From Minicystis rosea (lineage in GTDB: Bacteria > Myxococcota_A > Polyangia > Polyangiales > Polyangiaceae), in assembly GCA_001931535.1 (NCBI GenBank), contig CP016211.1, positions 12,880,377 through 12,944,376 of the forward strand: a DNA stretch of 64,000 nt, in the 5' to 3' direction. The translations under genes were made by a program, and so were the position numbers. This document shows positions 1-64,000 of this stretch, in pieces; positions within the stretch are counted from its first letter, which is position 1; every line of letters begins with the position of its first letter. The notes under the pieces were generated by a model. It did not search any database. It saw only the letters and a program-made list of their open reading frames with translations, and was not told the DNA's origin.

Positions 1-1898
1 ATCTGGGGGATGAGCGCGAGGGGCACGAGGGAGATGGCGCGATCGGGCGTGCGCGCCCACGCGGAGATGCAGAGCCCGACCGAGAGGCCTGCGAGGGACG
101 TGAGCACCGTCGTGACGAACAGCTCGAGGTTGCCCTCCATCAGGAGGCCCATCGCGGGGAAGCGCACGTCGGTGCCGATCACGGCGATCATGGCCGCGCT
201 CTGCGCCGCGACGATGAGCGCGAGCACCACCATCTTCGAGAGCACGTAGGCGCCCACGCCGAGGCCGGCGAGGCGCTCGCGGCGATAGACGGCCGACTCC
301 TTGGCGATCTCGCGCGCGGCGTTGATGATCCCGAACCACACCGCCACCGTCGACATCATGAAGAGCACGGTCTTGGCGTCGTACGAGTTCGCCTTGGGCC
401 CGACGATCGCGTCCGAGCGCATGGCGAGCGTCATCAGGTAGGCGATGATCGGCGCCTGCGCGAGCAGGATGAAGAGGTTCTTCGGATCGCCGAGCATGAG
501 GCGGACGTAGCGCCGTGAGAGCACGAAGAGCTGCCGCGGCGCCGAGATCCCGCGGCGGCGTGGGCGCGGGGCGCGGCGCCTTCCCGTGGTGGGGGGCGCG
601 GCGTCGGCGAGGCGCCGATCCACGACGGCGGCGAAGGGCGAGCGGCGGTAGCGCATCTCCCACAACTCGGCGAGGCTCGGCGGGCGCGCGCTCCCGAACT
701 GTTGGTGAAAGGCGGCGAGCTCGGACGCGAGATCGGCCTGCGCGATCGCCCATGCGCTGGGATCGCGCGGATCGGCGAGGCCGTCGAGCTTGCCGTAGAT
801 GTCGGCGAAGTCGTTGCCCGACACGCGAAAGAAGGCGAGCGCCTGCGCCGGAGGGCCGAAGTAGACGACGCGCCCTTCGGAGAGGAAGGCCACGTGATCG
901 CACTGCGCGATGTTGGCGGTCGCGTGCGTCACGAGCACCACCGTGCGCCCCGCGTCCGCGAGGCGGCGCAGGGTGAGCATCATCTTCTTTTCGAGGCCGG
1001 GATCGAGGCCGCTCGTCGGCTCGTCGAGGAAGAAGAGCGAGGGATCGGCGAGCAGCTCGGCGGCGATGCTCACGCGCTTGCGCTGGCCGCCAGAGAGCTG
1101 GTCGATGCGCTTGTGCCGGTGCGCGGTCATCTCCACGTCCTCGAGGACGCGGGCGATGCGCTGGGCGATCTCGGAGCCGCTCGTGTCCGCCGGCAAGCGC
1201 AGGCGCGCCGCGTAGGCGAGGGCGCGATCGACCGTGAGCTCTTTGTGGAGCGTGTCGTCCTGCGGGACGTAGCCGAGCAGCATGCGGTACGCGTCGAGGT
1301 GCTCGTAGAAATCGTCGCCGTTGACGAGCACGCGGCCCTGGCTCGCGGGCGCGTAGCCGGCGAGCGCCTTCATCAACGTCGACTTGCCGGCGCCGCTGCC
1401 GCCGACGAAGGCCACGAGCTCGCGCGGCGCGATCGACACCGACGCGTCTCGCAGGATGTAGCGGCCCCACCGCACCTGCTGCCCGAGCCTGATGCCGTCG
1501 ATGCGCAGCGCGCCCGCTTGCTCGTGCTGCGCGAGGCCGGTCCCGTCGTAGACCAGCTTGTAGGGCCCGAGCTGCACCACCGCGCCGGGCGCGAGCGGCG
1601 TCACGCGCGCCACCCGGCGCCCATCGACGAACGTGCCGTTGGTCGATCCGAGATCGCGGATGGTGTGCCCGCGCGCGGCGCGATCGATGGCCGCGTGATG
1701 GCGCGAGACGGCGGGGCTCGGGAGCTCGATGTCCGCGCCGCTGCGCCCGAGGATCGTGGTCGGCCGATCGAGCTGATAGCGACGCACGACCGCGCCGCCC
1801 AGCGCGGTGCTCGTGGCCGCGGTGTCGGCGAAGACGGTCTGGCTCGCGGGGCCGAGGCCCGCGGCCGCCGCCGGCTGATTCGGAGGGAATGGCTTCAC
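1..1898 (-). CDS. FHA-domain ABC-2 type transporter, ATPase-permease fusion (C-terminus cut by window edge)
   Basis: A half-transporter with ATPase and permease in one chain. From the GTG at 1898 the order is an FHA domain (about residues 40-105, with SRHHAAID and GSTNGTFVDGRRV), an ABC ATPase with Walker A GGSGAGKST, signature LSGGQRKR and Walker B FFLDEPTSGLD, and then an ABC2-type membrane domain whose helices run off the left edge. FHA domains bind phosphothreonine, so regulation by the Ser/Thr kinases common in this genome is an inference. This is the ABCG-like layout also seen in cyanobacteria and myxobacteria; the substrate is unknown. The gene diverges from the sigma-factor operon at 2063. 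The start is chosen because FHA homology begins soon after it; the ribosome-binding site is weak. Confidence 0.88.
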   Translation of the reverse strand, partial: MKPFPPNQPAAAAGLGPASQTVFADTAATSTALGGAVVRRYQLDRPTTILGRSGADIELPSPAVSRHHAAIDRAARGHTIRDLGSTNGTFVDGRRVARVTPLAPGAVVQLGPYKLVYDGTGLAQHEQAGALRIDGIRLGQQVRWGRYILRDASVSIAPRELVAFVGGSGAGKSTLMKALAGYAPASQGRVLVNGDDFYEHLDAYRMLLGYVPQDDTLHKELTVDRALAYAARLRLPADTSGSEIAQRIARVLEDVEMTAHRHKRIDQLSGGQRKRVSIAAELLADPSLFFLDEPTSGLDPGLEKKMMLTLRRLADAGRTVVLVTHATANIAQCDHVAFLSEGRVVYFGPPAQALAFFRVSGNDFADIYGKLDGLADPRDPSAWAIAQADLASELAAFHQQFGSARPPSLAELWEMRYRRSPFAAVVDRRLADAAPPTTGRRRAPRPRRRGISAPRQLFVLSRRYVRLMLGDPKNLFILLAQAPIIAYLMTLAMRSDAIVGPKANSYDAKTVLFMMSTVAVWFGIINAAREIAKESAVYRRERLAGLGVGAYVLSKMVVLALIVAAQSAAMIAVIGTDVRFPAMGLLMEGNLELFVTTVLTSLAGLSVGLCISAWARTPDRAISLVPLALIPQ

Positions 1899-2062
1899 GC
1901 GGCCTGTGCCGGTTTCAACACAGCCCGCCGGAACGAGCAAGCCTCGCGTGCGCGATGCGCGCGCCAATGTGTCGATATCGTTGATGGTTGTGGGCGCGCT
2001 TCGCGCCGGCGCATTTTCTTTTCAACGCCGCGTCCGGACCGGTGTTCTAGGCCTCGAAAGCG

Positions 2063-2683
2063 ATGGCAGACGTGGTCCCGCTCCCAATCGTCCCGCGCGA
2101 TTCGTCGCGCGGTGCCGCGCTCGGTGAGCGATCGGACGACGATCTGATGCGGCTCGTGCGCGCCGGCCGAGCGGAGGCGCTGGCCGTGCTCGTGCATCGT
2201 CATCTAGGCAGGCTCGCGGGCTTCTGCACCAAGCTCCTCGGCGATGCCACGCTGGCCGACGAGGTCTGTCAGCAGACCTGGCTCCAGATCTGGACCCACC
2301 GCGCGTCGTATCGAGACGAAGGCAAGTTCGTGGTGCTCCTGTTCACCGTGGCCCGCAACGCTTGTCGGAACCAGGCGCGCGCGGCGCGACGAAGGGAGCG
2401 ATGGATCCCCGTCGCCGAGGGACATGGCTTCGAGAGCGTCGCCGACGATCGCGCGGGCGAGCTCGATCGATTGCTCCAGCGCGAGCGGCAGCGTGCGCTC
2501 CTCGACGCGCTCGACGAGCTGCCCGAGCCGATGCGCGAGGCCGTGTTGCTCCGCTTCCAGGAGGACCTCGGTTACGAGGACATCGCTCGGATCGTGGGCG
2601 TTCCGGAGTCGACGCTGCGCTCGCGCGTGCACCTCGGATTGAAGCAGCTCCGACGTCACCTCGAGAAGGGAGAGAGCCGATGA
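2063..2683 (+). CDS. ECF-type RNA polymerase sigma factor
   Basis: A 206-residue sigma-70 family protein of ECF size. Region 2 lies at about residues 25-95 (ADEVCQQTWLQIWTHRASY, FTVARNACRN) and the region 4 helix-turn-helix at about 140-200 (LGYEDIARIVGVPESTLRSR). It would direct RNA polymerase to a dedicated promoter set when released from its partner. The stop codon overlaps the start of the downstream anti-sigma gene by 4 bp, which is the classic coupled arrangement. The third gene of the operon encodes a caspase-like protease, so this sigma factor probably controls an envelope-stress or proteolytic response. That last step is inference. Confidence 0.93.
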   Translation: MADVVPLPIVPRDSSRGAALGERSDDDLMRLVRAGRAEALAVLVHRHLGRLAGFCTKLLGDATLADEVCQQTWLQIWTHRASYRDEGKFVVLLFTVARNACRNQARAARRRERWIPVAEGHGFESVADDRAGELDRLLQRERQRALLDALDELPEPMREAVLLRFQEDLGYEDIARIVGVPESTLRSRVHLGLKQLRRHLEKGESR

Positions 2684-3519
2684 CCTGCCCGACCGAAGAG
2701 GAGCTGATCGCGTTGCTCGACGGTGAGGCGACCGAGCGCCGCGCCTCCGAGCTGCGCGCGCACCTCGGGCGTTGTCAGGCCTGCCGCGAGGTTTGGGCTT
2801 CGCTCGAGGAGCTCCGCGCGATGCTCGCCGCGCCGCTCATCGGGGTGCCGCTCCCCGGTGCATCCGAGCGGATCCAAATGCGGATCGCCGCCGAGCTGGC
2901 GCCGCGCGTGACTCCCGTGCGCTCGCAGCGCCGCGTCTTCGCGTGGCTCGGCGCCGCGCTGGGCATGGCCGCGGCCGTCGCTGCCGTCGTGGTGATCGCG
3001 CCTCGCAACGGGCTCGATCGCGATGCCGGCATGCTCTCGCCGCGCGGGGACGGCGCCGTGCGATCGCTGCGACGCGACGTGGGCGTCTCGATCTTTCGAG
3101 CGTCCGAGAAGCTCGTGCCCATCGCCGATGGGGAGACCGTCGACGCCGCGACGGCCTATGCCGTCTCGCATCGAAACATCGGTCCCGACGGCTCGGCGTT
3201 CCTCATGGTCTTCGCGGTCGACGCGGCCCACGTGGTTCATTGGATTCATCCGGCGTATCTCGATGCGAAGACCGATCCGGCCTCGGTGTCGCTCGCGCAC
3301 GCCGATCGGGACACGGTGCTCCCCGGCGCCGTGACGCTCGAGGCGCCGGCGCCGGGCTCATTGCGGATCGTGACCTTGATTGGGTCACAGCCGATCCATG
3401 TCTCGCAGATCGAAGCGCTCGCGGGCACGGAGCTCGCGCTCGATCGGCTGCGCGCTCGCTTCGGCGGCGCGGAGGTCTCCGAGATTCACCTCACCCTGCG
3501 GCCCGGGAGCGCACCGTGA
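2680..3519 (+). CDS. Transmembrane zinc-finger anti-sigma factor
   Basis: 279 residues. The N-terminus has the H-x3-C-x2-C signature of ZAS-type anti-sigma factors (HLGRCQAC, about residues 30-37), followed by one membrane segment (about residues 90-110, WLGAALGMAAAVAAVVVIA) and a periplasmic domain of about 165 residues that resembles no sensor I recognise. The ATG at 2680 overlaps the sigma-factor stop, and a GAAGGGAG Shine-Dalgarno sequence precedes it. The expected role is to hold the ECF factor at the membrane until an envelope signal releases it. The end overlaps the next gene by 4 bp, so sigma factor, anti-sigma and protease are translationally coupled. Confidence 0.88.
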   Translation: MTCPTEEELIALLDGEATERRASELRAHLGRCQACREVWASLEELRAMLAAPLIGVPLPGASERIQMRIAAELAPRVTPVRSQRRVFAWLGAALGMAAAVAAVVVIAPRNGLDRDAGMLSPRGDGAVRSLRRDVGVSIFRASEKLVPIADGETVDAATAYAVSHRNIGPDGSAFLMVFAVDAAHVVHWIHPAYLDAKTDPASVSLAHADRDTVLPGAVTLEAPAPGSLRIVTLIGSQPIHVSQIEALAGTELALDRLRARFGGAEVSEIHLTLRPGSAP

Positions 3520-5435
3520 TTCGATGGATCGCTGCGTTCCTGCTCGGGCTCGTGTGCTTCGCCGTCGCCGGTGGTGAGGCCCGCGCCGAAGCGCCCAAGA
3601 GCCGCGCCGTCTTCGCGCTCATCGTGACCAACAACCACAGCATCGAGCTGGGGCGTCCCGATTTGCATTACGCGGACGACGATGGGGTCAAGTACGCCGA
3701 GGTCTTTCGCATGCTGGCGCCCGAGGCCAACGTGCATCTCTTGACCGAGCTCGATCGCGACTCGGCGCTCCTCTTTCCGCACCTCAAGGGCAAGCTCAAG
3801 CCACCGACGCGCGCCGAGGTGACGGCGACGGCGGCGGTGATCGCGCATGCGGTCGCCGACGTGCGGAAGCTGGGCGTCGAGGTCGATTTCTACTTCGTGT
3901 TCGCCGGACACGGAGACGTCGACCACGGCAAGGGGTTCCTCGAGCTGCGCGACAGTCGCTTCACCTCCGACGACGTCGAGGCGCTCCTCAAGTCGGTGCC
4001 CTCCACGCGCGCGCACGTCATCCTCGACAGCTGCAACTCGTTCTTCGTGCTCAACGCGCGCAAGCCCGGTGGGCGGCGCGTCGGTGTCTCCGAGGACGCG
4101 GCGAAGAGCTTGCACGAGCGCTTGCCCAACGTGGGCGTGTTCCTCTCGACGAGCGCCGAGGCCGAGGTGTTCGAGTGGTCGGAGCTGCAGTCGGGGATCT
4201 TCAGCCACGCCGTGCGCTCGGGGATCACCGGCGCCGCCGATGCGAACCGCGATGGCATGGTGAGCTACGACGAGCTGCGCGCGTTCGTCGATCTCGCGAG
4301 CTCCAAGGTGAAGAACCCGCTCTATCGCCCGAAGGTCTTCGCCCGCGGACCGCACGGGCGCGCGGAGCAGCCGATCGTCGTGCTCGCGGGCATCTCGGGC
4401 CGGCGTGTCACCATCGACGCGGAGCCTCGTGTGCGGGTGACGGTGCGCGACGTCGACGAGCTGCCGTGGATCGACGTGCACAAGGAAGAGGGCGCGGCCA
4501 TGGATCTATGGATCCCCGCGCGGGTCGCGGAGCGCGCGTCGATCGAGGAGCGCGACGCCGGAGACCTCGGCGGCGCCCGCGTGCGCGAGCGGCGCACGCT
4601 CGAAGGGCTGTCCGCGGAAGGCCCCATTCGGCTCGCGGACGCGAAGCTGGTGCCGCCGTCACCGTCGATGCGCAGCGCCAATGATGTGCTTCGCAACTTG
4701 TTTGCCGCGCCCTTCGGCCCGCGCGCCATGGCCGCGTATCAGGTCGAGGCGAGCAAGACCTCGGAGCAGGTCTATGGCGTGTCGCACGAAGACGTGGAGC
4801 GGATGAGGCTCTTGCTCGCGCAGGTCGCCGACATCGGCAAGGGGGAGCGTCACCTCATTGCTGCTGTCGGGCTCACTGCCGGTGTTGCCAGCGTGGGCTT
4901 CAGCATCGATTCGTTCGTGCTCGGGGCCCGGTCCCACGACCCATGGCGCTACGTGGACGGCGCGTTGCAGATGACAGGCGCCGTAGCCTCCTTGACCTTT
5001 GGCGGAGTGGCCCTCTTTCATCGCTCGTACGGCGAGCATTTGCATGCGTCGTTCGTGAATTGCATGGCCACGTCGAGCGATCCCGCCAAGGTCGTCGCCG
5101 CCACGGAGCGACGCCTGTTCGAGCTCGCCAATACGAACTTCCGATTGCGGCGTGTCCTTCGCGGTGTGGGGATAGCGGCCGTATCCTTCGGTGGGTTCGG
5201 TTTGACTGCCGCCCTGCTCCCGGGAGGGAAATCGGAGAACAGGAGGAGCTTGATCTATGCGTCCGCGGAGGTGGCCATCGCCGGTGCGTTCGCCATTGCG
5301 TACGGCTTCATCCCCACGCCCGTCGAGCGCATGGCCAATCTCTGGAGCACCGACCCCGCGATCACCCGCATTCCACGCTTCTCCCTCGCGCCCACCATCG
5401 GTGCTGGGACATTCGGATTGCAAGGGACGTTTTGA
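3516..5435 (+). CDS. Exported caspase-like (C14) protease with C-terminal membrane segments
   Basis: 639 residues from a GTG start that overlaps the anti-sigma stop. A signal peptide (residues 1-25) is followed by a caspase-like domain with the catalytic dyad visible: His132 in FAGHGD and Cys173 in LDSCNS. An EF-hand-like loop, DANRDGMVSYDE, follows at about residue 245. The last 200 residues contain about four hydrophobic segments, so the protease is probably tethered to the inner membrane with the catalytic domain outside. Bacterial members are called orthocaspases and usually cleave after basic residues. The target is unknown. Co-transcription with a sigma/anti-sigma pair suggests either regulated proteolysis of the anti-sigma factor or an effector of the response. 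Confidence 0.88.
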   Translation: MIRWIAAFLLGLVCFAVAGGEARAEAPKSRAVFALIVTNNHSIELGRPDLHYADDDGVKYAEVFRMLAPEANVHLLTELDRDSALLFPHLKGKLKPPTRAEVTATAAVIAHAVADVRKLGVEVDFYFVFAGHGDVDHGKGFLELRDSRFTSDDVEALLKSVPSTRAHVILDSCNSFFVLNARKPGGRRVGVSEDAAKSLHERLPNVGVFLSTSAEAEVFEWSELQSGIFSHAVRSGITGAADANRDGMVSYDELRAFVDLASSKVKNPLYRPKVFARGPHGRAEQPIVVLAGISGRRVTIDAEPRVRVTVRDVDELPWIDVHKEEGAAMDLWIPARVAERASIEERDAGDLGGARVRERRTLEGLSAEGPIRLADAKLVPPSPSMRSANDVLRNLFAAPFGPRAMAAYQVEASKTSEQVYGVSHEDVERMRLLLAQVADIGKGERHLIAAVGLTAGVASVGFSIDSFVLGARSHDPWRYVDGALQMTGAVASLTFGGVALFHRSYGEHLHASFVNCMATSSDPAKVVAATERRLFELANTNFRLRRVLRGVGIAAVSFGGFGLTAALLPGGKSENRRSLIYASAEVAIAGAFAIAYGFIPTPVERMANLWSTDPAITRIPRFSLAPTIGAGTFGLQGTF

Positions 5436-5530
5436 TCGAACCACGCCGCGGCTTGGCTCGTAGGGGGCCGCGCCGCTTCTCGTGAGCAACGCGTTTCGAA
5501 GCACGCCATTCATCCACCTTGGAGATCGTC

Positions 5531-6775
5531 ATGACCTCGATCTTTCACGAGCGCTTCCTCCCTCGCGTCTCCTTCCTCGCCGTGGCCTCCGCGCTGTCAC
5601 TCATGCTCGCTGGATGCGGCAGCGATCCCGTGATCGATCCGGCGCTCGCCGCTGCCGGCCGGTTCCCGTCCGAGGTCCCATCGGGGTTCGCGCTGCACGA
5701 TCTCGGCATGATGAATACGCACGCGGGCGTGACCGAGGACTTCACGTTTCATGCGACGGAAGAGACGCGCGCGTTTCATGTCGTCGGCGTGAGCGAGCCG
5801 GACACGTTCGTGCTCTTGATGCGCGCGGTGGCGCCGGATGGAACGGTGATCGTGAATCCGGATGCGCCGGAGGGCGGCGGCGCCATCGTGAATCGCTACA
5901 CGGCCGGCTTCCCCGGGCCGTTCTTGAGCCCCAATCGAGCGGTGCCGCGGCCGCGGGCGGCGGCGACGTTGATCCCGAACACACCGCAGATCGCCATGGA
6001 GCCCGGCGATTGGTCGCTGCGCATGGGCGTCTTCAAGATCGTGTACGACGACAAGGCCAGCGTGTACGCGAACACGGGGCTCGATGCGACGGTGCACGTG
6101 GGGATCGTCGAGCGGCAGATCGATCCGCCGGTGGCGGGGAAGATCGATCTGCTCTTGAGCTTCGCCTCCGACAGCAGCATTTCGGCGGACGATGCGCCGA
6201 CGCATCCCACGTTGCAGGCGGCGCTCAAGCAGGTCGACGAGAGCTTGGGATCGGTGGGCGTTCGCGTCGGTACGGTGACGTATCAGGACATCTCGGACAT
6301 CCCCGACACGATCGAGCTCTCCGGGCCGGCGTGCCTCGGCGGGAGCGGCACCGAGGAGATCTTCGATCTCGCGCCCGAGCCGCCGCCGGGCGTGATGCAT
6401 TTGATCTTCTCGGATCGGTTTCATTGCGAGCTCTCGCCCGATGTGGATCTCGGGGTCGCGGTCGGCGGCATCTCCAACGGCATCCCCGGCATCCCCTTCG
6501 CGCGGCGCGACGGGATGCTGGTCTCCACGAACCTCGTCGATGATTACCCGGGGGATTGGTCGCGCGTGGTGGCGCACGAGCTGAGCCATTTCCTCGGGCT
6601 CTTTCACACGTGCGAGGGGCTCACCGGCGTCTGCGACAACATCGCCGACACGCCCGAGGGCGCGGAGGCGGCCGCGAACCTGATGTTCCCGAACGTCTCG
6701 GCGAGCACCTCGCAGGATCTCACGCCGGAGCAGGGGATGGTGCTCCGGCTGAGCCCGCTCGTTCACCCGATGTGA
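5531..6775 (+). CDS. Lipoprotein zinc metalloprotease (M43-like, HExxHxxGLxH)
   Basis: 414 residues. The signal peptide ends in a lipobox (LMLAGC), so the protein is predicted to be lipid-anchored. Near the C-terminus is the metzincin zinc site HELSHFLGLFH, with three zinc-binding histidines and the catalytic glutamate, followed by a Cys-containing stretch (TCEGLTGVCDNIADTP) typical of pappalysin-like M43 enzymes. The N-terminal half is beta-rich and unassigned. The ATG at 5531 is preferred over one 12 bp upstream because GGAG lies 7 bases before it. It starts 95 bp after the caspase gene in the same direction and may belong to the same regulon. The next gene is convergent and ends 16 bp away. 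Confidence 0.82.
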   Translation: MTSIFHERFLPRVSFLAVASALSLMLAGCGSDPVIDPALAAAGRFPSEVPSGFALHDLGMMNTHAGVTEDFTFHATEETRAFHVVGVSEPDTFVLLMRAVAPDGTVIVNPDAPEGGGAIVNRYTAGFPGPFLSPNRAVPRPRAAATLIPNTPQIAMEPGDWSLRMGVFKIVYDDKASVYANTGLDATVHVGIVERQIDPPVAGKIDLLLSFASDSSISADDAPTHPTLQAALKQVDESLGSVGVRVGTVTYQDISDIPDTIELSGPACLGGSGTEEIFDLAPEPPPGVMHLIFSDRFHCELSPDVDLGVAVGGISNGIPGIPFARRDGMLVSTNLVDDYPGDWSRVVAHELSHFLGLFHTCEGLTGVCDNIADTPEGAEAAANLMFPNVSASTSQDLTPEQGMVLRLSPLVHPM

Positions 6776-6791
6776 TTCGCTCGGATGTGAT

Positions 6792-8867
6792 TCACGTCGA
6801 GGCTTCGGCGCTTTTGCGGAGCGCGAGGCGCTCGGGCGGCGCGAGATCGAGTTGCACGGGCAGCACGATCATCGGCGCGCCCACGTGCTGGAGACGGCGC
6901 TGGATGGTGAATGCGGTCTCGTTGTGGAGCAGGCGGTTCCACGCCGTGTCTTCTTCGAAGATGATCTGACCCGCGACGAAGAGGGCGTGCGGGTACTTCT
7001 CGCGCAGCGCGATGCCGAGCTTCTCCGCCTCGACGGCGACCTCGGTTCCCAGCGCGAAGGCCTTGGAGGAAGGCAGGCCGAGCGCGGAGGCGAAGCGGCG
7101 GTAGGCGTCGAGCGCGTCGTTCGTTCGTTGCTCGAGGCGCTCGACCTCGCTCGCGCCCTTGAAGGTGTCGGAGTCGACGACCGCGATGCTGACGAAGATC
7201 ACGCCTGCGAAGTGGCCCGGGAACATGCGCAGCAGCGTCAGCGTCGCGTGTCGTCCGAGGCCGCCGTAGCCGCCCACGAAGATCACGGCCACCGGCTTCT
7301 CCGGATCGGGCTCGCTCGCGAGCGGCGCGCCGTTGCCGCCGCGGTAGGCCGCGAGCGCTTCGGGGCTGGCCTCGGGGCCGGGCAGATCCTCGTCGAGGCG
7401 CTGGATGGCGCGCCCCACCGCGCCGTAGTGCCGCTTCACCACGAGGCAGAAGGCCGTGAGCGCCGCGGTGATCACGAGCGTCAGCCAGCCGCCTTCGCCG
7501 AACTTCTCGAAGATGGTGATGCCGAGGATGGTCACGCAGAGCAGGCCCGCGATCACGTGCGCGGGGAGGTGCCGCGCCCACGTGGGATCTTCGTGGCGGC
7601 GGCGGATCCAGAAGCGGGCCATGGCGATGTTCGAGAGCGAGAACGTCACGAAGACGTTGATCGAGTACATCACCACGAGGCGCGAGACGTTGCCGTGCGT
7701 GTACGCGAGCAGGAGCGCGGCCGCGATGCCCATGAGGAGCACGCCGTTGCGCATGGTGAGCCGCTCCGAGAGCGCCGAGAACGCGTGCGGCAGCCACGAG
7801 TCGGTGGCCATGTTCGCCATCACCCGCGGGCCGTCGAAGAAGCCCGTCTGCGCGGCCACGAAGAGGAGCGCGCCCTCGCTGAGCAGGGCCGCGATCACGA
7901 AGCCCACCCCCACGTGCACGCCGCCCACCGTCCAGCCGGCGGCCACGCGCTCGAGCAGGTAAGCGTTGAGCGTCTTGTCCTTCGGCAGCGTGGCCGGCAG
8001 ATCGACGAGCAGGTAGCAGAGCAGGATGCCGCCGGCCGTGATGGCGAGCGACGTCGCCATCAGCACCATCGTGCGCTTGGCCGTCTGCACGCGCGGCTCG
8101 CGCATGATCGAGAGCCCGTTGGAGACGGCCTCGATGCCCGTGTACGTGCCGCCGCCCATCGAATACGCGCGCACGAAGAGGAGCAACGTTCCGGCGGTGC
8201 CGAGCGTGCGCACGGTCTCGCCGACGTTGCCGCGCACCTCGGCGCCGGCGTGCCCGATGTCGGCCGCGTGCCCGCCGATGGTGACGATCAAGAGCACCGC
8301 GTGCGTCACCACGAAGACGCCGAAGATCGGCGCGATGGCGGTGACCGACTCCTTCACCCCGCGCAGGTTCATGAGCACGAGGACGGCGAGCCCGAGGAAG
8401 ACGAAGGGCAATTTGTAAGGGAGGAAGGCGTGCGGCAGGAAGCTCCAGATGGCGTCCGCGCCCGACGAGATGCTCACCGTGATGGTGAGCACGTAGTCGA
8501 CGAGGAGCGCCGCGCCGGAGACCACGCCGATGCGCGGCCCGAGCAGCTTGCTGGCGACGACGTAACCGCCGCCGCCGGCGGGGAACTGCTCGATGATGCG
8601 GCTGTACCCGTAGCTGATGATGAAGACGGTGAGCGTGGTGGCGAGGGCCAGGAAGATGGCGAGGCCCGTGTGGGATCCCCCTCGGACATCGACCAGGGCG
8701 CGGTAGGCTTCGTCCGGGCCATAGGCGCTCGACGAAAGACCATCCGCGCCGAGCCCGATCCAAGCGAGGAGCGCGACGAGAGAGAGCTTATGGAAAGCGT
8801 GCGGGTCCTTGACGTCCTTGGGTGCACCCAGGACGGCGCGCCGCACGCGCGCGACGATGCTCGGCAT
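6792..8867 (-). CDS. APC-superfamily transporter, KimA-like (probable K+ importer under c-di-AMP riboswitch control)
   Basis: 691 residues: about 12 hydrophobic segments in the first 470, then a cytosolic C-terminal domain of about 200 residues (VAVIFVGGYGGLGRHATLTLL). The N-terminal motif GLGADGLSSSAYGPDE matches the APC/KUP/KimA group, as does PAGGGGYVVAS. Sequence alone would allow an amino-acid permease. The leader at 8880-9080 is a ydaO-type cyclic-di-AMP riboswitch, and in Bacillus this RNA controls the potassium importer KimA, so potassium uptake is the better call. A GGAGA Shine-Dalgarno sequence precedes the ATG at 8867. Expression is expected to fall when c-di-AMP (a high-potassium signal) is high. 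Confidence 0.85.
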   Translation of the reverse strand: MPSIVARVRRAVLGAPKDVKDPHAFHKLSLVALLAWIGLGADGLSSSAYGPDEAYRALVDVRGGSHTGLAIFLALATTLTVFIISYGYSRIIEQFPAGGGGYVVASKLLGPRIGVVSGAALLVDYVLTITVSISSGADAIWSFLPHAFLPYKLPFVFLGLAVLVLMNLRGVKESVTAIAPIFGVFVVTHAVLLIVTIGGHAADIGHAGAEVRGNVGETVRTLGTAGTLLLFVRAYSMGGGTYTGIEAVSNGLSIMREPRVQTAKRTMVLMATSLAITAGGILLCYLLVDLPATLPKDKTLNAYLLERVAAGWTVGGVHVGVGFVIAALLSEGALLFVAAQTGFFDGPRVMANMATDSWLPHAFSALSERLTMRNGVLLMGIAAALLLAYTHGNVSRLVVMYSINVFVTFSLSNIAMARFWIRRRHEDPTWARHLPAHVIAGLLCVTILGITIFEKFGEGGWLTLVITAALTAFCLVVKRHYGAVGRAIQRLDEDLPGPEASPEALAAYRGGNGAPLASEPDPEKPVAVIFVGGYGGLGRHATLTLLRMFPGHFAGVIFVSIAVVDSDTFKGASEVERLEQRTNDALDAYRRFASALGLPSSKAFALGTEVAVEAEKLGIALREKYPHALFVAGQIIFEEDTAWNRLLHNETAFTIQRRLQHVGAPMIVLPVQLDLAPPERLALRKSAEAST

Positions 8868-8879
8868 GGCTTCTCCAGG

Positions 8880-9080
8880 CGCCTACGGGGTTAGCTGACG
8901 GGCTCGAGCTTGGAGTGCTCGCCGATGCGCGTCGCCGCGCTCGGTTCGCCCCTGGCCCGAGGCGCGTTGCGCGCCCCGTGCCGTTTGGGTCCCCCGCTGG
9001 CCGGCGGTCCGGCCACTCGGCGGTTCTTGTTTTGCGGACGGTGCCGCAGGGGTCCGCTCCCTCACGGGAGCGGCGCGCAT
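8880..9080 (-). promoter_or_regulatory. ydaO/yuaA-type cyclic-di-AMP riboswitch
   Basis: On the minus strand, in order, lie the invariant blocks of the ydaO class: AGCGGGGGACCCAA, then GGGGCGAACCG, then GAGCCCGTCAGCTAACCCCG followed by TAGGCG. They closely match the Bacillus subtilis ydaO leader (AGCGGGGGACCCAA, GGGGTGAATCC, CCGTCAGCTAACCTCGTAAGCG). The 3' end lies about 12 bases before the transporter ATG and next to its GGAGA ribosome-binding site. Ligand binding could therefore act on translation as well as transcription; no U-rich terminator is visible. Boundaries are approximate, because the 5' half of the outer helix was set by eye. Confidence 0.9.
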
Positions 9081-9273
9081 TTCATTCGGGCGCCATCCTG
9101 GTCCCGGCGAACACACCGTGCAAGGTCGCTCGGGAAGAGGCGGAGACGATGGAGGCACGGATACCGAGAGCCCCGAGACATCGATTCCGTGCAAAAGCAC
9201 ATCGAGACCACAAAACGCGCGCGCCCCGGAATCGGAATCCGAGGCGCACAGCGAACGTGATTTCGAGAGAGGG

Positions 9274-9975
9274 TTACTTCTTCTTCATCCCGGGGAGGTA
9301 AACCTTCTCGGTGGGCGGCTCGAGGTATTCGATCTTCTCCACGGTCAGGATGCCGTGCTTGGGATCGGCCGCGGCGCCGCCGGTCGCGCGGGTGAACGTC
9401 ACGCCGTAGGTGCCGGTGACCTTCACCTTGGCGCCGATGTTGGGCAGCGGGTTCGGGAGATCGGCGCCCCAGAACTCGTCCTTGAGCTTGACCTCGGACT
9501 CCTTGCCCTTGGCTGCCTTGTCGAGCGCTTCGATGAGCGTGTACATCTGGGCATAGTTCGACGCCCAGCCCATGACGTCGATGGCTTCCTTGGCGTCGCC
9601 CTTGTCGTCCGCGATCGAGAAGGTCGGCACCGACGACTTGCAGTCCGGCGGATCACCCTTGCCGGTCTTGTGGATCGCACACTTGGGCGCCGAGTCGTAG
9701 TTCGTCTTCACGATGTAGCCGACGATCGACACCTTCTTGCCGAGGACGTCGTCCACGTGCACGCGGCTGTGAAGATCGTGCGTGATGCCCCAGATGGTGT
9801 ACGCGTCACCCTGCTTTTTCGCCTTCGTCGGCAGGGTGGGCACAGCGGGCAGGTTCGGCTTCTTCCCGCTCACGGCCGGCTTCGCCGTGTAGGGCTGCTC
9901 GTCGCTACCGCAGCCGAGCGAAGTCGTGGCGAATGCAGCGGCGGCGGCGAAGGCGAGCGAGGTTCTCAGGTTCAT
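9274..9975 (-). CDS. Myxobacterial lipoprotein of unknown function
   Basis: 233 residues with a signal peptide and lipobox (TTSLGC), followed by a Lys/Pro-rich linker. The rest is soluble and beta-rich (VDDVLGKKVSIVGYIVKTNYDS, a 20-residue gap-free core with a Cys pair nearby, and IGAKVKVTGTYGVTFTRATG). The pattern of short strands with KVSIVGYIV and KVKVTGTYG resembles an OB-fold of the NirD/DUF-type lipoproteins, but I do not recognise the family. The ATG at 9975 has a good GGAG site 6 bases upstream. It sits between the riboswitch leader and the divergent glgC and has no obvious functional link to either. Confidence 0.8.
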   Translation of the reverse strand: MNLRTSLAFAAAAAFATTSLGCGSDEQPYTAKPAVSGKKPNLPAVPTLPTKAKKQGDAYTIWGITHDLHSRVHVDDVLGKKVSIVGYIVKTNYDSAPKCAIHKTGKGDPPDCKSSVPTFSIADDKGDAKEAIDVMGWASNYAQMYTLIEALDKAAKGKESEVKLKDEFWGADLPNPLPNIGAKVKVTGTYGVTFTRATGGAAADPKHGILTVEKIEYLEPPTEKVYLPGMKKK

Positions 9976-10174
9976 CCAGGCTCCAGGAGGGGGCGAGAGT
10001 GCCGTTTTCGGCCGCGAAAGGGCTAACACGGTCGACCGCGCGCCGTAAAGAGAAACCCGGGACCGAACGGGCGCGCAGGTCCTCCCCACAGGGTCCCAAG
10101 CAATGGTCGAGCGAGGGTTTGACGGGCGGCCGAAGGTTCGCACCCGCTACGCCGATCAAGTACCCTCGGGGCCG

Positions 10175-11467
10175 ATGCCGCAGAACGCTTCGAGCACAAG
10201 CCCCTTCTTCAGCGCCACGCCCTTCGACGCCGCCCGCGTCCTCGTGATGATCCTCGCCGGCGGCGAGGGACGCCGGCTTGGTCCGCTGACGAACGATCGC
10301 GCCAAGCCCGCGGTCCCCTTCGGCGGTCGCTATCGCATCATCGACATGGTGCTCTCGAACTTCGTCAACTCGGGCCTGCGTCAGATCAAGATCCTGACGC
10401 AGTACAAGAGCGCGAGCCTCGAAGAGCACATCGCCCGCGCCTGGCACCTATCGCCGATGCTCGACAACTTCATCGAGACCATTCCGGCGCAGCAGCGCAC
10501 CGGGAAGGATTGGTTCAAGGGCTCGGCCGACGCGGTCTATCAGACCATGCACGTCATCACCGACGAAGACCCGAGCCACGTCTGCATCTTCGGCGGCGAC
10601 AACGTCTACAAAATGGATGTGCGGCAGATGCTCGCCGAGCACATCGCCAACGACGCCGACGTCACGGTCGCGGCCATCCCCGTGCGGCGCGCGGAGGCCC
10701 GGGCGTTCGGCGTCATCGAATGCGACGCCGAGGGCCGGATCAAGGACTTCCACGAGAAGAGCGAGAACCCCCCGCCGATGCCCGATCGCCCGGACATGTG
10801 CCTCGCGTCCATGGGCAATTACATCTTCAAGACGAGCGCGCTCATCGCCGCGCTCGAGCGCGACGCGCCGCTCGAGACCAGCGCCCACGACTTCGGCAAG
10901 GACATCATCCCCGCCATCGTGGCCGGCGGCGGCCGCGTCTTCACCTACGATTTCGCCAAGAATCGTGTCCCCGGCGAGGACGAGGGCTACGCGTATTGGC
11001 GCGACGTGGGCACCGTCGAGGCCTATTGGGCCGCGCAGATGGATCTCGTCGCCATCCAACCGGCCTTCAACCTCTACAACCACCACTGGCCCATCCGCAC
11101 CGGATACAACCACGATCCGCCGGCCAAGTTCGTCTTCCGCGACGAGGCCAACGCGCGCGTCGGCATCGCCACGGAGAGCCTCGTCTCGCTCGGCTGCATC
11201 ATCTCCGGCGGTCGGATTCATCGCAGCGTGCTCTCGAACCGCGTGCGCGTGAACTCCTTCAGCCACATCGAGGAGAGCGTGCTCTTCGAGAACGTGGTGA
11301 TCGGCCGGCACGCCCGCATTCGCCGCGCCATCATCGACAAGGACGTGGAGATCCCGTCCGGCACCGAGATTGGCTACAACCTCGCCGAAGATCGAAAGCG
11401 CTATTGGGTGAGCGACGGCGGCATCGTCGTCATCCCCAAGCGCGCCAAGTTCGGAACCGTCAAGTGA
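10175..11467 (+). CDS. glgC: Glucose-1-phosphate adenylyltransferase (ADP-glucose pyrophosphorylase)
   Basis: Makes ADP-glucose from ATP and glucose-1-phosphate, the committed step of glycogen synthesis, in the cytosol. The 430 residues match the usual length of bacterial GlgC. The nucleotidyltransferase signature ILAGGEGRRLGPLTNDRAKP and the sugar-binding region GGRYRIIDMVLSNFVNSG are intact. A C-terminal left-handed beta-helix follows (VSLGCIISGGRIHRSVLSNR, FENVVIGRHARIRRAIIDKD). The ATG at 10175 gives a normal N-terminus; an in-frame ATG 72 bp upstream would add unconserved residues. The gene is followed after 4 bp by a phosphatase gene. Confidence 0.95.
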   Translation: MPQNASSTSPFFSATPFDAARVLVMILAGGEGRRLGPLTNDRAKPAVPFGGRYRIIDMVLSNFVNSGLRQIKILTQYKSASLEEHIARAWHLSPMLDNFIETIPAQQRTGKDWFKGSADAVYQTMHVITDEDPSHVCIFGGDNVYKMDVRQMLAEHIANDADVTVAAIPVRRAEARAFGVIECDAEGRIKDFHEKSENPPPMPDRPDMCLASMGNYIFKTSALIAALERDAPLETSAHDFGKDIIPAIVAGGGRVFTYDFAKNRVPGEDEGYAYWRDVGTVEAYWAAQMDLVAIQPAFNLYNHHWPIRTGYNHDPPAKFVFRDEANARVGIATESLVSLGCIISGGRIHRSVLSNRVRVNSFSHIEESVLFENVVIGRHARIRRAIIDKDVEIPSGTEIGYNLAEDRKRYWVSDGGIVVIPKRAKFGTVK

Positions 11468-11471
11468 TCCC

Positions 11472-12152
11472 ATGCCGCGCACCATCATCGTCGGCGACGT
11501 CCACGGCTGCCGTAGAGAGCTCTCGGAGCTGCTCACGGAGGTGGGGTTTCAGGCCGGCGATCGGCTGGTGATGGTGGGCGACCTGGTGACGCGCGGGCCC
11601 GATCCGGCCGGCCTCGTGGAGCTCCTCTTGTCGGTGGGCGCCCGCTCGGTGCGCGGCAACCACGAGGACCGCCTCTTGCGCTGGCGGCGGCGCCCGGAGC
11701 GCCACCTCGGCCCCACGCACAAAGTCGTGGTGGATGCTTTGAAGGAACGGCATTGGGTGTACCTGGAATCGTTGCCTCTCTGGCTCGATCTCCCGGAGCA
11801 CGGTGTCCGCGTGGTGCACGCCGGCCTCATCCCCGGCGTGCCCATCGAAAAGCAGGATCCACGAACGTTGATGTACGTGCGCTGCCTCGCCCAAAACGGC
11901 AGGCCCATCGAGGAGCGCGGCGAGACCTTGTGGGGCACCCGCTACACCGGCCCTCCCCACGTGGTCTTCGGCCACAACGCCATGTCCGAGCCCCAGATTC
12001 ACGAGGACGCGACCGGCATCGACACCGGCGCCGTCTATGGCCATCGCCTCACGGCCATGGTGCTCGAAGAAGGCCAGCGCGTCCCCCCCGCGAGCGAACG
12101 AAAAAGCGTGCTCCGGAGCGTGCAATCGAAGACGGTGTACGCGCAGATGTGA
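11472..12152 (+). CDS. Metallophosphoesterase, ApaH/PrpE-like
   Basis: 226 residues with the calcineurin-type metal site in order: GDVHGC near the start, GDLVTRGPDP, GNHEDRLL, and a C-terminal FGHNA followed by GIDTGAVYGHRLTAMVL. This pattern is that of symmetrical diadenosine tetraphosphatases and the PrpE phosphatases, which cleave Ap4A-type dinucleotides or phosphoproteins. Which substrate applies cannot be read from sequence. It starts 4 bp after glgC and is almost certainly co-transcribed with it. A nucleotide-polyphosphate or phosphoprotein phosphatase next to glycogen synthesis would fit energy-state control, but that is inference. Confidence 0.85.
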   Translation: MPRTIIVGDVHGCRRELSELLTEVGFQAGDRLVMVGDLVTRGPDPAGLVELLLSVGARSVRGNHEDRLLRWRRRPERHLGPTHKVVVDALKERHWVYLESLPLWLDLPEHGVRVVHAGLIPGVPIEKQDPRTLMYVRCLAQNGRPIEERGETLWGTRYTGPPHVVFGHNAMSEPQIHEDATGIDTGAVYGHRLTAMVLEEGQRVPPASERKSVLRSVQSKTVYAQM

Positions 12153-12633
12153 GCGCGGCGCCCGCGAACATCGGGGCCGATGTTCGCTTGCGAGACCATG
12201 GCTCGTGCAGCGTCGTCGTCGATACCCGATCTTCTCTTCGTGAGCTGTCGCGCTCGAGCGGAGAGGCTCCGCGCCTGAGCCGGTATGTCGGCTGGAGATG
12301 GCGATTGGGGGCTTCGACGAGATGTCTCGAGTGACGACCGAGGGTGCTCGTCGCGCCTGCCAGCTCATCGAGGCTTTGGCAGCGGCCTCGGCGAAGCGAT
12401 TGCTCTCGAGATATCGAGTCTCCGGCGCAATGCAGGCGAGCGATCCGAGGGAGTGTGAGCGTCTCGATATCCACCCTCGACGGATCGATGCGTCGGCGCA
12501 AGAGATTCCGTTGCACGGCGGTCCGAGCGCGGCAGGAGCGGGGCGGAGCTCTCATCGGGCGGCGTCAGCCGATCGGTGTCGATCTGCGTCCTCTCATCGT
12601 CTCGGCGCGCAGTCGGCAGGAGGAGCGCAGTCC
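12153..12633 (+). other. 481-bp intergenic region, no gene seen
   Basis: No reading frame here shows a recognisable domain, a plausible ribosome-binding site and the codon bias of the neighbours together. It probably holds the promoter and leader of the repeat protein that starts at 12634. A strong Shine-Dalgarno sequence (CAGGAGGAGC) sits at 12617-12626. An in-frame extension of the repeat protein back to 12298 is open, but it lacks this site and looks unlike protein. Confidence 0.6.
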
Positions 12634-14181
12634 ATGAAGAGCACCGATCCCAAGGACAAGGGCCTCTCGACCACGTCCGCGATGCAGGAGAAAGGGAGCG
12701 AGAAGCTCACGACGGGCGAACAGCGCGTGAGCTCGTCCGAGAAGGTCGAAGTGCGTCACGAGGCCATCGAGACCGCGACCCGCATGGAGCTGGTTTCGGA
12801 GGTCGTGGAGGTGACCAAGGAGGTGGTCAAGACCGAGATCGAGATCACCCCGGCCGAGTTCAAGGCCGCCGATTTCAAGCCAGCCGAATTCAAGGACGCC
12901 GAGTTCAAGGACGCCGAGTACAAGCCTGCCAAGTTCGAGCAAGCCGCTTTCAAGCCGGCGGAGTTCAAGGCCGCGGAGTTCAAGGCGGCCGAGTTCAAGC
13001 CGGCGGAGTTCAAGCAGGGGAGTTATCGACCTGCGGAGTTCAAACCGGCGGAGTTCAAGCCCGCGGTGTACAAGCCTGCCGAGTTCCGCGAAGCGTCGTA
13101 CAAGCCGGCCGAGTTCAAGGCTGCCGAGTTCAAACCGGCAGAGTTCAAACCGGCGGAGTTCAAGCCGGCCGAGTTCAAGGCTGCCGAGTACAAGCCGGCG
13201 GAGTACAAGCCTGCCGAATACAAGGCTGCCGAGTACAGACCGGCGGAATACAAGGCTGCCGAGTACAGACCGGCGGAATACAAGGAAGCGGAGTACAGGC
13301 CGGCGGAATACAAGGCTGCCGAGTACAAGCAGGCCGAGTTCAGGCCGGCGGAGTACAAGCAGGCGGAGTTCAGGCCTGCGAGCTTCGCGCCCGCGGAGTA
13401 CAAGCAGGCCGAGTACAAGCCGGCGGAGTACAAGCAAGCGGAGTACAAGCCGGCGGAGTTCAGGCAGGCGGAGATCGAGGGCAAGACCGTCGAAGGCAAG
13501 CCGGTCGAGGTGATGCGCACGGTGGTGCCGCACGTGGTGGAGAGCCATCGCGTGGTGGTGGCGCCGTCGAGCCAAGCGTCGGTGCAGTCTTCGAACCAAG
13601 CGTCGAGTCAGGCGTCGAGCCAGGAGCGGGTCGTCGTGTCGCAGCGGGAGGACCGCGTGCAAGAGGAGCGCGTGCAAGGGACGTCGCGGACCGCGGCGAG
13701 CGCGCCGCCGCTGCGCGCCGTGCCGACCGCGAAGGAGGTGGCCTGGTCGGAGGCGGAGATCGAGCGGCTCAACGAGTACCTCCGGTTGGAGATGAATGCG
13801 GTGAAGACCTACGAGATGACCATGGATCGCACGCGCGATCGGGCCATCCGGCACGCGCTCGTCGATCTGCGCGACAACCACGAGCGGCGCGCCTCGAGCC
13901 TGCGCCAGACGATTCGGGCCGCGGGCGTCGAGCCGGCGAAGAGCTCGTCCGTGTGGGGCGCGGTCGGCCGCATCATCCAGCGCGGCTCGGAGCTGTTCGG
14001 CGATCGCAGCGCGCCGGCGGCGCTGCTCGAAGAGGAGCAGAACGGGCTCGATCTCTACACCCGCGATCAGGGCGGGGGCAGCGCGGCGATCGCGAGCTAC
14101 GTGCGCCACAACCTCCTCCCCGAGCAGCAGCGGACGTTCGAGATGGCGAAGTCGCTCTCGAAGACCATGAAGGCGGCGTGA
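12634..14181 (+). CDS. PAEF/PAEY tandem-pentapeptide protein with C-terminal ferritin-like helical bundle
   Basis: 515 residues in four parts: a charged N-terminus (1-71, rich in Glu/Val/Lys), 42 tandem pentapeptides of the form [KR]-[PAQ]-A-E-[FY] (72-281), a Ser/Gln/Val-rich linker, and a helical domain at about 370-515. The pentapeptide register A-E-[FY]-K-x resembles the A-[DN]-L-x-x pentapeptide beta-helix, but with Glu before the core position and aromatic residues in the core. The C-terminal domain (EIERLNEYLRLEMNAVKTYE, later LEEEQNGLDLY) looks like a four-helix ferritin-like or DUF2383-type stress bundle. The start is fixed by AGGAGG 8 bases upstream. No signal peptide is seen, so it is presumed cytosolic. 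Function is unknown. Confidence 0.8.
   Translation: MKSTDPKDKGLSTTSAMQEKGSEKLTTGEQRVSSSEKVEVRHEAIETATRMELVSEVVEVTKEVVKTEIEITPAEFKAADFKPAEFKDAEFKDAEYKPAKFEQAAFKPAEFKAAEFKAAEFKPAEFKQGSYRPAEFKPAEFKPAVYKPAEFREASYKPAEFKAAEFKPAEFKPAEFKPAEFKAAEYKPAEYKPAEYKAAEYRPAEYKAAEYRPAEYKEAEYRPAEYKAAEYKQAEFRPAEYKQAEFRPASFAPAEYKQAEYKPAEYKQAEYKPAEFRQAEIEGKTVEGKPVEVMRTVVPHVVESHRVVVAPSSQASVQSSNQASSQASSQERVVVSQREDRVQEERVQGTSRTAASAPPLRAVPTAKEVAWSEAEIERLNEYLRLEMNAVKTYEMTMDRTRDRAIRHALVDLRDNHERRASSLRQTIRAAGVEPAKSSSVWGAVGRIIQRGSELFGDRSAPAALLEEEQNGLDLYTRDQGGGSAAIASYVRHNLLPEQQRTFEMAKSLSKTMKAA
12847..13476 (+). repeat. 42 tandem copies of a 15-bp coding repeat
   Basis: The segment is 630 bp, exactly 42 units of 15 bp, each encoding one pentapeptide such as KPAEF, KAAEY or KQAEY. 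Third positions vary between units (GAG-TTC, GAA-TAC, CCG/CCT/CCC), so the array is not a recent slippage product, and the amino-acid pattern is under selection. Phenylalanine units dominate the first half and tyrosine units the second. Array length is likely to vary between strains. Confidence 0.95.
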
Positions 14182-14332
14182 GCGAGCGATTCGATCACGT
14201 CGCGAACGATGCGTGCGCCGGTCCCTGACGAGCGCGCGCCTCAGCGCTTCATCCGAGCGCGCCGTCGGGATGGTCATGCCCCGCCCGATCGGCGCGCCTC
14301 TTTTCAGCGCTCGATGTCTCGGACCATGCGGC

Positions 14333-15457
14333 TCATGAATCGAGCAGCCACACGCCGGGGCTCGACTCGATGCGCGCGCCGGCGAGCGCGGCGGCGGTGT
14401 CCCGCACCTCGGAAGGTGAGAGCGTACGCTGGCCGGTGCGGGCCGCGAGATCGGCGCCGAGCGAGGCCACGAGCAACGCGTGGGCGGCGGGCACGTTGTA
14501 GCCGGCGGCGTAGAGCGGGTTCAGCTCCAGCACCACCGCGTCACCGGCGCGCGTGAACGCGAGATCGGCGACGTAGCTCTCGGGCAAGTCGGCCGCCGCG
14601 AGCGCGGGGAGGACGGCGCGCGCCGCCGCCACGATCGCCGCGCTCCGCGCCGTGAGCGCCGCGGAGAGCGCGGCGCGCGCGTCGTCGACGAGGGCCTCGA
14701 AGGGGCCGTGGTAGCTCGCCATGATCGCGCGCCCGCCGAGGATCGTGAGGCGAACCTCGAACGGCACGCGGATGCCGTCGCGCGACTCGGGATCGAGATC
14801 GATGCGATCGAGATCGAGGTGCTCCCGCAGCGCGAGGCCGCCGACGTCGAGCGCGACGCGCAGGCGGCGGATCACCTCGAAGGTGGTGGCCTCGAGATCG
14901 GCCTGGTTGCTCGCGAAGTAATGCTCGGGGTTCGCCGACTTGGCCGACGAATAGAACCCGCGCACGTAGATGCCGGCGTGCGGATCGAGGCCGGCGTCGA
15001 AGATGGCTTCGTACACGCGCTCCGTGAGGTGGCGCCGCACGGCCGCGGGCGAATCGATGGCGGAGGCGAGCGCGTCGTCCACCGGCACGAGCGCCGTGCG
15101 CGGCGTGGGCACGCCGGCGCGCGCCAGCACCGGCGAGAACGCGTCGAGCCCGAGCGTGCGATCGACGTCCTCGGGAGCATCGATCACGCGCGCCGCGCCG
15201 GCGGCCACGGCGCGCGCGAAGACCTCGCGATAGCCCGCGCGCGGGAGCATGGGCAGATCGATGCGGCACAGGCGATCGCGGACGTCGCCGAGCGCCGCCG
15301 CGTCGCGCAGATCGAGGTCCCATCCGTGGAGGCGCGCGAGCTCGGCCCAGTATCCGTGACGGCGCTGGATCATGGCGACGTTGCGCGGATCGGCGTGGGG
15401 ATCGAGGGCGCGACGGAGGTCTGCGATCAAAGAGACGCCGGACACGCGATTCAGCAT
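14333..15457 (-). CDS. ATP-grasp-like protein of unknown substrate
   Basis: 374 residues. The layout resembles ATP-grasp ligases: an N-terminal Rossmann-like part, a linker LGLDAFSPVLARAGVPTPRT (typical of the start of the ATP-binding half), a central region with FEVRLTILGGRAIMASYHG, and a C-terminal VVLELNPLYAAGYNVPAAH in the position of the metal-binding Glu-x-Asn motif of the fold. No specific member such as biotin carboxylase, D-Ala ligase or RimK is recognised. Such enzymes join a carboxylate to an amine or thiol using ATP. The gene stands alone, convergent with the repeat-protein gene and divergent from 15657. The ATG at 15457 fits the start of the conserved sequence. Confidence 0.7.
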   Translation of the reverse strand: MLNRVSGVSLIADLRRALDPHADPRNVAMIQRRHGYWAELARLHGWDLDLRDAAALGDVRDRLCRIDLPMLPRAGYREVFARAVAAGAARVIDAPEDVDRTLGLDAFSPVLARAGVPTPRTALVPVDDALASAIDSPAAVRRHLTERVYEAIFDAGLDPHAGIYVRGFYSSAKSANPEHYFASNQADLEATTFEVIRRLRVALDVGGLALREHLDLDRIDLDPESRDGIRVPFEVRLTILGGRAIMASYHGPFEALVDDARAALSAALTARSAAIVAAARAVLPALAAADLPESYVADLAFTRAGDAVVLELNPLYAAGYNVPAAHALLVASLGADLAARTGQRTLSPSEVRDTAAALAGARIESSPGVWLLDS

Positions 15458-15656
15458 GGCACGAGCCCGCGTGTGGATCGGTTGCGTTCGTGAACCGCGG
15501 CCTGTGCACGTCGCGCGGGCGTTGCGATTCGCGGACCGTTCCTCGTCGTGGGGGCCACGAATTTCGCGAGATCCCGAGGGCGCGCGCGGCGATCGAACGG
15601 CGAGCGAGGTCCTTTGCACGTGAGATTCCCCGAGAAAATCGCTACCCTGCCGGCCC

Positions 15657-16562
15657 ATGTCTCCTCTCCGCGCAAGGCCGCGCTTCGCCGTGCGGGTGGC
15701 GCTCGTCACCGCGTGTCACGCAGCGATCCTCGGTGGTCCTCCGGGCGCGGCGCTCGCGCAGGGAGGCAAGAGCGGCAAGAGCGTGACGACCACGCTGGTC
15801 CAGCGGGGGAGCGCGCTCTTCGACGATCAGCAGTACGAAGAGTCGATCCAGACGCTCTCAGCGGCGCTCGTGCGCCCGGGCGCGAGCGACAAAGAGAAGA
15901 TCGAGACGTACCGGCTGCTCGCCTACAACTTCATCATCTTGAAGCGCACGGAGGAGGCGGACGCCGCGGCGCGCGGCATCTTCGTCATCGAAGAGGGCTT
16001 TTCGCTGCCGCCGTCGGAGTCGCCCCGCTTCCGGGAGTTCTTCGCCAACGCCAAGAAGAAGTGGGTGGAGGAGGGCAAGCCGGGCAAGGTCGTGGTCGGC
16101 GCTTCGCCGGCGGCGGAGAAGCCCATCAAGATGACGCACACCTCGCCGCCGCAGGTGCCGGCGAGCACGCAGCTCAAGCTCACCGGCGCCATCGACGATC
16201 CGGACGGGCGCGTGCGCGGTGTGCAGCTCGCTTATCGTACGGGCGTGAAGGGGAAGTTCGTCACCGTGGCGGCGTCGTACACGCTCGGCGAGTTTCGCGC
16301 GACGATCCCCGGCCTCGCGGTGAAGCCGCCGCTCGTCGAGTACTACATCACCGGCGTCGACAAGGGCGGTCTCCCGCTGGCGTCGCGCGGTGATGCTGCC
16401 ACGCCTCTGCGCGTGGTCGTTCCCAACGAGAATCGCGTCCTCACGAGCCCGGCCCTCTGGGTACCGGTCGGCGTCGCCGTCGTCGGCGGCGCGGTGGCGA
16501 CGGCCATTCTCCTGACCCGGTCGAAGGGCACCTCGACCGTGACGGTAGGCGTGCGTGAGTAA
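15657..16562 (+). CDS. Exported TPR-type protein with C-terminal membrane anchor
   Basis: 301 residues. A signal peptide (cleavage near ALAQG, about residue 37) is followed by a TPR-like helical repeat (LFDDQQYEESIQTLSAALV, RLLAYNFIILKRTEEADAA), an Ig/fibronectin-like beta section (LKLTGAIDDPDGRVRGVQLAYR) and a membrane helix near the C-terminus (VPVGVAVVGGAVATAILL). It probably sits in the periplasm, anchored by its tail. The end overlaps the prmA start by 8 bp, so it leads the operon with two ribosome-modification enzymes. No functional link between an envelope protein and those enzymes is obvious. Confidence 0.82.
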   Translation: MSPLRARPRFAVRVALVTACHAAILGGPPGAALAQGGKSGKSVTTTLVQRGSALFDDQQYEESIQTLSAALVRPGASDKEKIETYRLLAYNFIILKRTEEADAAARGIFVIEEGFSLPPSESPRFREFFANAKKKWVEEGKPGKVVVGASPAAEKPIKMTHTSPPQVPASTQLKLTGAIDDPDGRVRGVQLAYRTGVKGKFVTVAASYTLGEFRATIPGLAVKPPLVEYYITGVDKGGLPLASRGDAATPLRVVVPNENRVLTSPALWVPVGVAVVGGAVATAILLTRSKGTSTVTVGVRE

Positions 16563-17487
16563 TCCGAACGATCAAGCTGAGCCGAGATATCCCTTCGTTG
16601 CCGTCGACGTCGATCCCGAGCAGGCCGACGAGGTCGGCGCCGCGCTCTTCGAGCTGGGCGCGATGGGCGTGGAGGAGCGCGACGACAAGACGCTGGTGCG
16701 CGCCGCGGCGAGCGGGCGCGTCACGCTCGTGGGCAGCTTCGAGAGCCGGGAGGCTGCGGATGCTGCGATCGCGGCGCTCGCCGAGGTGGTCCCCGATGGC
16801 GTGCCGCGCCTCGAAGAGGTGGTCGGCGACGCGTGGCGGGACGCGTGGAAGGAGCACTTCGAGCCCTTCGCGCTGACGTCGCGCATCACCGTGGCGCCGC
16901 CGTGGGCGGCGAAGCCCGCGGTCGCGCCCAGCACCATGGTCCTCGAGCTCGAGCCGGGGCGCGCGTTCGGCACGGGCCTGCACGCCACCACGTCGCTCGT
17001 CGCCGAGATCCTCGACGCCGCTGCCGCTGGATCGCTGCCGCTCCCGAAGCTCGTGGGCGAAGAGGTCCTCGACGTCGGCACGGGCAGCGGGATCCTCGCG
17101 TTCGTGGCGCTGCTCTACGGCGCGGCGCGCGCGCTCGGCGTCGACACGGACGCCGACGTGATCGAGATCGTGTACGAGAACGCCGATCGCAACGGTCTCC
17201 GCGATCGCGTCGAAGCGCACGAGGGCGGCATCGAATCGGTGCCGCGCACGTACCCGTGGGTGCTCGCGAACATCGAGGCGCGCGTGCTGCTGCCGCTCGC
17301 GGCCGACATCGCCAAGGCCGTCGCGCCGGGCGGCGCGCTCGTGCTCTCGGGCATCTTGGGCAGCGAGCACGACGACATCGTGCGCACGTACACCGCGCTG
17401 CCGCAGAAGCTCCGGCACGTGGAGACCCGCCGCCGCGGCGACGCCGGCGGCGAGACTTGGGTCGCGATCGCGTTCGTCGCGGCATGA
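16555..17487 (+). CDS. prmA: Ribosomal protein L11 methyltransferase
   Basis: Uses S-adenosylmethionine to methylate ribosomal protein L11 (uL11). The 310 residues show the substrate-side motif DAWRDAWKEHF (92-102), the PrmA signature FGTGLHATT (138-146), the SAM loop LDVGTGSGI (172-180) and the catalytic-site region ANIEARVLLPLA. The start is GTG, overlapping the preceding gene, and the stop overlaps rsmE by 4 bp. prmA followed by rsmE is a widespread pair. Confidence 0.95.
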   Translation: MSNPNDQAEPRYPFVAVDVDPEQADEVGAALFELGAMGVEERDDKTLVRAAASGRVTLVGSFESREAADAAIAALAEVVPDGVPRLEEVVGDAWRDAWKEHFEPFALTSRITVAPPWAAKPAVAPSTMVLELEPGRAFGTGLHATTSLVAEILDAAAAGSLPLPKLVGEEVLDVGTGSGILAFVALLYGAARALGVDTDADVIEIVYENADRNGLRDRVEAHEGGIESVPRTYPWVLANIEARVLLPLAADIAKAVAPGGALVLSGILGSEHDDIVRTYTALPQKLRHVETRRRGDAGGETWVAIAFVAA

Positions 17488-18200
17488 GCAAGCCGCCGCT
17501 GCGCGTGCCGATCGCCGACCTCGCCGCCGGCGAGCTCACGCTCGCGCCGGAGGCGGCCGCTTACGTGGCGCGGGTGCATAGGCTCGCGGTCGGCGATCGC
17601 CTCGTGGTCTTCGATCCGGATCGCGCGCTGGAGGCGGACGCCGCGATCGCCGAGGTCGGCAAGCGTGCCGTCGTCGTGCGGGTCGAGGCGCCGCGGCCCG
17701 CGTTGCGACCGCCGCGCGCCATCACGTTGATCCAAGGCATCGGCAAGGGGGACAAGATGGACGCCATCGCGCGCGACGCCACCGAGCTCGGCGTCACGCG
17801 CATCATCCCCGCGCTCTGCGAGCGCAGCGTGGCACGCCCCGATGCTGCGCGCGCGGCGCGCTGGCGGCGCATCGCCGTCGAGGCCGCGCGTCAATGCGGC
17901 CGCGGGGACGCGCCCATCATCGATCCACCGACACCTTTCCTCGACGTGGTGCGCGCGAGCGACGGCGCGCGCTTCTGCTTGGATCCGCGCGCCGATCGGG
18001 GCCTCGGCGCCGCGCTCGCCGTGCTGCCGCCGACGGCGACCGTGGCCTTCGCCGTCGGTCCCGAAGGTGGCCTCTCCGACGAAGAGCTGGCCGCGGCCGC
18101 GGCCGCAGGCTTCACGAGCGTCTCCATCGGACGCCTGATCCTGCGCACCGAGACCGTATGCGCGGCCGTGCTCGGGGCGCTCCTCGTCCAGAGCAGTTGA
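17484..18200 (+). CDS. rsmE: 16S rRNA (uracil-1498-N3)-methyltransferase
   Basis: A SPOUT-fold enzyme that methylates U1498 of 16S rRNA in the assembled small subunit. The 238 residues match the family length. Diagnostic motifs are ARDATELGVTRIIP, EAARQCGRG (about 133-141), VGPEGGLSDEE (191-201) and LILRTETVCAAVL (218-230), the last two forming the knotted SAM site. The ATG overlaps the prmA stop by 4 bp, so translation is coupled. Confidence 0.95.
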   Translation: MSKPPLRVPIADLAAGELTLAPEAAAYVARVHRLAVGDRLVVFDPDRALEADAAIAEVGKRAVVVRVEAPRPALRPPRAITLIQGIGKGDKMDAIARDATELGVTRIIPALCERSVARPDAARAARWRRIAVEAARQCGRGDAPIIDPPTPFLDVVRASDGARFCLDPRADRGLGAALAVLPPTATVAFAVGPEGGLSDEELAAAAAAGFTSVSIGRLILRTETVCAAVLGALLVQSS

Positions 18201-18356
18201 TGCGCGCATCTCGCGGGGCGCGCCTGTCGCACGATGCGATCGACGTCGACGTGATCGACACGACGACGCGATGCGCGTCGATGAGGTGGGGCGCGCTGCC
18301 TTGCGGAAAGGTGCTGATTTCCACACGGCACCGTTCGCCGTGGTAGGGTCTCGGCC

Positions 18357-19355
18357 ATGACGCCGACGCCCGGCGCGCGGATCACGCCGAACGTCCGCCT
18401 CGTCCGCCTCCTGGGCAAGGGAGGCATGGGGAGCGTGTGGGCCGCCGATCACCTGACGCTGCACACGCAGGTGGCCGTCAAATTCATCGCCGACGACTTC
18501 ACCGAGGACCAGGACGCGCTCCAGCGCTTCTCGCGCGAGGCCACCGCGGCCGCGCAGATCAAGAGCCCCCACGTCGTCCAGGTCTTCGATCACGGCCTCC
18601 ACGAAGGCACGCCGTACATCGTGATGGAGCTCCTCGAAGGCGAGGATCTCGCGCAGCGCATCGAGCGTCACGGCCCGCTCTCGCTCGGCGAGGTGAGCGC
18701 CATCCTCCAGCAGATCGGCAAGGCGCTCACCCTCGCGCATGCCGCCGGCATCGTGCACCGCGACATCAAGCCGGCGAACGCGTACCTCACCACGCCGGGC
18801 GGCGAGCTGCTCGTGAAGCTGCTCGACTTCGGCATCGCCAAGGTCACGCGCCCCGGCGCGGAGCCGGCGTTCCGCACGACCCAGACGGGGCAGCTCGTGG
18901 GCACGCCCTGCTACATGAGCCCGGAGCAGATCTTCAGCCGCGGGAGCATCGATTCTCGCGTCGATCTGTGGGCGCTCGCGGTCCTCGTCTACGAGGCCGT
19001 CCTCGGCGAGGTGCCCTTCGTGGGCAAGACGCTGGGGGACATGTACCTGTCCATCAACAGCGCCGTCTTCACGTCGCCGACGCGCGTCGAGCGCGCGTTT
19101 CCGCGGGCCCTCGACGGTTGGTTCGAGCGCGCCTTCGCCAAGGATCCGAAGGATCGGTTCGCCTCCGCGAAGGAGATGGTGGACGCCTTCGCCGCCGTCG
19201 CCGCGAAAGCGCCCGCCGCGCGCCGCACGACGCGACCTCTCGGCGCGAAAGCGGGCGCCAATGTCGCCGCGGGGGGACCGAGCTCTCCGGCGCGGACACC
19301 CCGGGCGTCGTGCTCCGCGCGCGTCGCGGCAATCTCGGGCTCTTCCTCGGTGTGA
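18357..19355 (+). CDS. Ser/Thr protein kinase, apparently frameshifted after the kinase domain
   Basis: The 332 residues that read in frame contain a complete Hanks-type kinase (about 10-280): glycine loop GKGGMGSVW, VAVKF lysine, catalytic HRDIKPAN, DFG and APE-equivalent SPEQ. The frame then gives an uninformative tail to a stop at 19357. The expected continuation, a transmembrane helix and Pro/Ala-rich extracytoplasmic tail, is open in the -1 frame from 19274 to 19678. The switch point is a run of six G at 19271-19276; a seventh G would give one 440-residue protein. The kinase heads a three-gene set with a TPR/PEGA protein and a Cys-rich lipoprotein. Either the run is miscounted or this allele is truncated and soluble. 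Confidence 0.85.
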   Translation: MTPTPGARITPNVRLVRLLGKGGMGSVWAADHLTLHTQVAVKFIADDFTEDQDALQRFSREATAAAQIKSPHVVQVFDHGLHEGTPYIVMELLEGEDLAQRIERHGPLSLGEVSAILQQIGKALTLAHAAGIVHRDIKPANAYLTTPGGELLVKLLDFGIAKVTRPGAEPAFRTTQTGQLVGTPCYMSPEQIFSRGSIDSRVDLWALAVLVYEAVLGEVPFVGKTLGDMYLSINSAVFTSPTRVERAFPRALDGWFERAFAKDPKDRFASAKEMVDAFAAVAAKAPAARRTTRPLGAKAGANVAAGGPSSPARTPRASCSARVAAISGSSSV

Positions 19356-19678
19356 TCGCGGGCGCCTCGGTGGTGGGCGTGGTCGCCACCGTGCTCATCG
19401 TGCGAATGCGCACCGGCGACGCTGCATCTCACGCAAGCGTGGTCGCCACCGCGGATCCCACGCCTGCCACCGCTGCGCCGACGGCCGCGGAGCCGGTCGT
19501 TTCGGCGTCGGCGATCGCCGCGCCCGCCGCGTCATCGGCCTTGCCAGACGTGAGCCCCGTGCCAGAACCCAGCGCGACGGTTTCTGCGGCTCCGGTGGTC
19601 CGTCCTTCGCAACCCCCGGTCTCCGGCCGCCCGCCGTCCCTTCCTTCAGGCAAGAAGAGACGCGACCATGGTTTCTGA
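19274..19678 (+). other. Out-of-frame transmembrane tail of the kinase at 18357
   Basis: In this frame the sequence reads a basic juxtamembrane segment (VVLRARRGN), a clear membrane helix (LGLFLGVIAGASVVGVVATV) and then Pro/Ala/Ser-rich sequence to GKKRRDHGF. That is the normal C-terminal layout of myxobacterial membrane kinases. It ends at 19678, overlapping the ATG of the next gene at 19668 by 11 bp, which is how coupled genes here usually join. This supports it as the true 3' part of the kinase gene. Confidence 0.75.
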
Positions 19679-20693
19679 TCTCCCTGCTCGCCGCGTCCGG
19701 CGAGCGCTCGGCGCCCTGATGTTGCTGGCGCCTCTCGCGATCGCTGCGCCCGCCTTCGCGCAGCAACCGAGCGCCGTCGACAAGGAGACGGCGCGCTCGC
19801 TCATGGATCAGGGCGACGAGAAGATGGATGCGAAGGACTACGCCGCCGCGGTCAAGGCGTACGAGGCCGCCGACGCCATCATGCATCTGCCCATGACCGG
19901 CGTGGCCGTGGCGCGCGCGCAGGCCGCGGCGGGCCTCCTCGTCGAAGCGCGGGACACCGCCATGGCGGTGGCGCGATCCGAGGCCAAGCCCGGCGAGACG
20001 CTGCCCTACGCGCGCGCCCGCGCCGAAGCCGCCGATCTCGCGAACCGCTTGCCCGCGCGCATCCCCTCGCTCGTGGTCGTCCTCGGCGGTGCGCCGGCGA
20101 ACGTGAGCGTGAGCGTCGACGGCGCGGTCATCCCGCCGGCCGCGATCTCGGCGCCGCGCAAGGTGAACCCGGGCACGCACCTCGTCGCGGTCACGGCGCC
20201 CGGCTTCGAGCCCGTGCGCGTGGAGATCAAGCTGCGCGAAGGCGAAGCGGTGCAGGTCCCGATCGCGCTCAATCCCGCGCCGGGCGTGCCGTCGCCCGCG
20301 ACACCGGGACTCGCGCCGGTGGCGTCTCCGCCGGCGCGGTCGACTGTGCCGGTGCGATCGGGCGGTGTCTCGCCGCTCGCCGTCGCCGGCTTCAGCGTCG
20401 GCGGGGCCGGCCTCATCGCCGGTGCCATCACCGGCGGCCTCTCCCTCGCCAAGACGTCGAGCCTCAAGGATGTCTGCGGCAAGGACGGCGCATGTCCGAG
20501 CTCGCAGCGCGACGCGCTCCAGAGCGCGGGCACGCTCGCCAACGTGTCGAACGTCACCATCGGCATCGGCGTGGCTGGCGCGATCGTCGGCGTCGTCGGT
20601 GTGGTGCTCTCGCGCCCGCGCGCGCAGGCGCCGTCCGCGCGCGTCGAGCCGCTGCTCGGCCCGGGCGTCGTCGGCCTTCGTGGCGCGTTTTGA
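19668..20693 (+). CDS. Exported TPR/PEGA-domain protein
   Basis: 341 residues. After a signal peptide (cleavage near AFAQQ) comes a TPR-like helical pair (SLMDQGDEKMDAKDYAAAV and following), a PEGA-type beta domain (about 135-205, ANVSVSVDGAVIPP, PGTHLVAVTAPGFEPVRVE) and two hydrophobic segments in the last third (SVGGAGLIAGAITGGLSL; ANVSNVTIGIGVAGAIVGVV). PEGA domains are surface or periplasmic binding modules common in myxobacteria. It lies between a Ser/Thr kinase and a Cys-rich lipoprotein, an order echoed at 51628-54445. No enzymatic motif is present. Confidence 0.85.
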   Translation: MVSDLPARRVRRALGALMLLAPLAIAAPAFAQQPSAVDKETARSLMDQGDEKMDAKDYAAAVKAYEAADAIMHLPMTGVAVARAQAAAGLLVEARDTAMAVARSEAKPGETLPYARARAEAADLANRLPARIPSLVVVLGGAPANVSVSVDGAVIPPAAISAPRKVNPGTHLVAVTAPGFEPVRVEIKLREGEAVQVPIALNPAPGVPSPATPGLAPVASPPARSTVPVRSGGVSPLAVAGFSVGGAGLIAGAITGGLSLAKTSSLKDVCGKDGACPSSQRDALQSAGTLANVSNVTIGIGVAGAIVGVVGVVLSRPRAQAPSARVEPLLGPGVVGLRGAF

Positions 20694-20706
20694 GGAGGGG
20701 CAGACG

Positions 20707-21912
20707 ATGACGAGCAATCGGCGAAGCGCGCTCGCGGTGGTGGTGGGGGCGAGCATCCTGGGAGGCTGTCAGCTCCTCTCCGGCTTGAACGAGCTGCACG
20801 AGGGCTCCGGCGGCGCATCGTCGTCGTCGAGTGTGGGCGGCGGCATGTCTGCTTCCGTGAGCGCCAGCAGCGTGAGCGCCTCCAGCACCGGCGGCGGAAG
20901 CAGCGTGAGCAGCTCGTCGAGCAGCAGCTCGGGCGGCTGCGCGGACCTGGGCACCAGCCAGAACTGCGGCGCCTGCGGTCACGACTGCATCAATGGAAGC
21001 TGCTCGGACAGCCTCTGCACCGATTACGTGCTCGTGGACACCACGGTGGCGTCGCTGAGCGGCCTCGCGTCGGATGGCAGCTACGTCTACTGGGGCCGTT
21101 ACGACAGCACCGTGGCCGGCTCCATCGGACGGGCCTCGATCCATGGCACCGATCCCGAGCTGACGTACATCACGTCCGTGCAGCCGCACGGCCTCGTGAC
21201 GAACGGCACGAGCCTGTTCTTTTGGGATGGCACGGGGACCAAGGGCATCCGCGTGGCGACGCCGAACCCCCCCGAGCCCATCGCCGCCCAACCCCTCTTC
21301 GCCGAGCCGCAGGAGATTGGCTCTCTCGCTCTCGCGGGAGGGAAGCTGACCTGGAACACGCCGATCGACAGTGGATTGAAGTCAGGAAACATCATGGGCG
21401 GCACGCCCGCGAGCGCCGTCGTCCCCATGTCGTCCGTGAGCTTCGCCGTCGACGAGAATTACGTGTACTGGGCGGCGGATTCCGCGATCTGGAGGCGCAC
21501 GACCTCGCTGACCGATGCCCCCAAGCAGATCGGCGTCGCTTCCGGCGTGGTGAGCATGGTCGCAGACCCCGTGCCGGGCGGCTACGTGTACTGGGCCGCC
21601 ACCAGCCCGACGCCCGGCATCTACCGGGCGAAAAAGGACGGCTCGGTGATGATGAGTGATGCATTGTTCGCCGCCGCGTCCCACCCCTACGGGCTCCTCG
21701 CCGACGCGGAGAACGTCTATTGGACCGAGTACGCGAGCAGCCTGTGCAATGGCCTCGGCACGCTGCAATCGCAGTCGGGGGTCGGCGGTCTACCGCACGC
21801 GGTGACGGTGGTCGGTGCCTGCAGCCTCCTCGCGCAGGACGCGAAGGGCCTCTACTTCACGACGGGCACCCAGATCCGGCGGGTGACCAAGCCGCTCCTG
21901 ACCCCGCCTTGA
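20707..21912 (+). CDS. Lipoprotein with Ser-rich linker, Cys knot and predicted beta-propeller
   Basis: 401 residues from the ATG at 20707, preceded by GAGGAGGGG. The lipobox is SILGGC. A Ser/Gly/Ala linker of about 50 residues leads to a short Cys-rich block (CADLGTSQNCGACGHDC), and then to repeated blades with the alternating pattern YVYWG, SLFFWD, YVYWAAD, YVYWAAT, NVYWTEY, GLYFTTG. That repeat is typical of six- or seven-bladed propellers of the DUF5050/NHL type. It is probably displayed on the outer membrane or cell surface as a binding protein. It belongs with the two preceding genes. Confidence 0.83.
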   Translation: MTSNRRSALAVVVGASILGGCQLLSGLNELHEGSGGASSSSSVGGGMSASVSASSVSASSTGGGSSVSSSSSSSSGGCADLGTSQNCGACGHDCINGSCSDSLCTDYVLVDTTVASLSGLASDGSYVYWGRYDSTVAGSIGRASIHGTDPELTYITSVQPHGLVTNGTSLFFWDGTGTKGIRVATPNPPEPIAAQPLFAEPQEIGSLALAGGKLTWNTPIDSGLKSGNIMGGTPASAVVPMSSVSFAVDENYVYWAADSAIWRRTTSLTDAPKQIGVASGVVSMVADPVPGGYVYWAATSPTPGIYRAKKDGSVMMSDALFAAASHPYGLLADAENVYWTEYASSLCNGLGTLQSQSGVGGLPHAVTVVGACSLLAQDAKGLYFTTGTQIRRVTKPLLTPP

Positions 21913-21955
21913 GGGCGCGCGCCCGAGCCACGTCATCACGCAGATCCACGTGACG

Positions 21956-22066
21956 AGCGCTCCGGCGCTCGCTGCCAGTCGCTCCGGAGCGCTCGTGGTG
22001 AACGAGGGGCCGGCGAGCGCGACCGAGGAGCTCCTGCGCGCGACCTCCGGTTCGGAGCGCGCGCAG
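21956..22066. terminator. Two hairpins between convergent genes
   Basis: AGCGCTCCGG at 21956-21965 pairs with CCGGAGCGCT at 21984-21993 (perfect 10-bp stem, 18-base loop). CTGCGCGC at 22034-22041 pairs with GCGCGCAG at 22059-22066, with an inner TCCG/CGGA. They lie between two genes that converge. Neither has a U-tract, which is common for terminators in very GC-rich genomes. Confidence 0.55.
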
Positions 22067-22089
22067 CCCTCGGACGCGTTCGGCAACGA

Positions 22090-23241
<1,152 letters not shown>

Positions 23242-23525
23242 GACGCTTTCGCGAGGCGTAAGGCGAGTGGGCTCGGGAGGCAAGCGCCCGGGCTCACCCG
23301 TGCGCTTTCGAGCGCGCCGCCGACGGGCCGAGCGGCGTCTCTCGTGCGCTTCGGGCTTCATGACGCGGAGCGGTGTTTCAGGTCGTGACGTGATGACTCG
23401 AAACACGTGTCCCATCGCGGAGGCATCGTCGCGGTCACGGCGTGCGTCGGACCGGCCACCGAAACGAAGCCGTCGGAGTGCTGCCGCGTCTCCCGCGCCG
23501 CACCGAGGCGTGCCATACAAAAGGA

Positions 23526-24416
23526 ATGAACCCCGCCGGAGCAAGCCTTCCCCGCGAGCGGCGACCCTTACGATCTCGGGCCGCGCGCGCCGCGACGTTC
23601 GCCCTGCCGCTCTCGCTGACCTTGGTGACCGCTTGCGCCTCCGCGCCTCCTCCGCCCCCTCCACCGCCGCCTGCTCCCGTCGCCGCCGGCCCGCAGCGCG
23701 CCCGCGACGAGCTTCCGCCCGCCCTGCGCGAGCTCGCGCTCACCCCCGAGCAGGAAGCCGAAGTCAGGCGGATCCGCGCCGATCTCGTGCGCGCCTCCGA
23801 GCCCATCGTGGGCGCCGCCAACGATCTCGGTCACTCCGTGGCCGGCGCCGCGCGCCAGTGCAAAGGCGAGTCGCCCTTCGTGGACAGCGACGGTGCTCGG
23901 TTGGTGCGCATGGGAGAAGACGTTCGCGGTGACGTCATCGACGCCGTCCAACGCTTCCATCGCCTGCTCACCCCGGCGCAGCGCCGCAAGCTCTCGGCGC
24001 GCCTCCTCGAAGGCGACGACTGGGCCCGCCGCGAGCGGCGCAACGAGTCGCGCTCGCGCGATCTCGCTCCCGCCCTCGATCTCTCGGTCATGCAGACGAT
24101 GGCCATGCTGGTGAAGGCGCGCGTGCTCTGGTCGACCTTCGCCGATCGCGCCGAGCCGTGGCGGGTGCATTACAAGACCGCCGTCGAGCACTTCGCGCGC
24201 GACGACTTCGAGGCTCGCAAGGAGCCCGTCGCCGAGGTGCCCGTCGTCGCGCTCTCGGTGGACTTCCTCAAGATGGGGCTGCGCTTCCTCATCCCCATCC
24301 TCGAGCGGGAGCAGTGCGAGGCGCTCGGCCGCCTCATCGATCAGAAGCTCGACGAGCAGGCCGCGCGCGCCGCGAAGGCCGAAGCGGCGAGCCCACCCGA
24401 CGCTCCGCGAAAGTAG
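23526..24416 (+). CDS. Spy/CpxP-like periplasmic lipoprotein
   Basis: 296 residues. The signal peptide ends in a lipobox (LVTAC) and is followed by a run of ten prolines and an Ala/Pro linker. The helical body has two LTxxQ-type motifs (LTPEQEAEVRRIRADL, about residues 75-90; LTPAQRRKLSARLL, about 153-166), the hallmark of Spy/CpxP/ZraP periplasmic chaperones and metal sensors. It is longer than usual for that family (about 160 residues) and has an additional helical C-terminal half. No partner two-component system is adjacent. Confidence in the family is moderate because the motif is short. Confidence 0.72.
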   Translation: MNPAGASLPRERRPLRSRAARAATFALPLSLTLVTACASAPPPPPPPPPAPVAAGPQRARDELPPALRELALTPEQEAEVRRIRADLVRASEPIVGAANDLGHSVAGAARQCKGESPFVDSDGARLVRMGEDVRGDVIDAVQRFHRLLTPAQRRKLSARLLEGDDWARRERRNESRSRDLAPALDLSVMQTMAMLVKARVLWSTFADRAEPWRVHYKTAVEHFARDDFEARKEPVAEVPVVALSVDFLKMGLRFLIPILEREQCEALGRLIDQKLDEQAARAAKAEAASPPDAPRK

Positions 24417-24466
24417 CCGCCGCTCGCGACGCTTGCCTTCCTCCTCCCGCCGGGCACCATGCGGCG

Positions 24467-25606
24467 GTGACCAGCGTGCCCGTGGACGAGCCTCGGAGCC
24501 TCGCGCCCGCGCGTCCTTCGCGCCTCTCCGATCTCGCCGAGCTGCTCCTCGTCGGCGGCCTCACGCCCATCCTCTTCGCGCTCTCGTGGCTGCTCCGGAA
24601 GAGCCTCGGCCTCGACGCGGCGGAGTACGCGGTGGGCTTCACCATGTTCTACGCCGCGCACGTCATCAACGATCCGCACTTCTCCGTCACGTACCTGCTC
24701 TTCTACAAAGACGCGCGCGCCCGCGCCTTCGGCGACGCCTTCGCGCCCGCGCAGCGCGCCCGCTACGTCTTCGCCGGCATCGTCGTGCCCCTCGTGCTCG
24801 GGGCGTGGGGCGTCGCGGGGCTCGCCACCAAGTCGGCCGCCACGCTCGCGTGGATGATGCACCTCATGTTCTTCTTGGTGGGCTGGCACTACGTCAAGCA
24901 GGGCTTCGGCGTGATGACGGTGCTGGCCGCGCGGCGCGGCGTCATCTTCGCGCCGCGCGAGCGCCTCGCCATCCGCGCGCACTGCTTCGCCGGCTGGGCC
25001 TACGCGTGGGCGAACCCGCCCGAGGCGCCCAAAGAGGTCGAGGAGAAGGGGCTCGTCTTCACCACGCTCCCGCACCCGGTCTGGTTGGATCGCCTCACGT
25101 GCGTCGTGCTCTGGGCCACGTTCCTCGCGCTCGTGATCACGCTGTTCCAGAAGTGGCGGCGCGAGGGACGCTTGCCGCTCGTCACGCCGCTCGTCGCGCT
25201 CCTGTGCAGCATCTGGACGTGGTCCATCTACTCGAGCGCCGACCCGCTCGTGCGCTACGCCATCCCCGCGCTGCACTCGGTGCAGTACCTCTACTTCGTC
25301 TGGCTGCTCAAGCGGAACGAGGCGCGCGAGCGCGAGCTCTCGCCGTGGTTCGAGACGTCGGCGCGCGTGCGCCTCGGCATCCTCGCGATGTCGGCGCTGG
25401 GCCTCGGGTGGTTCCTCTTCCACCTCGCGCCGTGGGCGCTCGACGACGCGCTCACGCCGCGCCGAACGCGCTGGGCCTCACTCGGCCCCACGCCCTTCTT
25501 CGCCGTCATCTACGCCTTCGTGAACATCCATCACTACTTCATGGACAACGTCATCTGGCGTCGCGAAAACCCGCTCACCCGCTATCTCAAGCGCACGCCG
25601 AGCTGA
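24467..25606 (+). CDS. Polytopic membrane protein with conserved histidines, function unknown
   Basis: 379 residues with about eight hydrophobic segments and no signal peptide beyond the first helix. Polar and His residues sit inside or next to helices: HVINDPHFSVTY, WHYVKQGFG, HSVQYLYFVW and NIHHYFMDNVIWR. Regular placement of His/Asp in membrane helices suggests a metal- or heme-linked membrane enzyme such as a hydroxylase or desaturase-like protein, but the classical His boxes are not complete. The start is GTG at 24467, the only good initiator before the first helix. It lies 50 bp after the Spy-like gene and may be co-transcribed. Confidence 0.78.
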   Translation: MTSVPVDEPRSLAPARPSRLSDLAELLLVGGLTPILFALSWLLRKSLGLDAAEYAVGFTMFYAAHVINDPHFSVTYLLFYKDARARAFGDAFAPAQRARYVFAGIVVPLVLGAWGVAGLATKSAATLAWMMHLMFFLVGWHYVKQGFGVMTVLAARRGVIFAPRERLAIRAHCFAGWAYAWANPPEAPKEVEEKGLVFTTLPHPVWLDRLTCVVLWATFLALVITLFQKWRREGRLPLVTPLVALLCSIWTWSIYSSADPLVRYAIPALHSVQYLYFVWLLKRNEARERELSPWFETSARVRLGILAMSALGLGWFLFHLAPWALDDALTPRRTRWASLGPTPFFAVIYAFVNIHHYFMDNVIWRRENPLTRYLKRTPS

Positions 25607-25628
25607 CAGGATGGTGACAAGCTGCTTC

Positions 25629-25703
25629 GCGCCCCGAATCGTCGGTCGCGCTCCCTCAAAATCACCGAGGATTCCTCGGTCGCGCTCCCTAGCTTCGGGG
25701 CGC
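25629..25703. terminator. Nested inverted and direct repeats between convergent genes
   Basis: GCGCCCCGAA at 25629-25638 is the exact reverse complement of TTCGGGGCGC at 25694-25703. Inside it is a tight hairpin, ACCGAGG/CCTCGGT, at 25664-25680 with a 3-base loop, and a 15-bp direct repeat TCGGTCGCGCTCCCT at 25642-25656 and 25676-25690. Its position at the 3' ends of two convergent genes suits a bidirectional terminator, and the structure could also be a small repeat element. Confidence 0.5.
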
Positions 25704-25786
25704 TCGCGACGCATTTCACCATCCTGCTGACGCTCCACACGTGAGCGCGGGCGCGCGTGAATCGCTCCGAGATGATCCGAGATCGA

Positions 25787-26356
25787 TCAGAGGTGGAGCG
25801 TCGCGCTGAGCCCGAAGCTCATCCACTGCGCGCGCCAATCGAGCGGGGTTCGATCGGTGCTGCCGACGTTCACCACGTTGTAGCCGACGTGCGCGCCCAC
25901 CGAGAGGCGCCGGAGGATGGCCACGTCGAGGCCCGCGCCGACGTCGAGCGCGAGGCCCTGGGCGCTGACGAAGGAGGCGGTCCCGGTGGTGTCGCGATCG
26001 CCGAGCGGGTTGAAGCTCGTGAAGCCCCAGCCCACGTGTCCGTAGAGATACGGCACGAGGATGCGGCCGATGCCGACCCGCAATCCAGGCCGCACGCGGA
26101 CGAGGTGCGCCCCGAGATCGGTGTAGCCGACGGCGAGCTCCGGGATGATGGCGACGCTCTGGTACGGGATGCGGAAGCGATAGCCGGCCCGGAGATCGAA
26201 GCCCGCGCCCGTGCTCAGGTAACGCTGGGGCGCTTGATCGACGGGGACGCCGAGCGCGACGTCGCCCGAGAGCGCGATGTCCGCGCGTGCCTCCCGCGCG
26301 CCGCCGAGGAGCCCCGCGAGGATCGCCGCACCCGTGAACCACGACCTTCGCTTCAT
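25787..26356 (-). CDS. Small outer-membrane beta-barrel protein
   Basis: 189 residues with a signal peptide (cleavage near ARADIA) followed by alternating amphipathic strands throughout (FDLRAGYRFRIPY, VAIIPELAVGYTDLGAHL, VRPGLRVGIGRILVPYLYGH, SVGAHVGYNVVNVG) and a C-terminal strand LSATLHL. This is the pattern of an eight-stranded OmpA/OprF-like or lipid-A-modifying barrel, without visible catalytic residues. The ATG at 26356 has GGGAGA upstream. It is a monocistronic gene of unknown function. Confidence 0.78.
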   Translation of the reverse strand: MKRRSWFTGAAILAGLLGGAREARADIALSGDVALGVPVDQAPQRYLSTGAGFDLRAGYRFRIPYQSVAIIPELAVGYTDLGAHLVRVRPGLRVGIGRILVPYLYGHVGWGFTSFNPLGDRDTTGTASFVSAQGLALDVGAGLDVAILRRLSVGAHVGYNVVNVGSTDRTPLDWRAQWMSFGLSATLHL

Positions 26357-26775
26357 CGTCGTCTCCCAAACCACTATCAGAGCCGAGCGCAGAGGAGGGC
26401 CGCGATCCGAGCCTTTCGCTCGCATCCCCCACGCCCGACGGCGGCACGCGTCCGAACCATGAGCCGACCATCGCACCTTGGCCAGCGCGGGGACGCGAGC
26501 GTCCCGAGGCCGGCGTTGGACGGAGAACGTCAGGGGAGCTTCACGGCCGCGCACCGGCGCGCGAATCCAAAGAGCCCGCTTCCCGCGCAGGGAAGCGAGG
26601 ATCGCGCGGGCTTCGTGTGTTCGGGGTGGAGTCGAAGGGGATGGCGCCGCGGATTCGGCGCCTCGAAGGCAGGGTGTCTGATCCCGCGATCAGCAGGAAG
26701 CGCCCGAGGGATGGGCGCTGCGCCGCGCGTCCGTGGATCTCCCGATCACACGTGCCGCGCGGCGCACGGGCGCCG
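26357..26775. other. 419-bp intergenic region with two hairpins
   Basis: No gene is seen. Downstream of the minus-strand gene that ends at 26776 are two stem-loops: AGCGCCC/GGGCGCT (26699-26719) and CTGATC/GATCAG with a 4-base loop (26678-26693). They probably terminate that transcript. The right-hand promoter of the barrel gene should lie near 26360-26450. Confidence 0.55.
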
Positions 26776-28716
26776 TCACTCGGTCGGAGCCGCGCCGCCC
26801 GCGGCGACGGGCACGCGAAGCTGGCCGCCGCCCTGCTGCGCGAGGAGGCCCAGCGCCTTCTGGAAGAAGGCGACCAGGAACGGGATCTCGCGCGGCGGGG
26901 AGGTGATGAGCCCCGCCTCCTTCACCGCGTGCGCCACCTGGAGCACGTCGTTGGCGCGGCCGTCGCCCTTGCGCGCGCGCACCGAGATGGCGGCGTCGCG
27001 CATGCGCGCGGTCACGATGTTGCGCACCTCGGGCGAGAAGAAGCGATCGGTCGCCGCGTCCGTCTCCTCGCGGAGGGCGACGCCGACGGCCTCGGGATCG
27101 CCCGCGCCGGCCGAGCCGAGACGCTCGCCGACCTTCTGCAGGAGCTCGTCGAGCGTGCCGCGATCGGGGAGCCACGAGCGGAACTCCGGCTCGTTGTGCA
27201 GGCTGCCCGAGGAGGGCACCACGTCGGCGGCGCGCGCCGTGTCGAGCGCGGCCTCGAGATCGGCGAGCGGGTGGGCGGGGACGGCCTCGGGCGCGGGCTC
27301 GATGAGCTCGCGGCAGCCTTCGAGGCCGAGCGGGAGGATCTGCCCGGACGTCGCGTTGAGCTTGCGCGCGTTCGCGATGCGGTGGCGCGCCCACTCCACG
27401 GGCACCGGCACCGGCGCCACGCCGAGGCCCTCGAGCGCACGCGTGCGGCCCTCTTTGATCTGCGTGCCGCTGAGCCACCCGCTGCCGGCCTGGATGATGC
27501 CGACGGGCTCACGGATCAGCACCTCGGCGATGTGGTAGCGGCCGGAGGCATCCTTGCTCGTGATCGACACGGCCATCGTCCCGCTCGTGTCCGGCGGGAT
27601 GAGCTGCGCCTCGATCGACACCTCGACGCGCTCGTCGAGCTTCACCACGCGCGAGCGCGTCGGGATCGTGACCCCGCGCGAGCGCAGCACGTTGAGGGCG
27701 CGCTTCGCCGCCTTGCGCGCCGAGCTCGGCGCGGCCTCCGACTCGGACGCCTCCACCAGCGCCGCCGCGTTGCTCGCCGCGAGCCACGCATCCACGAGCG
27801 CGGTCGCCGCGTCGCCCGCCTGGGCGAGCGCCGCCACGGCCTCTTCCGCGGAGGCGGACGCGAGCGCCGCGTCGAACGTCGTCGCCGTCGCTTCGGCGGC
27901 CTTCTGCGCCGGCTTGGGCGTCGACTTCGCCGCGTACGCCTTCGTCTTGGCCGCGAGGGCCTCCTTCGGCGTCAGCGCGGGCTTGGCGCTCTGCGCGACC
28001 TGACCGGCGCGCGCCAGCGGGATGAACACCGGCTTGGGCGCGGCAGCCTTCGGCGCCGGCGGGGGCGCGGCGGGCTTGGAGGGCACCGGTGCCGGCACGG
28101 GCGGCTTCGCCTGCGCGGCGGGCTTGCTCGAAGCCGCCGGCTTCGCCTGCGCGGCCTCGCCCGCGAACGGCGGGCGGCCGCCCTCGGGACGCGGACGGCG
28201 CTCGCGGCGCTCCTCGTGCTGCTCGCCCGAAGCGGGCGCACGCGAGCCACCGGGAATCGGGCGGGCGCCGGCGGGACGCGCCGGCGGCGGCCGGAAATCA
28301 CCCGAAGCGGGCGCGCGCGAGCCACCGGGGATCGGGCGGGCGCCGGCGGGACGCGCCGGCGGCGGGCGGTAATCACCGCCGCCACCCGGGCGCGCGGGCC
28401 GATCACCGCCGCCACCCGGACGCGCGGGCCGATCGCGGCGCGGGGGGCGCGCTTGGCCGGCGCCGGGGTTCGCCGGGCGGGGGGCGCGCGCATCGAAGCG
28501 ACGGTGCCCGGGAGCACCGCTGGTCGGTGCGCCTTCGGCGGCCTTGGGCGCGTCGGCCTGGGAGGCCTCGCCTTCGGCGGCGGGCGCCTCTTCGCTGAAC
28601 GCGGGGTTGTCGCGTGTGCTCGCCGAGCGGCGCACGATCTTCCTTTGCCGGGGGGCGGCGGTCGCGTCCGTCGGCTGCTCGGTGGGCTTGTCGGTGGTCT
28701 CTTCGTCCTTGCTCAT
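26776..28716 (-). CDS. Large protein with disordered Arg/Pro/Gly-rich N-terminus, function unknown
   Basis: 646 residues. The first 300 are Pro/Ala/Arg/Gly-rich and surely disordered, and include a near-perfect duplication of about 25 residues (core ARPAGARPIPGGSRAPASG, twice in tandem). The folded part, about 310-640, has Ala-rich helices, a beta section (VEVSIEAQLIPPDTSGTMAV, YHIAEVLIREPVG) and a helical C-terminus. I recognise no family. The basic, RGG/RPP-type tail could bind RNA or DNA, as in myxobacterial IF-2 extensions. It is the last gene of the ybaB-recR-ridA run, 99 bp after ridA. Confidence 0.78.
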   Translation of the reverse strand: MSKDEETTDKPTEQPTDATAAPRQRKIVRRSASTRDNPAFSEEAPAAEGEASQADAPKAAEGAPTSGAPGHRRFDARAPRPANPGAGQARPPRRDRPARPGGGGDRPARPGGGGDYRPPPARPAGARPIPGGSRAPASGDFRPPPARPAGARPIPGGSRAPASGEQHEERRERRPRPEGGRPPFAGEAAQAKPAASSKPAAQAKPPVPAPVPSKPAAPPPAPKAAAPKPVFIPLARAGQVAQSAKPALTPKEALAAKTKAYAAKSTPKPAQKAAEATATTFDAALASASAEEAVAALAQAGDAATALVDAWLAASNAAALVEASESEAAPSSARKAAKRALNVLRSRGVTIPTRSRVVKLDERVEVSIEAQLIPPDTSGTMAVSITSKDASGRYHIAEVLIREPVGIIQAGSGWLSGTQIKEGRTRALEGLGVAPVPVPVEWARHRIANARKLNATSGQILPLGLEGCRELIEPAPEAVPAHPLADLEAALDTARAADVVPSSGSLHNEPEFRSWLPDRGTLDELLQKVGERLGSAGAGDPEAVGVALREETDAATDRFFSPEVRNIVTARMRDAAISVRARKGDGRANDVLQVAHAVKEAGLITSPPREIPFLVAFFQKALGLLAQQGGGQLRVPVAAGGAAPTE

Positions 28717-28815
28717 GTCGAACTCGCAGGTCCCTTCGCGGGACGCAGTGCCTCTTTGGGGGCTGTGGACGGGAACGGAGCCGGCCGCGCCGGCCGTCGA
28801 ATCAGGTCTTTTTGC

Positions 28816-29214
28816 TCACGGGCGCGCGGTGGACGCGGACGCGATGGCGTCGATCTCGACGGCCGCGCCGCGCGGCAGCTTGGCGGCCTGGACCGTCGAG
28901 CGCGCCGGCATCACGCCGCCGGCCACGCGCTCACCGTAGAGCCGGTTCACGGTGGCGAAATCGTTCATGTCGGCGAGATAGATCGTGGTGCGGAGGACAT
29001 CGCCCCACGAGCAGCCGGCCGCGGCCAGCACCGCCTCGAGGTTGTCCAGCACCTGCTTGGTCTGCGCCTCGATCCCGCCGGACACGAGCTCGCCCGTCTT
29101 GGGATCGAGAGCGATCTGACCGCTCGTGAAGACCAGCTCGCCGAGGCGCACGGCCTGTGAATAGGGCCCGATCGCAGCGGGCGCCTGGTCGGTGACGATG
29201 GCGGTCTTGGGCAT
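28816..29214 (-). CDS. ridA: RidA family enamine/imine deaminase
   Basis: 132 residues, the usual RidA length. RidA hydrolyses reactive enamine/imine intermediates such as 2-aminoacrylate released by PLP enzymes. Motifs include PAAIGPYSQAV, FTSGQIALDP and the active-site arginine in PARSTVQAAKLPRGA. The ATG at 29214 follows CGGAGG. It is in the same direction as recR, 80 bp downstream of it, and could be read from the same transcript. Confidence 0.93.
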   Translation of the reverse strand: MPKTAIVTDQAPAAIGPYSQAVRLGELVFTSGQIALDPKTGELVSGGIEAQTKQVLDNLEAVLAAAGCSWGDVLRTTIYLADMNDFATVNRLYGERVAGGVMPARSTVQAAKLPRGAAVEIDAIASASTARP

Positions 29215-29294
29215 CTCGGCCTCCGGCAGAGGAACGGAAAAATGGCTTCGCGGCCCTTCGAACCGCGAACGGCGCATGTACCACGGCTTTCGGC

Positions 29295-29969
29295 TTACCC
29301 GAAGGACTTGCGACCTTCGATGGCCCGGCCGAGCGTCACCTGGTCGGCGAACTCGAGATCGCCTCCATGGGGCACCCCGCTGGCGATACGGGTCACCTTG
29401 ACCCCCAGCGCTCCCAGCTCGCGGGCCACCAGGAGGGCCGTTGCCTCGCCGTCCACGGACGGGGGCGTGGCCACCAGCACCTCGCTCACCTCGTCCGCGC
29501 GCACCCGGGCCTTCAGGGCATCCATCGGCAGCTCTTCGGCGCCGACCCCTTCGAGCGGCGACAGCAACCGTCCGAGCACGAAGTACCGCCCGCGCATCGC
29601 GCCGCTGCGCTCGATCGCCAGGAGATCCTGCACCCTGGCCACCACGCAGACGAGCTTCGCGTCCCGCCGCGGATCGCGGCACACCCCGCAGATGGCCGCC
29701 TCTCCGGGCGCCGCCTCCGCGATGTTGCCGCACTGGTTGCAGGGCCGGACGTGGTCGCGCAGCTCCGCGAGCGTCTTGCCGAGCTCGCGGGAGGTCGTCT
29801 CGTCGGTGGTTGCCAGGAAGAGCGCGAAGCGCTGGGCCGTCTTCTCGCCGACCCCGGGCAGCCGCGACAGGAGCTGCGCGGCGCGCGCGAGGCGCTCGGG
29901 CATGCCGGCGGGCGTCCCGGGGGCTCGTCCGAAGGAGGGGGCCGAGTTGCTGCGGGCGGCCACCGTCAC
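29295..29969 (-). CDS. recR: Recombination mediator protein RecR
   Basis: Works with RecF and RecO to load RecA at gapped or damaged DNA. Visible in order are a helix-hairpin-helix (LSRLPGVGEKTAQRFALFL), a four-Cys zinc site (CNQCG...CGVC), a Toprim domain (VCVVARVQDLLAIERSGAM) and a C-terminal Walker-like ATP region (LVARELGALGVKVTRIASGVPHGG). The GTG at 29969 overlaps the ybaB stop by 4 bp and gives 224 residues. An internal ATG at 29903 would give 202, nearer the usual length, so the true start could be either. Confidence 0.93.
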   Translation of the reverse strand: MTVAARSNSAPSFGRAPGTPAGMPERLARAAQLLSRLPGVGEKTAQRFALFLATTDETTSRELGKTLAELRDHVRPCNQCGNIAEAAPGEAAICGVCRDPRRDAKLVCVVARVQDLLAIERSGAMRGRYFVLGRLLSPLEGVGAEELPMDALKARVRADEVSEVLVATPPSVDGEATALLVARELGALGVKVTRIASGVPHGGDLEFADQVTLGRAIEGRKSFG

Positions 29970-30283
29970 ATCCCGGGGATCTTCATCCCCCCGGTGACCT
30001 TGGTGACCTCGGCCTCGACCAGCTTGTCGGCGCTCTCGAGGGCGCTGTTGGCGGCGGCCACGGCCGCGTCGAGCGCCATCTCGATGCCCTCGCTGGCGAG
30101 GAACTCCGGATCGATCTTGATCGACCGCAGCTTGCCCTCGCACGTCACGATGACGGTCACCTTGTCACCGGCGGAGGTGGCGGTGACCTCCTTGTCCTTG
30201 ATGCCCTTTTTGACGTCCTCGATCTTGCGTTGCATGCGCGCCGCCTGGCGCACGAGCTCGTTCATTCCGCCGCGAAATTGCAT
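29966..30283 (-). CDS. Nucleoid-associated protein, YbaB/EbfC family
   Basis: 105 residues, forming a small dimeric DNA-binding protein with no enzymatic function. The N-terminal helix MNELVRQAARMQRKIEDVKK, the strand pair VTATSAGDKVTVIVTCEGKL and IDPEFLA are characteristic. ybaB and recR overlap by 4 bp, a conserved pair in bacteria. The dnaX gene that usually precedes them is absent; a 42-bp repeat array lies there instead. Confidence 0.93.
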   Translation of the reverse strand: MQFRGGMNELVRQAARMQRKIEDVKKGIKDKEVTATSAGDKVTVIVTCEGKLRSIKIDPEFLASEGIEMALDAAVAAANSALESADKLVEAEVTKVTGGMKIPGM

Positions 30284-30557
30284 GAGGCGAGAGCCTATGC
30301 CAACAAGTCCGGCCGGGCGCAAGCACGGCCGATCGGACGCCCCGAGGCGACGCCGCCGAGCGGCCTGATGCGCCTCGGACACGCCTCCACCCACCCCCGA
30401 CCGCCGCCGACGAAGCGCCTGCGTCCCCGCGCTTCGTGCCTGTCGCCTCGGTGACCCGCCGCCGCCCTCGTCGAGCGCCCACGCTCCCTGAGGAGCGCCG
30501 ACCCCACTGCCCGTGCCCACCGCCGCGCATTCGGCCATCCGCGCCTCCCCGCCCTCC

Positions 30558-31385
30558 TCACCTCTCTCCCACCATGGCGCTCGGCCCGATCCCCAAGCCG
30601 AACGCGGGCTTCCACGCCACGAGCAGCCCAACCCACCCGACAACCGGCGATTCCAACGAGGTCATCGTCCCCGCCACCGCGGCAAAACGTGATTCCAACG
30701 ATGGAGGCGCGCCGACCCGCGCGGTGAACGAGACTTCCAACGATGAAGGCGCGCCGACCCGTGCGGTGAACCAGACTTGCAACGATGGAGGCGCGCCGAT
30801 CCGTGCGGTGAACCAGACTTGCAACGATGGAGGCGCGCCGACCCGTGCAGCCAACGAGACTTGCAACGATGGAGGCGCGCCGACCCGCGCGCTGAACGAG
30901 ACTTGCAACGATGGAGGCGCGCCAGCCCGTGCAGCCAACGAGACTTGCAACGATGGAGGCGCGCCGACCCGCGCGCTGAACGAGACTTGCAACGCCGTCA
31001 TCGCTCGGGACCGTGCAGCGATCGAGACTTCCAACGTCGTCATCGCTCCGGCCGGCGCTGCGGAGGCGGATTTCGCCGAAAAGAGCGCATCCGCGGGCGA
31101 CGCGACCGCGGATGGAATCGAGAGGGACGCTTCGGTCCGCGCTGCCGACCGGCATTTCATCGAGAAGCTCGCTTCGGCCCGCGAGGTAAGTGCGGATCTC
31201 ACCGAGGCGAGCGCTTTGGCCGGCGAGGCGAACACGGATGTCGCCGAGGTCATCGCTTCGATCGGCGATGCAACTGGGGAGCCCGGCAAGGGCATCGCTT
31301 CGATCGGCGATGCCGCCGGGAATCCCGGCAAGGCCTTCGGCTCCATCTCCGCGCCGGCGCGCGCAGCCCTCGGTCGGCTCGTCAC
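30558..31385 (-). CDS. Possible repeat protein across the 42-bp array (coding strand uncertain)
   Basis: An open frame of 275 codons from a GTG at 31385 (AGGAG lies just upstream) reads as 14-residue repeats with a fixed pattern of hydrophobic and small residues: SARVGAPPSLQVSL, AARAGAPPSLQVSF, TARVGAPSSLEVSF in one part and ASPIEAMPLPGSPV, ASPAKALASVRSAL in the other. It runs with its neighbours on the minus strand. The plus strand is also open (30436-31395, repeats of TCNDGGAPTRALNE type), and the two frames share the same wobble positions, so codon bias cannot choose between them. No signal peptide or known domain is seen. Confidence 0.33.
   Translation of the reverse strand: MTSRPRAARAGAEMEPKALPGFPAASPIEAMPLPGSPVASPIEAMTSATSVFASPAKALASVRSALTSRAEASFSMKCRSAARTEASLSIPSAVASPADALFSAKSASAAPAGAMTTLEVSIAARSRAMTALQVSFSARVGAPPSLQVSLAARAGAPPSLQVSFSARVGAPPSLQVSLAARVGAPPSLQVWFTARIGAPPSLQVWFTARVGAPSSLEVSFTARVGAPPSLESRFAAVAGTMTSLESPVVGWVGLLVAWKPAFGLGIGPSAMVGER
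30649..31362. repeat. Seventeen 42-bp tandem repeats in unbroken phase
   Basis: The array is 714 bp, 17 units of 42 bp with no length change. Units 2-8 (30691-30984) are nearly identical, with the core AACGATGGAGGCGCGCCGAC. Unit 1 and units 9-17 are degenerate but keep phase, for example the ATCGCTTCGATCGGCGATGC segments near 31250-31320. A period divisible by three and the lack of indels across degenerate units suggest selection for reading frame rather than a neutral minisatellite. Confidence 0.9.
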
Positions 31386-31440
31386 GTGCTCCTGAGATGA
31401 ACCGGGTGGCGGAGATGCGCGGCGCCGGACGGCCGCGGCG

Positions 31441-33297
31441 TCAGTGCTGCGCGTCGGGGGCGGGGGCGGCCGGCGGTCGCTCGGCGGCGCGCTCGGTGGT
31501 CCAGCGTGTGGCCTCCGGGGTGCTGGGGACGAGGGCGCCGAGGGCCGCGACGAGCGACTCGAGGTCGCCGCGGGGTTGATCCTCGGGGACCTGGAGGCGG
31601 ATGCCCCGGCCGAGATCGGTCACGGTGACGTACGCGGGCAGCGCCGCCCGATCGAGGCGTGCGGCGTGGCGCTCCGACATCCAGATCAGCTTGTCGACGC
31701 CGCGGATGTGGGTCTCGTGCCAGGCCGCGATCTTGAGCGGCGCGTCGTCACGGACGGTGATGCCCTCCCAGCGCGTCTTGTCGTCGGGCCGGTAGCGATG
31801 GCGCTCGATGACGGCGGAGGGCGCCACGCCGGCGCGGACGGCGTCGTCGCAGATCGCGGTAGAGGTGAGCGATGGCCTCGTCGTGCTCGCTCTCGGCGTC
31901 GTAGGCGCTGAGCACGAGCTCGGCGACGAGCTGCTCCCGCGGATCCATCCGCCACGGCGCGTAGCCGAACGTGCCGAAGAGATAGCTCTTGCCGGCGACC
32001 TGGAACGTCGTCGTCGGACCGGGCACGAGCGCGGCGACGCGGTCGAACGGGAGCTCCCCTTCCTCTTGGTGCTCGTGGATCAGGACCTCTTGATCGCGCG
32101 AGACGCGGAGATGCCCGTCGCCGTGCGCCGCGCGCCACGCCTCGACGTGCGGGCGCGCCCACGCCCAGGCCTCGGCCAGCGAGCCCGAGAAAGCGATGTG
32201 CGCGCTCACATGCTCCTGCCGATGCATCGCGAAGAGCTGGAAATCGTCGACGTGCTCGAGCGCGGCGCTCGGCCGCCACGGCTTCCACATCACCATGAGC
32301 GCGAGCCCGGAGGTCGCCTGCACCGCACCGCTCGTCACCTCCGCGACGAGCGTGCCTTCGCCCTGCTTCCGCGTGCGGTACTCGATGTCGAGGTACCACT
32401 CGAGCTTGCGGGAAATGGCGCGAGCCTTGTCGGCCTCCCGGCGACCCATCGAGAAGGTGTCGGGCTCCTCGACGAACCCCGCGGGGACCTTGGCCTTCGC
32501 GTCACGGAAGGTGTTCTCCTCGGCAGGCACGAGAGCGAGCGCTTCGTGCTTGCACGAAATGATCTCGACGATCCCGCGCTCGATCGCGCTCCCGAGAACC
32601 GGATCGACAAGCCGCGGCCGGGCCCTCCCACCGACGTGATCGACAAGCGGTGCCGTTCGACGCTGCCTTCGAACACGAGGTGGCTCGCCCCCCAGCCTCC
32701 GTTGCTGCCCCAGCCGACGTTGAAGGCGGGCTCGCCCGTCTGGTAGCGCGGCGTCCACGCGGCCTTCTTGCGGCGGAGCGCCAGGGTCGTTCCGCGCACG
32801 ATGCCGTCGCGGAGCATCCGGCCGACATCCACCCCGAACCGCTCGGCGGCGACTGCGAGCGCCGTCTCGGGGAACGTTTGGATGAGCCCTTCGGCGAACG
32901 CCTTCGCGAGCTCGGCCGGCGTCCCCTTGGCGAGCAGCGGCGCGACGAGCCGCTTCGCCGGGCCGCGCTTCTCGTGCTCCGACCACTGCCCCGCGTGCTT
33001 GCCCTCGGCGTGGAGCGCGAGCCACACGATCGCGCTCGCCTCGCAGTAGGCCTCGAGGATGGGCAGCTTGGTCGCCGTCGACACCGCCTCGGCGATCGCT
33101 TCGGCCTCGTAGCCGTCGTCCTCGATCGTGAGCCACGGCGCCTTGCCGCCGATGCGAATCACCCGATCGGCGCCGCTCGTGCGCGCCACCCGCTCGTAGC
33201 CCGCCTTCTTCGCGTACGCGAGCACCGTCCTCACGACCCGCTCGCGTTGCTTCTCGGTCTTCGCGTGCACGTGAAGGTTGTGGAAGCTCCGGCTCAT
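31441..33297 (-). pseudogene. Conserved hypothetical gene split by two compensating frameshifts
   Basis: The span is 1857 bp, exactly 619 codons, and carries one continuous protein in three pieces. The first (33297 to about 32600) starts MSRSFHNLHVHAKTEKQRER; the second (to about 31850) continues PVLGSAIERGIVEIISCKHE and KARAISRKLEWYLDIEYRTR in the next frame; the third returns to the first frame with AVIERHRYRPDDKTRWEGIT and ends at 31441. One base seems missing near the GGGAGGGCCCGGCC at 32608-32630 and one extra near 31855. The protein is soluble and I recognise no family. Two sequence errors, or an old pseudogene with little other decay, are the options; no internal stop occurs in the joined frame. 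Confidence 0.7.
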
Positions 33298-33721
33298 GGG
33301 GGACGCCGAGTATGCCCATCCGTCGCGCCACGTTCATGTCGAACGTGTTGCTCGCAGCGCCGTCGCCCTGCCTGACGCGCCGCGTGCGGCGCGGTGTGTT
33401 CCGAGCGCCCGGCTCCCGGACACGAACGGCGCTTCACCGCGTCACGCCCGCTCGCGCCGCCGAGCGATCGGCGCTCCCGTCCGGCCGCATCGCTCCTGGG
33501 GCGTAACGGTTGCCGCCGTCGCGCGCGCGGCGCGTTGCGCTCGGAGGAGCGATGTTACGGCGATCGTTACGCCCGCGGCCCCGTCGCTCCTCGGAATCCC
33601 GCGGGAATCACGGTGATCGCCCCTCGCGCCGGGTTGGCCCGCCGGTTGCTCTAAGGGTCAAGCACGACGAACGGTTCTCCCGGCCCTGCAGAGGGGCCGC
33701 AACTTCGGAAGGACGACGACC
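33298..33721. other. 424-bp intergenic region with a GTAACG inverted repeat
   Basis: No gene is seen. GGGCGTAACG at 33499-33508 is the exact reverse complement of CGTTACGCCC at 33565-33574, and further GTTAC half-sites occur at 33554 and 33566. This could be an operator for the lipoprotein gene at 33722 or a DNA-bend site. The Shine-Dalgarno sequence GGAAGGA for that gene is at 33708-33714. Confidence 0.5.
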
Positions 33722-34150
33722 ATGAAGCTCAACGGCAAGATCCTGGTGGCGGTGGCGATGATGATGGGCTCGATGGCGGCGGTTGGTTGCGCCGCGCCCA
33801 CCGAGGGTGACGCCGTGGCTCCGGAGGAGACGGCGGCGACGGCCCCGGTGGAGGAGAGCGATTCGACGGCGGGCGTCGAGCAGAACTCGGTCCGCGTCCG
33901 CTACGGCTACGGCGCGCGTCACTACTACGCGCCGCACGCGCCTCCCGCGGCGCGCCGCGAGGTCTACGGTCGGGCGCCGAGCGCGCGTCACTTCTGGGCG
34001 CCGGGCTACTATCGCTGGAACGGCCGCCAGCACGTGTGGGTCACGGGCCGCTGGGAAGCGCAGCGGGTGGGCTACGCGTACGTCGGGCCGCAGTGGGAGC
34101 GCCGCGACACCCGCTGGGAGTACATCCCCGGCCGTTGGGTCCGCCGCTAA
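33722..34150 (+). CDS. Small lipoprotein with YxWxGxH/WxxGxW repeats
   Basis: 142 residues. The lipobox is MAAVGC and is followed by an acidic, Thr/Glu-rich linker. The C-terminal half is aromatic and basic, with repeats of the form FWAPGYYRWNGRQHVWVTGRW and RWEYIPGRWVRR. This is the YXWXGXW-type (BcpO-related) repeat found in surface lipoproteins of many Gram-negative bacteria. Function is unknown; envelope binding is likely. The ATG has a good GGAAGGA site. Confidence 0.85.
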   Translation: MKLNGKILVAVAMMMGSMAAVGCAAPTEGDAVAPEETAATAPVEESDSTAGVEQNSVRVRYGYGARHYYAPHAPPAARREVYGRAPSARHFWAPGYYRWNGRQHVWVTGRWEAQRVGYAYVGPQWERRDTRWEYIPGRWVRR

Positions 34151-34426
34151 CCTCGGTCGAATGCGCCCGCAGCGCCGAGCCCTCCACGCCGCGCTGCCCA
34201 TGAAAACGTCTCTCCGAGCGCCCCATATGCTCTGGGGCGCTCCCCTCCTCATCCTCCCCGCACTCATCGAGCCATCGACTTCGTGATGGCGCCTCGCGCC
34301 GAGAGCTCTCGGCGCGACCTCCCCGGTGAGCGCCTCGGCTCCGTCTCGTGCCGCCGGCTTCCTTGAGGCGCGTCGATGATCGGTGCTCGGCAAGCGTGCA
34401 CCGGCTCGCGCTACGCTGGCGCCGAG

Positions 34427-44416: not shown

Positions 44417-46156
44417 CTAAAGGGACCGCGGCGGGGGGCGCCACGCTTCGGCGGCGAGACGATCGGGATCGGTGCGGCGCGCGGTGAGCACGAGGGCCTC
44501 CGTCCAGCGAGCGCCGTCTTGTTGGATGGCGTGGAGATCGGCGCGGGAGAGGTCGGCGCTGCCGAGATCGGCATGGCGGAGATCGGCGTGCGCGAGCAAA
44601 GCGTCCTCCAGGCGCGCGGCCACGAAGCGCGCGGCGCGGGCCCGCGCGCGGGTGAGCACGGCTTCGCGCAGATCGGCGCCCGAGAGATCGGCCTCGCCGA
44701 GATCGGCGCCCGCGAAGACGGCGCCGCGGAGCATGGCTTTGAAGAGACGCGCTCCGCGCAGGGAGGCGTCGCCGAAGTAGGCCGTGCGCGCGGCGAGCTC
44801 GGTGAAGCGCGCGCGATCGAGGCGCGCCTCGGCGAAGCTCGCGCTCTCGAGGAGGCAGGCGTCGAACACGGCGCCCGAGAGATCGCTTTGGGCGAAGTTG
44901 CTGCGGGAGAGGTTGCAGCCGCGGAAGACCGCGCCGGCGAGGTTGGATCCGACGAGCTGGCAGCGCGTCATGGTCACGCCGGCGAGGCCGAGGGCGCGGA
45001 CGTCGACGCCGCCGAGATCGACGTTGTCGAAGATGGCCCGCTCGACCTTGGCGCCGTCGAGGCGCGCGCCCGGCATCTGCGCCTGCTTCATGAGCACGCG
45101 GGTGAGATCGGCGCCCGAGAGATCGACGCCGTCGAGGATGGCGCGCTCCACGCGCGCGCCCGAGAGATCGGCGCCCGAGAGATCGGCGCGCGTGAGGATC
45201 ACGCCCACGAGATCGCGGCCCCGGAGATCTGCGCCGGGGAGCTTGGCGCCGCTGAGCATGGAGCCGGTGAAGCTCGCGCCGTGGAGATCGGCGCCGGTGA
45301 GATCGCAGTCCGCGAGGATCGTGTTCTCGAGGCGGGCGTCGCGCAGGTTGGCGTTCCGCAGGTTGGCGCCGCGGAGCGACGAGGAGGACAGGTTCGCGCC
45401 CGCGAGATCGACGCCGGACAGGTCTCGTCCGTCGAGCTCGGCGCCGGAGAGGTCTTTGCCGCCGAGCTTCTTTTCGCCGAGGATCGCCTCGTCGAAGATG
45501 GTCTTGCTCATGCGCCGCGGGAGCACGGCGCCCGAGAGATCGGCTTTGACGAAGACGACCCGATCGAGCTCGGCGCCCGAGAAATCGGCGCCCTGGAGGT
45601 TGGCCGCGATGAGCGAGCACCCTTCGATTTTCGTGTCACGAAGGACTGCGCCGCCGAGCTTGGCGCGGATCAGCGAGACCTCGGTGAGACGCGCGCCGGT
45701 GAGATCGGCGGAGGTGAGCACGGAAAGGTCGCCGCGCACGTTCTCCAGCGTCGCGCCGTGGAGCTTGGCGCCCGTGAGGTTCGCGCCGGTGAGATCGGCG
45801 CCGGTGAGATCGGCGCCCGAGAGATCGGCGCCCGAGAGGTCTTCGTACGCGAGCTTGGCGCCGCGGAGATCGGCGTTCTGCAGCGAGGCCTCGCAGAGGT
45901 CCGTGGCGAGGAGGAGAGCGTCGCGGAGATCGGCCTCCGAGAGATCGGCGCTGCGCAGATCGCACTCGACGATTTCGGCTCCGCAGAGGTTGGCGGTGCC
46001 GAGCGCGGCCTTCGCGAGGATCACCTTGCGGAGCTTCGCGGCCGGCATCCACGCGTCTGCGAGCGAAGCACCCGTGAGGTCGAGCCCGGTGATGCGCTCG
46101 CCTTCGAGGGACTCGCCGGAAGCGATCGCCGCGAGCAATGCTTCGGCGGTGATCAT
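44417..46156 (-). CDS. Pentapeptide-repeat protein (T6SS island)
   Basis: 579 residues, nearly all pentapeptide repeats of A-[DN]-L-[ST]-G type (LSGADLSGADLTGADLTGA and many degenerate units), giving a long right-handed quadrilateral beta-helix. A short helical cap (EALLAAIASGESLEG) starts the protein. A KTIFDEAILGEKKLGGK segment near residue 215 interrupts the helix. There is no enzymatic site. GGAGG precedes the ATG at 46156, which lies within the 4-bp overlap with the DUF2169-pentapeptide gene. In such loci pentapeptide proteins probably act as scaffolds or adaptors. Confidence 0.9.
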   Translation of the reverse strand: MITAEALLAAIASGESLEGERITGLDLTGASLADAWMPAAKLRKVILAKAALGTANLCGAEIVECDLRSADLSEADLRDALLLATDLCEASLQNADLRGAKLAYEDLSGADLSGADLTGADLTGANLTGAKLHGATLENVRGDLSVLTSADLTGARLTEVSLIRAKLGGAVLRDTKIEGCSLIAANLQGADFSGAELDRVVFVKADLSGAVLPRRMSKTIFDEAILGEKKLGGKDLSGAELDGRDLSGVDLAGANLSSSSLRGANLRNANLRDARLENTILADCDLTGADLHGASFTGSMLSGAKLPGADLRGRDLVGVILTRADLSGADLSGARVERAILDGVDLSGADLTRVLMKQAQMPGARLDGAKVERAIFDNVDLGGVDVRALGLAGVTMTRCQLVGSNLAGAVFRGCNLSRSNFAQSDLSGAVFDACLLESASFAEARLDRARFTELAARTAYFGDASLRGARLFKAMLRGAVFAGADLGEADLSGADLREAVLTRARARAARFVAARLEDALLAHADLRHADLGSADLSRADLHAIQQDGARWTEALVLTARRTDPDRLAAEAWRPPPRSL

Positions 46157-48552
46157 GAAGCCTCCAGGGTGGAGCGGAGGGTATTGGCACCCGTGAAGTC
46201 GCAGCCCTTCAGCAGAGCCCCGAGCAGCTTGGCGTCGTACAGGTTGGCGCCGGTGCAGAGCGCGCGCGTGAGATCGGCTTTGCAGAGATCGGCGCGGAGG
46301 AGGTTCGTGTGGTCGAGCGCGGCGCCCGTGAGCGCGGTGCGGTAGAGGCGCGCGTCGGCGAGATCGGCACAGCGAAACAAGGCCTCTCGCGCATTGGCCT
46401 CGGAGAGGTGCGCTTCGGGCAGTGAGGCCCAGCGCAGATCGGCGCGGGTGAGATTGGCGCGCAGCCAGATGGATCGCGGGGCGCGGATCTCCACGAGGCG
46501 CGCGCCCGTGAGATCGGTGTTCGAGAAGCTCGTTCCGCCGAGATGGGCACCTTCCAAAAGGATGCGGGCGGCGCGTGCGTTCTCGATGCGACAGCGATCG
46601 AGACGGGCGCCGGACCACTGGGCATCTTCCAGGGAGCATTCATCGAAGATCGCTTGAACGAGCTCGGCCCCGCGGCCGTCGCTGCCGGTGAGATCGGCGC
46701 CCGCGAACGACGCGGCCTCGCCACGGACCTCGGCCAGCACGGCGCAGCGGAGCACCGCGCGTCCGGCGTCGAGCTTGTCGATCGTGGCTCCGCGAAGAAT
46801 GACGCCGGTGGCGCGCGCGCGGCCGAGGCTCGCGCCGGTGAGGTTGGCGCGCTCGAGGTTGGCGTCTTCGAGGTTGGCTTCGCTGAGGATGGCGTCGACG
46901 AGCAGCGCGCCTGCGAGGCATGCACCCGAGAGGTTCGCGCCTGCGAGGTGGGCGCCGGTGAGATCGGCGCCGGTGAGATCCGCGCCGCGCAGATCGCGTC
47001 CGCCGAGATCGCGGCCACGGAGATCGACGCCCGGCCCGGGCTCGGCGGGCGCGGCCTCGCCCGGCATGCGGAAGCCGGGTGCGAGCTGCCGGAGGCGTGG
47101 ATCGGCGAGCATCGCTTCGAGTCGATCGAGCCCCGGCACTGGCACGCCCTTGGCCGCCTGCGCCTTGAGCACCTCGACGTTGGCGACGATCCGCTGGAGG
47201 ACCGCGGTGAGCGGAGCGCCCGGCTTCGCCGGCGTCGTCGTCGCGGTGCTTCGATCGTTGACGGCGCCGCTCAGCAGCGCGCGCAGATCGCGGCCTTCGG
47301 GGAGAGGCACGGTGCCCGCTCTCGCGACGGCAGCGCCCACGCGTGCTTGTTGCGGCTTCTCGACGTCGCCGAGCTCGTGACCGAGGAGCGCCGAGATGGG
47401 ATCGGATGCATCGTCGTTTCCCGCGGGCGCCTTGCCGTTCGCGCGCTCTTGCATGAGGCGCCATGGGGCGCGCAGAGACTCGGGCACGGCGCGTTCGAGA
47501 TCGCGCGGATCGCGCTCGAAATCAGCGAGCATCGCGTGATACTCCGCCGCCTCGCGTGCGGGCCCTGCGAGCGGCTCTTCGGCGAGGAGCACGGCGCGCA
47601 CGTCCGCGAGATCGTTCTCCTCGACGGCATCCACGCCGCGCCACGTGAGGAAGAGACGCTCGGCGCCGAGGTCGGCGAAGAGCGTGTCGAGGTGGAGCGG
47701 GACCTCGCGGACGCGACCGTGGACATCGTCGACGAAGGCGCGGATGCGCACGCCGGGGAGGCGCTTCTCGAAGCGCGGCGCCTCGGGGTGAAGGTTCTCG
47801 AAGGCGATGATTTCGTCACCGCGCAGGTACCGATCGAGCTGCTGGTCGGCGGGCGCGGCGTTGAAGTAGGTCCAGTCGAAATCCTCGGCGTAATAGGGAG
47901 CGCGCTGCTTGCGCCAGGCGGCGCCGTATTGCTTGCCCACCTTGCCGGCGCGCGGCGACCAGGCCGGGTTGATGGGCGCGAAGCTCGCCGGTGCCGGTCG
48001 ATCGCGGCGCGTGCGGAGGGGAGCGTCGGGGTGCTCCACGCTCGGCAGCTCGAAGGCGCCGAGCCCTTTGCCCATGGGGTTTTCGAGGTGCCCCGCGCCG
48101 CCGAACGCGTTCTCGTACGTGAGCGGCATGCGCGTGAAGGGCGCGGGCTCGGTCGGCGCTTCGCCGCGCGCGCTCGTCGTCCACACGCGCGGTCCATGCA
48201 CCACGAGCGACTTCGACCACGCGCCCACCGCGAAGCGCACGCGGCACGAGCGCGCCGGGCGACCGCCGGGCGGGTGACACGCGCCCCGGAGCAGCACCTC
48301 GGCGTGCGGCTTGTAGTCGGCGAAATCACCGGGATAGAGGCACTCTTTCGCGCGCTCCTCGTCCTCCTCGGCGAACGTCTCGGCGCTCAAGCTCCCCTGC
48401 GAGAGCGGGAAGATCCCCTCCGGCACCGCGAGCTCCGCGTGCGGCGCGAGCACGAAGGCGCCGCGCACGACGAGCGTCATCTCCGGCTGCGGGGGCCGCC
48501 GCGAGGTGACCTTGTACCCGAAGAGGAAGGGGGTGAGGTTCTGCGCGCGCAT
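46153..48552 (-). CDS. DUF2169 domain joined to pentapeptide repeats
   Basis: 799 residues. The first 310 match DUF2169, a T6SS effector-adaptor domain (LVVRGAFVLAPHAELAVPEG, FTRMPLTYENAFGGAGH, FDWTYFNAAPADQQL). A helical linker follows, then pentapeptide repeats from about 515 to the end (LRGRDLGGRDLRGADLTGAD). The C-terminus overlaps the start of the next gene, itself a pentapeptide protein, by 4 bp. The two may build one continuous beta-helix assembly. DUF2169 proteins act as chaperones that load cargo onto VgrG/PAAR tips. Confidence 0.9.
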   Translation of the reverse strand: MRAQNLTPFLFGYKVTSRRPPQPEMTLVVRGAFVLAPHAELAVPEGIFPLSQGSLSAETFAEEDEERAKECLYPGDFADYKPHAEVLLRGACHPPGGRPARSCRVRFAVGAWSKSLVVHGPRVWTTSARGEAPTEPAPFTRMPLTYENAFGGAGHLENPMGKGLGAFELPSVEHPDAPLRTRRDRPAPASFAPINPAWSPRAGKVGKQYGAAWRKQRAPYYAEDFDWTYFNAAPADQQLDRYLRGDEIIAFENLHPEAPRFEKRLPGVRIRAFVDDVHGRVREVPLHLDTLFADLGAERLFLTWRGVDAVEENDLADVRAVLLAEEPLAGPAREAAEYHAMLADFERDPRDLERAVPESLRAPWRLMQERANGKAPAGNDDASDPISALLGHELGDVEKPQQARVGAAVARAGTVPLPEGRDLRALLSGAVNDRSTATTTPAKPGAPLTAVLQRIVANVEVLKAQAAKGVPVPGLDRLEAMLADPRLRQLAPGFRMPGEAAPAEPGPGVDLRGRDLGGRDLRGADLTGADLTGAHLAGANLSGACLAGALLVDAILSEANLEDANLERANLTGASLGRARATGVILRGATIDKLDAGRAVLRCAVLAEVRGEAASFAGADLTGSDGRGAELVQAIFDECSLEDAQWSGARLDRCRIENARAARILLEGAHLGGTSFSNTDLTGARLVEIRAPRSIWLRANLTRADLRWASLPEAHLSEANAREALFRCADLADARLYRTALTGAALDHTNLLRADLCKADLTRALCTGANLYDAKLLGALLKGCDFTGANTLRSTLEAS

Positions 48553-48554
48553 GA

Positions 48555-49855
48555 TCAGCCCAGCTTGATGACGGGGGCCATGACGCTGAAGCACCCGGTC
48601 TTGATCGACTCCGTCGTCGACACGCGCGACACGAGGCCCGACACGTCTTCCCGATCGCCCGCGAGCTCGCGCCGCTGCGTCAGGTTGTATTCGGCGCGCG
48701 GCCCCATGTTGATCGAGAGCGACCGGGTCGCGCAGATCTGGAGCATGGCCCCGATGGTGACGTCGAGCATCGCGGCCACGTTCACGTTCTCCATGATCCC
48801 GACGTTGAGGTTCGTGGTGTTGCCCGCGAGGTTCACGTTCGACATCTGCCCGGCGACGATCACGTTCGACATGCTCCCCGCGATGGTCGTGCTCAGCATG
48901 GAGTCGCGCACCCGTGTCTCGTCGCTCAGCGAGCGTGTGTTGGTGAGCGAGACGATCGTCTCCGCCCAGCACTCGCTCGCGATGCGGGCACGCGGCAGGC
49001 CGAAGAGCCCGTGTACGAATCGATCTGCCGCGCCCACGTGCGATCGGTGATCGTCGGGTTGGGCGCGAAGACGAAGACGGGCTTGCCCTCCGGGTCCCAG
49101 CTCGGCCGCATCTCGTCCTCGGAGCCCGTGGTGTTGTCCTGGCTCTCGCCGTAGTTGCGATTGACGCTCTTGCCGTGCTGGATGACGTGCGTGTCGCCGC
49201 GCTCGCTGGCCTCGTGCGTCTTCCACGAGCCGTCCTCCGACTGCTTCCACTCGATGCTGCTCTTGCCGCCCACGCCCTCGATGTGGCCGCCGGACACATC
49301 CCAGCCCGTGGCGCCGCCTGCCTCGTCCTGCCGGCCCAGCACCACGAGCTGGTAGTTGCCGCGGATGACCTCGACCTTGTCGCCGCGCGTGGTGGTGACG
49401 CGGTTGCCATCCGAGTGATCGCGCCACCCTCCTTTGGTGTGGAGCCGCGCCGTCTCGGCTTTGCGCTCCTCGACCGGCACGAAGCCGGGGCAACCATCGC
49501 GCACGCGATCGTCGTCGAGGAACGTGGTCGCGTAGGCCGCGAGATCCTCGCCCGTGGCACGAGGCGCGTCGTGCGCGCCCGCGATGCTCGGATCGGGAAC
49601 GCTGCCGAGGCGCAGGTACGATCCCATCTGATCGGCCTCGTCCTCGGCGCGATTCCAATTGGGGACGTCGAGCAGCAGATACTTGGCCGCGAGCCTTCCT
49701 GCGACGACCTTCTCGTCCTCCTCGCGATGCGCGAACGACGTGCACTCCGGATCATCGGAGGGGCGCCACACGCGGCGGCGATGGCGGTCCGTCCTCGTGG
49801 GCGCGCTCGGCAATGCGCCGTTCGCGAGCGTGGGCTTGGCTTTGTCGTATGCCAT
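48555..49855 (-). pseudogene. T6SS-island protein of unknown family, split by one frameshift
   Basis: The N-terminal part (49855 to about 49010) starts MAYDKAKPTLANGALPSAPT and includes a beta-helix-like section (KVEVIRGNYQLVVLGRQDEA). The remainder reads in the next frame: GLFGLPRARIASECWAETIV, then repeated polar beta segments (STTIAGSMSNVIVAGQMSNV) ending VMAPVIKLG. One missing base at the CCC of 49008-49010 (GGG on the coding strand) would restore a 433-residue protein, and the join reads SYTGLFGLPRAR. The polar beta repeats resemble VgrG needle tails. It lies 2 bp from the DUF2169-pentapeptide gene and 9 bp from the DUF2169 gene upstream. Confidence 0.75.
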
Positions 49856-49864
49856 GGTCGTGCC

Positions 49865-51286
49865 TCATTCGTCGGAGCCGGAGAACATTCCGTAGAGACC
49901 TTGTCGAAGCGCGGGCGCGGCGCCGGGCGGCGCCGGCTTCGGTGGCTTCGGCGGCGGCGCTGGATCCGGCGTATCCGCCGCAATCGTGATGGGCGGAGGT
50001 GCCTTTGCGGGCGCCGCCTTCGGAGATGCGTTTACGGGCGCCGGCGGAGATCCGTTTATGGGATCCATCGGTGGAGATGCGTTGACGGGCGCGGCCGGCG
50101 GAGGTGCCTTTGCAAGAGCGGCCACCGGAGATGCGTTGACGGGCTCAGGCGGCGGATCGGTACGGCGAGGCGGTAGTACCGGCGGCGGCAGCGGCCCGAA
50201 CAGGGGCGGCGGCAGCGGCGCTGGAAGAGGCGATGGCACCTCACCAAAAGGGATCGCCCGCAGCGCCGCCGTGCGCGGATCGTCATCGGAGAGCTCGAGT
50301 GTTCCCGAGCTCTCGCGGGCGGAGGGCGCCGCGCCGTACGACACCCGCGGCGCGGGCGCCGCGGAGGTCTGGAAGGGCAAGGACACGCGTGATCGCAGCG
50401 CCTCGAGATCCGTGACCGCAATCGTGCTCGACGCGACCTCGCCGCGCGCCGCGGCGCGAGCGAGCTCACCGAAGGGCAGGGGCGCGGGCGATCGCAGCGA
50501 CTCGAGATCGCCAACCGCCACCGTGCCCGACGCGAGCTGCTCGCGCGCCGCCGCGGGCCACACGAGCGGTCGTCCGGGGAGATCGATTCCGCCGGACACC
50601 GTGAGCCGAGGATGCGTGTCGTCGTCGATGGTGTGACCGGCGCGGAAGGTGATCGACACCCGCTCGGCATCGCCGTCGATGAGGATCGTGTCGGGCCGCA
50701 GCTCGATTTCCTGCGGCGCCGCCGCGCCGCCCCGAATGCGTGCGAACGCGCGCACCGGCGGGAGGGCCATCTGAAGCACGGAGTGCTTCGCAGAGAGGCC
50801 TTCGAGCCGAATCCACACCCGCCCGCGCAACACGGACAGCCGTTGATCCCGCGGCGCCGCTTGCAGCGTGTCCCACGCGAAGTCGTCCGGCACCTCCACG
50901 ATCGATCCATTCGTGCGGAGCGCGTGTCGCCGCAGGGCACCCGACGGACCGAGCCCCGGCGAGCCCGCGCCGTCGACGATCGCATGCTTGTCGAGGAGCG
51001 GGCGCACGTCGCTCGCCAGCGCGAGACGCACGTTGGTTCCCCGCGCAGCCTCGACGCGCCCCACGAAGAGCACATCGACCTGCGGCAAGTACGGCGCGAG
51101 ATCGGCGGCCGTGATGCGCGCGGGGGCCGTGAGCATGAGCTCGCCGCCGGGCACGAAGGCGAAGGTGGCCTTCACGATCGCGGTCACGCGCAGCCGGCGT
51201 TGCCAGCGCGAGAGCACCGTCGCTCCGGCGACTTGACCGACCGGCAGGAACGCATTCCCACCTTCGACGCGCGCATTCACATCCAT
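49865..51286 (-). CDS. DUF2169 protein with Pro-rich C-terminus, first gene of the T6SS island
   Basis: 473 residues. The N-terminal 240 are of DUF2169 type (LSRWQRRLRVTAIVKATFAF, DVLFVGRVEAARG, WIRLEGLSAKHSVLQMALPP). The rest is Pro/Ala-rich with repeats of PVNASP and KAPPP and is disordered. Compared with the protein encoded at 46153 it lacks the pentapeptide tail. As the most upstream gene, with operator-like palindromes in front of it, it should be the first translated. It is a likely effector adaptor or chaperone. Confidence 0.83.
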   Translation of the reverse strand: MDVNARVEGGNAFLPVGQVAGATVLSRWQRRLRVTAIVKATFAFVPGGELMLTAPARITAADLAPYLPQVDVLFVGRVEAARGTNVRLALASDVRPLLDKHAIVDGAGSPGLGPSGALRRHALRTNGSIVEVPDDFAWDTLQAAPRDQRLSVLRGRVWIRLEGLSAKHSVLQMALPPVRAFARIRGGAAAPQEIELRPDTILIDGDAERVSITFRAGHTIDDDTHPRLTVSGGIDLPGRPLVWPAAAREQLASGTVAVGDLESLRSPAPLPFGELARAAARGEVASSTIAVTDLEALRSRVSLPFQTSAAPAPRVSYGAAPSARESSGTLELSDDDPRTAALRAIPFGEVPSPLPAPLPPPLFGPLPPPVLPPRRTDPPPEPVNASPVAALAKAPPPAAPVNASPPMDPINGSPPAPVNASPKAAPAKAPPPITIAADTPDPAPPPKPPKPAPPGAAPALRQGLYGMFSGSDE

Positions 51287-51407
51287 CGGGGCTCGCCTTC
51301 AACAAGTCCCGTGCCGAACGCACCTCGAGCTCGGGCCGTCGTCGACACGCCCACCGCCGAGCGCCCGCCGCGCCGCTCATTCCCTCTTCCGTGTCAGTGC
51401 GTTCGGC

Positions 51408-51525
51408 CTGACATGTCAGCGCCGCTGCCTGACGTGTCAGCCCGCGAGCTTCCATGTCGGCGCGCCCCGCCTCGGACCTGCGCTCCGACGCACCTGACGT
51501 GTCGGCGCTCGCTATGACACGTCAT
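51408..51525. promoter_or_regulatory. Four palindromic TGACRTGTCA-type operators in two pairs
   Basis: CTGACATGTCAG (51408-51419, perfect palindrome) and CTGACGTGTCAG (51429-51440) have centres 21 bp apart. CTGACGTGTCGG (51494-51505) and ATGACACGTCAT (51514-51525) have centres 20 bp apart. A half-site GTGTCAG sits at 51391. The pairs face the same side of the helix, as expected for cooperative binding of a dimeric regulator. They lie in the divergent control region between the island (start 51286) and the TPR/PEGA gene (start 51628). Confidence 0.7.
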
Positions 51526-51627
51526 CGCGCTCGACCCTCGCGCCTCTCATCGTATCTGGCCGCGGCGCTCGCCCTCGATCTCATCGTATCTGCCGCCCGG
51601 CACACAACTTGTTGAGGGAGCTCCATC

Positions 51628-52638
51628 ATGACCGATGTTGCTCGCTTCTCTCCATCACGCGTCCTCGCCGTCGCGCTGATCGGGGTCGGCCTCCTCGCCT
51701 CCTCGCCTGCACACGCGCAGGCGACGGCGACGACGACGATGGCCGAATCATTCTTTCGTCAGGGGCAGGAGAAGATGGCCGCGGGAGATTACAACGCCGC
51801 CTCCGATCTCTTCACCCGCGCTCTGAAGCTCGACTTCACGCTCGGCACCTTGCTCAACCTGGCGGTGTGCCACGAGAAGCAGGGCAAGATCGCGACGGCC
51901 TGGGCCGAGTTCTCCGACGTGCAGGCCCGCGCTACCCGCGACAACGACACGCGCCGCGCCGAGTTCGCGCGCACGCACGCCGTCGCGCTCGAGAAGAGCC
52001 TTCACAAGATCGTCATCGAGGTGATGACACCCGCGCCCGGCATGCGCGTATCGCTCGACGGGACGGACCTCCCGCGCGAGGCGCTCGGCACTGCGCTGCC
52101 GCTCGATCCCGGCGAGCATCACATCGACGTCGTCGCCGAGGGCCGCGTGCCCTTCGTGCGCAAGATCAACCTGGGGCCGAGCGGCGGCACCGATCGCATC
52201 GAGGTGACCCTCGATCCCGTCGTCGTCGCCACCTCCACGAGCACCCCGCCCGTGAAGCTCGTCACGCTCCCGCCGCCCGCCGCGCCCTCGGGCAACGGAC
52301 AGCGCATCGCCGGCTGGATCGGCATCGGCCTCGGCGCCGCCGGCCTCGGCACCGCCATCGCGTTCGGCGCGCAGATGGCTTCCAACACGAGCCGGCGCGA
52401 CGATCTCTGTCCTCCCGGCATGCCCTGCGCGTCGCAGGCCGCCTTCTCGGCCGATCACACCGCCCGTGTCGATCGCCTGTGGATGTTCGTGAGCGGCGGT
52501 ATCGGCCTCGCCGCGCTCGGCGCCGGCGTGGGCCTCGTGGTCGCGTCGCGCCGTAAACCACTCACCACCAGCAACGTCGAAGTCACCCCGTGGATGAGCA
52601 CGACCAGCGCCGGCCTGAGCGCTCACGGCGTGTTTTGA
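51628..52638 (+). CDS. Exported TPR/PEGA-domain protein (second copy of the module)
   Basis: 336 residues. A signal peptide (cleavage near AHAQA) is followed by TPR-like helices (RQGQEKMAAGDYNAASDLFT, LNLAVCHEKQGKIATAWAEF), a PEGA-like domain (about 135-195, MRVSLDGTDLP, PGEHHIDVVAEG), and two hydrophobic segments (IAGWIGIGLGAAGLGTAIAF; FVSGGIGLAALGAGVGLVVA). Domain order and the terminal membrane pair match the protein at 19668, so they are paralogues. GAGGGAG precedes the ATG. The next gene is 19 bp downstream and is again a Cys-rich lipoprotein. Confidence 0.87.
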   Translation: MTDVARFSPSRVLAVALIGVGLLASSPAHAQATATTTMAESFFRQGQEKMAAGDYNAASDLFTRALKLDFTLGTLLNLAVCHEKQGKIATAWAEFSDVQARATRDNDTRRAEFARTHAVALEKSLHKIVIEVMTPAPGMRVSLDGTDLPREALGTALPLDPGEHHIDVVAEGRVPFVRKINLGPSGGTDRIEVTLDPVVVATSTSTPPVKLVTLPPPAAPSGNGQRIAGWIGIGLGAAGLGTAIAFGAQMASNTSRRDDLCPPGMPCASQAAFSADHTARVDRLWMFVSGGIGLAALGAGVGLVVASRRKPLTTSNVEVTPWMSTTSAGLSAHGVF

Positions 52639-52657
52639 GTCATCGAGGAGAATCCAA

Positions 52658-54445
52658 ATGCGCCTCACGAAGCAACGAATGACCTGGTTTCTGATCGCCC
52701 CCGTGCCCCTCTTGGCCGTCGTGCTCGGCGCGATCTCCTGCGTCGGCTCGGAGCCCATGCTGCCCAATCTCGACGGCGGCATCTCGAGCGATGCGAGCAC
52801 TTGCCCCTTCACGCAGTGTGACGGGATCTGCACCGACACACGTGTCGATTCGACCAACTGCGGTGCCTGCGGGCAGGCCTGCAATCCCGGCGAGGTCTGC
52901 GTCGAGGGGGCCTGTGCGGTCTCGTGCCCCGCCGATCAAACGAAGTGCGGATCTTCCTGCATCGCGACCAACGTCGATGCGCAAAACTGCGGCGCGTGCG
53001 GGCATGCCTGCAATCCGGGCGAGGTCTGCGCTGCCGGGACCTGCGCGCTGTCGTGCGCCGCCAATCAAACGAAGTGCGACATCGGCTGCGTCGACACGGC
53101 CAAAGACATCGCCAATTGCGGATCGTGCGGGCATGCGTGCAACGCGGGTGAGGTCTGCGTCGAGAGTGCCTGTGCGGTCTCGTGCCCTCCGAATCAAACG
53201 CAGTGCGACACCGCCTGCGTCGACACCGCCGGTGATCCTGCCAATTGTGGCTCGTGCGGACATGCTTGTGGGGCGGGCGAGGTCTGCCTCGAGGGGGCTT
53301 GTGCGGTCTCGTGCCCTCCGACTCAAACGCAGTGCGGCACCGCGTGCATCGACACGGCCGTCGATTCCAAGAACTGCGGCGCGTGCGGACACGCCTGCGG
53401 TGCCGGCGAGGTTTGCACGGGCGGCGCCTGCGCGGTCTCGTGCCCTCCGACTCAAACGCAGTGCGGCGCCGCGTGCATCGACACGGCCGTCGACTCCAAG
53501 AACTGCGGCGCGTGCGGACACGTCTGCGCGCCCGGCCAACTCTGCGCGTCCGGCGCGTGCGCGCTCACCTGCCCGGCGACGCACGCGATGTGTGAAGGAG
53601 GCACGTTGTGTGTCGACCTCCAGACGAGCAACGCACACTGCGGCGCGTGCGGTGCGGCTTGTCCCGTCGGTCGAACCTGCGTCTCGGGGCAATGCTCGCT
53701 CGTGTGCGAAGCGGGGCGCATCCTCTGCAGCGAGCCGGTCACGACCGACGCGGGCACGTCGCAGGTCTGCGTCGATCCCACCATCGACGTGATGCATTGT
53801 GGCAACTGCGGCACGATGTGTGACGCAGGTCAGTTCTGCTCGGGAGGCACGTGCGCTCATCCGACGTCGTGTGCCGACGTGCTGGCCCACACGGGCCCGG
53901 TCGCCGACGGTCCGCGTACCATTCAGCCTGTGGGCAAGAAGCCCTTCACGGTCCATTGCGCCGGCATGAACACGACGAGCCCGAAGGAGTATTTGACGCT
54001 CGCCTTCACGCGCAACAACGGATCCACCTCGAACTACTCGAGCTTCTCCTGCAGCAACTGCACGGACAAGATCAGTCGCTACTTCGAGAAGATCCGGATC
54101 AATCCGGCAACGCTCGTCGTCGATCGCACCGACAGCACCTTTGCGACCAACGTCACCAACACTCCCACTTGCTGGGCCGGTGCCGGGGGGGCCTGCGGGG
54201 CCGCCACCAACCTCTCCTATGCCCTCGCGGGGAACTGCATCCTCAACGGGGCGGCCGCGCCGGGCAACATCGACCTTCACGGCCTGCCGTTTTCCCTCGA
54301 TCCCAGCGTCACCTTCACGCTGAAGGACGATAATCCCTACGGATCCGCCACGATCAGCACGGACCGCAAGAAGGTGGACCTCACGGGTGGCGGGTCCTGC
54401 GGCGGCATGTCGCCGAGCGGTGCGCTGCTCTTGAAGCAGGACTGA
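52658..54445 (+). CDS. Cys-rich repeat lipoprotein with GON domain
   Basis: 595 residues. The lipobox is LGAISC. Seven to eight repeats of about 43 residues follow (about 48-390), each with the core NCGACGHAC, GEVC and CAVSCP, six cysteines per unit. The C-terminal domain (about 405-595) reads CADVLAHTG, FTVHCAGMNTTSPKEYLTLA, NYSSFSCSNC and CWAGAGGACG. This is the GON domain pattern first described in animal ADAMTS GON-1, which also occurs in myxobacteria. The protein is probably an extended, disulfide-rich surface stalk carrying a GON binding head. Confidence 0.85.
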   Translation: MRLTKQRMTWFLIAPVPLLAVVLGAISCVGSEPMLPNLDGGISSDASTCPFTQCDGICTDTRVDSTNCGACGQACNPGEVCVEGACAVSCPADQTKCGSSCIATNVDAQNCGACGHACNPGEVCAAGTCALSCAANQTKCDIGCVDTAKDIANCGSCGHACNAGEVCVESACAVSCPPNQTQCDTACVDTAGDPANCGSCGHACGAGEVCLEGACAVSCPPTQTQCGTACIDTAVDSKNCGACGHACGAGEVCTGGACAVSCPPTQTQCGAACIDTAVDSKNCGACGHVCAPGQLCASGACALTCPATHAMCEGGTLCVDLQTSNAHCGACGAACPVGRTCVSGQCSLVCEAGRILCSEPVTTDAGTSQVCVDPTIDVMHCGNCGTMCDAGQFCSGGTCAHPTSCADVLAHTGPVADGPRTIQPVGKKPFTVHCAGMNTTSPKEYLTLAFTRNNGSTSNYSSFSCSNCTDKISRYFEKIRINPATLVVDRTDSTFATNVTNTPTCWAGAGGACGAATNLSYALAGNCILNGAAAPGNIDLHGLPFSLDPSVTFTLKDDNPYGSATISTDRKKVDLTGGGSCGGMSPSGALLLKQD

Positions 54446-54457
54446 CGCTCGCCGCGC

Positions 54458-55156
54458 TCAAACCCTCTTCCACCAGAGCCCCGTACACTCGGGGATCCGA
54501 CGCCACCGCTCCTCCCGCACGCGCTCGCCGAACGCCTCACCGAAGAAGAAGCCCGTCGTCGCCGCCGCCGTGTCGACATCCGGAAAGGCATAATCGGTGC
54601 GAATGACGGCTCGCTCCATCCCGTGCTCACCCTCCATCCAACCGTAGTATTCCGCGAGCGCGGGCGAGGGCGGGAGTGGGTCTTCGCGGCCGGTACCGAG
54701 CGTCTCGATCACGATCATCGCCCCTCCGGGCCGGAGCGTGCGCTTCATCTCCGCGAGCGCGAGGCCGATGGCTTCCTGCCAGCCATCCGGCAGCCAGTAG
54801 CGCAGGTGGCCAAAGACCCATCCCGCAATGGCCACATCGGCCTCGCCGCTCGCCACGGGCAGCTCCCGCGCATCCGCACAATGGATCTCCCACGAGCCCG
54901 GCGCCTCCAGCGCCGAAAGGTGCCGCCGCGCGATCTCGAGCATCGCCGTCGATCGATCGACGGCGACGACCCGCGCCCCACCGGCGACGAGGAGCCGCGT
55001 GATCCGCCCAGTCCCGGCGCCGACCTCGACCACCCGAGCACCATGCACCGTTGCGATCGCTTCGATCGCGGGCAGCAGGTGACCCTCGCAATCCTCGGCG
55101 GCGACGAGCGCATCGTATTCGGCGGCGTGGCGTTCGTAGATCTGCTTTTGGTCCAT
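54458..55156 (-). CDS. SAM-dependent class I methyltransferase
   Basis: 232 residues. The SAM site is clear: VVEVGAGTGRITRLL (motif I), VVAVDRSTAMLEIA (motif II), CADARELPVASGEADVAIAG (III), and a post-motif RPGGAMIVIETLGTG. It belongs to the UbiE/Methyltransf_11 type; substrate unknown. A Trp/Tyr-rich C-terminal half may bind the acceptor. It is convergent with the GON lipoprotein (12 bp gap) and divergent from the beta-helix gene. Confidence 0.88.
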   Translation of the reverse strand: MDQKQIYERHAAEYDALVAAEDCEGHLLPAIEAIATVHGARVVEVGAGTGRITRLLVAGGARVVAVDRSTAMLEIARRHLSALEAPGSWEIHCADARELPVASGEADVAIAGWVFGHLRYWLPDGWQEAIGLALAEMKRTLRPGGAMIVIETLGTGREDPLPPSPALAEYYGWMEGEHGMERAVIRTDYAFPDVDTAAATTGFFFGEAFGERVREERWRRIPECTGLWWKRV

Positions 55157-55255
55157 GGCGCTTCACGGTAGCGCGGACGGGCCCTCGGGGATGCGCGTGA
55201 TTTCCTGAAGCCGGATGCGCCGCCATGGCATCCTCGCCCTCGGAGGAGGATGACC

Positions 55256-56845
55256 ATGCAACGAAGGCCCTGGCGTGTTCGCTCGGTGTGGCTGATCTCG
55301 TTCGTGACGGCGGCGCTCGCGGCGAAGGGGGCGTGGGCGGCGGAGCTCTACGTCGATCCGGTGATGGGCTCGGACGCGGGCGACGGCAGCGCGGCCAAGC
55401 CGTGGAAGACGCTGGAGCAGGTGGCCAAGAGCGGCGCGTTCGGGACCAAGATCATGGCGGGAGATACGGTGTGGCTGCGCTCCGGATACCATGGAGCGCC
55501 GACGCTCGGAGGGGGTGAGTTCTCGCCGCCCATCACCGTCGCCGCCGCGACGGGGGCCAAGCCGACCGTGAGCCACGTCGTCTTCAACGGCGCCAAAGGG
55601 TGGACGTTGCGAGGCCTGTCCATCAGCCCTTCTCATGCGCCGACGCCCATGAACGGCGACACGATGGTGACCGTCGACGGCACGAGCGCGCGGGTGGTGA
55701 TCGAGGACAACGAGCTCTTCAGCGTCGCCGACGCGTCGTCCTGGGGAGCGACGGAGTGGATCGACGTGGCCAGCAGCGGAATCTCCGTCCGAGGGACCGA
55801 GGTGACCGTGCGGCGCAACAACCTGAGCAACGTGCGATTCGGTATCAGCGTGGATGGCGCGAGCGCGCTGGTGGAGCACAATCGCATCGTCGACTTCTCC
55901 GCGGATGGCATGCGCGGGCTCGGGGATGACGGGGTCTTCCAATACAACCTCGTCAAGAACGTGCACGTCGACGACACCGCCGGTGACGACAACCACGATG
56001 ATGGATTCCAGAGCTGGTCCGTCGGCCCCGGCGGCGTGGGCACGGGCGTGGTGAAGGGGGTCGTGCTCCGCGGCAATGTCTTCATCAACCGCGAGGACCC
56101 GAATCAGAAGCTCCCCAATGCGATGCAGGGTATCGGCTGCTTCGATGGGACGTTCGAAGGTTGGGTGGTGGAGAACAACGTGGTCGTCACCGACCATTGG
56201 CACGGGATCAGCTTTTATGGGATGCGGAATTCACGCATCGTCAACAACACCGTGATCGACGTGAACGACGTCACGCCCGGCCCTCCGTGGATCATGGTCA
56301 CGGCGCACAAGGACGGTACGCCGAGTCAGGATGTGATTGTGCGCAACAACCTCGCCACGGACTTCCAGCTCGAGGGGACCAACGTCACCGACGATCACAA
56401 CGCCACGCTGACCGATCTCTCGATGTTCTTCGTCGATCCGGCCGCGTTCGATCTCCACCTCTTGCCCGGCGCTCCGGCGGTGGACACGGGCAGCGCCGAC
56501 ATGGCGCCGGCGCTCGACATCGAGGGCATCGCGCGGCCGCAGGGCAAGGGCGTCGATCTCGGTGCCTTCGAGTGGCACGAGCCGACGGTCATGCCGGTCG
56601 ACGGCGGACCTTTCGGCGGAGGCGGCGACGCCGGGACATCGATGGATGCCTCGGCGTCGGGCTCCGGCGGGCACGGCGGCAGTGGAGGCGAGGGCGGCTC
56701 CGCTTCTTCGCCGGGAGCCTCTTCGGGCTGCGGGTGCACGACGGAGGGGCGATCGACGCCCAATCGAGCATGGGCGCTCGTCGCGCTCGGCCTCGTGTGG
56801 GCGCGGCGGGCGCGTCGTCGCGCTGTCGCGAGGATCAATGCCTGA
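55256..56845 (+). CDS. Right-handed beta-helix protein with MYXO-CTERM-like sorting tail
   Basis: 529 residues. A signal peptide (to about AWAAE) is followed by ELYVDPVMGSDAGDGSAAKP, the usual opening of pectate-lyase-type beta-helices, and parallel helix rungs (VVIEDNELF, VTVRRNNLS, ALVEHNRIVD, GVVLRGNVF, VVENNVVVT, SRIVNNTVID). The C-terminus has a Gly/Ser linker, SGCGC, a hydrophobic stretch WALVALGLVW and ARRARRR, the layout of the MYXO-CTERM surface-anchoring signal. Possible polysaccharide binding or cleavage; no catalytic residues identified. The ATG at 55256 is chosen over 55250 because of its 6-base spacing to GGAGG. Confidence 0.87.
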   Translation: MQRRPWRVRSVWLISFVTAALAAKGAWAAELYVDPVMGSDAGDGSAAKPWKTLEQVAKSGAFGTKIMAGDTVWLRSGYHGAPTLGGGEFSPPITVAAATGAKPTVSHVVFNGAKGWTLRGLSISPSHAPTPMNGDTMVTVDGTSARVVIEDNELFSVADASSWGATEWIDVASSGISVRGTEVTVRRNNLSNVRFGISVDGASALVEHNRIVDFSADGMRGLGDDGVFQYNLVKNVHVDDTAGDDNHDDGFQSWSVGPGGVGTGVVKGVVLRGNVFINREDPNQKLPNAMQGIGCFDGTFEGWVVENNVVVTDHWHGISFYGMRNSRIVNNTVIDVNDVTPGPPWIMVTAHKDGTPSQDVIVRNNLATDFQLEGTNVTDDHNATLTDLSMFFVDPAAFDLHLLPGAPAVDTGSADMAPALDIEGIARPQGKGVDLGAFEWHEPTVMPVDGGPFGGGGDAGTSMDASASGSGGHGGSGGEGGSASSPGASSGCGCTTEGRSTPNRAWALVALGLVWARRARRRAVARINA

Positions 56846-56872
56846 CGGAGAGTGACGAGGCGAGGGCCGAGA

Positions 56873-59299
56873 TCACGCGGCGGATCGGCCGCTGCGTGAG
56901 CTCTTCTTGAGCGAGACGCGCATGGTGCGGACGCTCGCCACCGTGGCCACGAGCTCGGCCGGCTCGATGGGCTTCGTGAGGTGGGCCTGATATCCGGCGG
57001 CGAGCGCGCGGGCGCGATCCTCGGCGCGGGCGAAGGCGGTGAGCGCGATCGCGGGCACGTGGCGCGCGTTGCTGCCTTCGCTGCGCACGCGGCGCATCAG
57101 GGCATAACCATCCATCCCCGGCATGCCGATGTCGCTCACGATCACGTCGGGCACCTGAGCCCGCAAAAGGGAGAGCGCCTCCTCGGCGGAGGTCGCCGCT
57201 TGCACTTCGGCCTCGTTCTCTTCGAGCAAACGCATCACCAGATCGCGGGTGTCCTGCTCGTCGTCGAGCACCAGGACGCGCACGCCGCGCAGGCTCGGCG
57301 GCTCCTCCGTGACGAGCGCGGTCGTGGAGATGCGGGTCTCTTCGCAGGGGAGCGAGACCGTGAACGTCGCGCCCTGACCCACGCCCGCGCTCTCGGCGCG
57401 CACGGTGCCGCCGTGCAGCTCCACGAGGTGCTTCACGATCGCGAGGCCGAGGCCGAGGCCACCGTGCTGCCGCGTCGTCGAGGCATCGGCCTGCCGGAAG
57501 CGATCGAAGACATGCGGGATGAACTCCGCGGAGATGCCGTGTCCCGTGTCGCGCACGGTGAGATCGGTGAAGCCGTCGCGTGAGGAGAGCGTCACCTCCA
57601 CGCGCCCGCCCGCGGGCGTGAACTTGATGGCGTTGGCGATCAGGTTCGTCACGATCTGCTGGAGCCGCGCGGGGTCGCCGCGCATGGGGGCTTCGATCGG
57701 CGCGATCGCGGCCGAGAGATCCACGCCCTTCGTGCCGGCGGCCGCGCGCAGCACGTCGACGCCGGCCTCGACCACGCTGGAGAGCCCGACGGGCTGGAGA
57801 TCGAGGTGGATCTTGCCGGTGACGATGCGGCTCACGTCGAGCAGCTCGGAGATGAGCTGCACCTGCACGCGCGTGTTGCGCTCGATGACCTCGAGGCCTT
57901 TGTCGATCTGATCGGCGGTGCGACCCGGCCGCCGGAGGAGGCCGGCCCAACCGAGGATGGCGTTCAGCGGCGTGCGCAGCTCGTGCGAGATCACCGCGAG
58001 GAACTCGTCCTTCATGCGGTTGGCGCGCTCGGCCTCGGCGCGCGCGGCGCGCTCGCTCTCGAGCAGCGCTTCGCGCTCGGAGGCCGCGAGCTTCTCCGCC
58101 GTCACGTCCTGGAAGGTGACCACGAACGCGATCCGCCGGCCCTCGCGATCGAGCACCGGCGCGCCGTTGTACGAGAGGATGCGCTCGGGGCCGCCGGGCT
58201 CGAGGCGCAGGCAATGCTCGACGCGCTCCACGCGCTCGCCGCGCAGGAGGCGCGCGAGCGGCTGCTCTTCGGGCGCGACGGGCGCGCCGTCGAGCGTGCG
58301 GCGCTCGCTCGGGATGTCGCTGTTCCGCGCCTCCGCGAGGCTCGAGACGTCGAGCATGCGCAGGCCGGCGGCGTTCATGGTGACGAGCTCGCCGTCGGGG
58401 CCGGCGATGGCGAGCCCCTCGCGGATGCTCCCCAGCACCGCTTCGAGCTGGGCCAGGTTCCGCTCGGCGGCCTCGCTCGCGGCGCGCAGGCGCTGCTCGG
58501 CGCGCTTGCGCTCGGTGATGTCCGAGCACACGAGGTTGATCCCGATGATCGTCCCTCCAGCATCGCGGAGCGGATAAGCGCTCGTCGACCAGGTGCGATC
58601 CTCGTCCGGCCGAGCCGCCGTGCGCCCGGTGATCTCCACGTCGATCATCGGCTTGCCCGTGCCGAGCACGCGCCGCAGGAGAGGCTCGATCACATCGGCG
58701 AGATCGGGGAGCAGCTCGCGACAAGTCCTCCCGATGTGCGCCTCCACCGGCGCGCCATTGAATTGGGCGAGGCGCTCGTTGATGCGAATCCACCGCAAAT
58801 CGGTGTCGAGCGTGCAGAGCCCGACCGGGGCGGTGCCATAGATGGACTGAATCTCCGCGAGCCTCCGCTCCGCCTGCTCCTCGCTGACGCGCCGGGCCGC
58901 GGCCTGCTCGGCCGCCTGCTCGATCGCGCGATGCATGCGCTCGCACACCAGGCTGATGGTCACGCCGATCCCGATGTACAGGGCCATGACCACGGCGTCG
59001 CTCGGCACCTGCGACACCGAGGTACGCGAGGGCGCGAGGAACGCGCGCCATCCGATCGCCGTGCTCAGCACCGTGGCCAAGAGGCCCGGGCCGAGGCCGC
59101 CGATGCGCGCCGAGATCGTGATCGAGAAGAAGAACATGATGAAGGGCGCGCGTGTCTTGAGCACGTCCCCGAGGCCGGCGCGCACGAGGTACATGGCGCC
59201 GGTCGACGCGAGCGCGGCGGCGTACGCGATCGGTTTGCTGCGGGCGGCGCTCCACGACGGAGACCGCGAGAAGTCGAAGCGTCGCATCATCATGGTCAT
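56873..59299 (-). CDS. Hybrid sensor histidine kinase (membrane sensor, two PAS, HisKA, ATPase, receiver)
   Basis: 808 residues. Order: a DUF4118/KdpD-type membrane region (about 20-125, three to four helices), two PAS/PAC domains (about 147-265 and 280-400), a HisKA dimerisation helix with the phosphorylated His in ISHELRTPLNAILGW (about 432-446), an HATPase (GDPARLQQIVTNLIANAIKF; GHGISAEFI; GGLGLGLAIVKHLVELHG), and a C-terminal receiver (VLVLDDEQDTRDLV; phospho-Asp in VSDIGMPGMDGY; LTKPIEP). Signalling is probably a phosphorelay to an Hpt protein encoded elsewhere. No response regulator is adjacent. The signal is unknown; a small ligand bound by a PAS domain is likely. Confidence 0.92.
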   Translation of the reverse strand: MTMMMRRFDFSRSPSWSAARSKPIAYAAALASTGAMYLVRAGLGDVLKTRAPFIMFFFSITISARIGGLGPGLLATVLSTAIGWRAFLAPSRTSVSQVPSDAVVMALYIGIGVTISLVCERMHRAIEQAAEQAAARRVSEEQAERRLAEIQSIYGTAPVGLCTLDTDLRWIRINERLAQFNGAPVEAHIGRTCRELLPDLADVIEPLLRRVLGTGKPMIDVEITGRTAARPDEDRTWSTSAYPLRDAGGTIIGINLVCSDITERKRAEQRLRAASEAAERNLAQLEAVLGSIREGLAIAGPDGELVTMNAAGLRMLDVSSLAEARNSDIPSERRTLDGAPVAPEEQPLARLLRGERVERVEHCLRLEPGGPERILSYNGAPVLDREGRRIAFVVTFQDVTAEKLAASEREALLESERAARAEAERANRMKDEFLAVISHELRTPLNAILGWAGLLRRPGRTADQIDKGLEVIERNTRVQVQLISELLDVSRIVTGKIHLDLQPVGLSSVVEAGVDVLRAAAGTKGVDLSAAIAPIEAPMRGDPARLQQIVTNLIANAIKFTPAGGRVEVTLSSRDGFTDLTVRDTGHGISAEFIPHVFDRFRQADASTTRQHGGLGLGLAIVKHLVELHGGTVRAESAGVGQGATFTVSLPCEETRISTTALVTEEPPSLRGVRVLVLDDEQDTRDLVMRLLEENEAEVQAATSAEEALSLLRAQVPDVIVSDIGMPGMDGYALMRRVRSEGSNARHVPAIALTAFARAEDRARALAAGYQAHLTKPIEPAELVATVASVRTMRVSLKKSSRSGRSAA

Positions 59300-59806
59300 A
59301 CCGGAAGCGGCCGTAGCCTAGAATAGGGAGGAGCCTGGGAATGGGCGCCGTCGCCCACGGCCGGTGGTCGCCCGAGCATACATCGCATCGGCCCGACATC
59401 GTCTGCGCGCGGGCCCGATGATGCCTCGGGCCCCCTCGTGAAATCGGGCCCGATGCCGATATCGACGAGCCTGAATGCGGTGCCGCGCGCGCGCCCGGAT
59501 CGACCTTCGCGGGGCGCGTGGAGCGGAGTGCTCGTCCTCCGCGCCGTCCGACATCAATCGATCTTTCTTCCGCCGCAGCATGGGTGTGCCTCGAACAGGA
59601 TGTCGGTAGGCACGATGAGGTGCCAGCGACTTGCCGCGCATTGCTCGGAGTGAGGTGATTGCCAATCTCCGTTCCGCCGGTCGTGCGCACCGCTCCGGAC
59701 CCTCCGGCTCGGGATGCCGTTGCGGGAGATTTGGAGTCGTCGGTCGAGCGCGCCTACGTCGAGGGCCCCACTTCGCGCGCACGCAGAAGCCAAGTAGGAT
59801 CCTTCC
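59300..59806. other. 507-bp divergent intergenic region, no gene seen
   Basis: The region between the divergent histidine kinase and Ser-rich lipoprotein genes should hold both promoters. Short frames occur on both strands but have no ribosome-binding site or recognisable product. GGGAGGAG at 59326-59333 lies in the plus orientation with no start after it. No clear inverted repeat was found. Confidence 0.5.
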
Positions 59807-60829
59807 ATGCGGCATGCCCGGCCCCTGCTCTTCGGTGCTTTCTCCATCTCCATGGCCGCGGCCTGTGCGCACGGCAATCAGCTCGAAACGGCGGGCGGCA
59901 CGGGCGCCGGCGGCTCCTCCGCGAGCACCGGCGGCGCGAGCGCCACGGGCACCGGCGGCACCGGCGGGAGCAGCACCGATGCGAGCAGCAGCACGACGGC
60001 GAGCGGCAACGTCACGACGGCGAGCAGCAGCTCGGGCAACACCACCGCCTCGAGCAGCAGCGCCAGCTCGTCGAGCAGCAGCGCATCCAGCAGCAGCAGC
60101 GCATCCAGCAGCTCTTCGAGCAGCGCGAGCAGCAGCTCTTCGAGCAGTGCATCGAGCAGCGCGAGCAGCTCTTCGAGCAGCGCATCCAGCAGCAGCAGCG
60201 CGTCCAGCAGCTCTTCGAGCAGCGCGTCGAGCAGCAGCGGCAGCGTGACGTGCCCCGGCACGATCGTCGATTGGAACTGGAACACGGGGACGGCGCCGAC
60301 GGGCAGCATGCTCGGGTTCGGCGGCTCCACGTGGAAGGTCGGCACCGCGACATCGGGCCCGGCCGACGGCCTCCCTTACCTCGCGACGAACCCGGGCTCG
60401 ACGTACCCCAACGGCGTCGACGATTGGGTCCGGCTCCCCACCGTCGATTTCACGTCATACATGAGCTGTAAGATTCGTTTGACCGTGGAGGTCTGGCGAA
60501 ACGCCGAGAAATACGGCCTCGTCTATTACGACGGCGGCAACGTGCAGTACACCACCGATCCCGCGGCGGCCACCGGCTGGACCGCCGTCCCCGCCGCCAG
60601 CATGGGTTACGACGGCTCCCTCGATTGCGGCGCCGGCTGTCTCGTCAGCGGCCAGCAGGTGTGGTCGTCCTCGTCCAACCCGAAGTTGAAGACTGGCATC
60701 TACGACGCCGCAACGCCTCCCGGCTCCTCGGTCACGCTGCGTTTCACCTTCCACTCCGACTCCGACAACACGAATGGCCCGCTGCCTGGCCTCTACGTGC
60801 GCCGGGTGCTCTGGGAAGCATTGCCGTGA
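59807..60829 (+). CDS. Lipoprotein with long Ser/Ala linker and unclassified beta-rich domain
   Basis: 340 residues. The lipobox is SMAAAC. A Gly/Ser/Thr/Ala stretch extends to about residue 148, including a run of Ser/Ala units, encoded mainly by AGC and TCG repeats (60000-60240). The rest (about 150-340) is a compact beta-rich domain starting CPGTIVDWNWNTGTAPTG and ending GLYVRRVLWEALP, resembling a jelly-roll carbohydrate-binding module. I do not recognise a specific family. The linker would let the domain project beyond the outer membrane. Confidence 0.82.
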   Translation: MRHARPLLFGAFSISMAAACAHGNQLETAGGTGAGGSSASTGGASATGTGGTGGSSTDASSSTTASGNVTTASSSSGNTTASSSSASSSSSSASSSSSASSSSSSSASSSSSSSASSSASSSSSSASSSSSASSSSSSSASSSSGSVTCPGTIVDWNWNTGTAPTGSMLGFGGSTWKVGTATSGPADGLPYLATNPGSTYPNGVDDWVRLPTVDFTSYMSCKIRLTVEVWRNAEKYGLVYYDGGNVQYTTDPAAATGWTAVPAASMGYDGSLDCGAGCLVSGQQVWSSSSNPKLKTGIYDAATPPGSSVTLRFTFHSDSDNTNGPLPGLYVRRVLWEALP

Positions 60830-60890
60830 TACGTATTCTTCGTCGACGCCAATCCGTATCCGGGTTGCGTCTCTTCTTCCGCTCATCCCA

Positions 60891-61928
60891 TCAGCCGAAG
60901 CGCTCGATCCGATCACCGCTCTTCTCGTCGAAGAGCATCACCTTTTCCGGCTCCCACGTGGCCCACGACAGCTCGCCGGTGCGTGGGGCCATCTCGGCGG
61001 CGGCGCGGCCCACGAGGCGGACGCCGCCGATTTGCAGCGTCACCCAGGTCTCGGATCCGGTCGGCTCCACCAGGTAGACGCGGCCGGCCACGGCGCGTTC
61101 GGGGCGCGGGCCGGTGCCGACGGCGAGATCGTGCGGGCGCACGCCGGCGACGATGGCGCGATCAGGAGGGGAGTCGAGGCCCAGCACCTCGGGAGGAACC
61201 AAGTTGATGCGCGGAGAGCCGATGAAGCCGGCCACGAAGGTGTTGGCGGGGCGCGCGTAGATCTCCTGCGGAGACGCGACCTGTTGAATGCGACCGCCCG
61301 AGAGGACGACGATGCGATCGGAGAGCGTCATGGCCTCCGTCTGATCGTGGGTGACGTACACGAAGGTGGCGCCCAGCTCTTCGTGCAGCTTCTTGATCTC
61401 GGCGCGCATCTGCTCGCGCAGCGCCGCATCCAAGTTGGAGAGCGGCTCGTCGAAGAGGCAGAGCCGCGAGCGCCGCACCAAAGCCCGCCCCAAGGCCACG
61501 CGCTGTCGCTGGCCGCCGGAGAGCTCTTTGGGGCGCCGCTCGAGGAGGGCAGTGAGGCCGAGGCGGGCCGCGGTCTCGGCGACGCGCTCCTCGATGGCGG
61601 CGCGATCGACGCCCGCGACGTCGAGCGGAAAGGCGATGTTCTCGCGCACGGTGAGGTGCGGATAGAGCGCATAGCTCTGGAACACCATGGCGGCGCCGCG
61701 ATCTTTGGGGGAGAGATCGTTGACCACGGCGCGGTCGATGCGGATGAGGCCCGAGGTGGGCCGCTCGAAGCCGGCGATGAGGTTCAAGAGTGTGCTCTTG
61801 CCGCACCCGCTCGGGCCCACGAGGGTGACGAGCTCGCCCGAGGCGATGCTCAAATCGACGGTGGAGAGCACGGGCGCGGCGCCGCGCCGGTACGTCTTCG
61901 TGACCTTCTCGAACGACACCTCCGCCAT
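60891..61928 (-). CDS. Carbohydrate ABC importer ATPase (MsmK/UgpC/MalK family)
   Basis: 345 residues. Walker A GPSGCGKST, Q-loop FQSYALYP, signature LSGGQRQRVALGRAL, Walker B LCLFDEPLSN and the H-loop VTHDQTEAMT are intact. A C-terminal OB (TOBE) regulatory domain begins near VPPEVLG, as in MalK/UgpC. It energises the two permeases encoded upstream, from which it is separated by 3 bp. Such ATPases can serve more than one importer. Confidence 0.93.
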   Translation of the reverse strand: MAEVSFEKVTKTYRRGAAPVLSTVDLSIASGELVTLVGPSGCGKSTLLNLIAGFERPTSGLIRIDRAVVNDLSPKDRGAAMVFQSYALYPHLTVRENIAFPLDVAGVDRAAIEERVAETAARLGLTALLERRPKELSGGQRQRVALGRALVRRSRLCLFDEPLSNLDAALREQMRAEIKKLHEELGATFVYVTHDQTEAMTLSDRIVVLSGGRIQQVASPQEIYARPANTFVAGFIGSPRINLVPPEVLGLDSPPDRAIVAGVRPHDLAVGTGPRPERAVAGRVYLVEPTGSETWVTLQIGGVRLVGRAAAEMAPRTGELSWATWEPEKVMLFDEKSGDRIERFG

Positions 61929-61931
61929 GAT

Positions 61932-62741
61932 TCAACCCTTGAGGGCGCCGGCCGTGAGCCCTTGCACGATGCGACGCTGGAACACGAGCGTCACCAGCAC
62001 GAGCGGCAGCGTGGCAATCACCGAGGCCGCCGCGATCTCTCCCCAAGGCTCCTCGTGCTCGCCCGCGAAGAGGGTAATCGCCACGGGCACCGTGCGCGCC
62101 TCCGGCGAGGACGTGAACGTGAGCGCATAAAGCAGCTCGTTGTACGAGAAGATGAAGACCAGAATGGCAGTCGTCGCCAGCGCCGGACCCGCGAGCGGGA
62201 GGAAGACTTTGTGGAACGCCTGCAGCGGTGAGCAGCCGTCGATGCGCGCGGCGCGGTAGAGCTCGTCGGGGATCGAGCGGAAGAATCCGGTCAGGATCCA
62301 GAGCGTCATGGGCAGCGCGAACGTGGTGTCCGTGAGGATGAGGCCGCCCAACCGATCGCGCAGGCCGAGCGCCCGAATGAGCAGATAAAGCGGGCTCACC
62401 GTGGCCACGGGCGGAAACATGGAGACGAGCAGCGCCGCGCCCAGCATGAAGGTGCGACCGCGGATGGGCAGGCGGGCGAGCGCGAACGCCGCCGCCGCAC
62501 CGAGCGCGAGGCAGAGCGCGGTGGTGGCCCCGGCGACGATGGCGCTGTTGAGCAGGACGCGCGCGAAGGGCCGGCCTTGGAAGACGGCGGTGTAGTTCTC
62601 GAACGTGAGCGACGAGGGCAGATCGATGCGCGTGAGCTCGTCCGCCGGGCGGACCGAGGTGAGCATCTGCCAGAGAAAAGGCCCCACCGCGAACGTCGCC
62701 GCCGCAATGATGCCGAAGACGAGGATGAGCCGCCGCGTCAC
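61932..62741 (-). CDS. Carbohydrate ABC importer permease (MalG/UgpE type)
   Basis: 269 residues from a GTG that overlaps the preceding permease stop by 4 bp. Six membrane helices are predicted, with the EAA-loop contact to the ATPase in ELYRAARIDGCSPLQAFHKV. The C-terminal end is typical of MalG-type subunits. It pairs with the permease at 62738. Confidence 0.92.
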   Translation of the reverse strand: MTRRLILVFGIIAAATFAVGPFLWQMLTSVRPADELTRIDLPSSLTFENYTAVFQGRPFARVLLNSAIVAGATTALCLALGAAAAFALARLPIRGRTFMLGAALLVSMFPPVATVSPLYLLIRALGLRDRLGGLILTDTTFALPMTLWILTGFFRSIPDELYRAARIDGCSPLQAFHKVFLPLAGPALATTAILVFIFSYNELLYALTFTSSPEARTVPVAITLFAGEHEEPWGEIAAASVIATLPLVLVTLVFQRRIVQGLTAGALKG

Positions 62742-63625
62742 GCGCTCGCTCCCGCGCCGCGCTCGCGGAGCAACCGGAGGTAACCGAGGCTGAGCGTGAG
62801 GACGCACAGGAAGGTGACGACCGCGAGCGTCGAGCCATAGCCGAAGTCGCCGGATCGCATGAGGGTCTTGTAGGTGTAGATGGACAAGGTCTCCGTCGTG
62901 TTCGCCGGCCCGCCGCCGGTGAGCACGTAGACCGCATCGAAGACGCGAAACGCGTCGAGCGTGCGGAACACGAGGCAGAGGGCGATCGTCGGCTTGAGGA
63001 GCGGGAGCGTGATGGAGCGGAACGAGCGCCACCAGGAGGCGCCGTCGATCTCGGCGGCGCGATAGAGATCGCCCGGGATGGTCTGTAGTCCGGCGAGCAG
63101 GAGCAGCGCCACGAAGGGCGTCGACTTCCACACGTCGACGAGGATGGCCGCGTGCATCGCCCAGCCGGGCGTGCCCAACCAATCGACGTCCTTGAGCGGC
63201 AACAGATGGGGAATGAGCCCGTAGCTCGGGTTGAACATCCAGGCCCAGAGGCGCGCGGCCACCACGGTGGGTATCGCCCAAGGCACGAGGATGGCGGCGC
63301 GGAGCAGGCCGCGAAAAGGTGCGTTTGCGTCGAGCAGGAGCGCGAAGGCGAGGCCGAGCGCGAGCTCGAGCGTCACCGAGACCGCGGAGAAATAAGCGGT
63401 GTTGCCGAGCGCCGTCCAAAAGCGTGGATCGCGGAGGAGGAAGGCGTAATTGGCGAAGCCCACGAAGGTCTGTTCGTGGAAGACGATCATCATCCGCGAC
63501 AGGCTCAGCCGGAAGGCGGCGGCGATCGGGAAGAGCGCCACGCCCGCGAGCACGATCGCGGCGGGGGCGAGCATCAGGAAGGCTTCGCGCGCGTCGCGCG
63601 ACGCGCCGGGACGGCGACCGTTCAC
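62738..63625 (-). CDS. Carbohydrate ABC importer permease (MalF/UgpA type)
   Basis: 295 residues, six predicted membrane helices. The EAA loop reads DLYRAAEIDGASWWRSFRSI, and the following region (FRTLDAFRVFDAVYVLTGGG) is standard for the inner-membrane subunit of sugar importers. Both ends overlap the neighbouring genes by 4 bp, so the four importer genes are translated as a unit. It acts as the first transmembrane subunit. Confidence 0.93.
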   Translation of the reverse strand: MNGRRPGASRDAREAFLMLAPAAIVLAGVALFPIAAAFRLSLSRMMIVFHEQTFVGFANYAFLLRDPRFWTALGNTAYFSAVSVTLELALGLAFALLLDANAPFRGLLRAAILVPWAIPTVVAARLWAWMFNPSYGLIPHLLPLKDVDWLGTPGWAMHAAILVDVWKSTPFVALLLLAGLQTIPGDLYRAAEIDGASWWRSFRSITLPLLKPTIALCLVFRTLDAFRVFDAVYVLTGGGPANTTETLSIYTYKTLMRSGDFGYGSTLAVVTFLCVLTLSLGYLRLLRERGAGASA

Positions 63626-64000
63626 GAGGGGGCCTGCGTCAGGTGATCCACGAGCGCCTGCGCGCGGCGGAGCGCTTCGCCCGGTGGGCGCACGCCGGTG
63701 ATGGCCGCCGACATCTCCGATTGCAGCGTGTCCGAGAGGGCCGGGTAATACGGTGTCAGCGGCCGCGGCTTGGCCCGCTCGATGATCGGCAGGAGGCTCG
63801 CCGTCAGCGGCATGGCGCGGACGAGGCGAGGATCGAGGTACGGCGCGCGCCGCGGCGGGTTGCGGCCATAGGCGACGGCCATCTCCACGTTCGCATCCAA
63901 CGAGGTGAGGTGCGTGATGAGCGCGAGGGCAGCTTCGCGTTTGTAGGCAGGGGAGCGCGCGTTGAGCGCCAGCAGATAGCCACCCAGCGCGCCCGAGCCG
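63622..64000 (-). CDS. Sugar-binding protein of an ABC importer (N-terminus beyond window)
   Basis: Only the C-terminal 125 residues are present, in frame to the right edge: GYLLALNARSPAYKREAALA, then GRNPPRRAPYLDPRLVRAMP and a final helical segment ending DHLTQAPS. This is the C-terminal lobe of a cluster-B extracellular solute-binding protein of trehalose/maltose type. It would bind the sugar in the periplasm and deliver it to the permeases, whose gene it overlaps by 4 bp. The sugar is not identifiable here. Confidence 0.85.
   Translation of the reverse strand, partial: GSGALGGYLLALNARSPAYKREAALALITHLTSLDANVEMAVAYGRNPPRRAPYLDPRLVRAMPLTASLLPIIERAKPRPLTPYYPALSDTLQSEMSAAITGVRPPGEALRRAQALVDHLTQAPS

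Follow-up and report, generated by a model that had tools for sequence, protein, structure and literature searches.

The array gene and its surroundings

Minicystis rosea is a soil bacterium with a giant genome, and the chromosome of strain DSM 24000 comprises 16,040,666 bases (PMC8436480). Within a stretch of 64,000 nucleotides from this species, referred to here as the window, positions 12634..14181 of the plus strand hold a gene for a protein of 515 aa (58.0 kDa, calculated pI 6.3). A Shine-Dalgarno-like AGGAGG is seen in the sequence 10 nt ahead of the ATG (12618..12623, plus strand). The protein begins with a charged head that lacks aromatic residues (residues 1-72; 12634..12849, plus strand), in which a single helix is predicted (42-65) and for which relatives were sought and none found. 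The head is followed by 42 tandem five-residue units of the form [P/A/Q]-A-E-[F/Y]-[K/R] (residues 73-282; 12850..13479, plus strand), by a Val/Ser/Gln-rich linker predicted to be unstructured (residues 283-372; 13480..13749, plus strand), and by a helical, ferritin-like DUF2383 domain (PF09537; residues 373-515; 13750..14178, plus strand). The upstream neighbours encode a GlgC-like nucleotidyltransferase and a calcineurin-like phosphatase, and the downstream neighbour, on the opposite strand, encodes an ATP-grasp protein; the neighbouring genes suggest no operon partner for the array gene.

Composition and register of the array

The first-pass annotation had described the array as 42 PAEF/PAEY pentapeptides in a perfect five-residue register over 210 residues. 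The register is indeed unbroken, with 42 units and zero insertions or deletions, although the array spans residues 73-282 rather than 72-281. The count of 42 units also holds, while the literal description does not, since PAEF or PAEY occurs in just 20 of the 42 units: the register is perfect, but the units are not. The five positions of the unit are occupied as follows: P23/A8/Q7/D2/E2 at position 1, A41/G1 at position 2, E35/S3/D1/K1/A1/V1 at position 3, F22/Y19/I1 at position 4, and K31/R8/E2/A1 at position 5, which is thus Lys or Arg in 39 of 42 units. At the DNA level, Tandem Repeats Finder reported a 15-bp period with 41.6 copies and a score of 409. The motif A-x-[FYI] occurred 41 times in one phase, a count that never exceeded 9 when the array's residues were shuffled 5,000 times. 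Aromatics make up 20% of the array, all of them at position 4, and its net charge is -2 over 210 residues. A shift from Phe to Tyr along the array, also noted at first reading, was recovered: units 1-22 contain 18 Phe and 4 Tyr, and units 23-41 contain 15 Tyr and 4 Phe, although the drift is only modest by a runs test (p = 0.02). Pro also shows a tendency to fall in every other unit (p = 0.001 by shuffling), which creates a weak superperiod of 10 residues.

The coding strand

The array is real and is coding in the sense frame. A five-residue repeat can, however, be mirrored on the opposite strand, where the best antisense frame of this array reads A-[G/A/C/S]-L-[N/Y]-S, which is pentapeptide-like. 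If the minus strand were the coding one, the array would be only the mirror reading of such a repeat. There is a precedent: a viral contig gave one match to the array, which was rejected as a relative because the contig encodes a canonical A-N-L-[Y/S]-S pentapeptide protein (L129:1515-2349, minus strand) and the match, an open FAE[Y/D]R frame, is that gene read on the wrong strand. In M. rosea, the antisense frame holds a stop, uses TTG for 32 of its 40 Leu codons (compared with 4.6% of Leu codons in the genes of the window), and has a poorer codon bias (-0.02 bits per codon for the best antisense frame versus +0.28 for the sense frame, the only one with a positive value in the array). Its translation matched no Pfam family, whereas the plus frame leads into the conserved DUF2383 domain and is preceded by the good Shine-Dalgarno sequence. 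Coding on the minus strand is largely refuted by the stop, the TTG usage and the codon bias, and we regard it as almost certainly wrong.

Over all pairs of units, pS was 0.56 and pN was 0.22, a ratio of 0.39 that takes no account of gene conversion between units and does not by itself decide the strand, because the sense and antisense frames share their third codon positions. The excess of silent differences over replacements suggests that the motif is maintained in the protein sequence.

Comparison with pentapeptide beta-helices

We compared the array with 24 canonical pentapeptide arrays (559 units) from the M. rosea genome and its relatives, selected by a filter under which Tyr at i was permitted. 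Pentapeptide repeat proteins (PF00805, the Rfr right-handed quadrilateral beta-helix) share with the array the five-residue period, more than eight tandem units, and Ala at i-2 (41 of 42 units here, 83% of the relatives' canonical units), and half of the array's units have Phe at i. The remaining positions differ. Glu occupies i-1 in 83% of the array units but in 2.0% of the 559 canonical units, and Asp is found there in only one of 42. Tyr stands at i in 19 of 42 units (45%) and in 0/559 canonical ones, and the array has 22 Phe but no Leu at this position. Pro is present at i+2 in 23 of 42 units (55%), compared with 0/559. Judged by the features expected of the Rfr fold, the array has a tandem run of eight or more in-register five-residue units and a small residue, usually Ala, at i-2, while it lacks the Asp/Asn at i-1 of the original consensus, is not free of Pro at i+2 as the turn geometry demands, and is not predicted to form a quadrilateral beta-helix (single-sequence prediction). 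The phi angle of proline is fixed near -65. In pentapeptide repeats, type II turns place i+2 at a phi of +64 to +72, which excludes Pro, and the type I turn has about -127 there; the widened consensus does permit Glu at i-1 (PMC7337050).

Profile searches gave a mixed picture. The array passed the cut-offs of PF25296 Decapeptide (104 bits, cut-off 45) and of PF13599 (58.6 bits, cut-off 38), but did not match PF00805, a model that gives 145.7 bits on one of the window's canonical repeat proteins. When the residue order within the units was permuted or reversed, the PF25296 and PF13599 scores dropped to roughly 21 and 17 bits or were lost altogether, and hence the A-x-F spacing does resemble that of pentapeptide and DotG-type repeats. 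One permuted array, however, passed the cut-off for Extensin (112.7 of 105), which shows that curated cut-offs are unsafe on arrays of this kind.

In an AlphaFold2 prediction of the full protein, run with no alignment, the array had a pLDDT of ~42 and zero strands. As a control, 210 residues of the canonical repeat protein from the window were folded alone by the same method, while the array was folded within the full protein. The control showed a strand every five residues with a pLDDT of 78-92 over residues ~75-210 (two thirds of its length), and the folded control matched solved pentapeptide proteins in Foldseek. Since its less regular first 74 residues also came out unfolded, the negative prediction for the array is weak, not absolute. 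The control comes from the canonical pentapeptide repeat genes at window positions 44417-47018 (minus strand), one of which forms part of a long frame that also encodes a second domain. Taken together, sequence and model indicate that the array is most likely no pentapeptide beta-helix, and the variant of that fold proposed in the first-pass annotation was for the most part not borne out.

The decapeptide repeats of DotG/IcmE (PF25296) resemble the array in having A-E-[L/F]-K-like units. DotG alternates AGF[S/T]A with xELKx, whereas the array units have no such alternation, and DotG is a VirB10-type secretion protein, whereas the array protein ends in DUF2383. The full-length IcmE/DotG model NF033900 gave 88 bits on the array protein, well below the required 750. 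In the literature that we examined, the fold of the DotG repeats is not settled.

The DUF2383 domain

The helical ferritin-like domain recognized at first reading proved to be DUF2383: PF09537 matched residues 376-466 with 35.6 bits against a cut-off of 30.8. AlphaFold2 predicted helices at residues 373-396, 399-429, 438-455, 460-469, 482-493 and 496-514, with low confidence. The domain can be aligned with PA2169, the solved member of this four-helix-bundle family (PDB 4etr), and likewise with numerous small relatives in the family. Glu102, Asp106 and His139 of PA2169 were considered a possible metal site by its authors, who could not show metal binding (PMC3539698). In the alignment to PA2169, these residues correspond to Leu465, Gln469 and Phe502 of the M. 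rosea protein (14026..14139, plus strand), while the triad is intact in 8/8 aligned relatives. Unlike PA2169-type proteins, the domain has thus lost the Glu/Asp/His triad and is fused to a 42-unit array.

DUF2383 was present in 43 of 108 genomes of the same taxonomic family. The relatives examined are mostly short proteins with little beyond the domain, and mostly lack such an array. Six genomes of one related genus (g15; loci L080-L085) share a bundle orthologue with a conserved, Ala-rich, LEA-like N-terminal extension that is quite different from the array. We found no synteny with these six orthologues, the sole shared neighbour being an unspecific kinase match.

Rarity of the array

Among 379 genomes of the phylum, two contain three consecutive AE[F/Y][K/R] units. 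One is M. rosea itself, with 22 places that all lie in this array; the other (G079) has one short run of doubtful coding status and was rejected. Outside M. rosea, a search of 84,980 species genomes with a four-unit pattern found a single run of four units, located in a cyanobacterial metagenome-assembled genome, where it lies in a 124-aa frame without the remaining parts. A two-unit pattern in 284 genomes had one other match, which falls within a PDZ-protease-like frame and is not an array. Protein searches of genome contigs yielded 54 pattern matches and confirmed none as an array relative, although the low-complexity filter may hide some; phages and plasmids gave no match, and no second genome of the genus Minicystis was found among the genomes searched. 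Some of these collections may omit records very near the M. rosea genome itself. No protein with this layout was found in the databases searched, including the 84,980 species genomes for the array, which agrees with the first-pass annotation. From these sequence searches, the protein is probably specific to the Minicystis lineage.

Five-residue tracts built on Ala-Glu are, by contrast, common. Of 184 genomes from the order, 76 contain six-unit A-E-x-x-x tracts, such as AEKPA and AEPKK (DNA level, both strands, every frame). They share with the array the five-residue period, the Ala-Glu pair and often Pro and Lys, but those seen lack an aromatic in every unit. It is therefore the aromatic that sets the array apart, and the array may plausibly be the aromatic form of a widespread low-complexity linker.

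The M. rosea genome has a second five-residue array (G000:C1:1478515-1479354, minus strand; loci L002, L005), a putative coding frame of 370 aa that contains dozens of SAE[R/I]x pentads and has no Pfam match. The window itself contains a 42-bp tandem repeat at 30678-30994 (7.6 copies, with an 84-bp higher-order unit) and a 129-bp tandem repeat at 52844-53527 (5.3 copies, with a Cys-rich consensus).

Interpretation of the array protein

We consider it about an even bet (probability near 0.5) that the gene encodes a soluble protein of the Minicystis lineage in which a DUF2383 bundle bears a flexible, aromatic-charged sticker-spacer tract of 42 pentads, and we hold this to be more likely than a folded repeat. 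Bundle relatives that lack the array were counted in favor of this reading. The tract would be a flexible, near-neutral polyampholyte, presumably disordered, presenting an aromatic "sticker" once every five residues, between a cation and an anion. The tract could then self-associate, or hold a partner by multivalent binding, through numerous weak contacts of the aromatic, cation-pi and salt-bridge types. With its conserved triad gone, the bundle would mediate oligomerisation or docking rather than act as a metal enzyme. Together, tract and bundle may form a scaffold or a condensate-type tether. Resilin-like and elastin-like repeats are aromatic sticker-and-spacer polypeptides. In spider silk, Arg-Tyr pairs serve as stickers (PMC12772222). 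The array shares with these polypeptides the regularly spaced aromatics and cations and the low-complexity chain; the likeness is one of composition alone, and the array differs from them in having Glu in each unit and a chain attached to a helical bundle. Its composition is compatible with a coacervating repeat, another of the possibilities raised in the first-pass annotation. A literature search on condensates together with ferritin found no match.

The same chain could instead be a near-neutral, low-complexity spacer with no sticker function, a product of repeat expansion through slippage and unequal crossing-over within one lineage that does no more than hold the bundle off the N-terminus. 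The lack of any array relative found, the frequency of A-E-x-x-x tracts in the order, and the quite different Ala-rich extension on the bundle orthologues of the related genus are all in line with a spacer. Its difficulty lies in the conservation of the unit: the motif is kept though silent sites diverge, and 41 of 42 units have Phe or Tyr as their fourth residue, while aromatics are absent from the rest of the array. We consider such a spacer unlikely. Of the folded alternatives, a variant right-handed beta-helix, winding 10.5 coils around an aromatic core and having ladders of Glu and corners of Pro, on a plan akin to pentapeptide repeats or DotG decapeptides, would account for the near-invariant Ala at i-2 and the aromatic at i in 41 of 42 units, as well as for the order-specific PF25296 and PF13599 scores. 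It would also fit the phmmer results, in which DotG/IcmE repeats (E 6e-40) and pentapeptide proteins, both designed and natural, were matched, although low-complexity repeats inflate scores of this kind. This variant helix is nonetheless improbable, given the Pro at i+2 where phi is positive or about -127, the Tyr at i that is absent from the relatives' units, the missing PF00805 match, and the strandless prediction obtained where the control folds. A beta-solenoid of an unsolved kind, having five residues per side, an all-aromatic core, Glu and Lys ladders outside and Pro corners, and sitting on the ferritin-like bundle, would be the new solenoid envisaged at first reading; we think it quite improbable.

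Implications

The array carries two cautions for sequence surveys. Profile libraries label such an array as a pentapeptide or decapeptide repeat even though its chemistry breaks the geometry of that fold. Furthermore, canonical repeat genes read on the wrong strand give look-alike AE[Y/D]R arrays, a trap for scans based on the AE-aromatic motif. If the array folds, it would represent a new solenoid. If it is a flexible sticker array, M. rosea would possess a natural and very regular bacterial polymer of 42 near-identical units with Phe-rich and Tyr-rich halves, which would offer a direct test-bed for the aromatic, charge and proline spacing rules of protein condensation.
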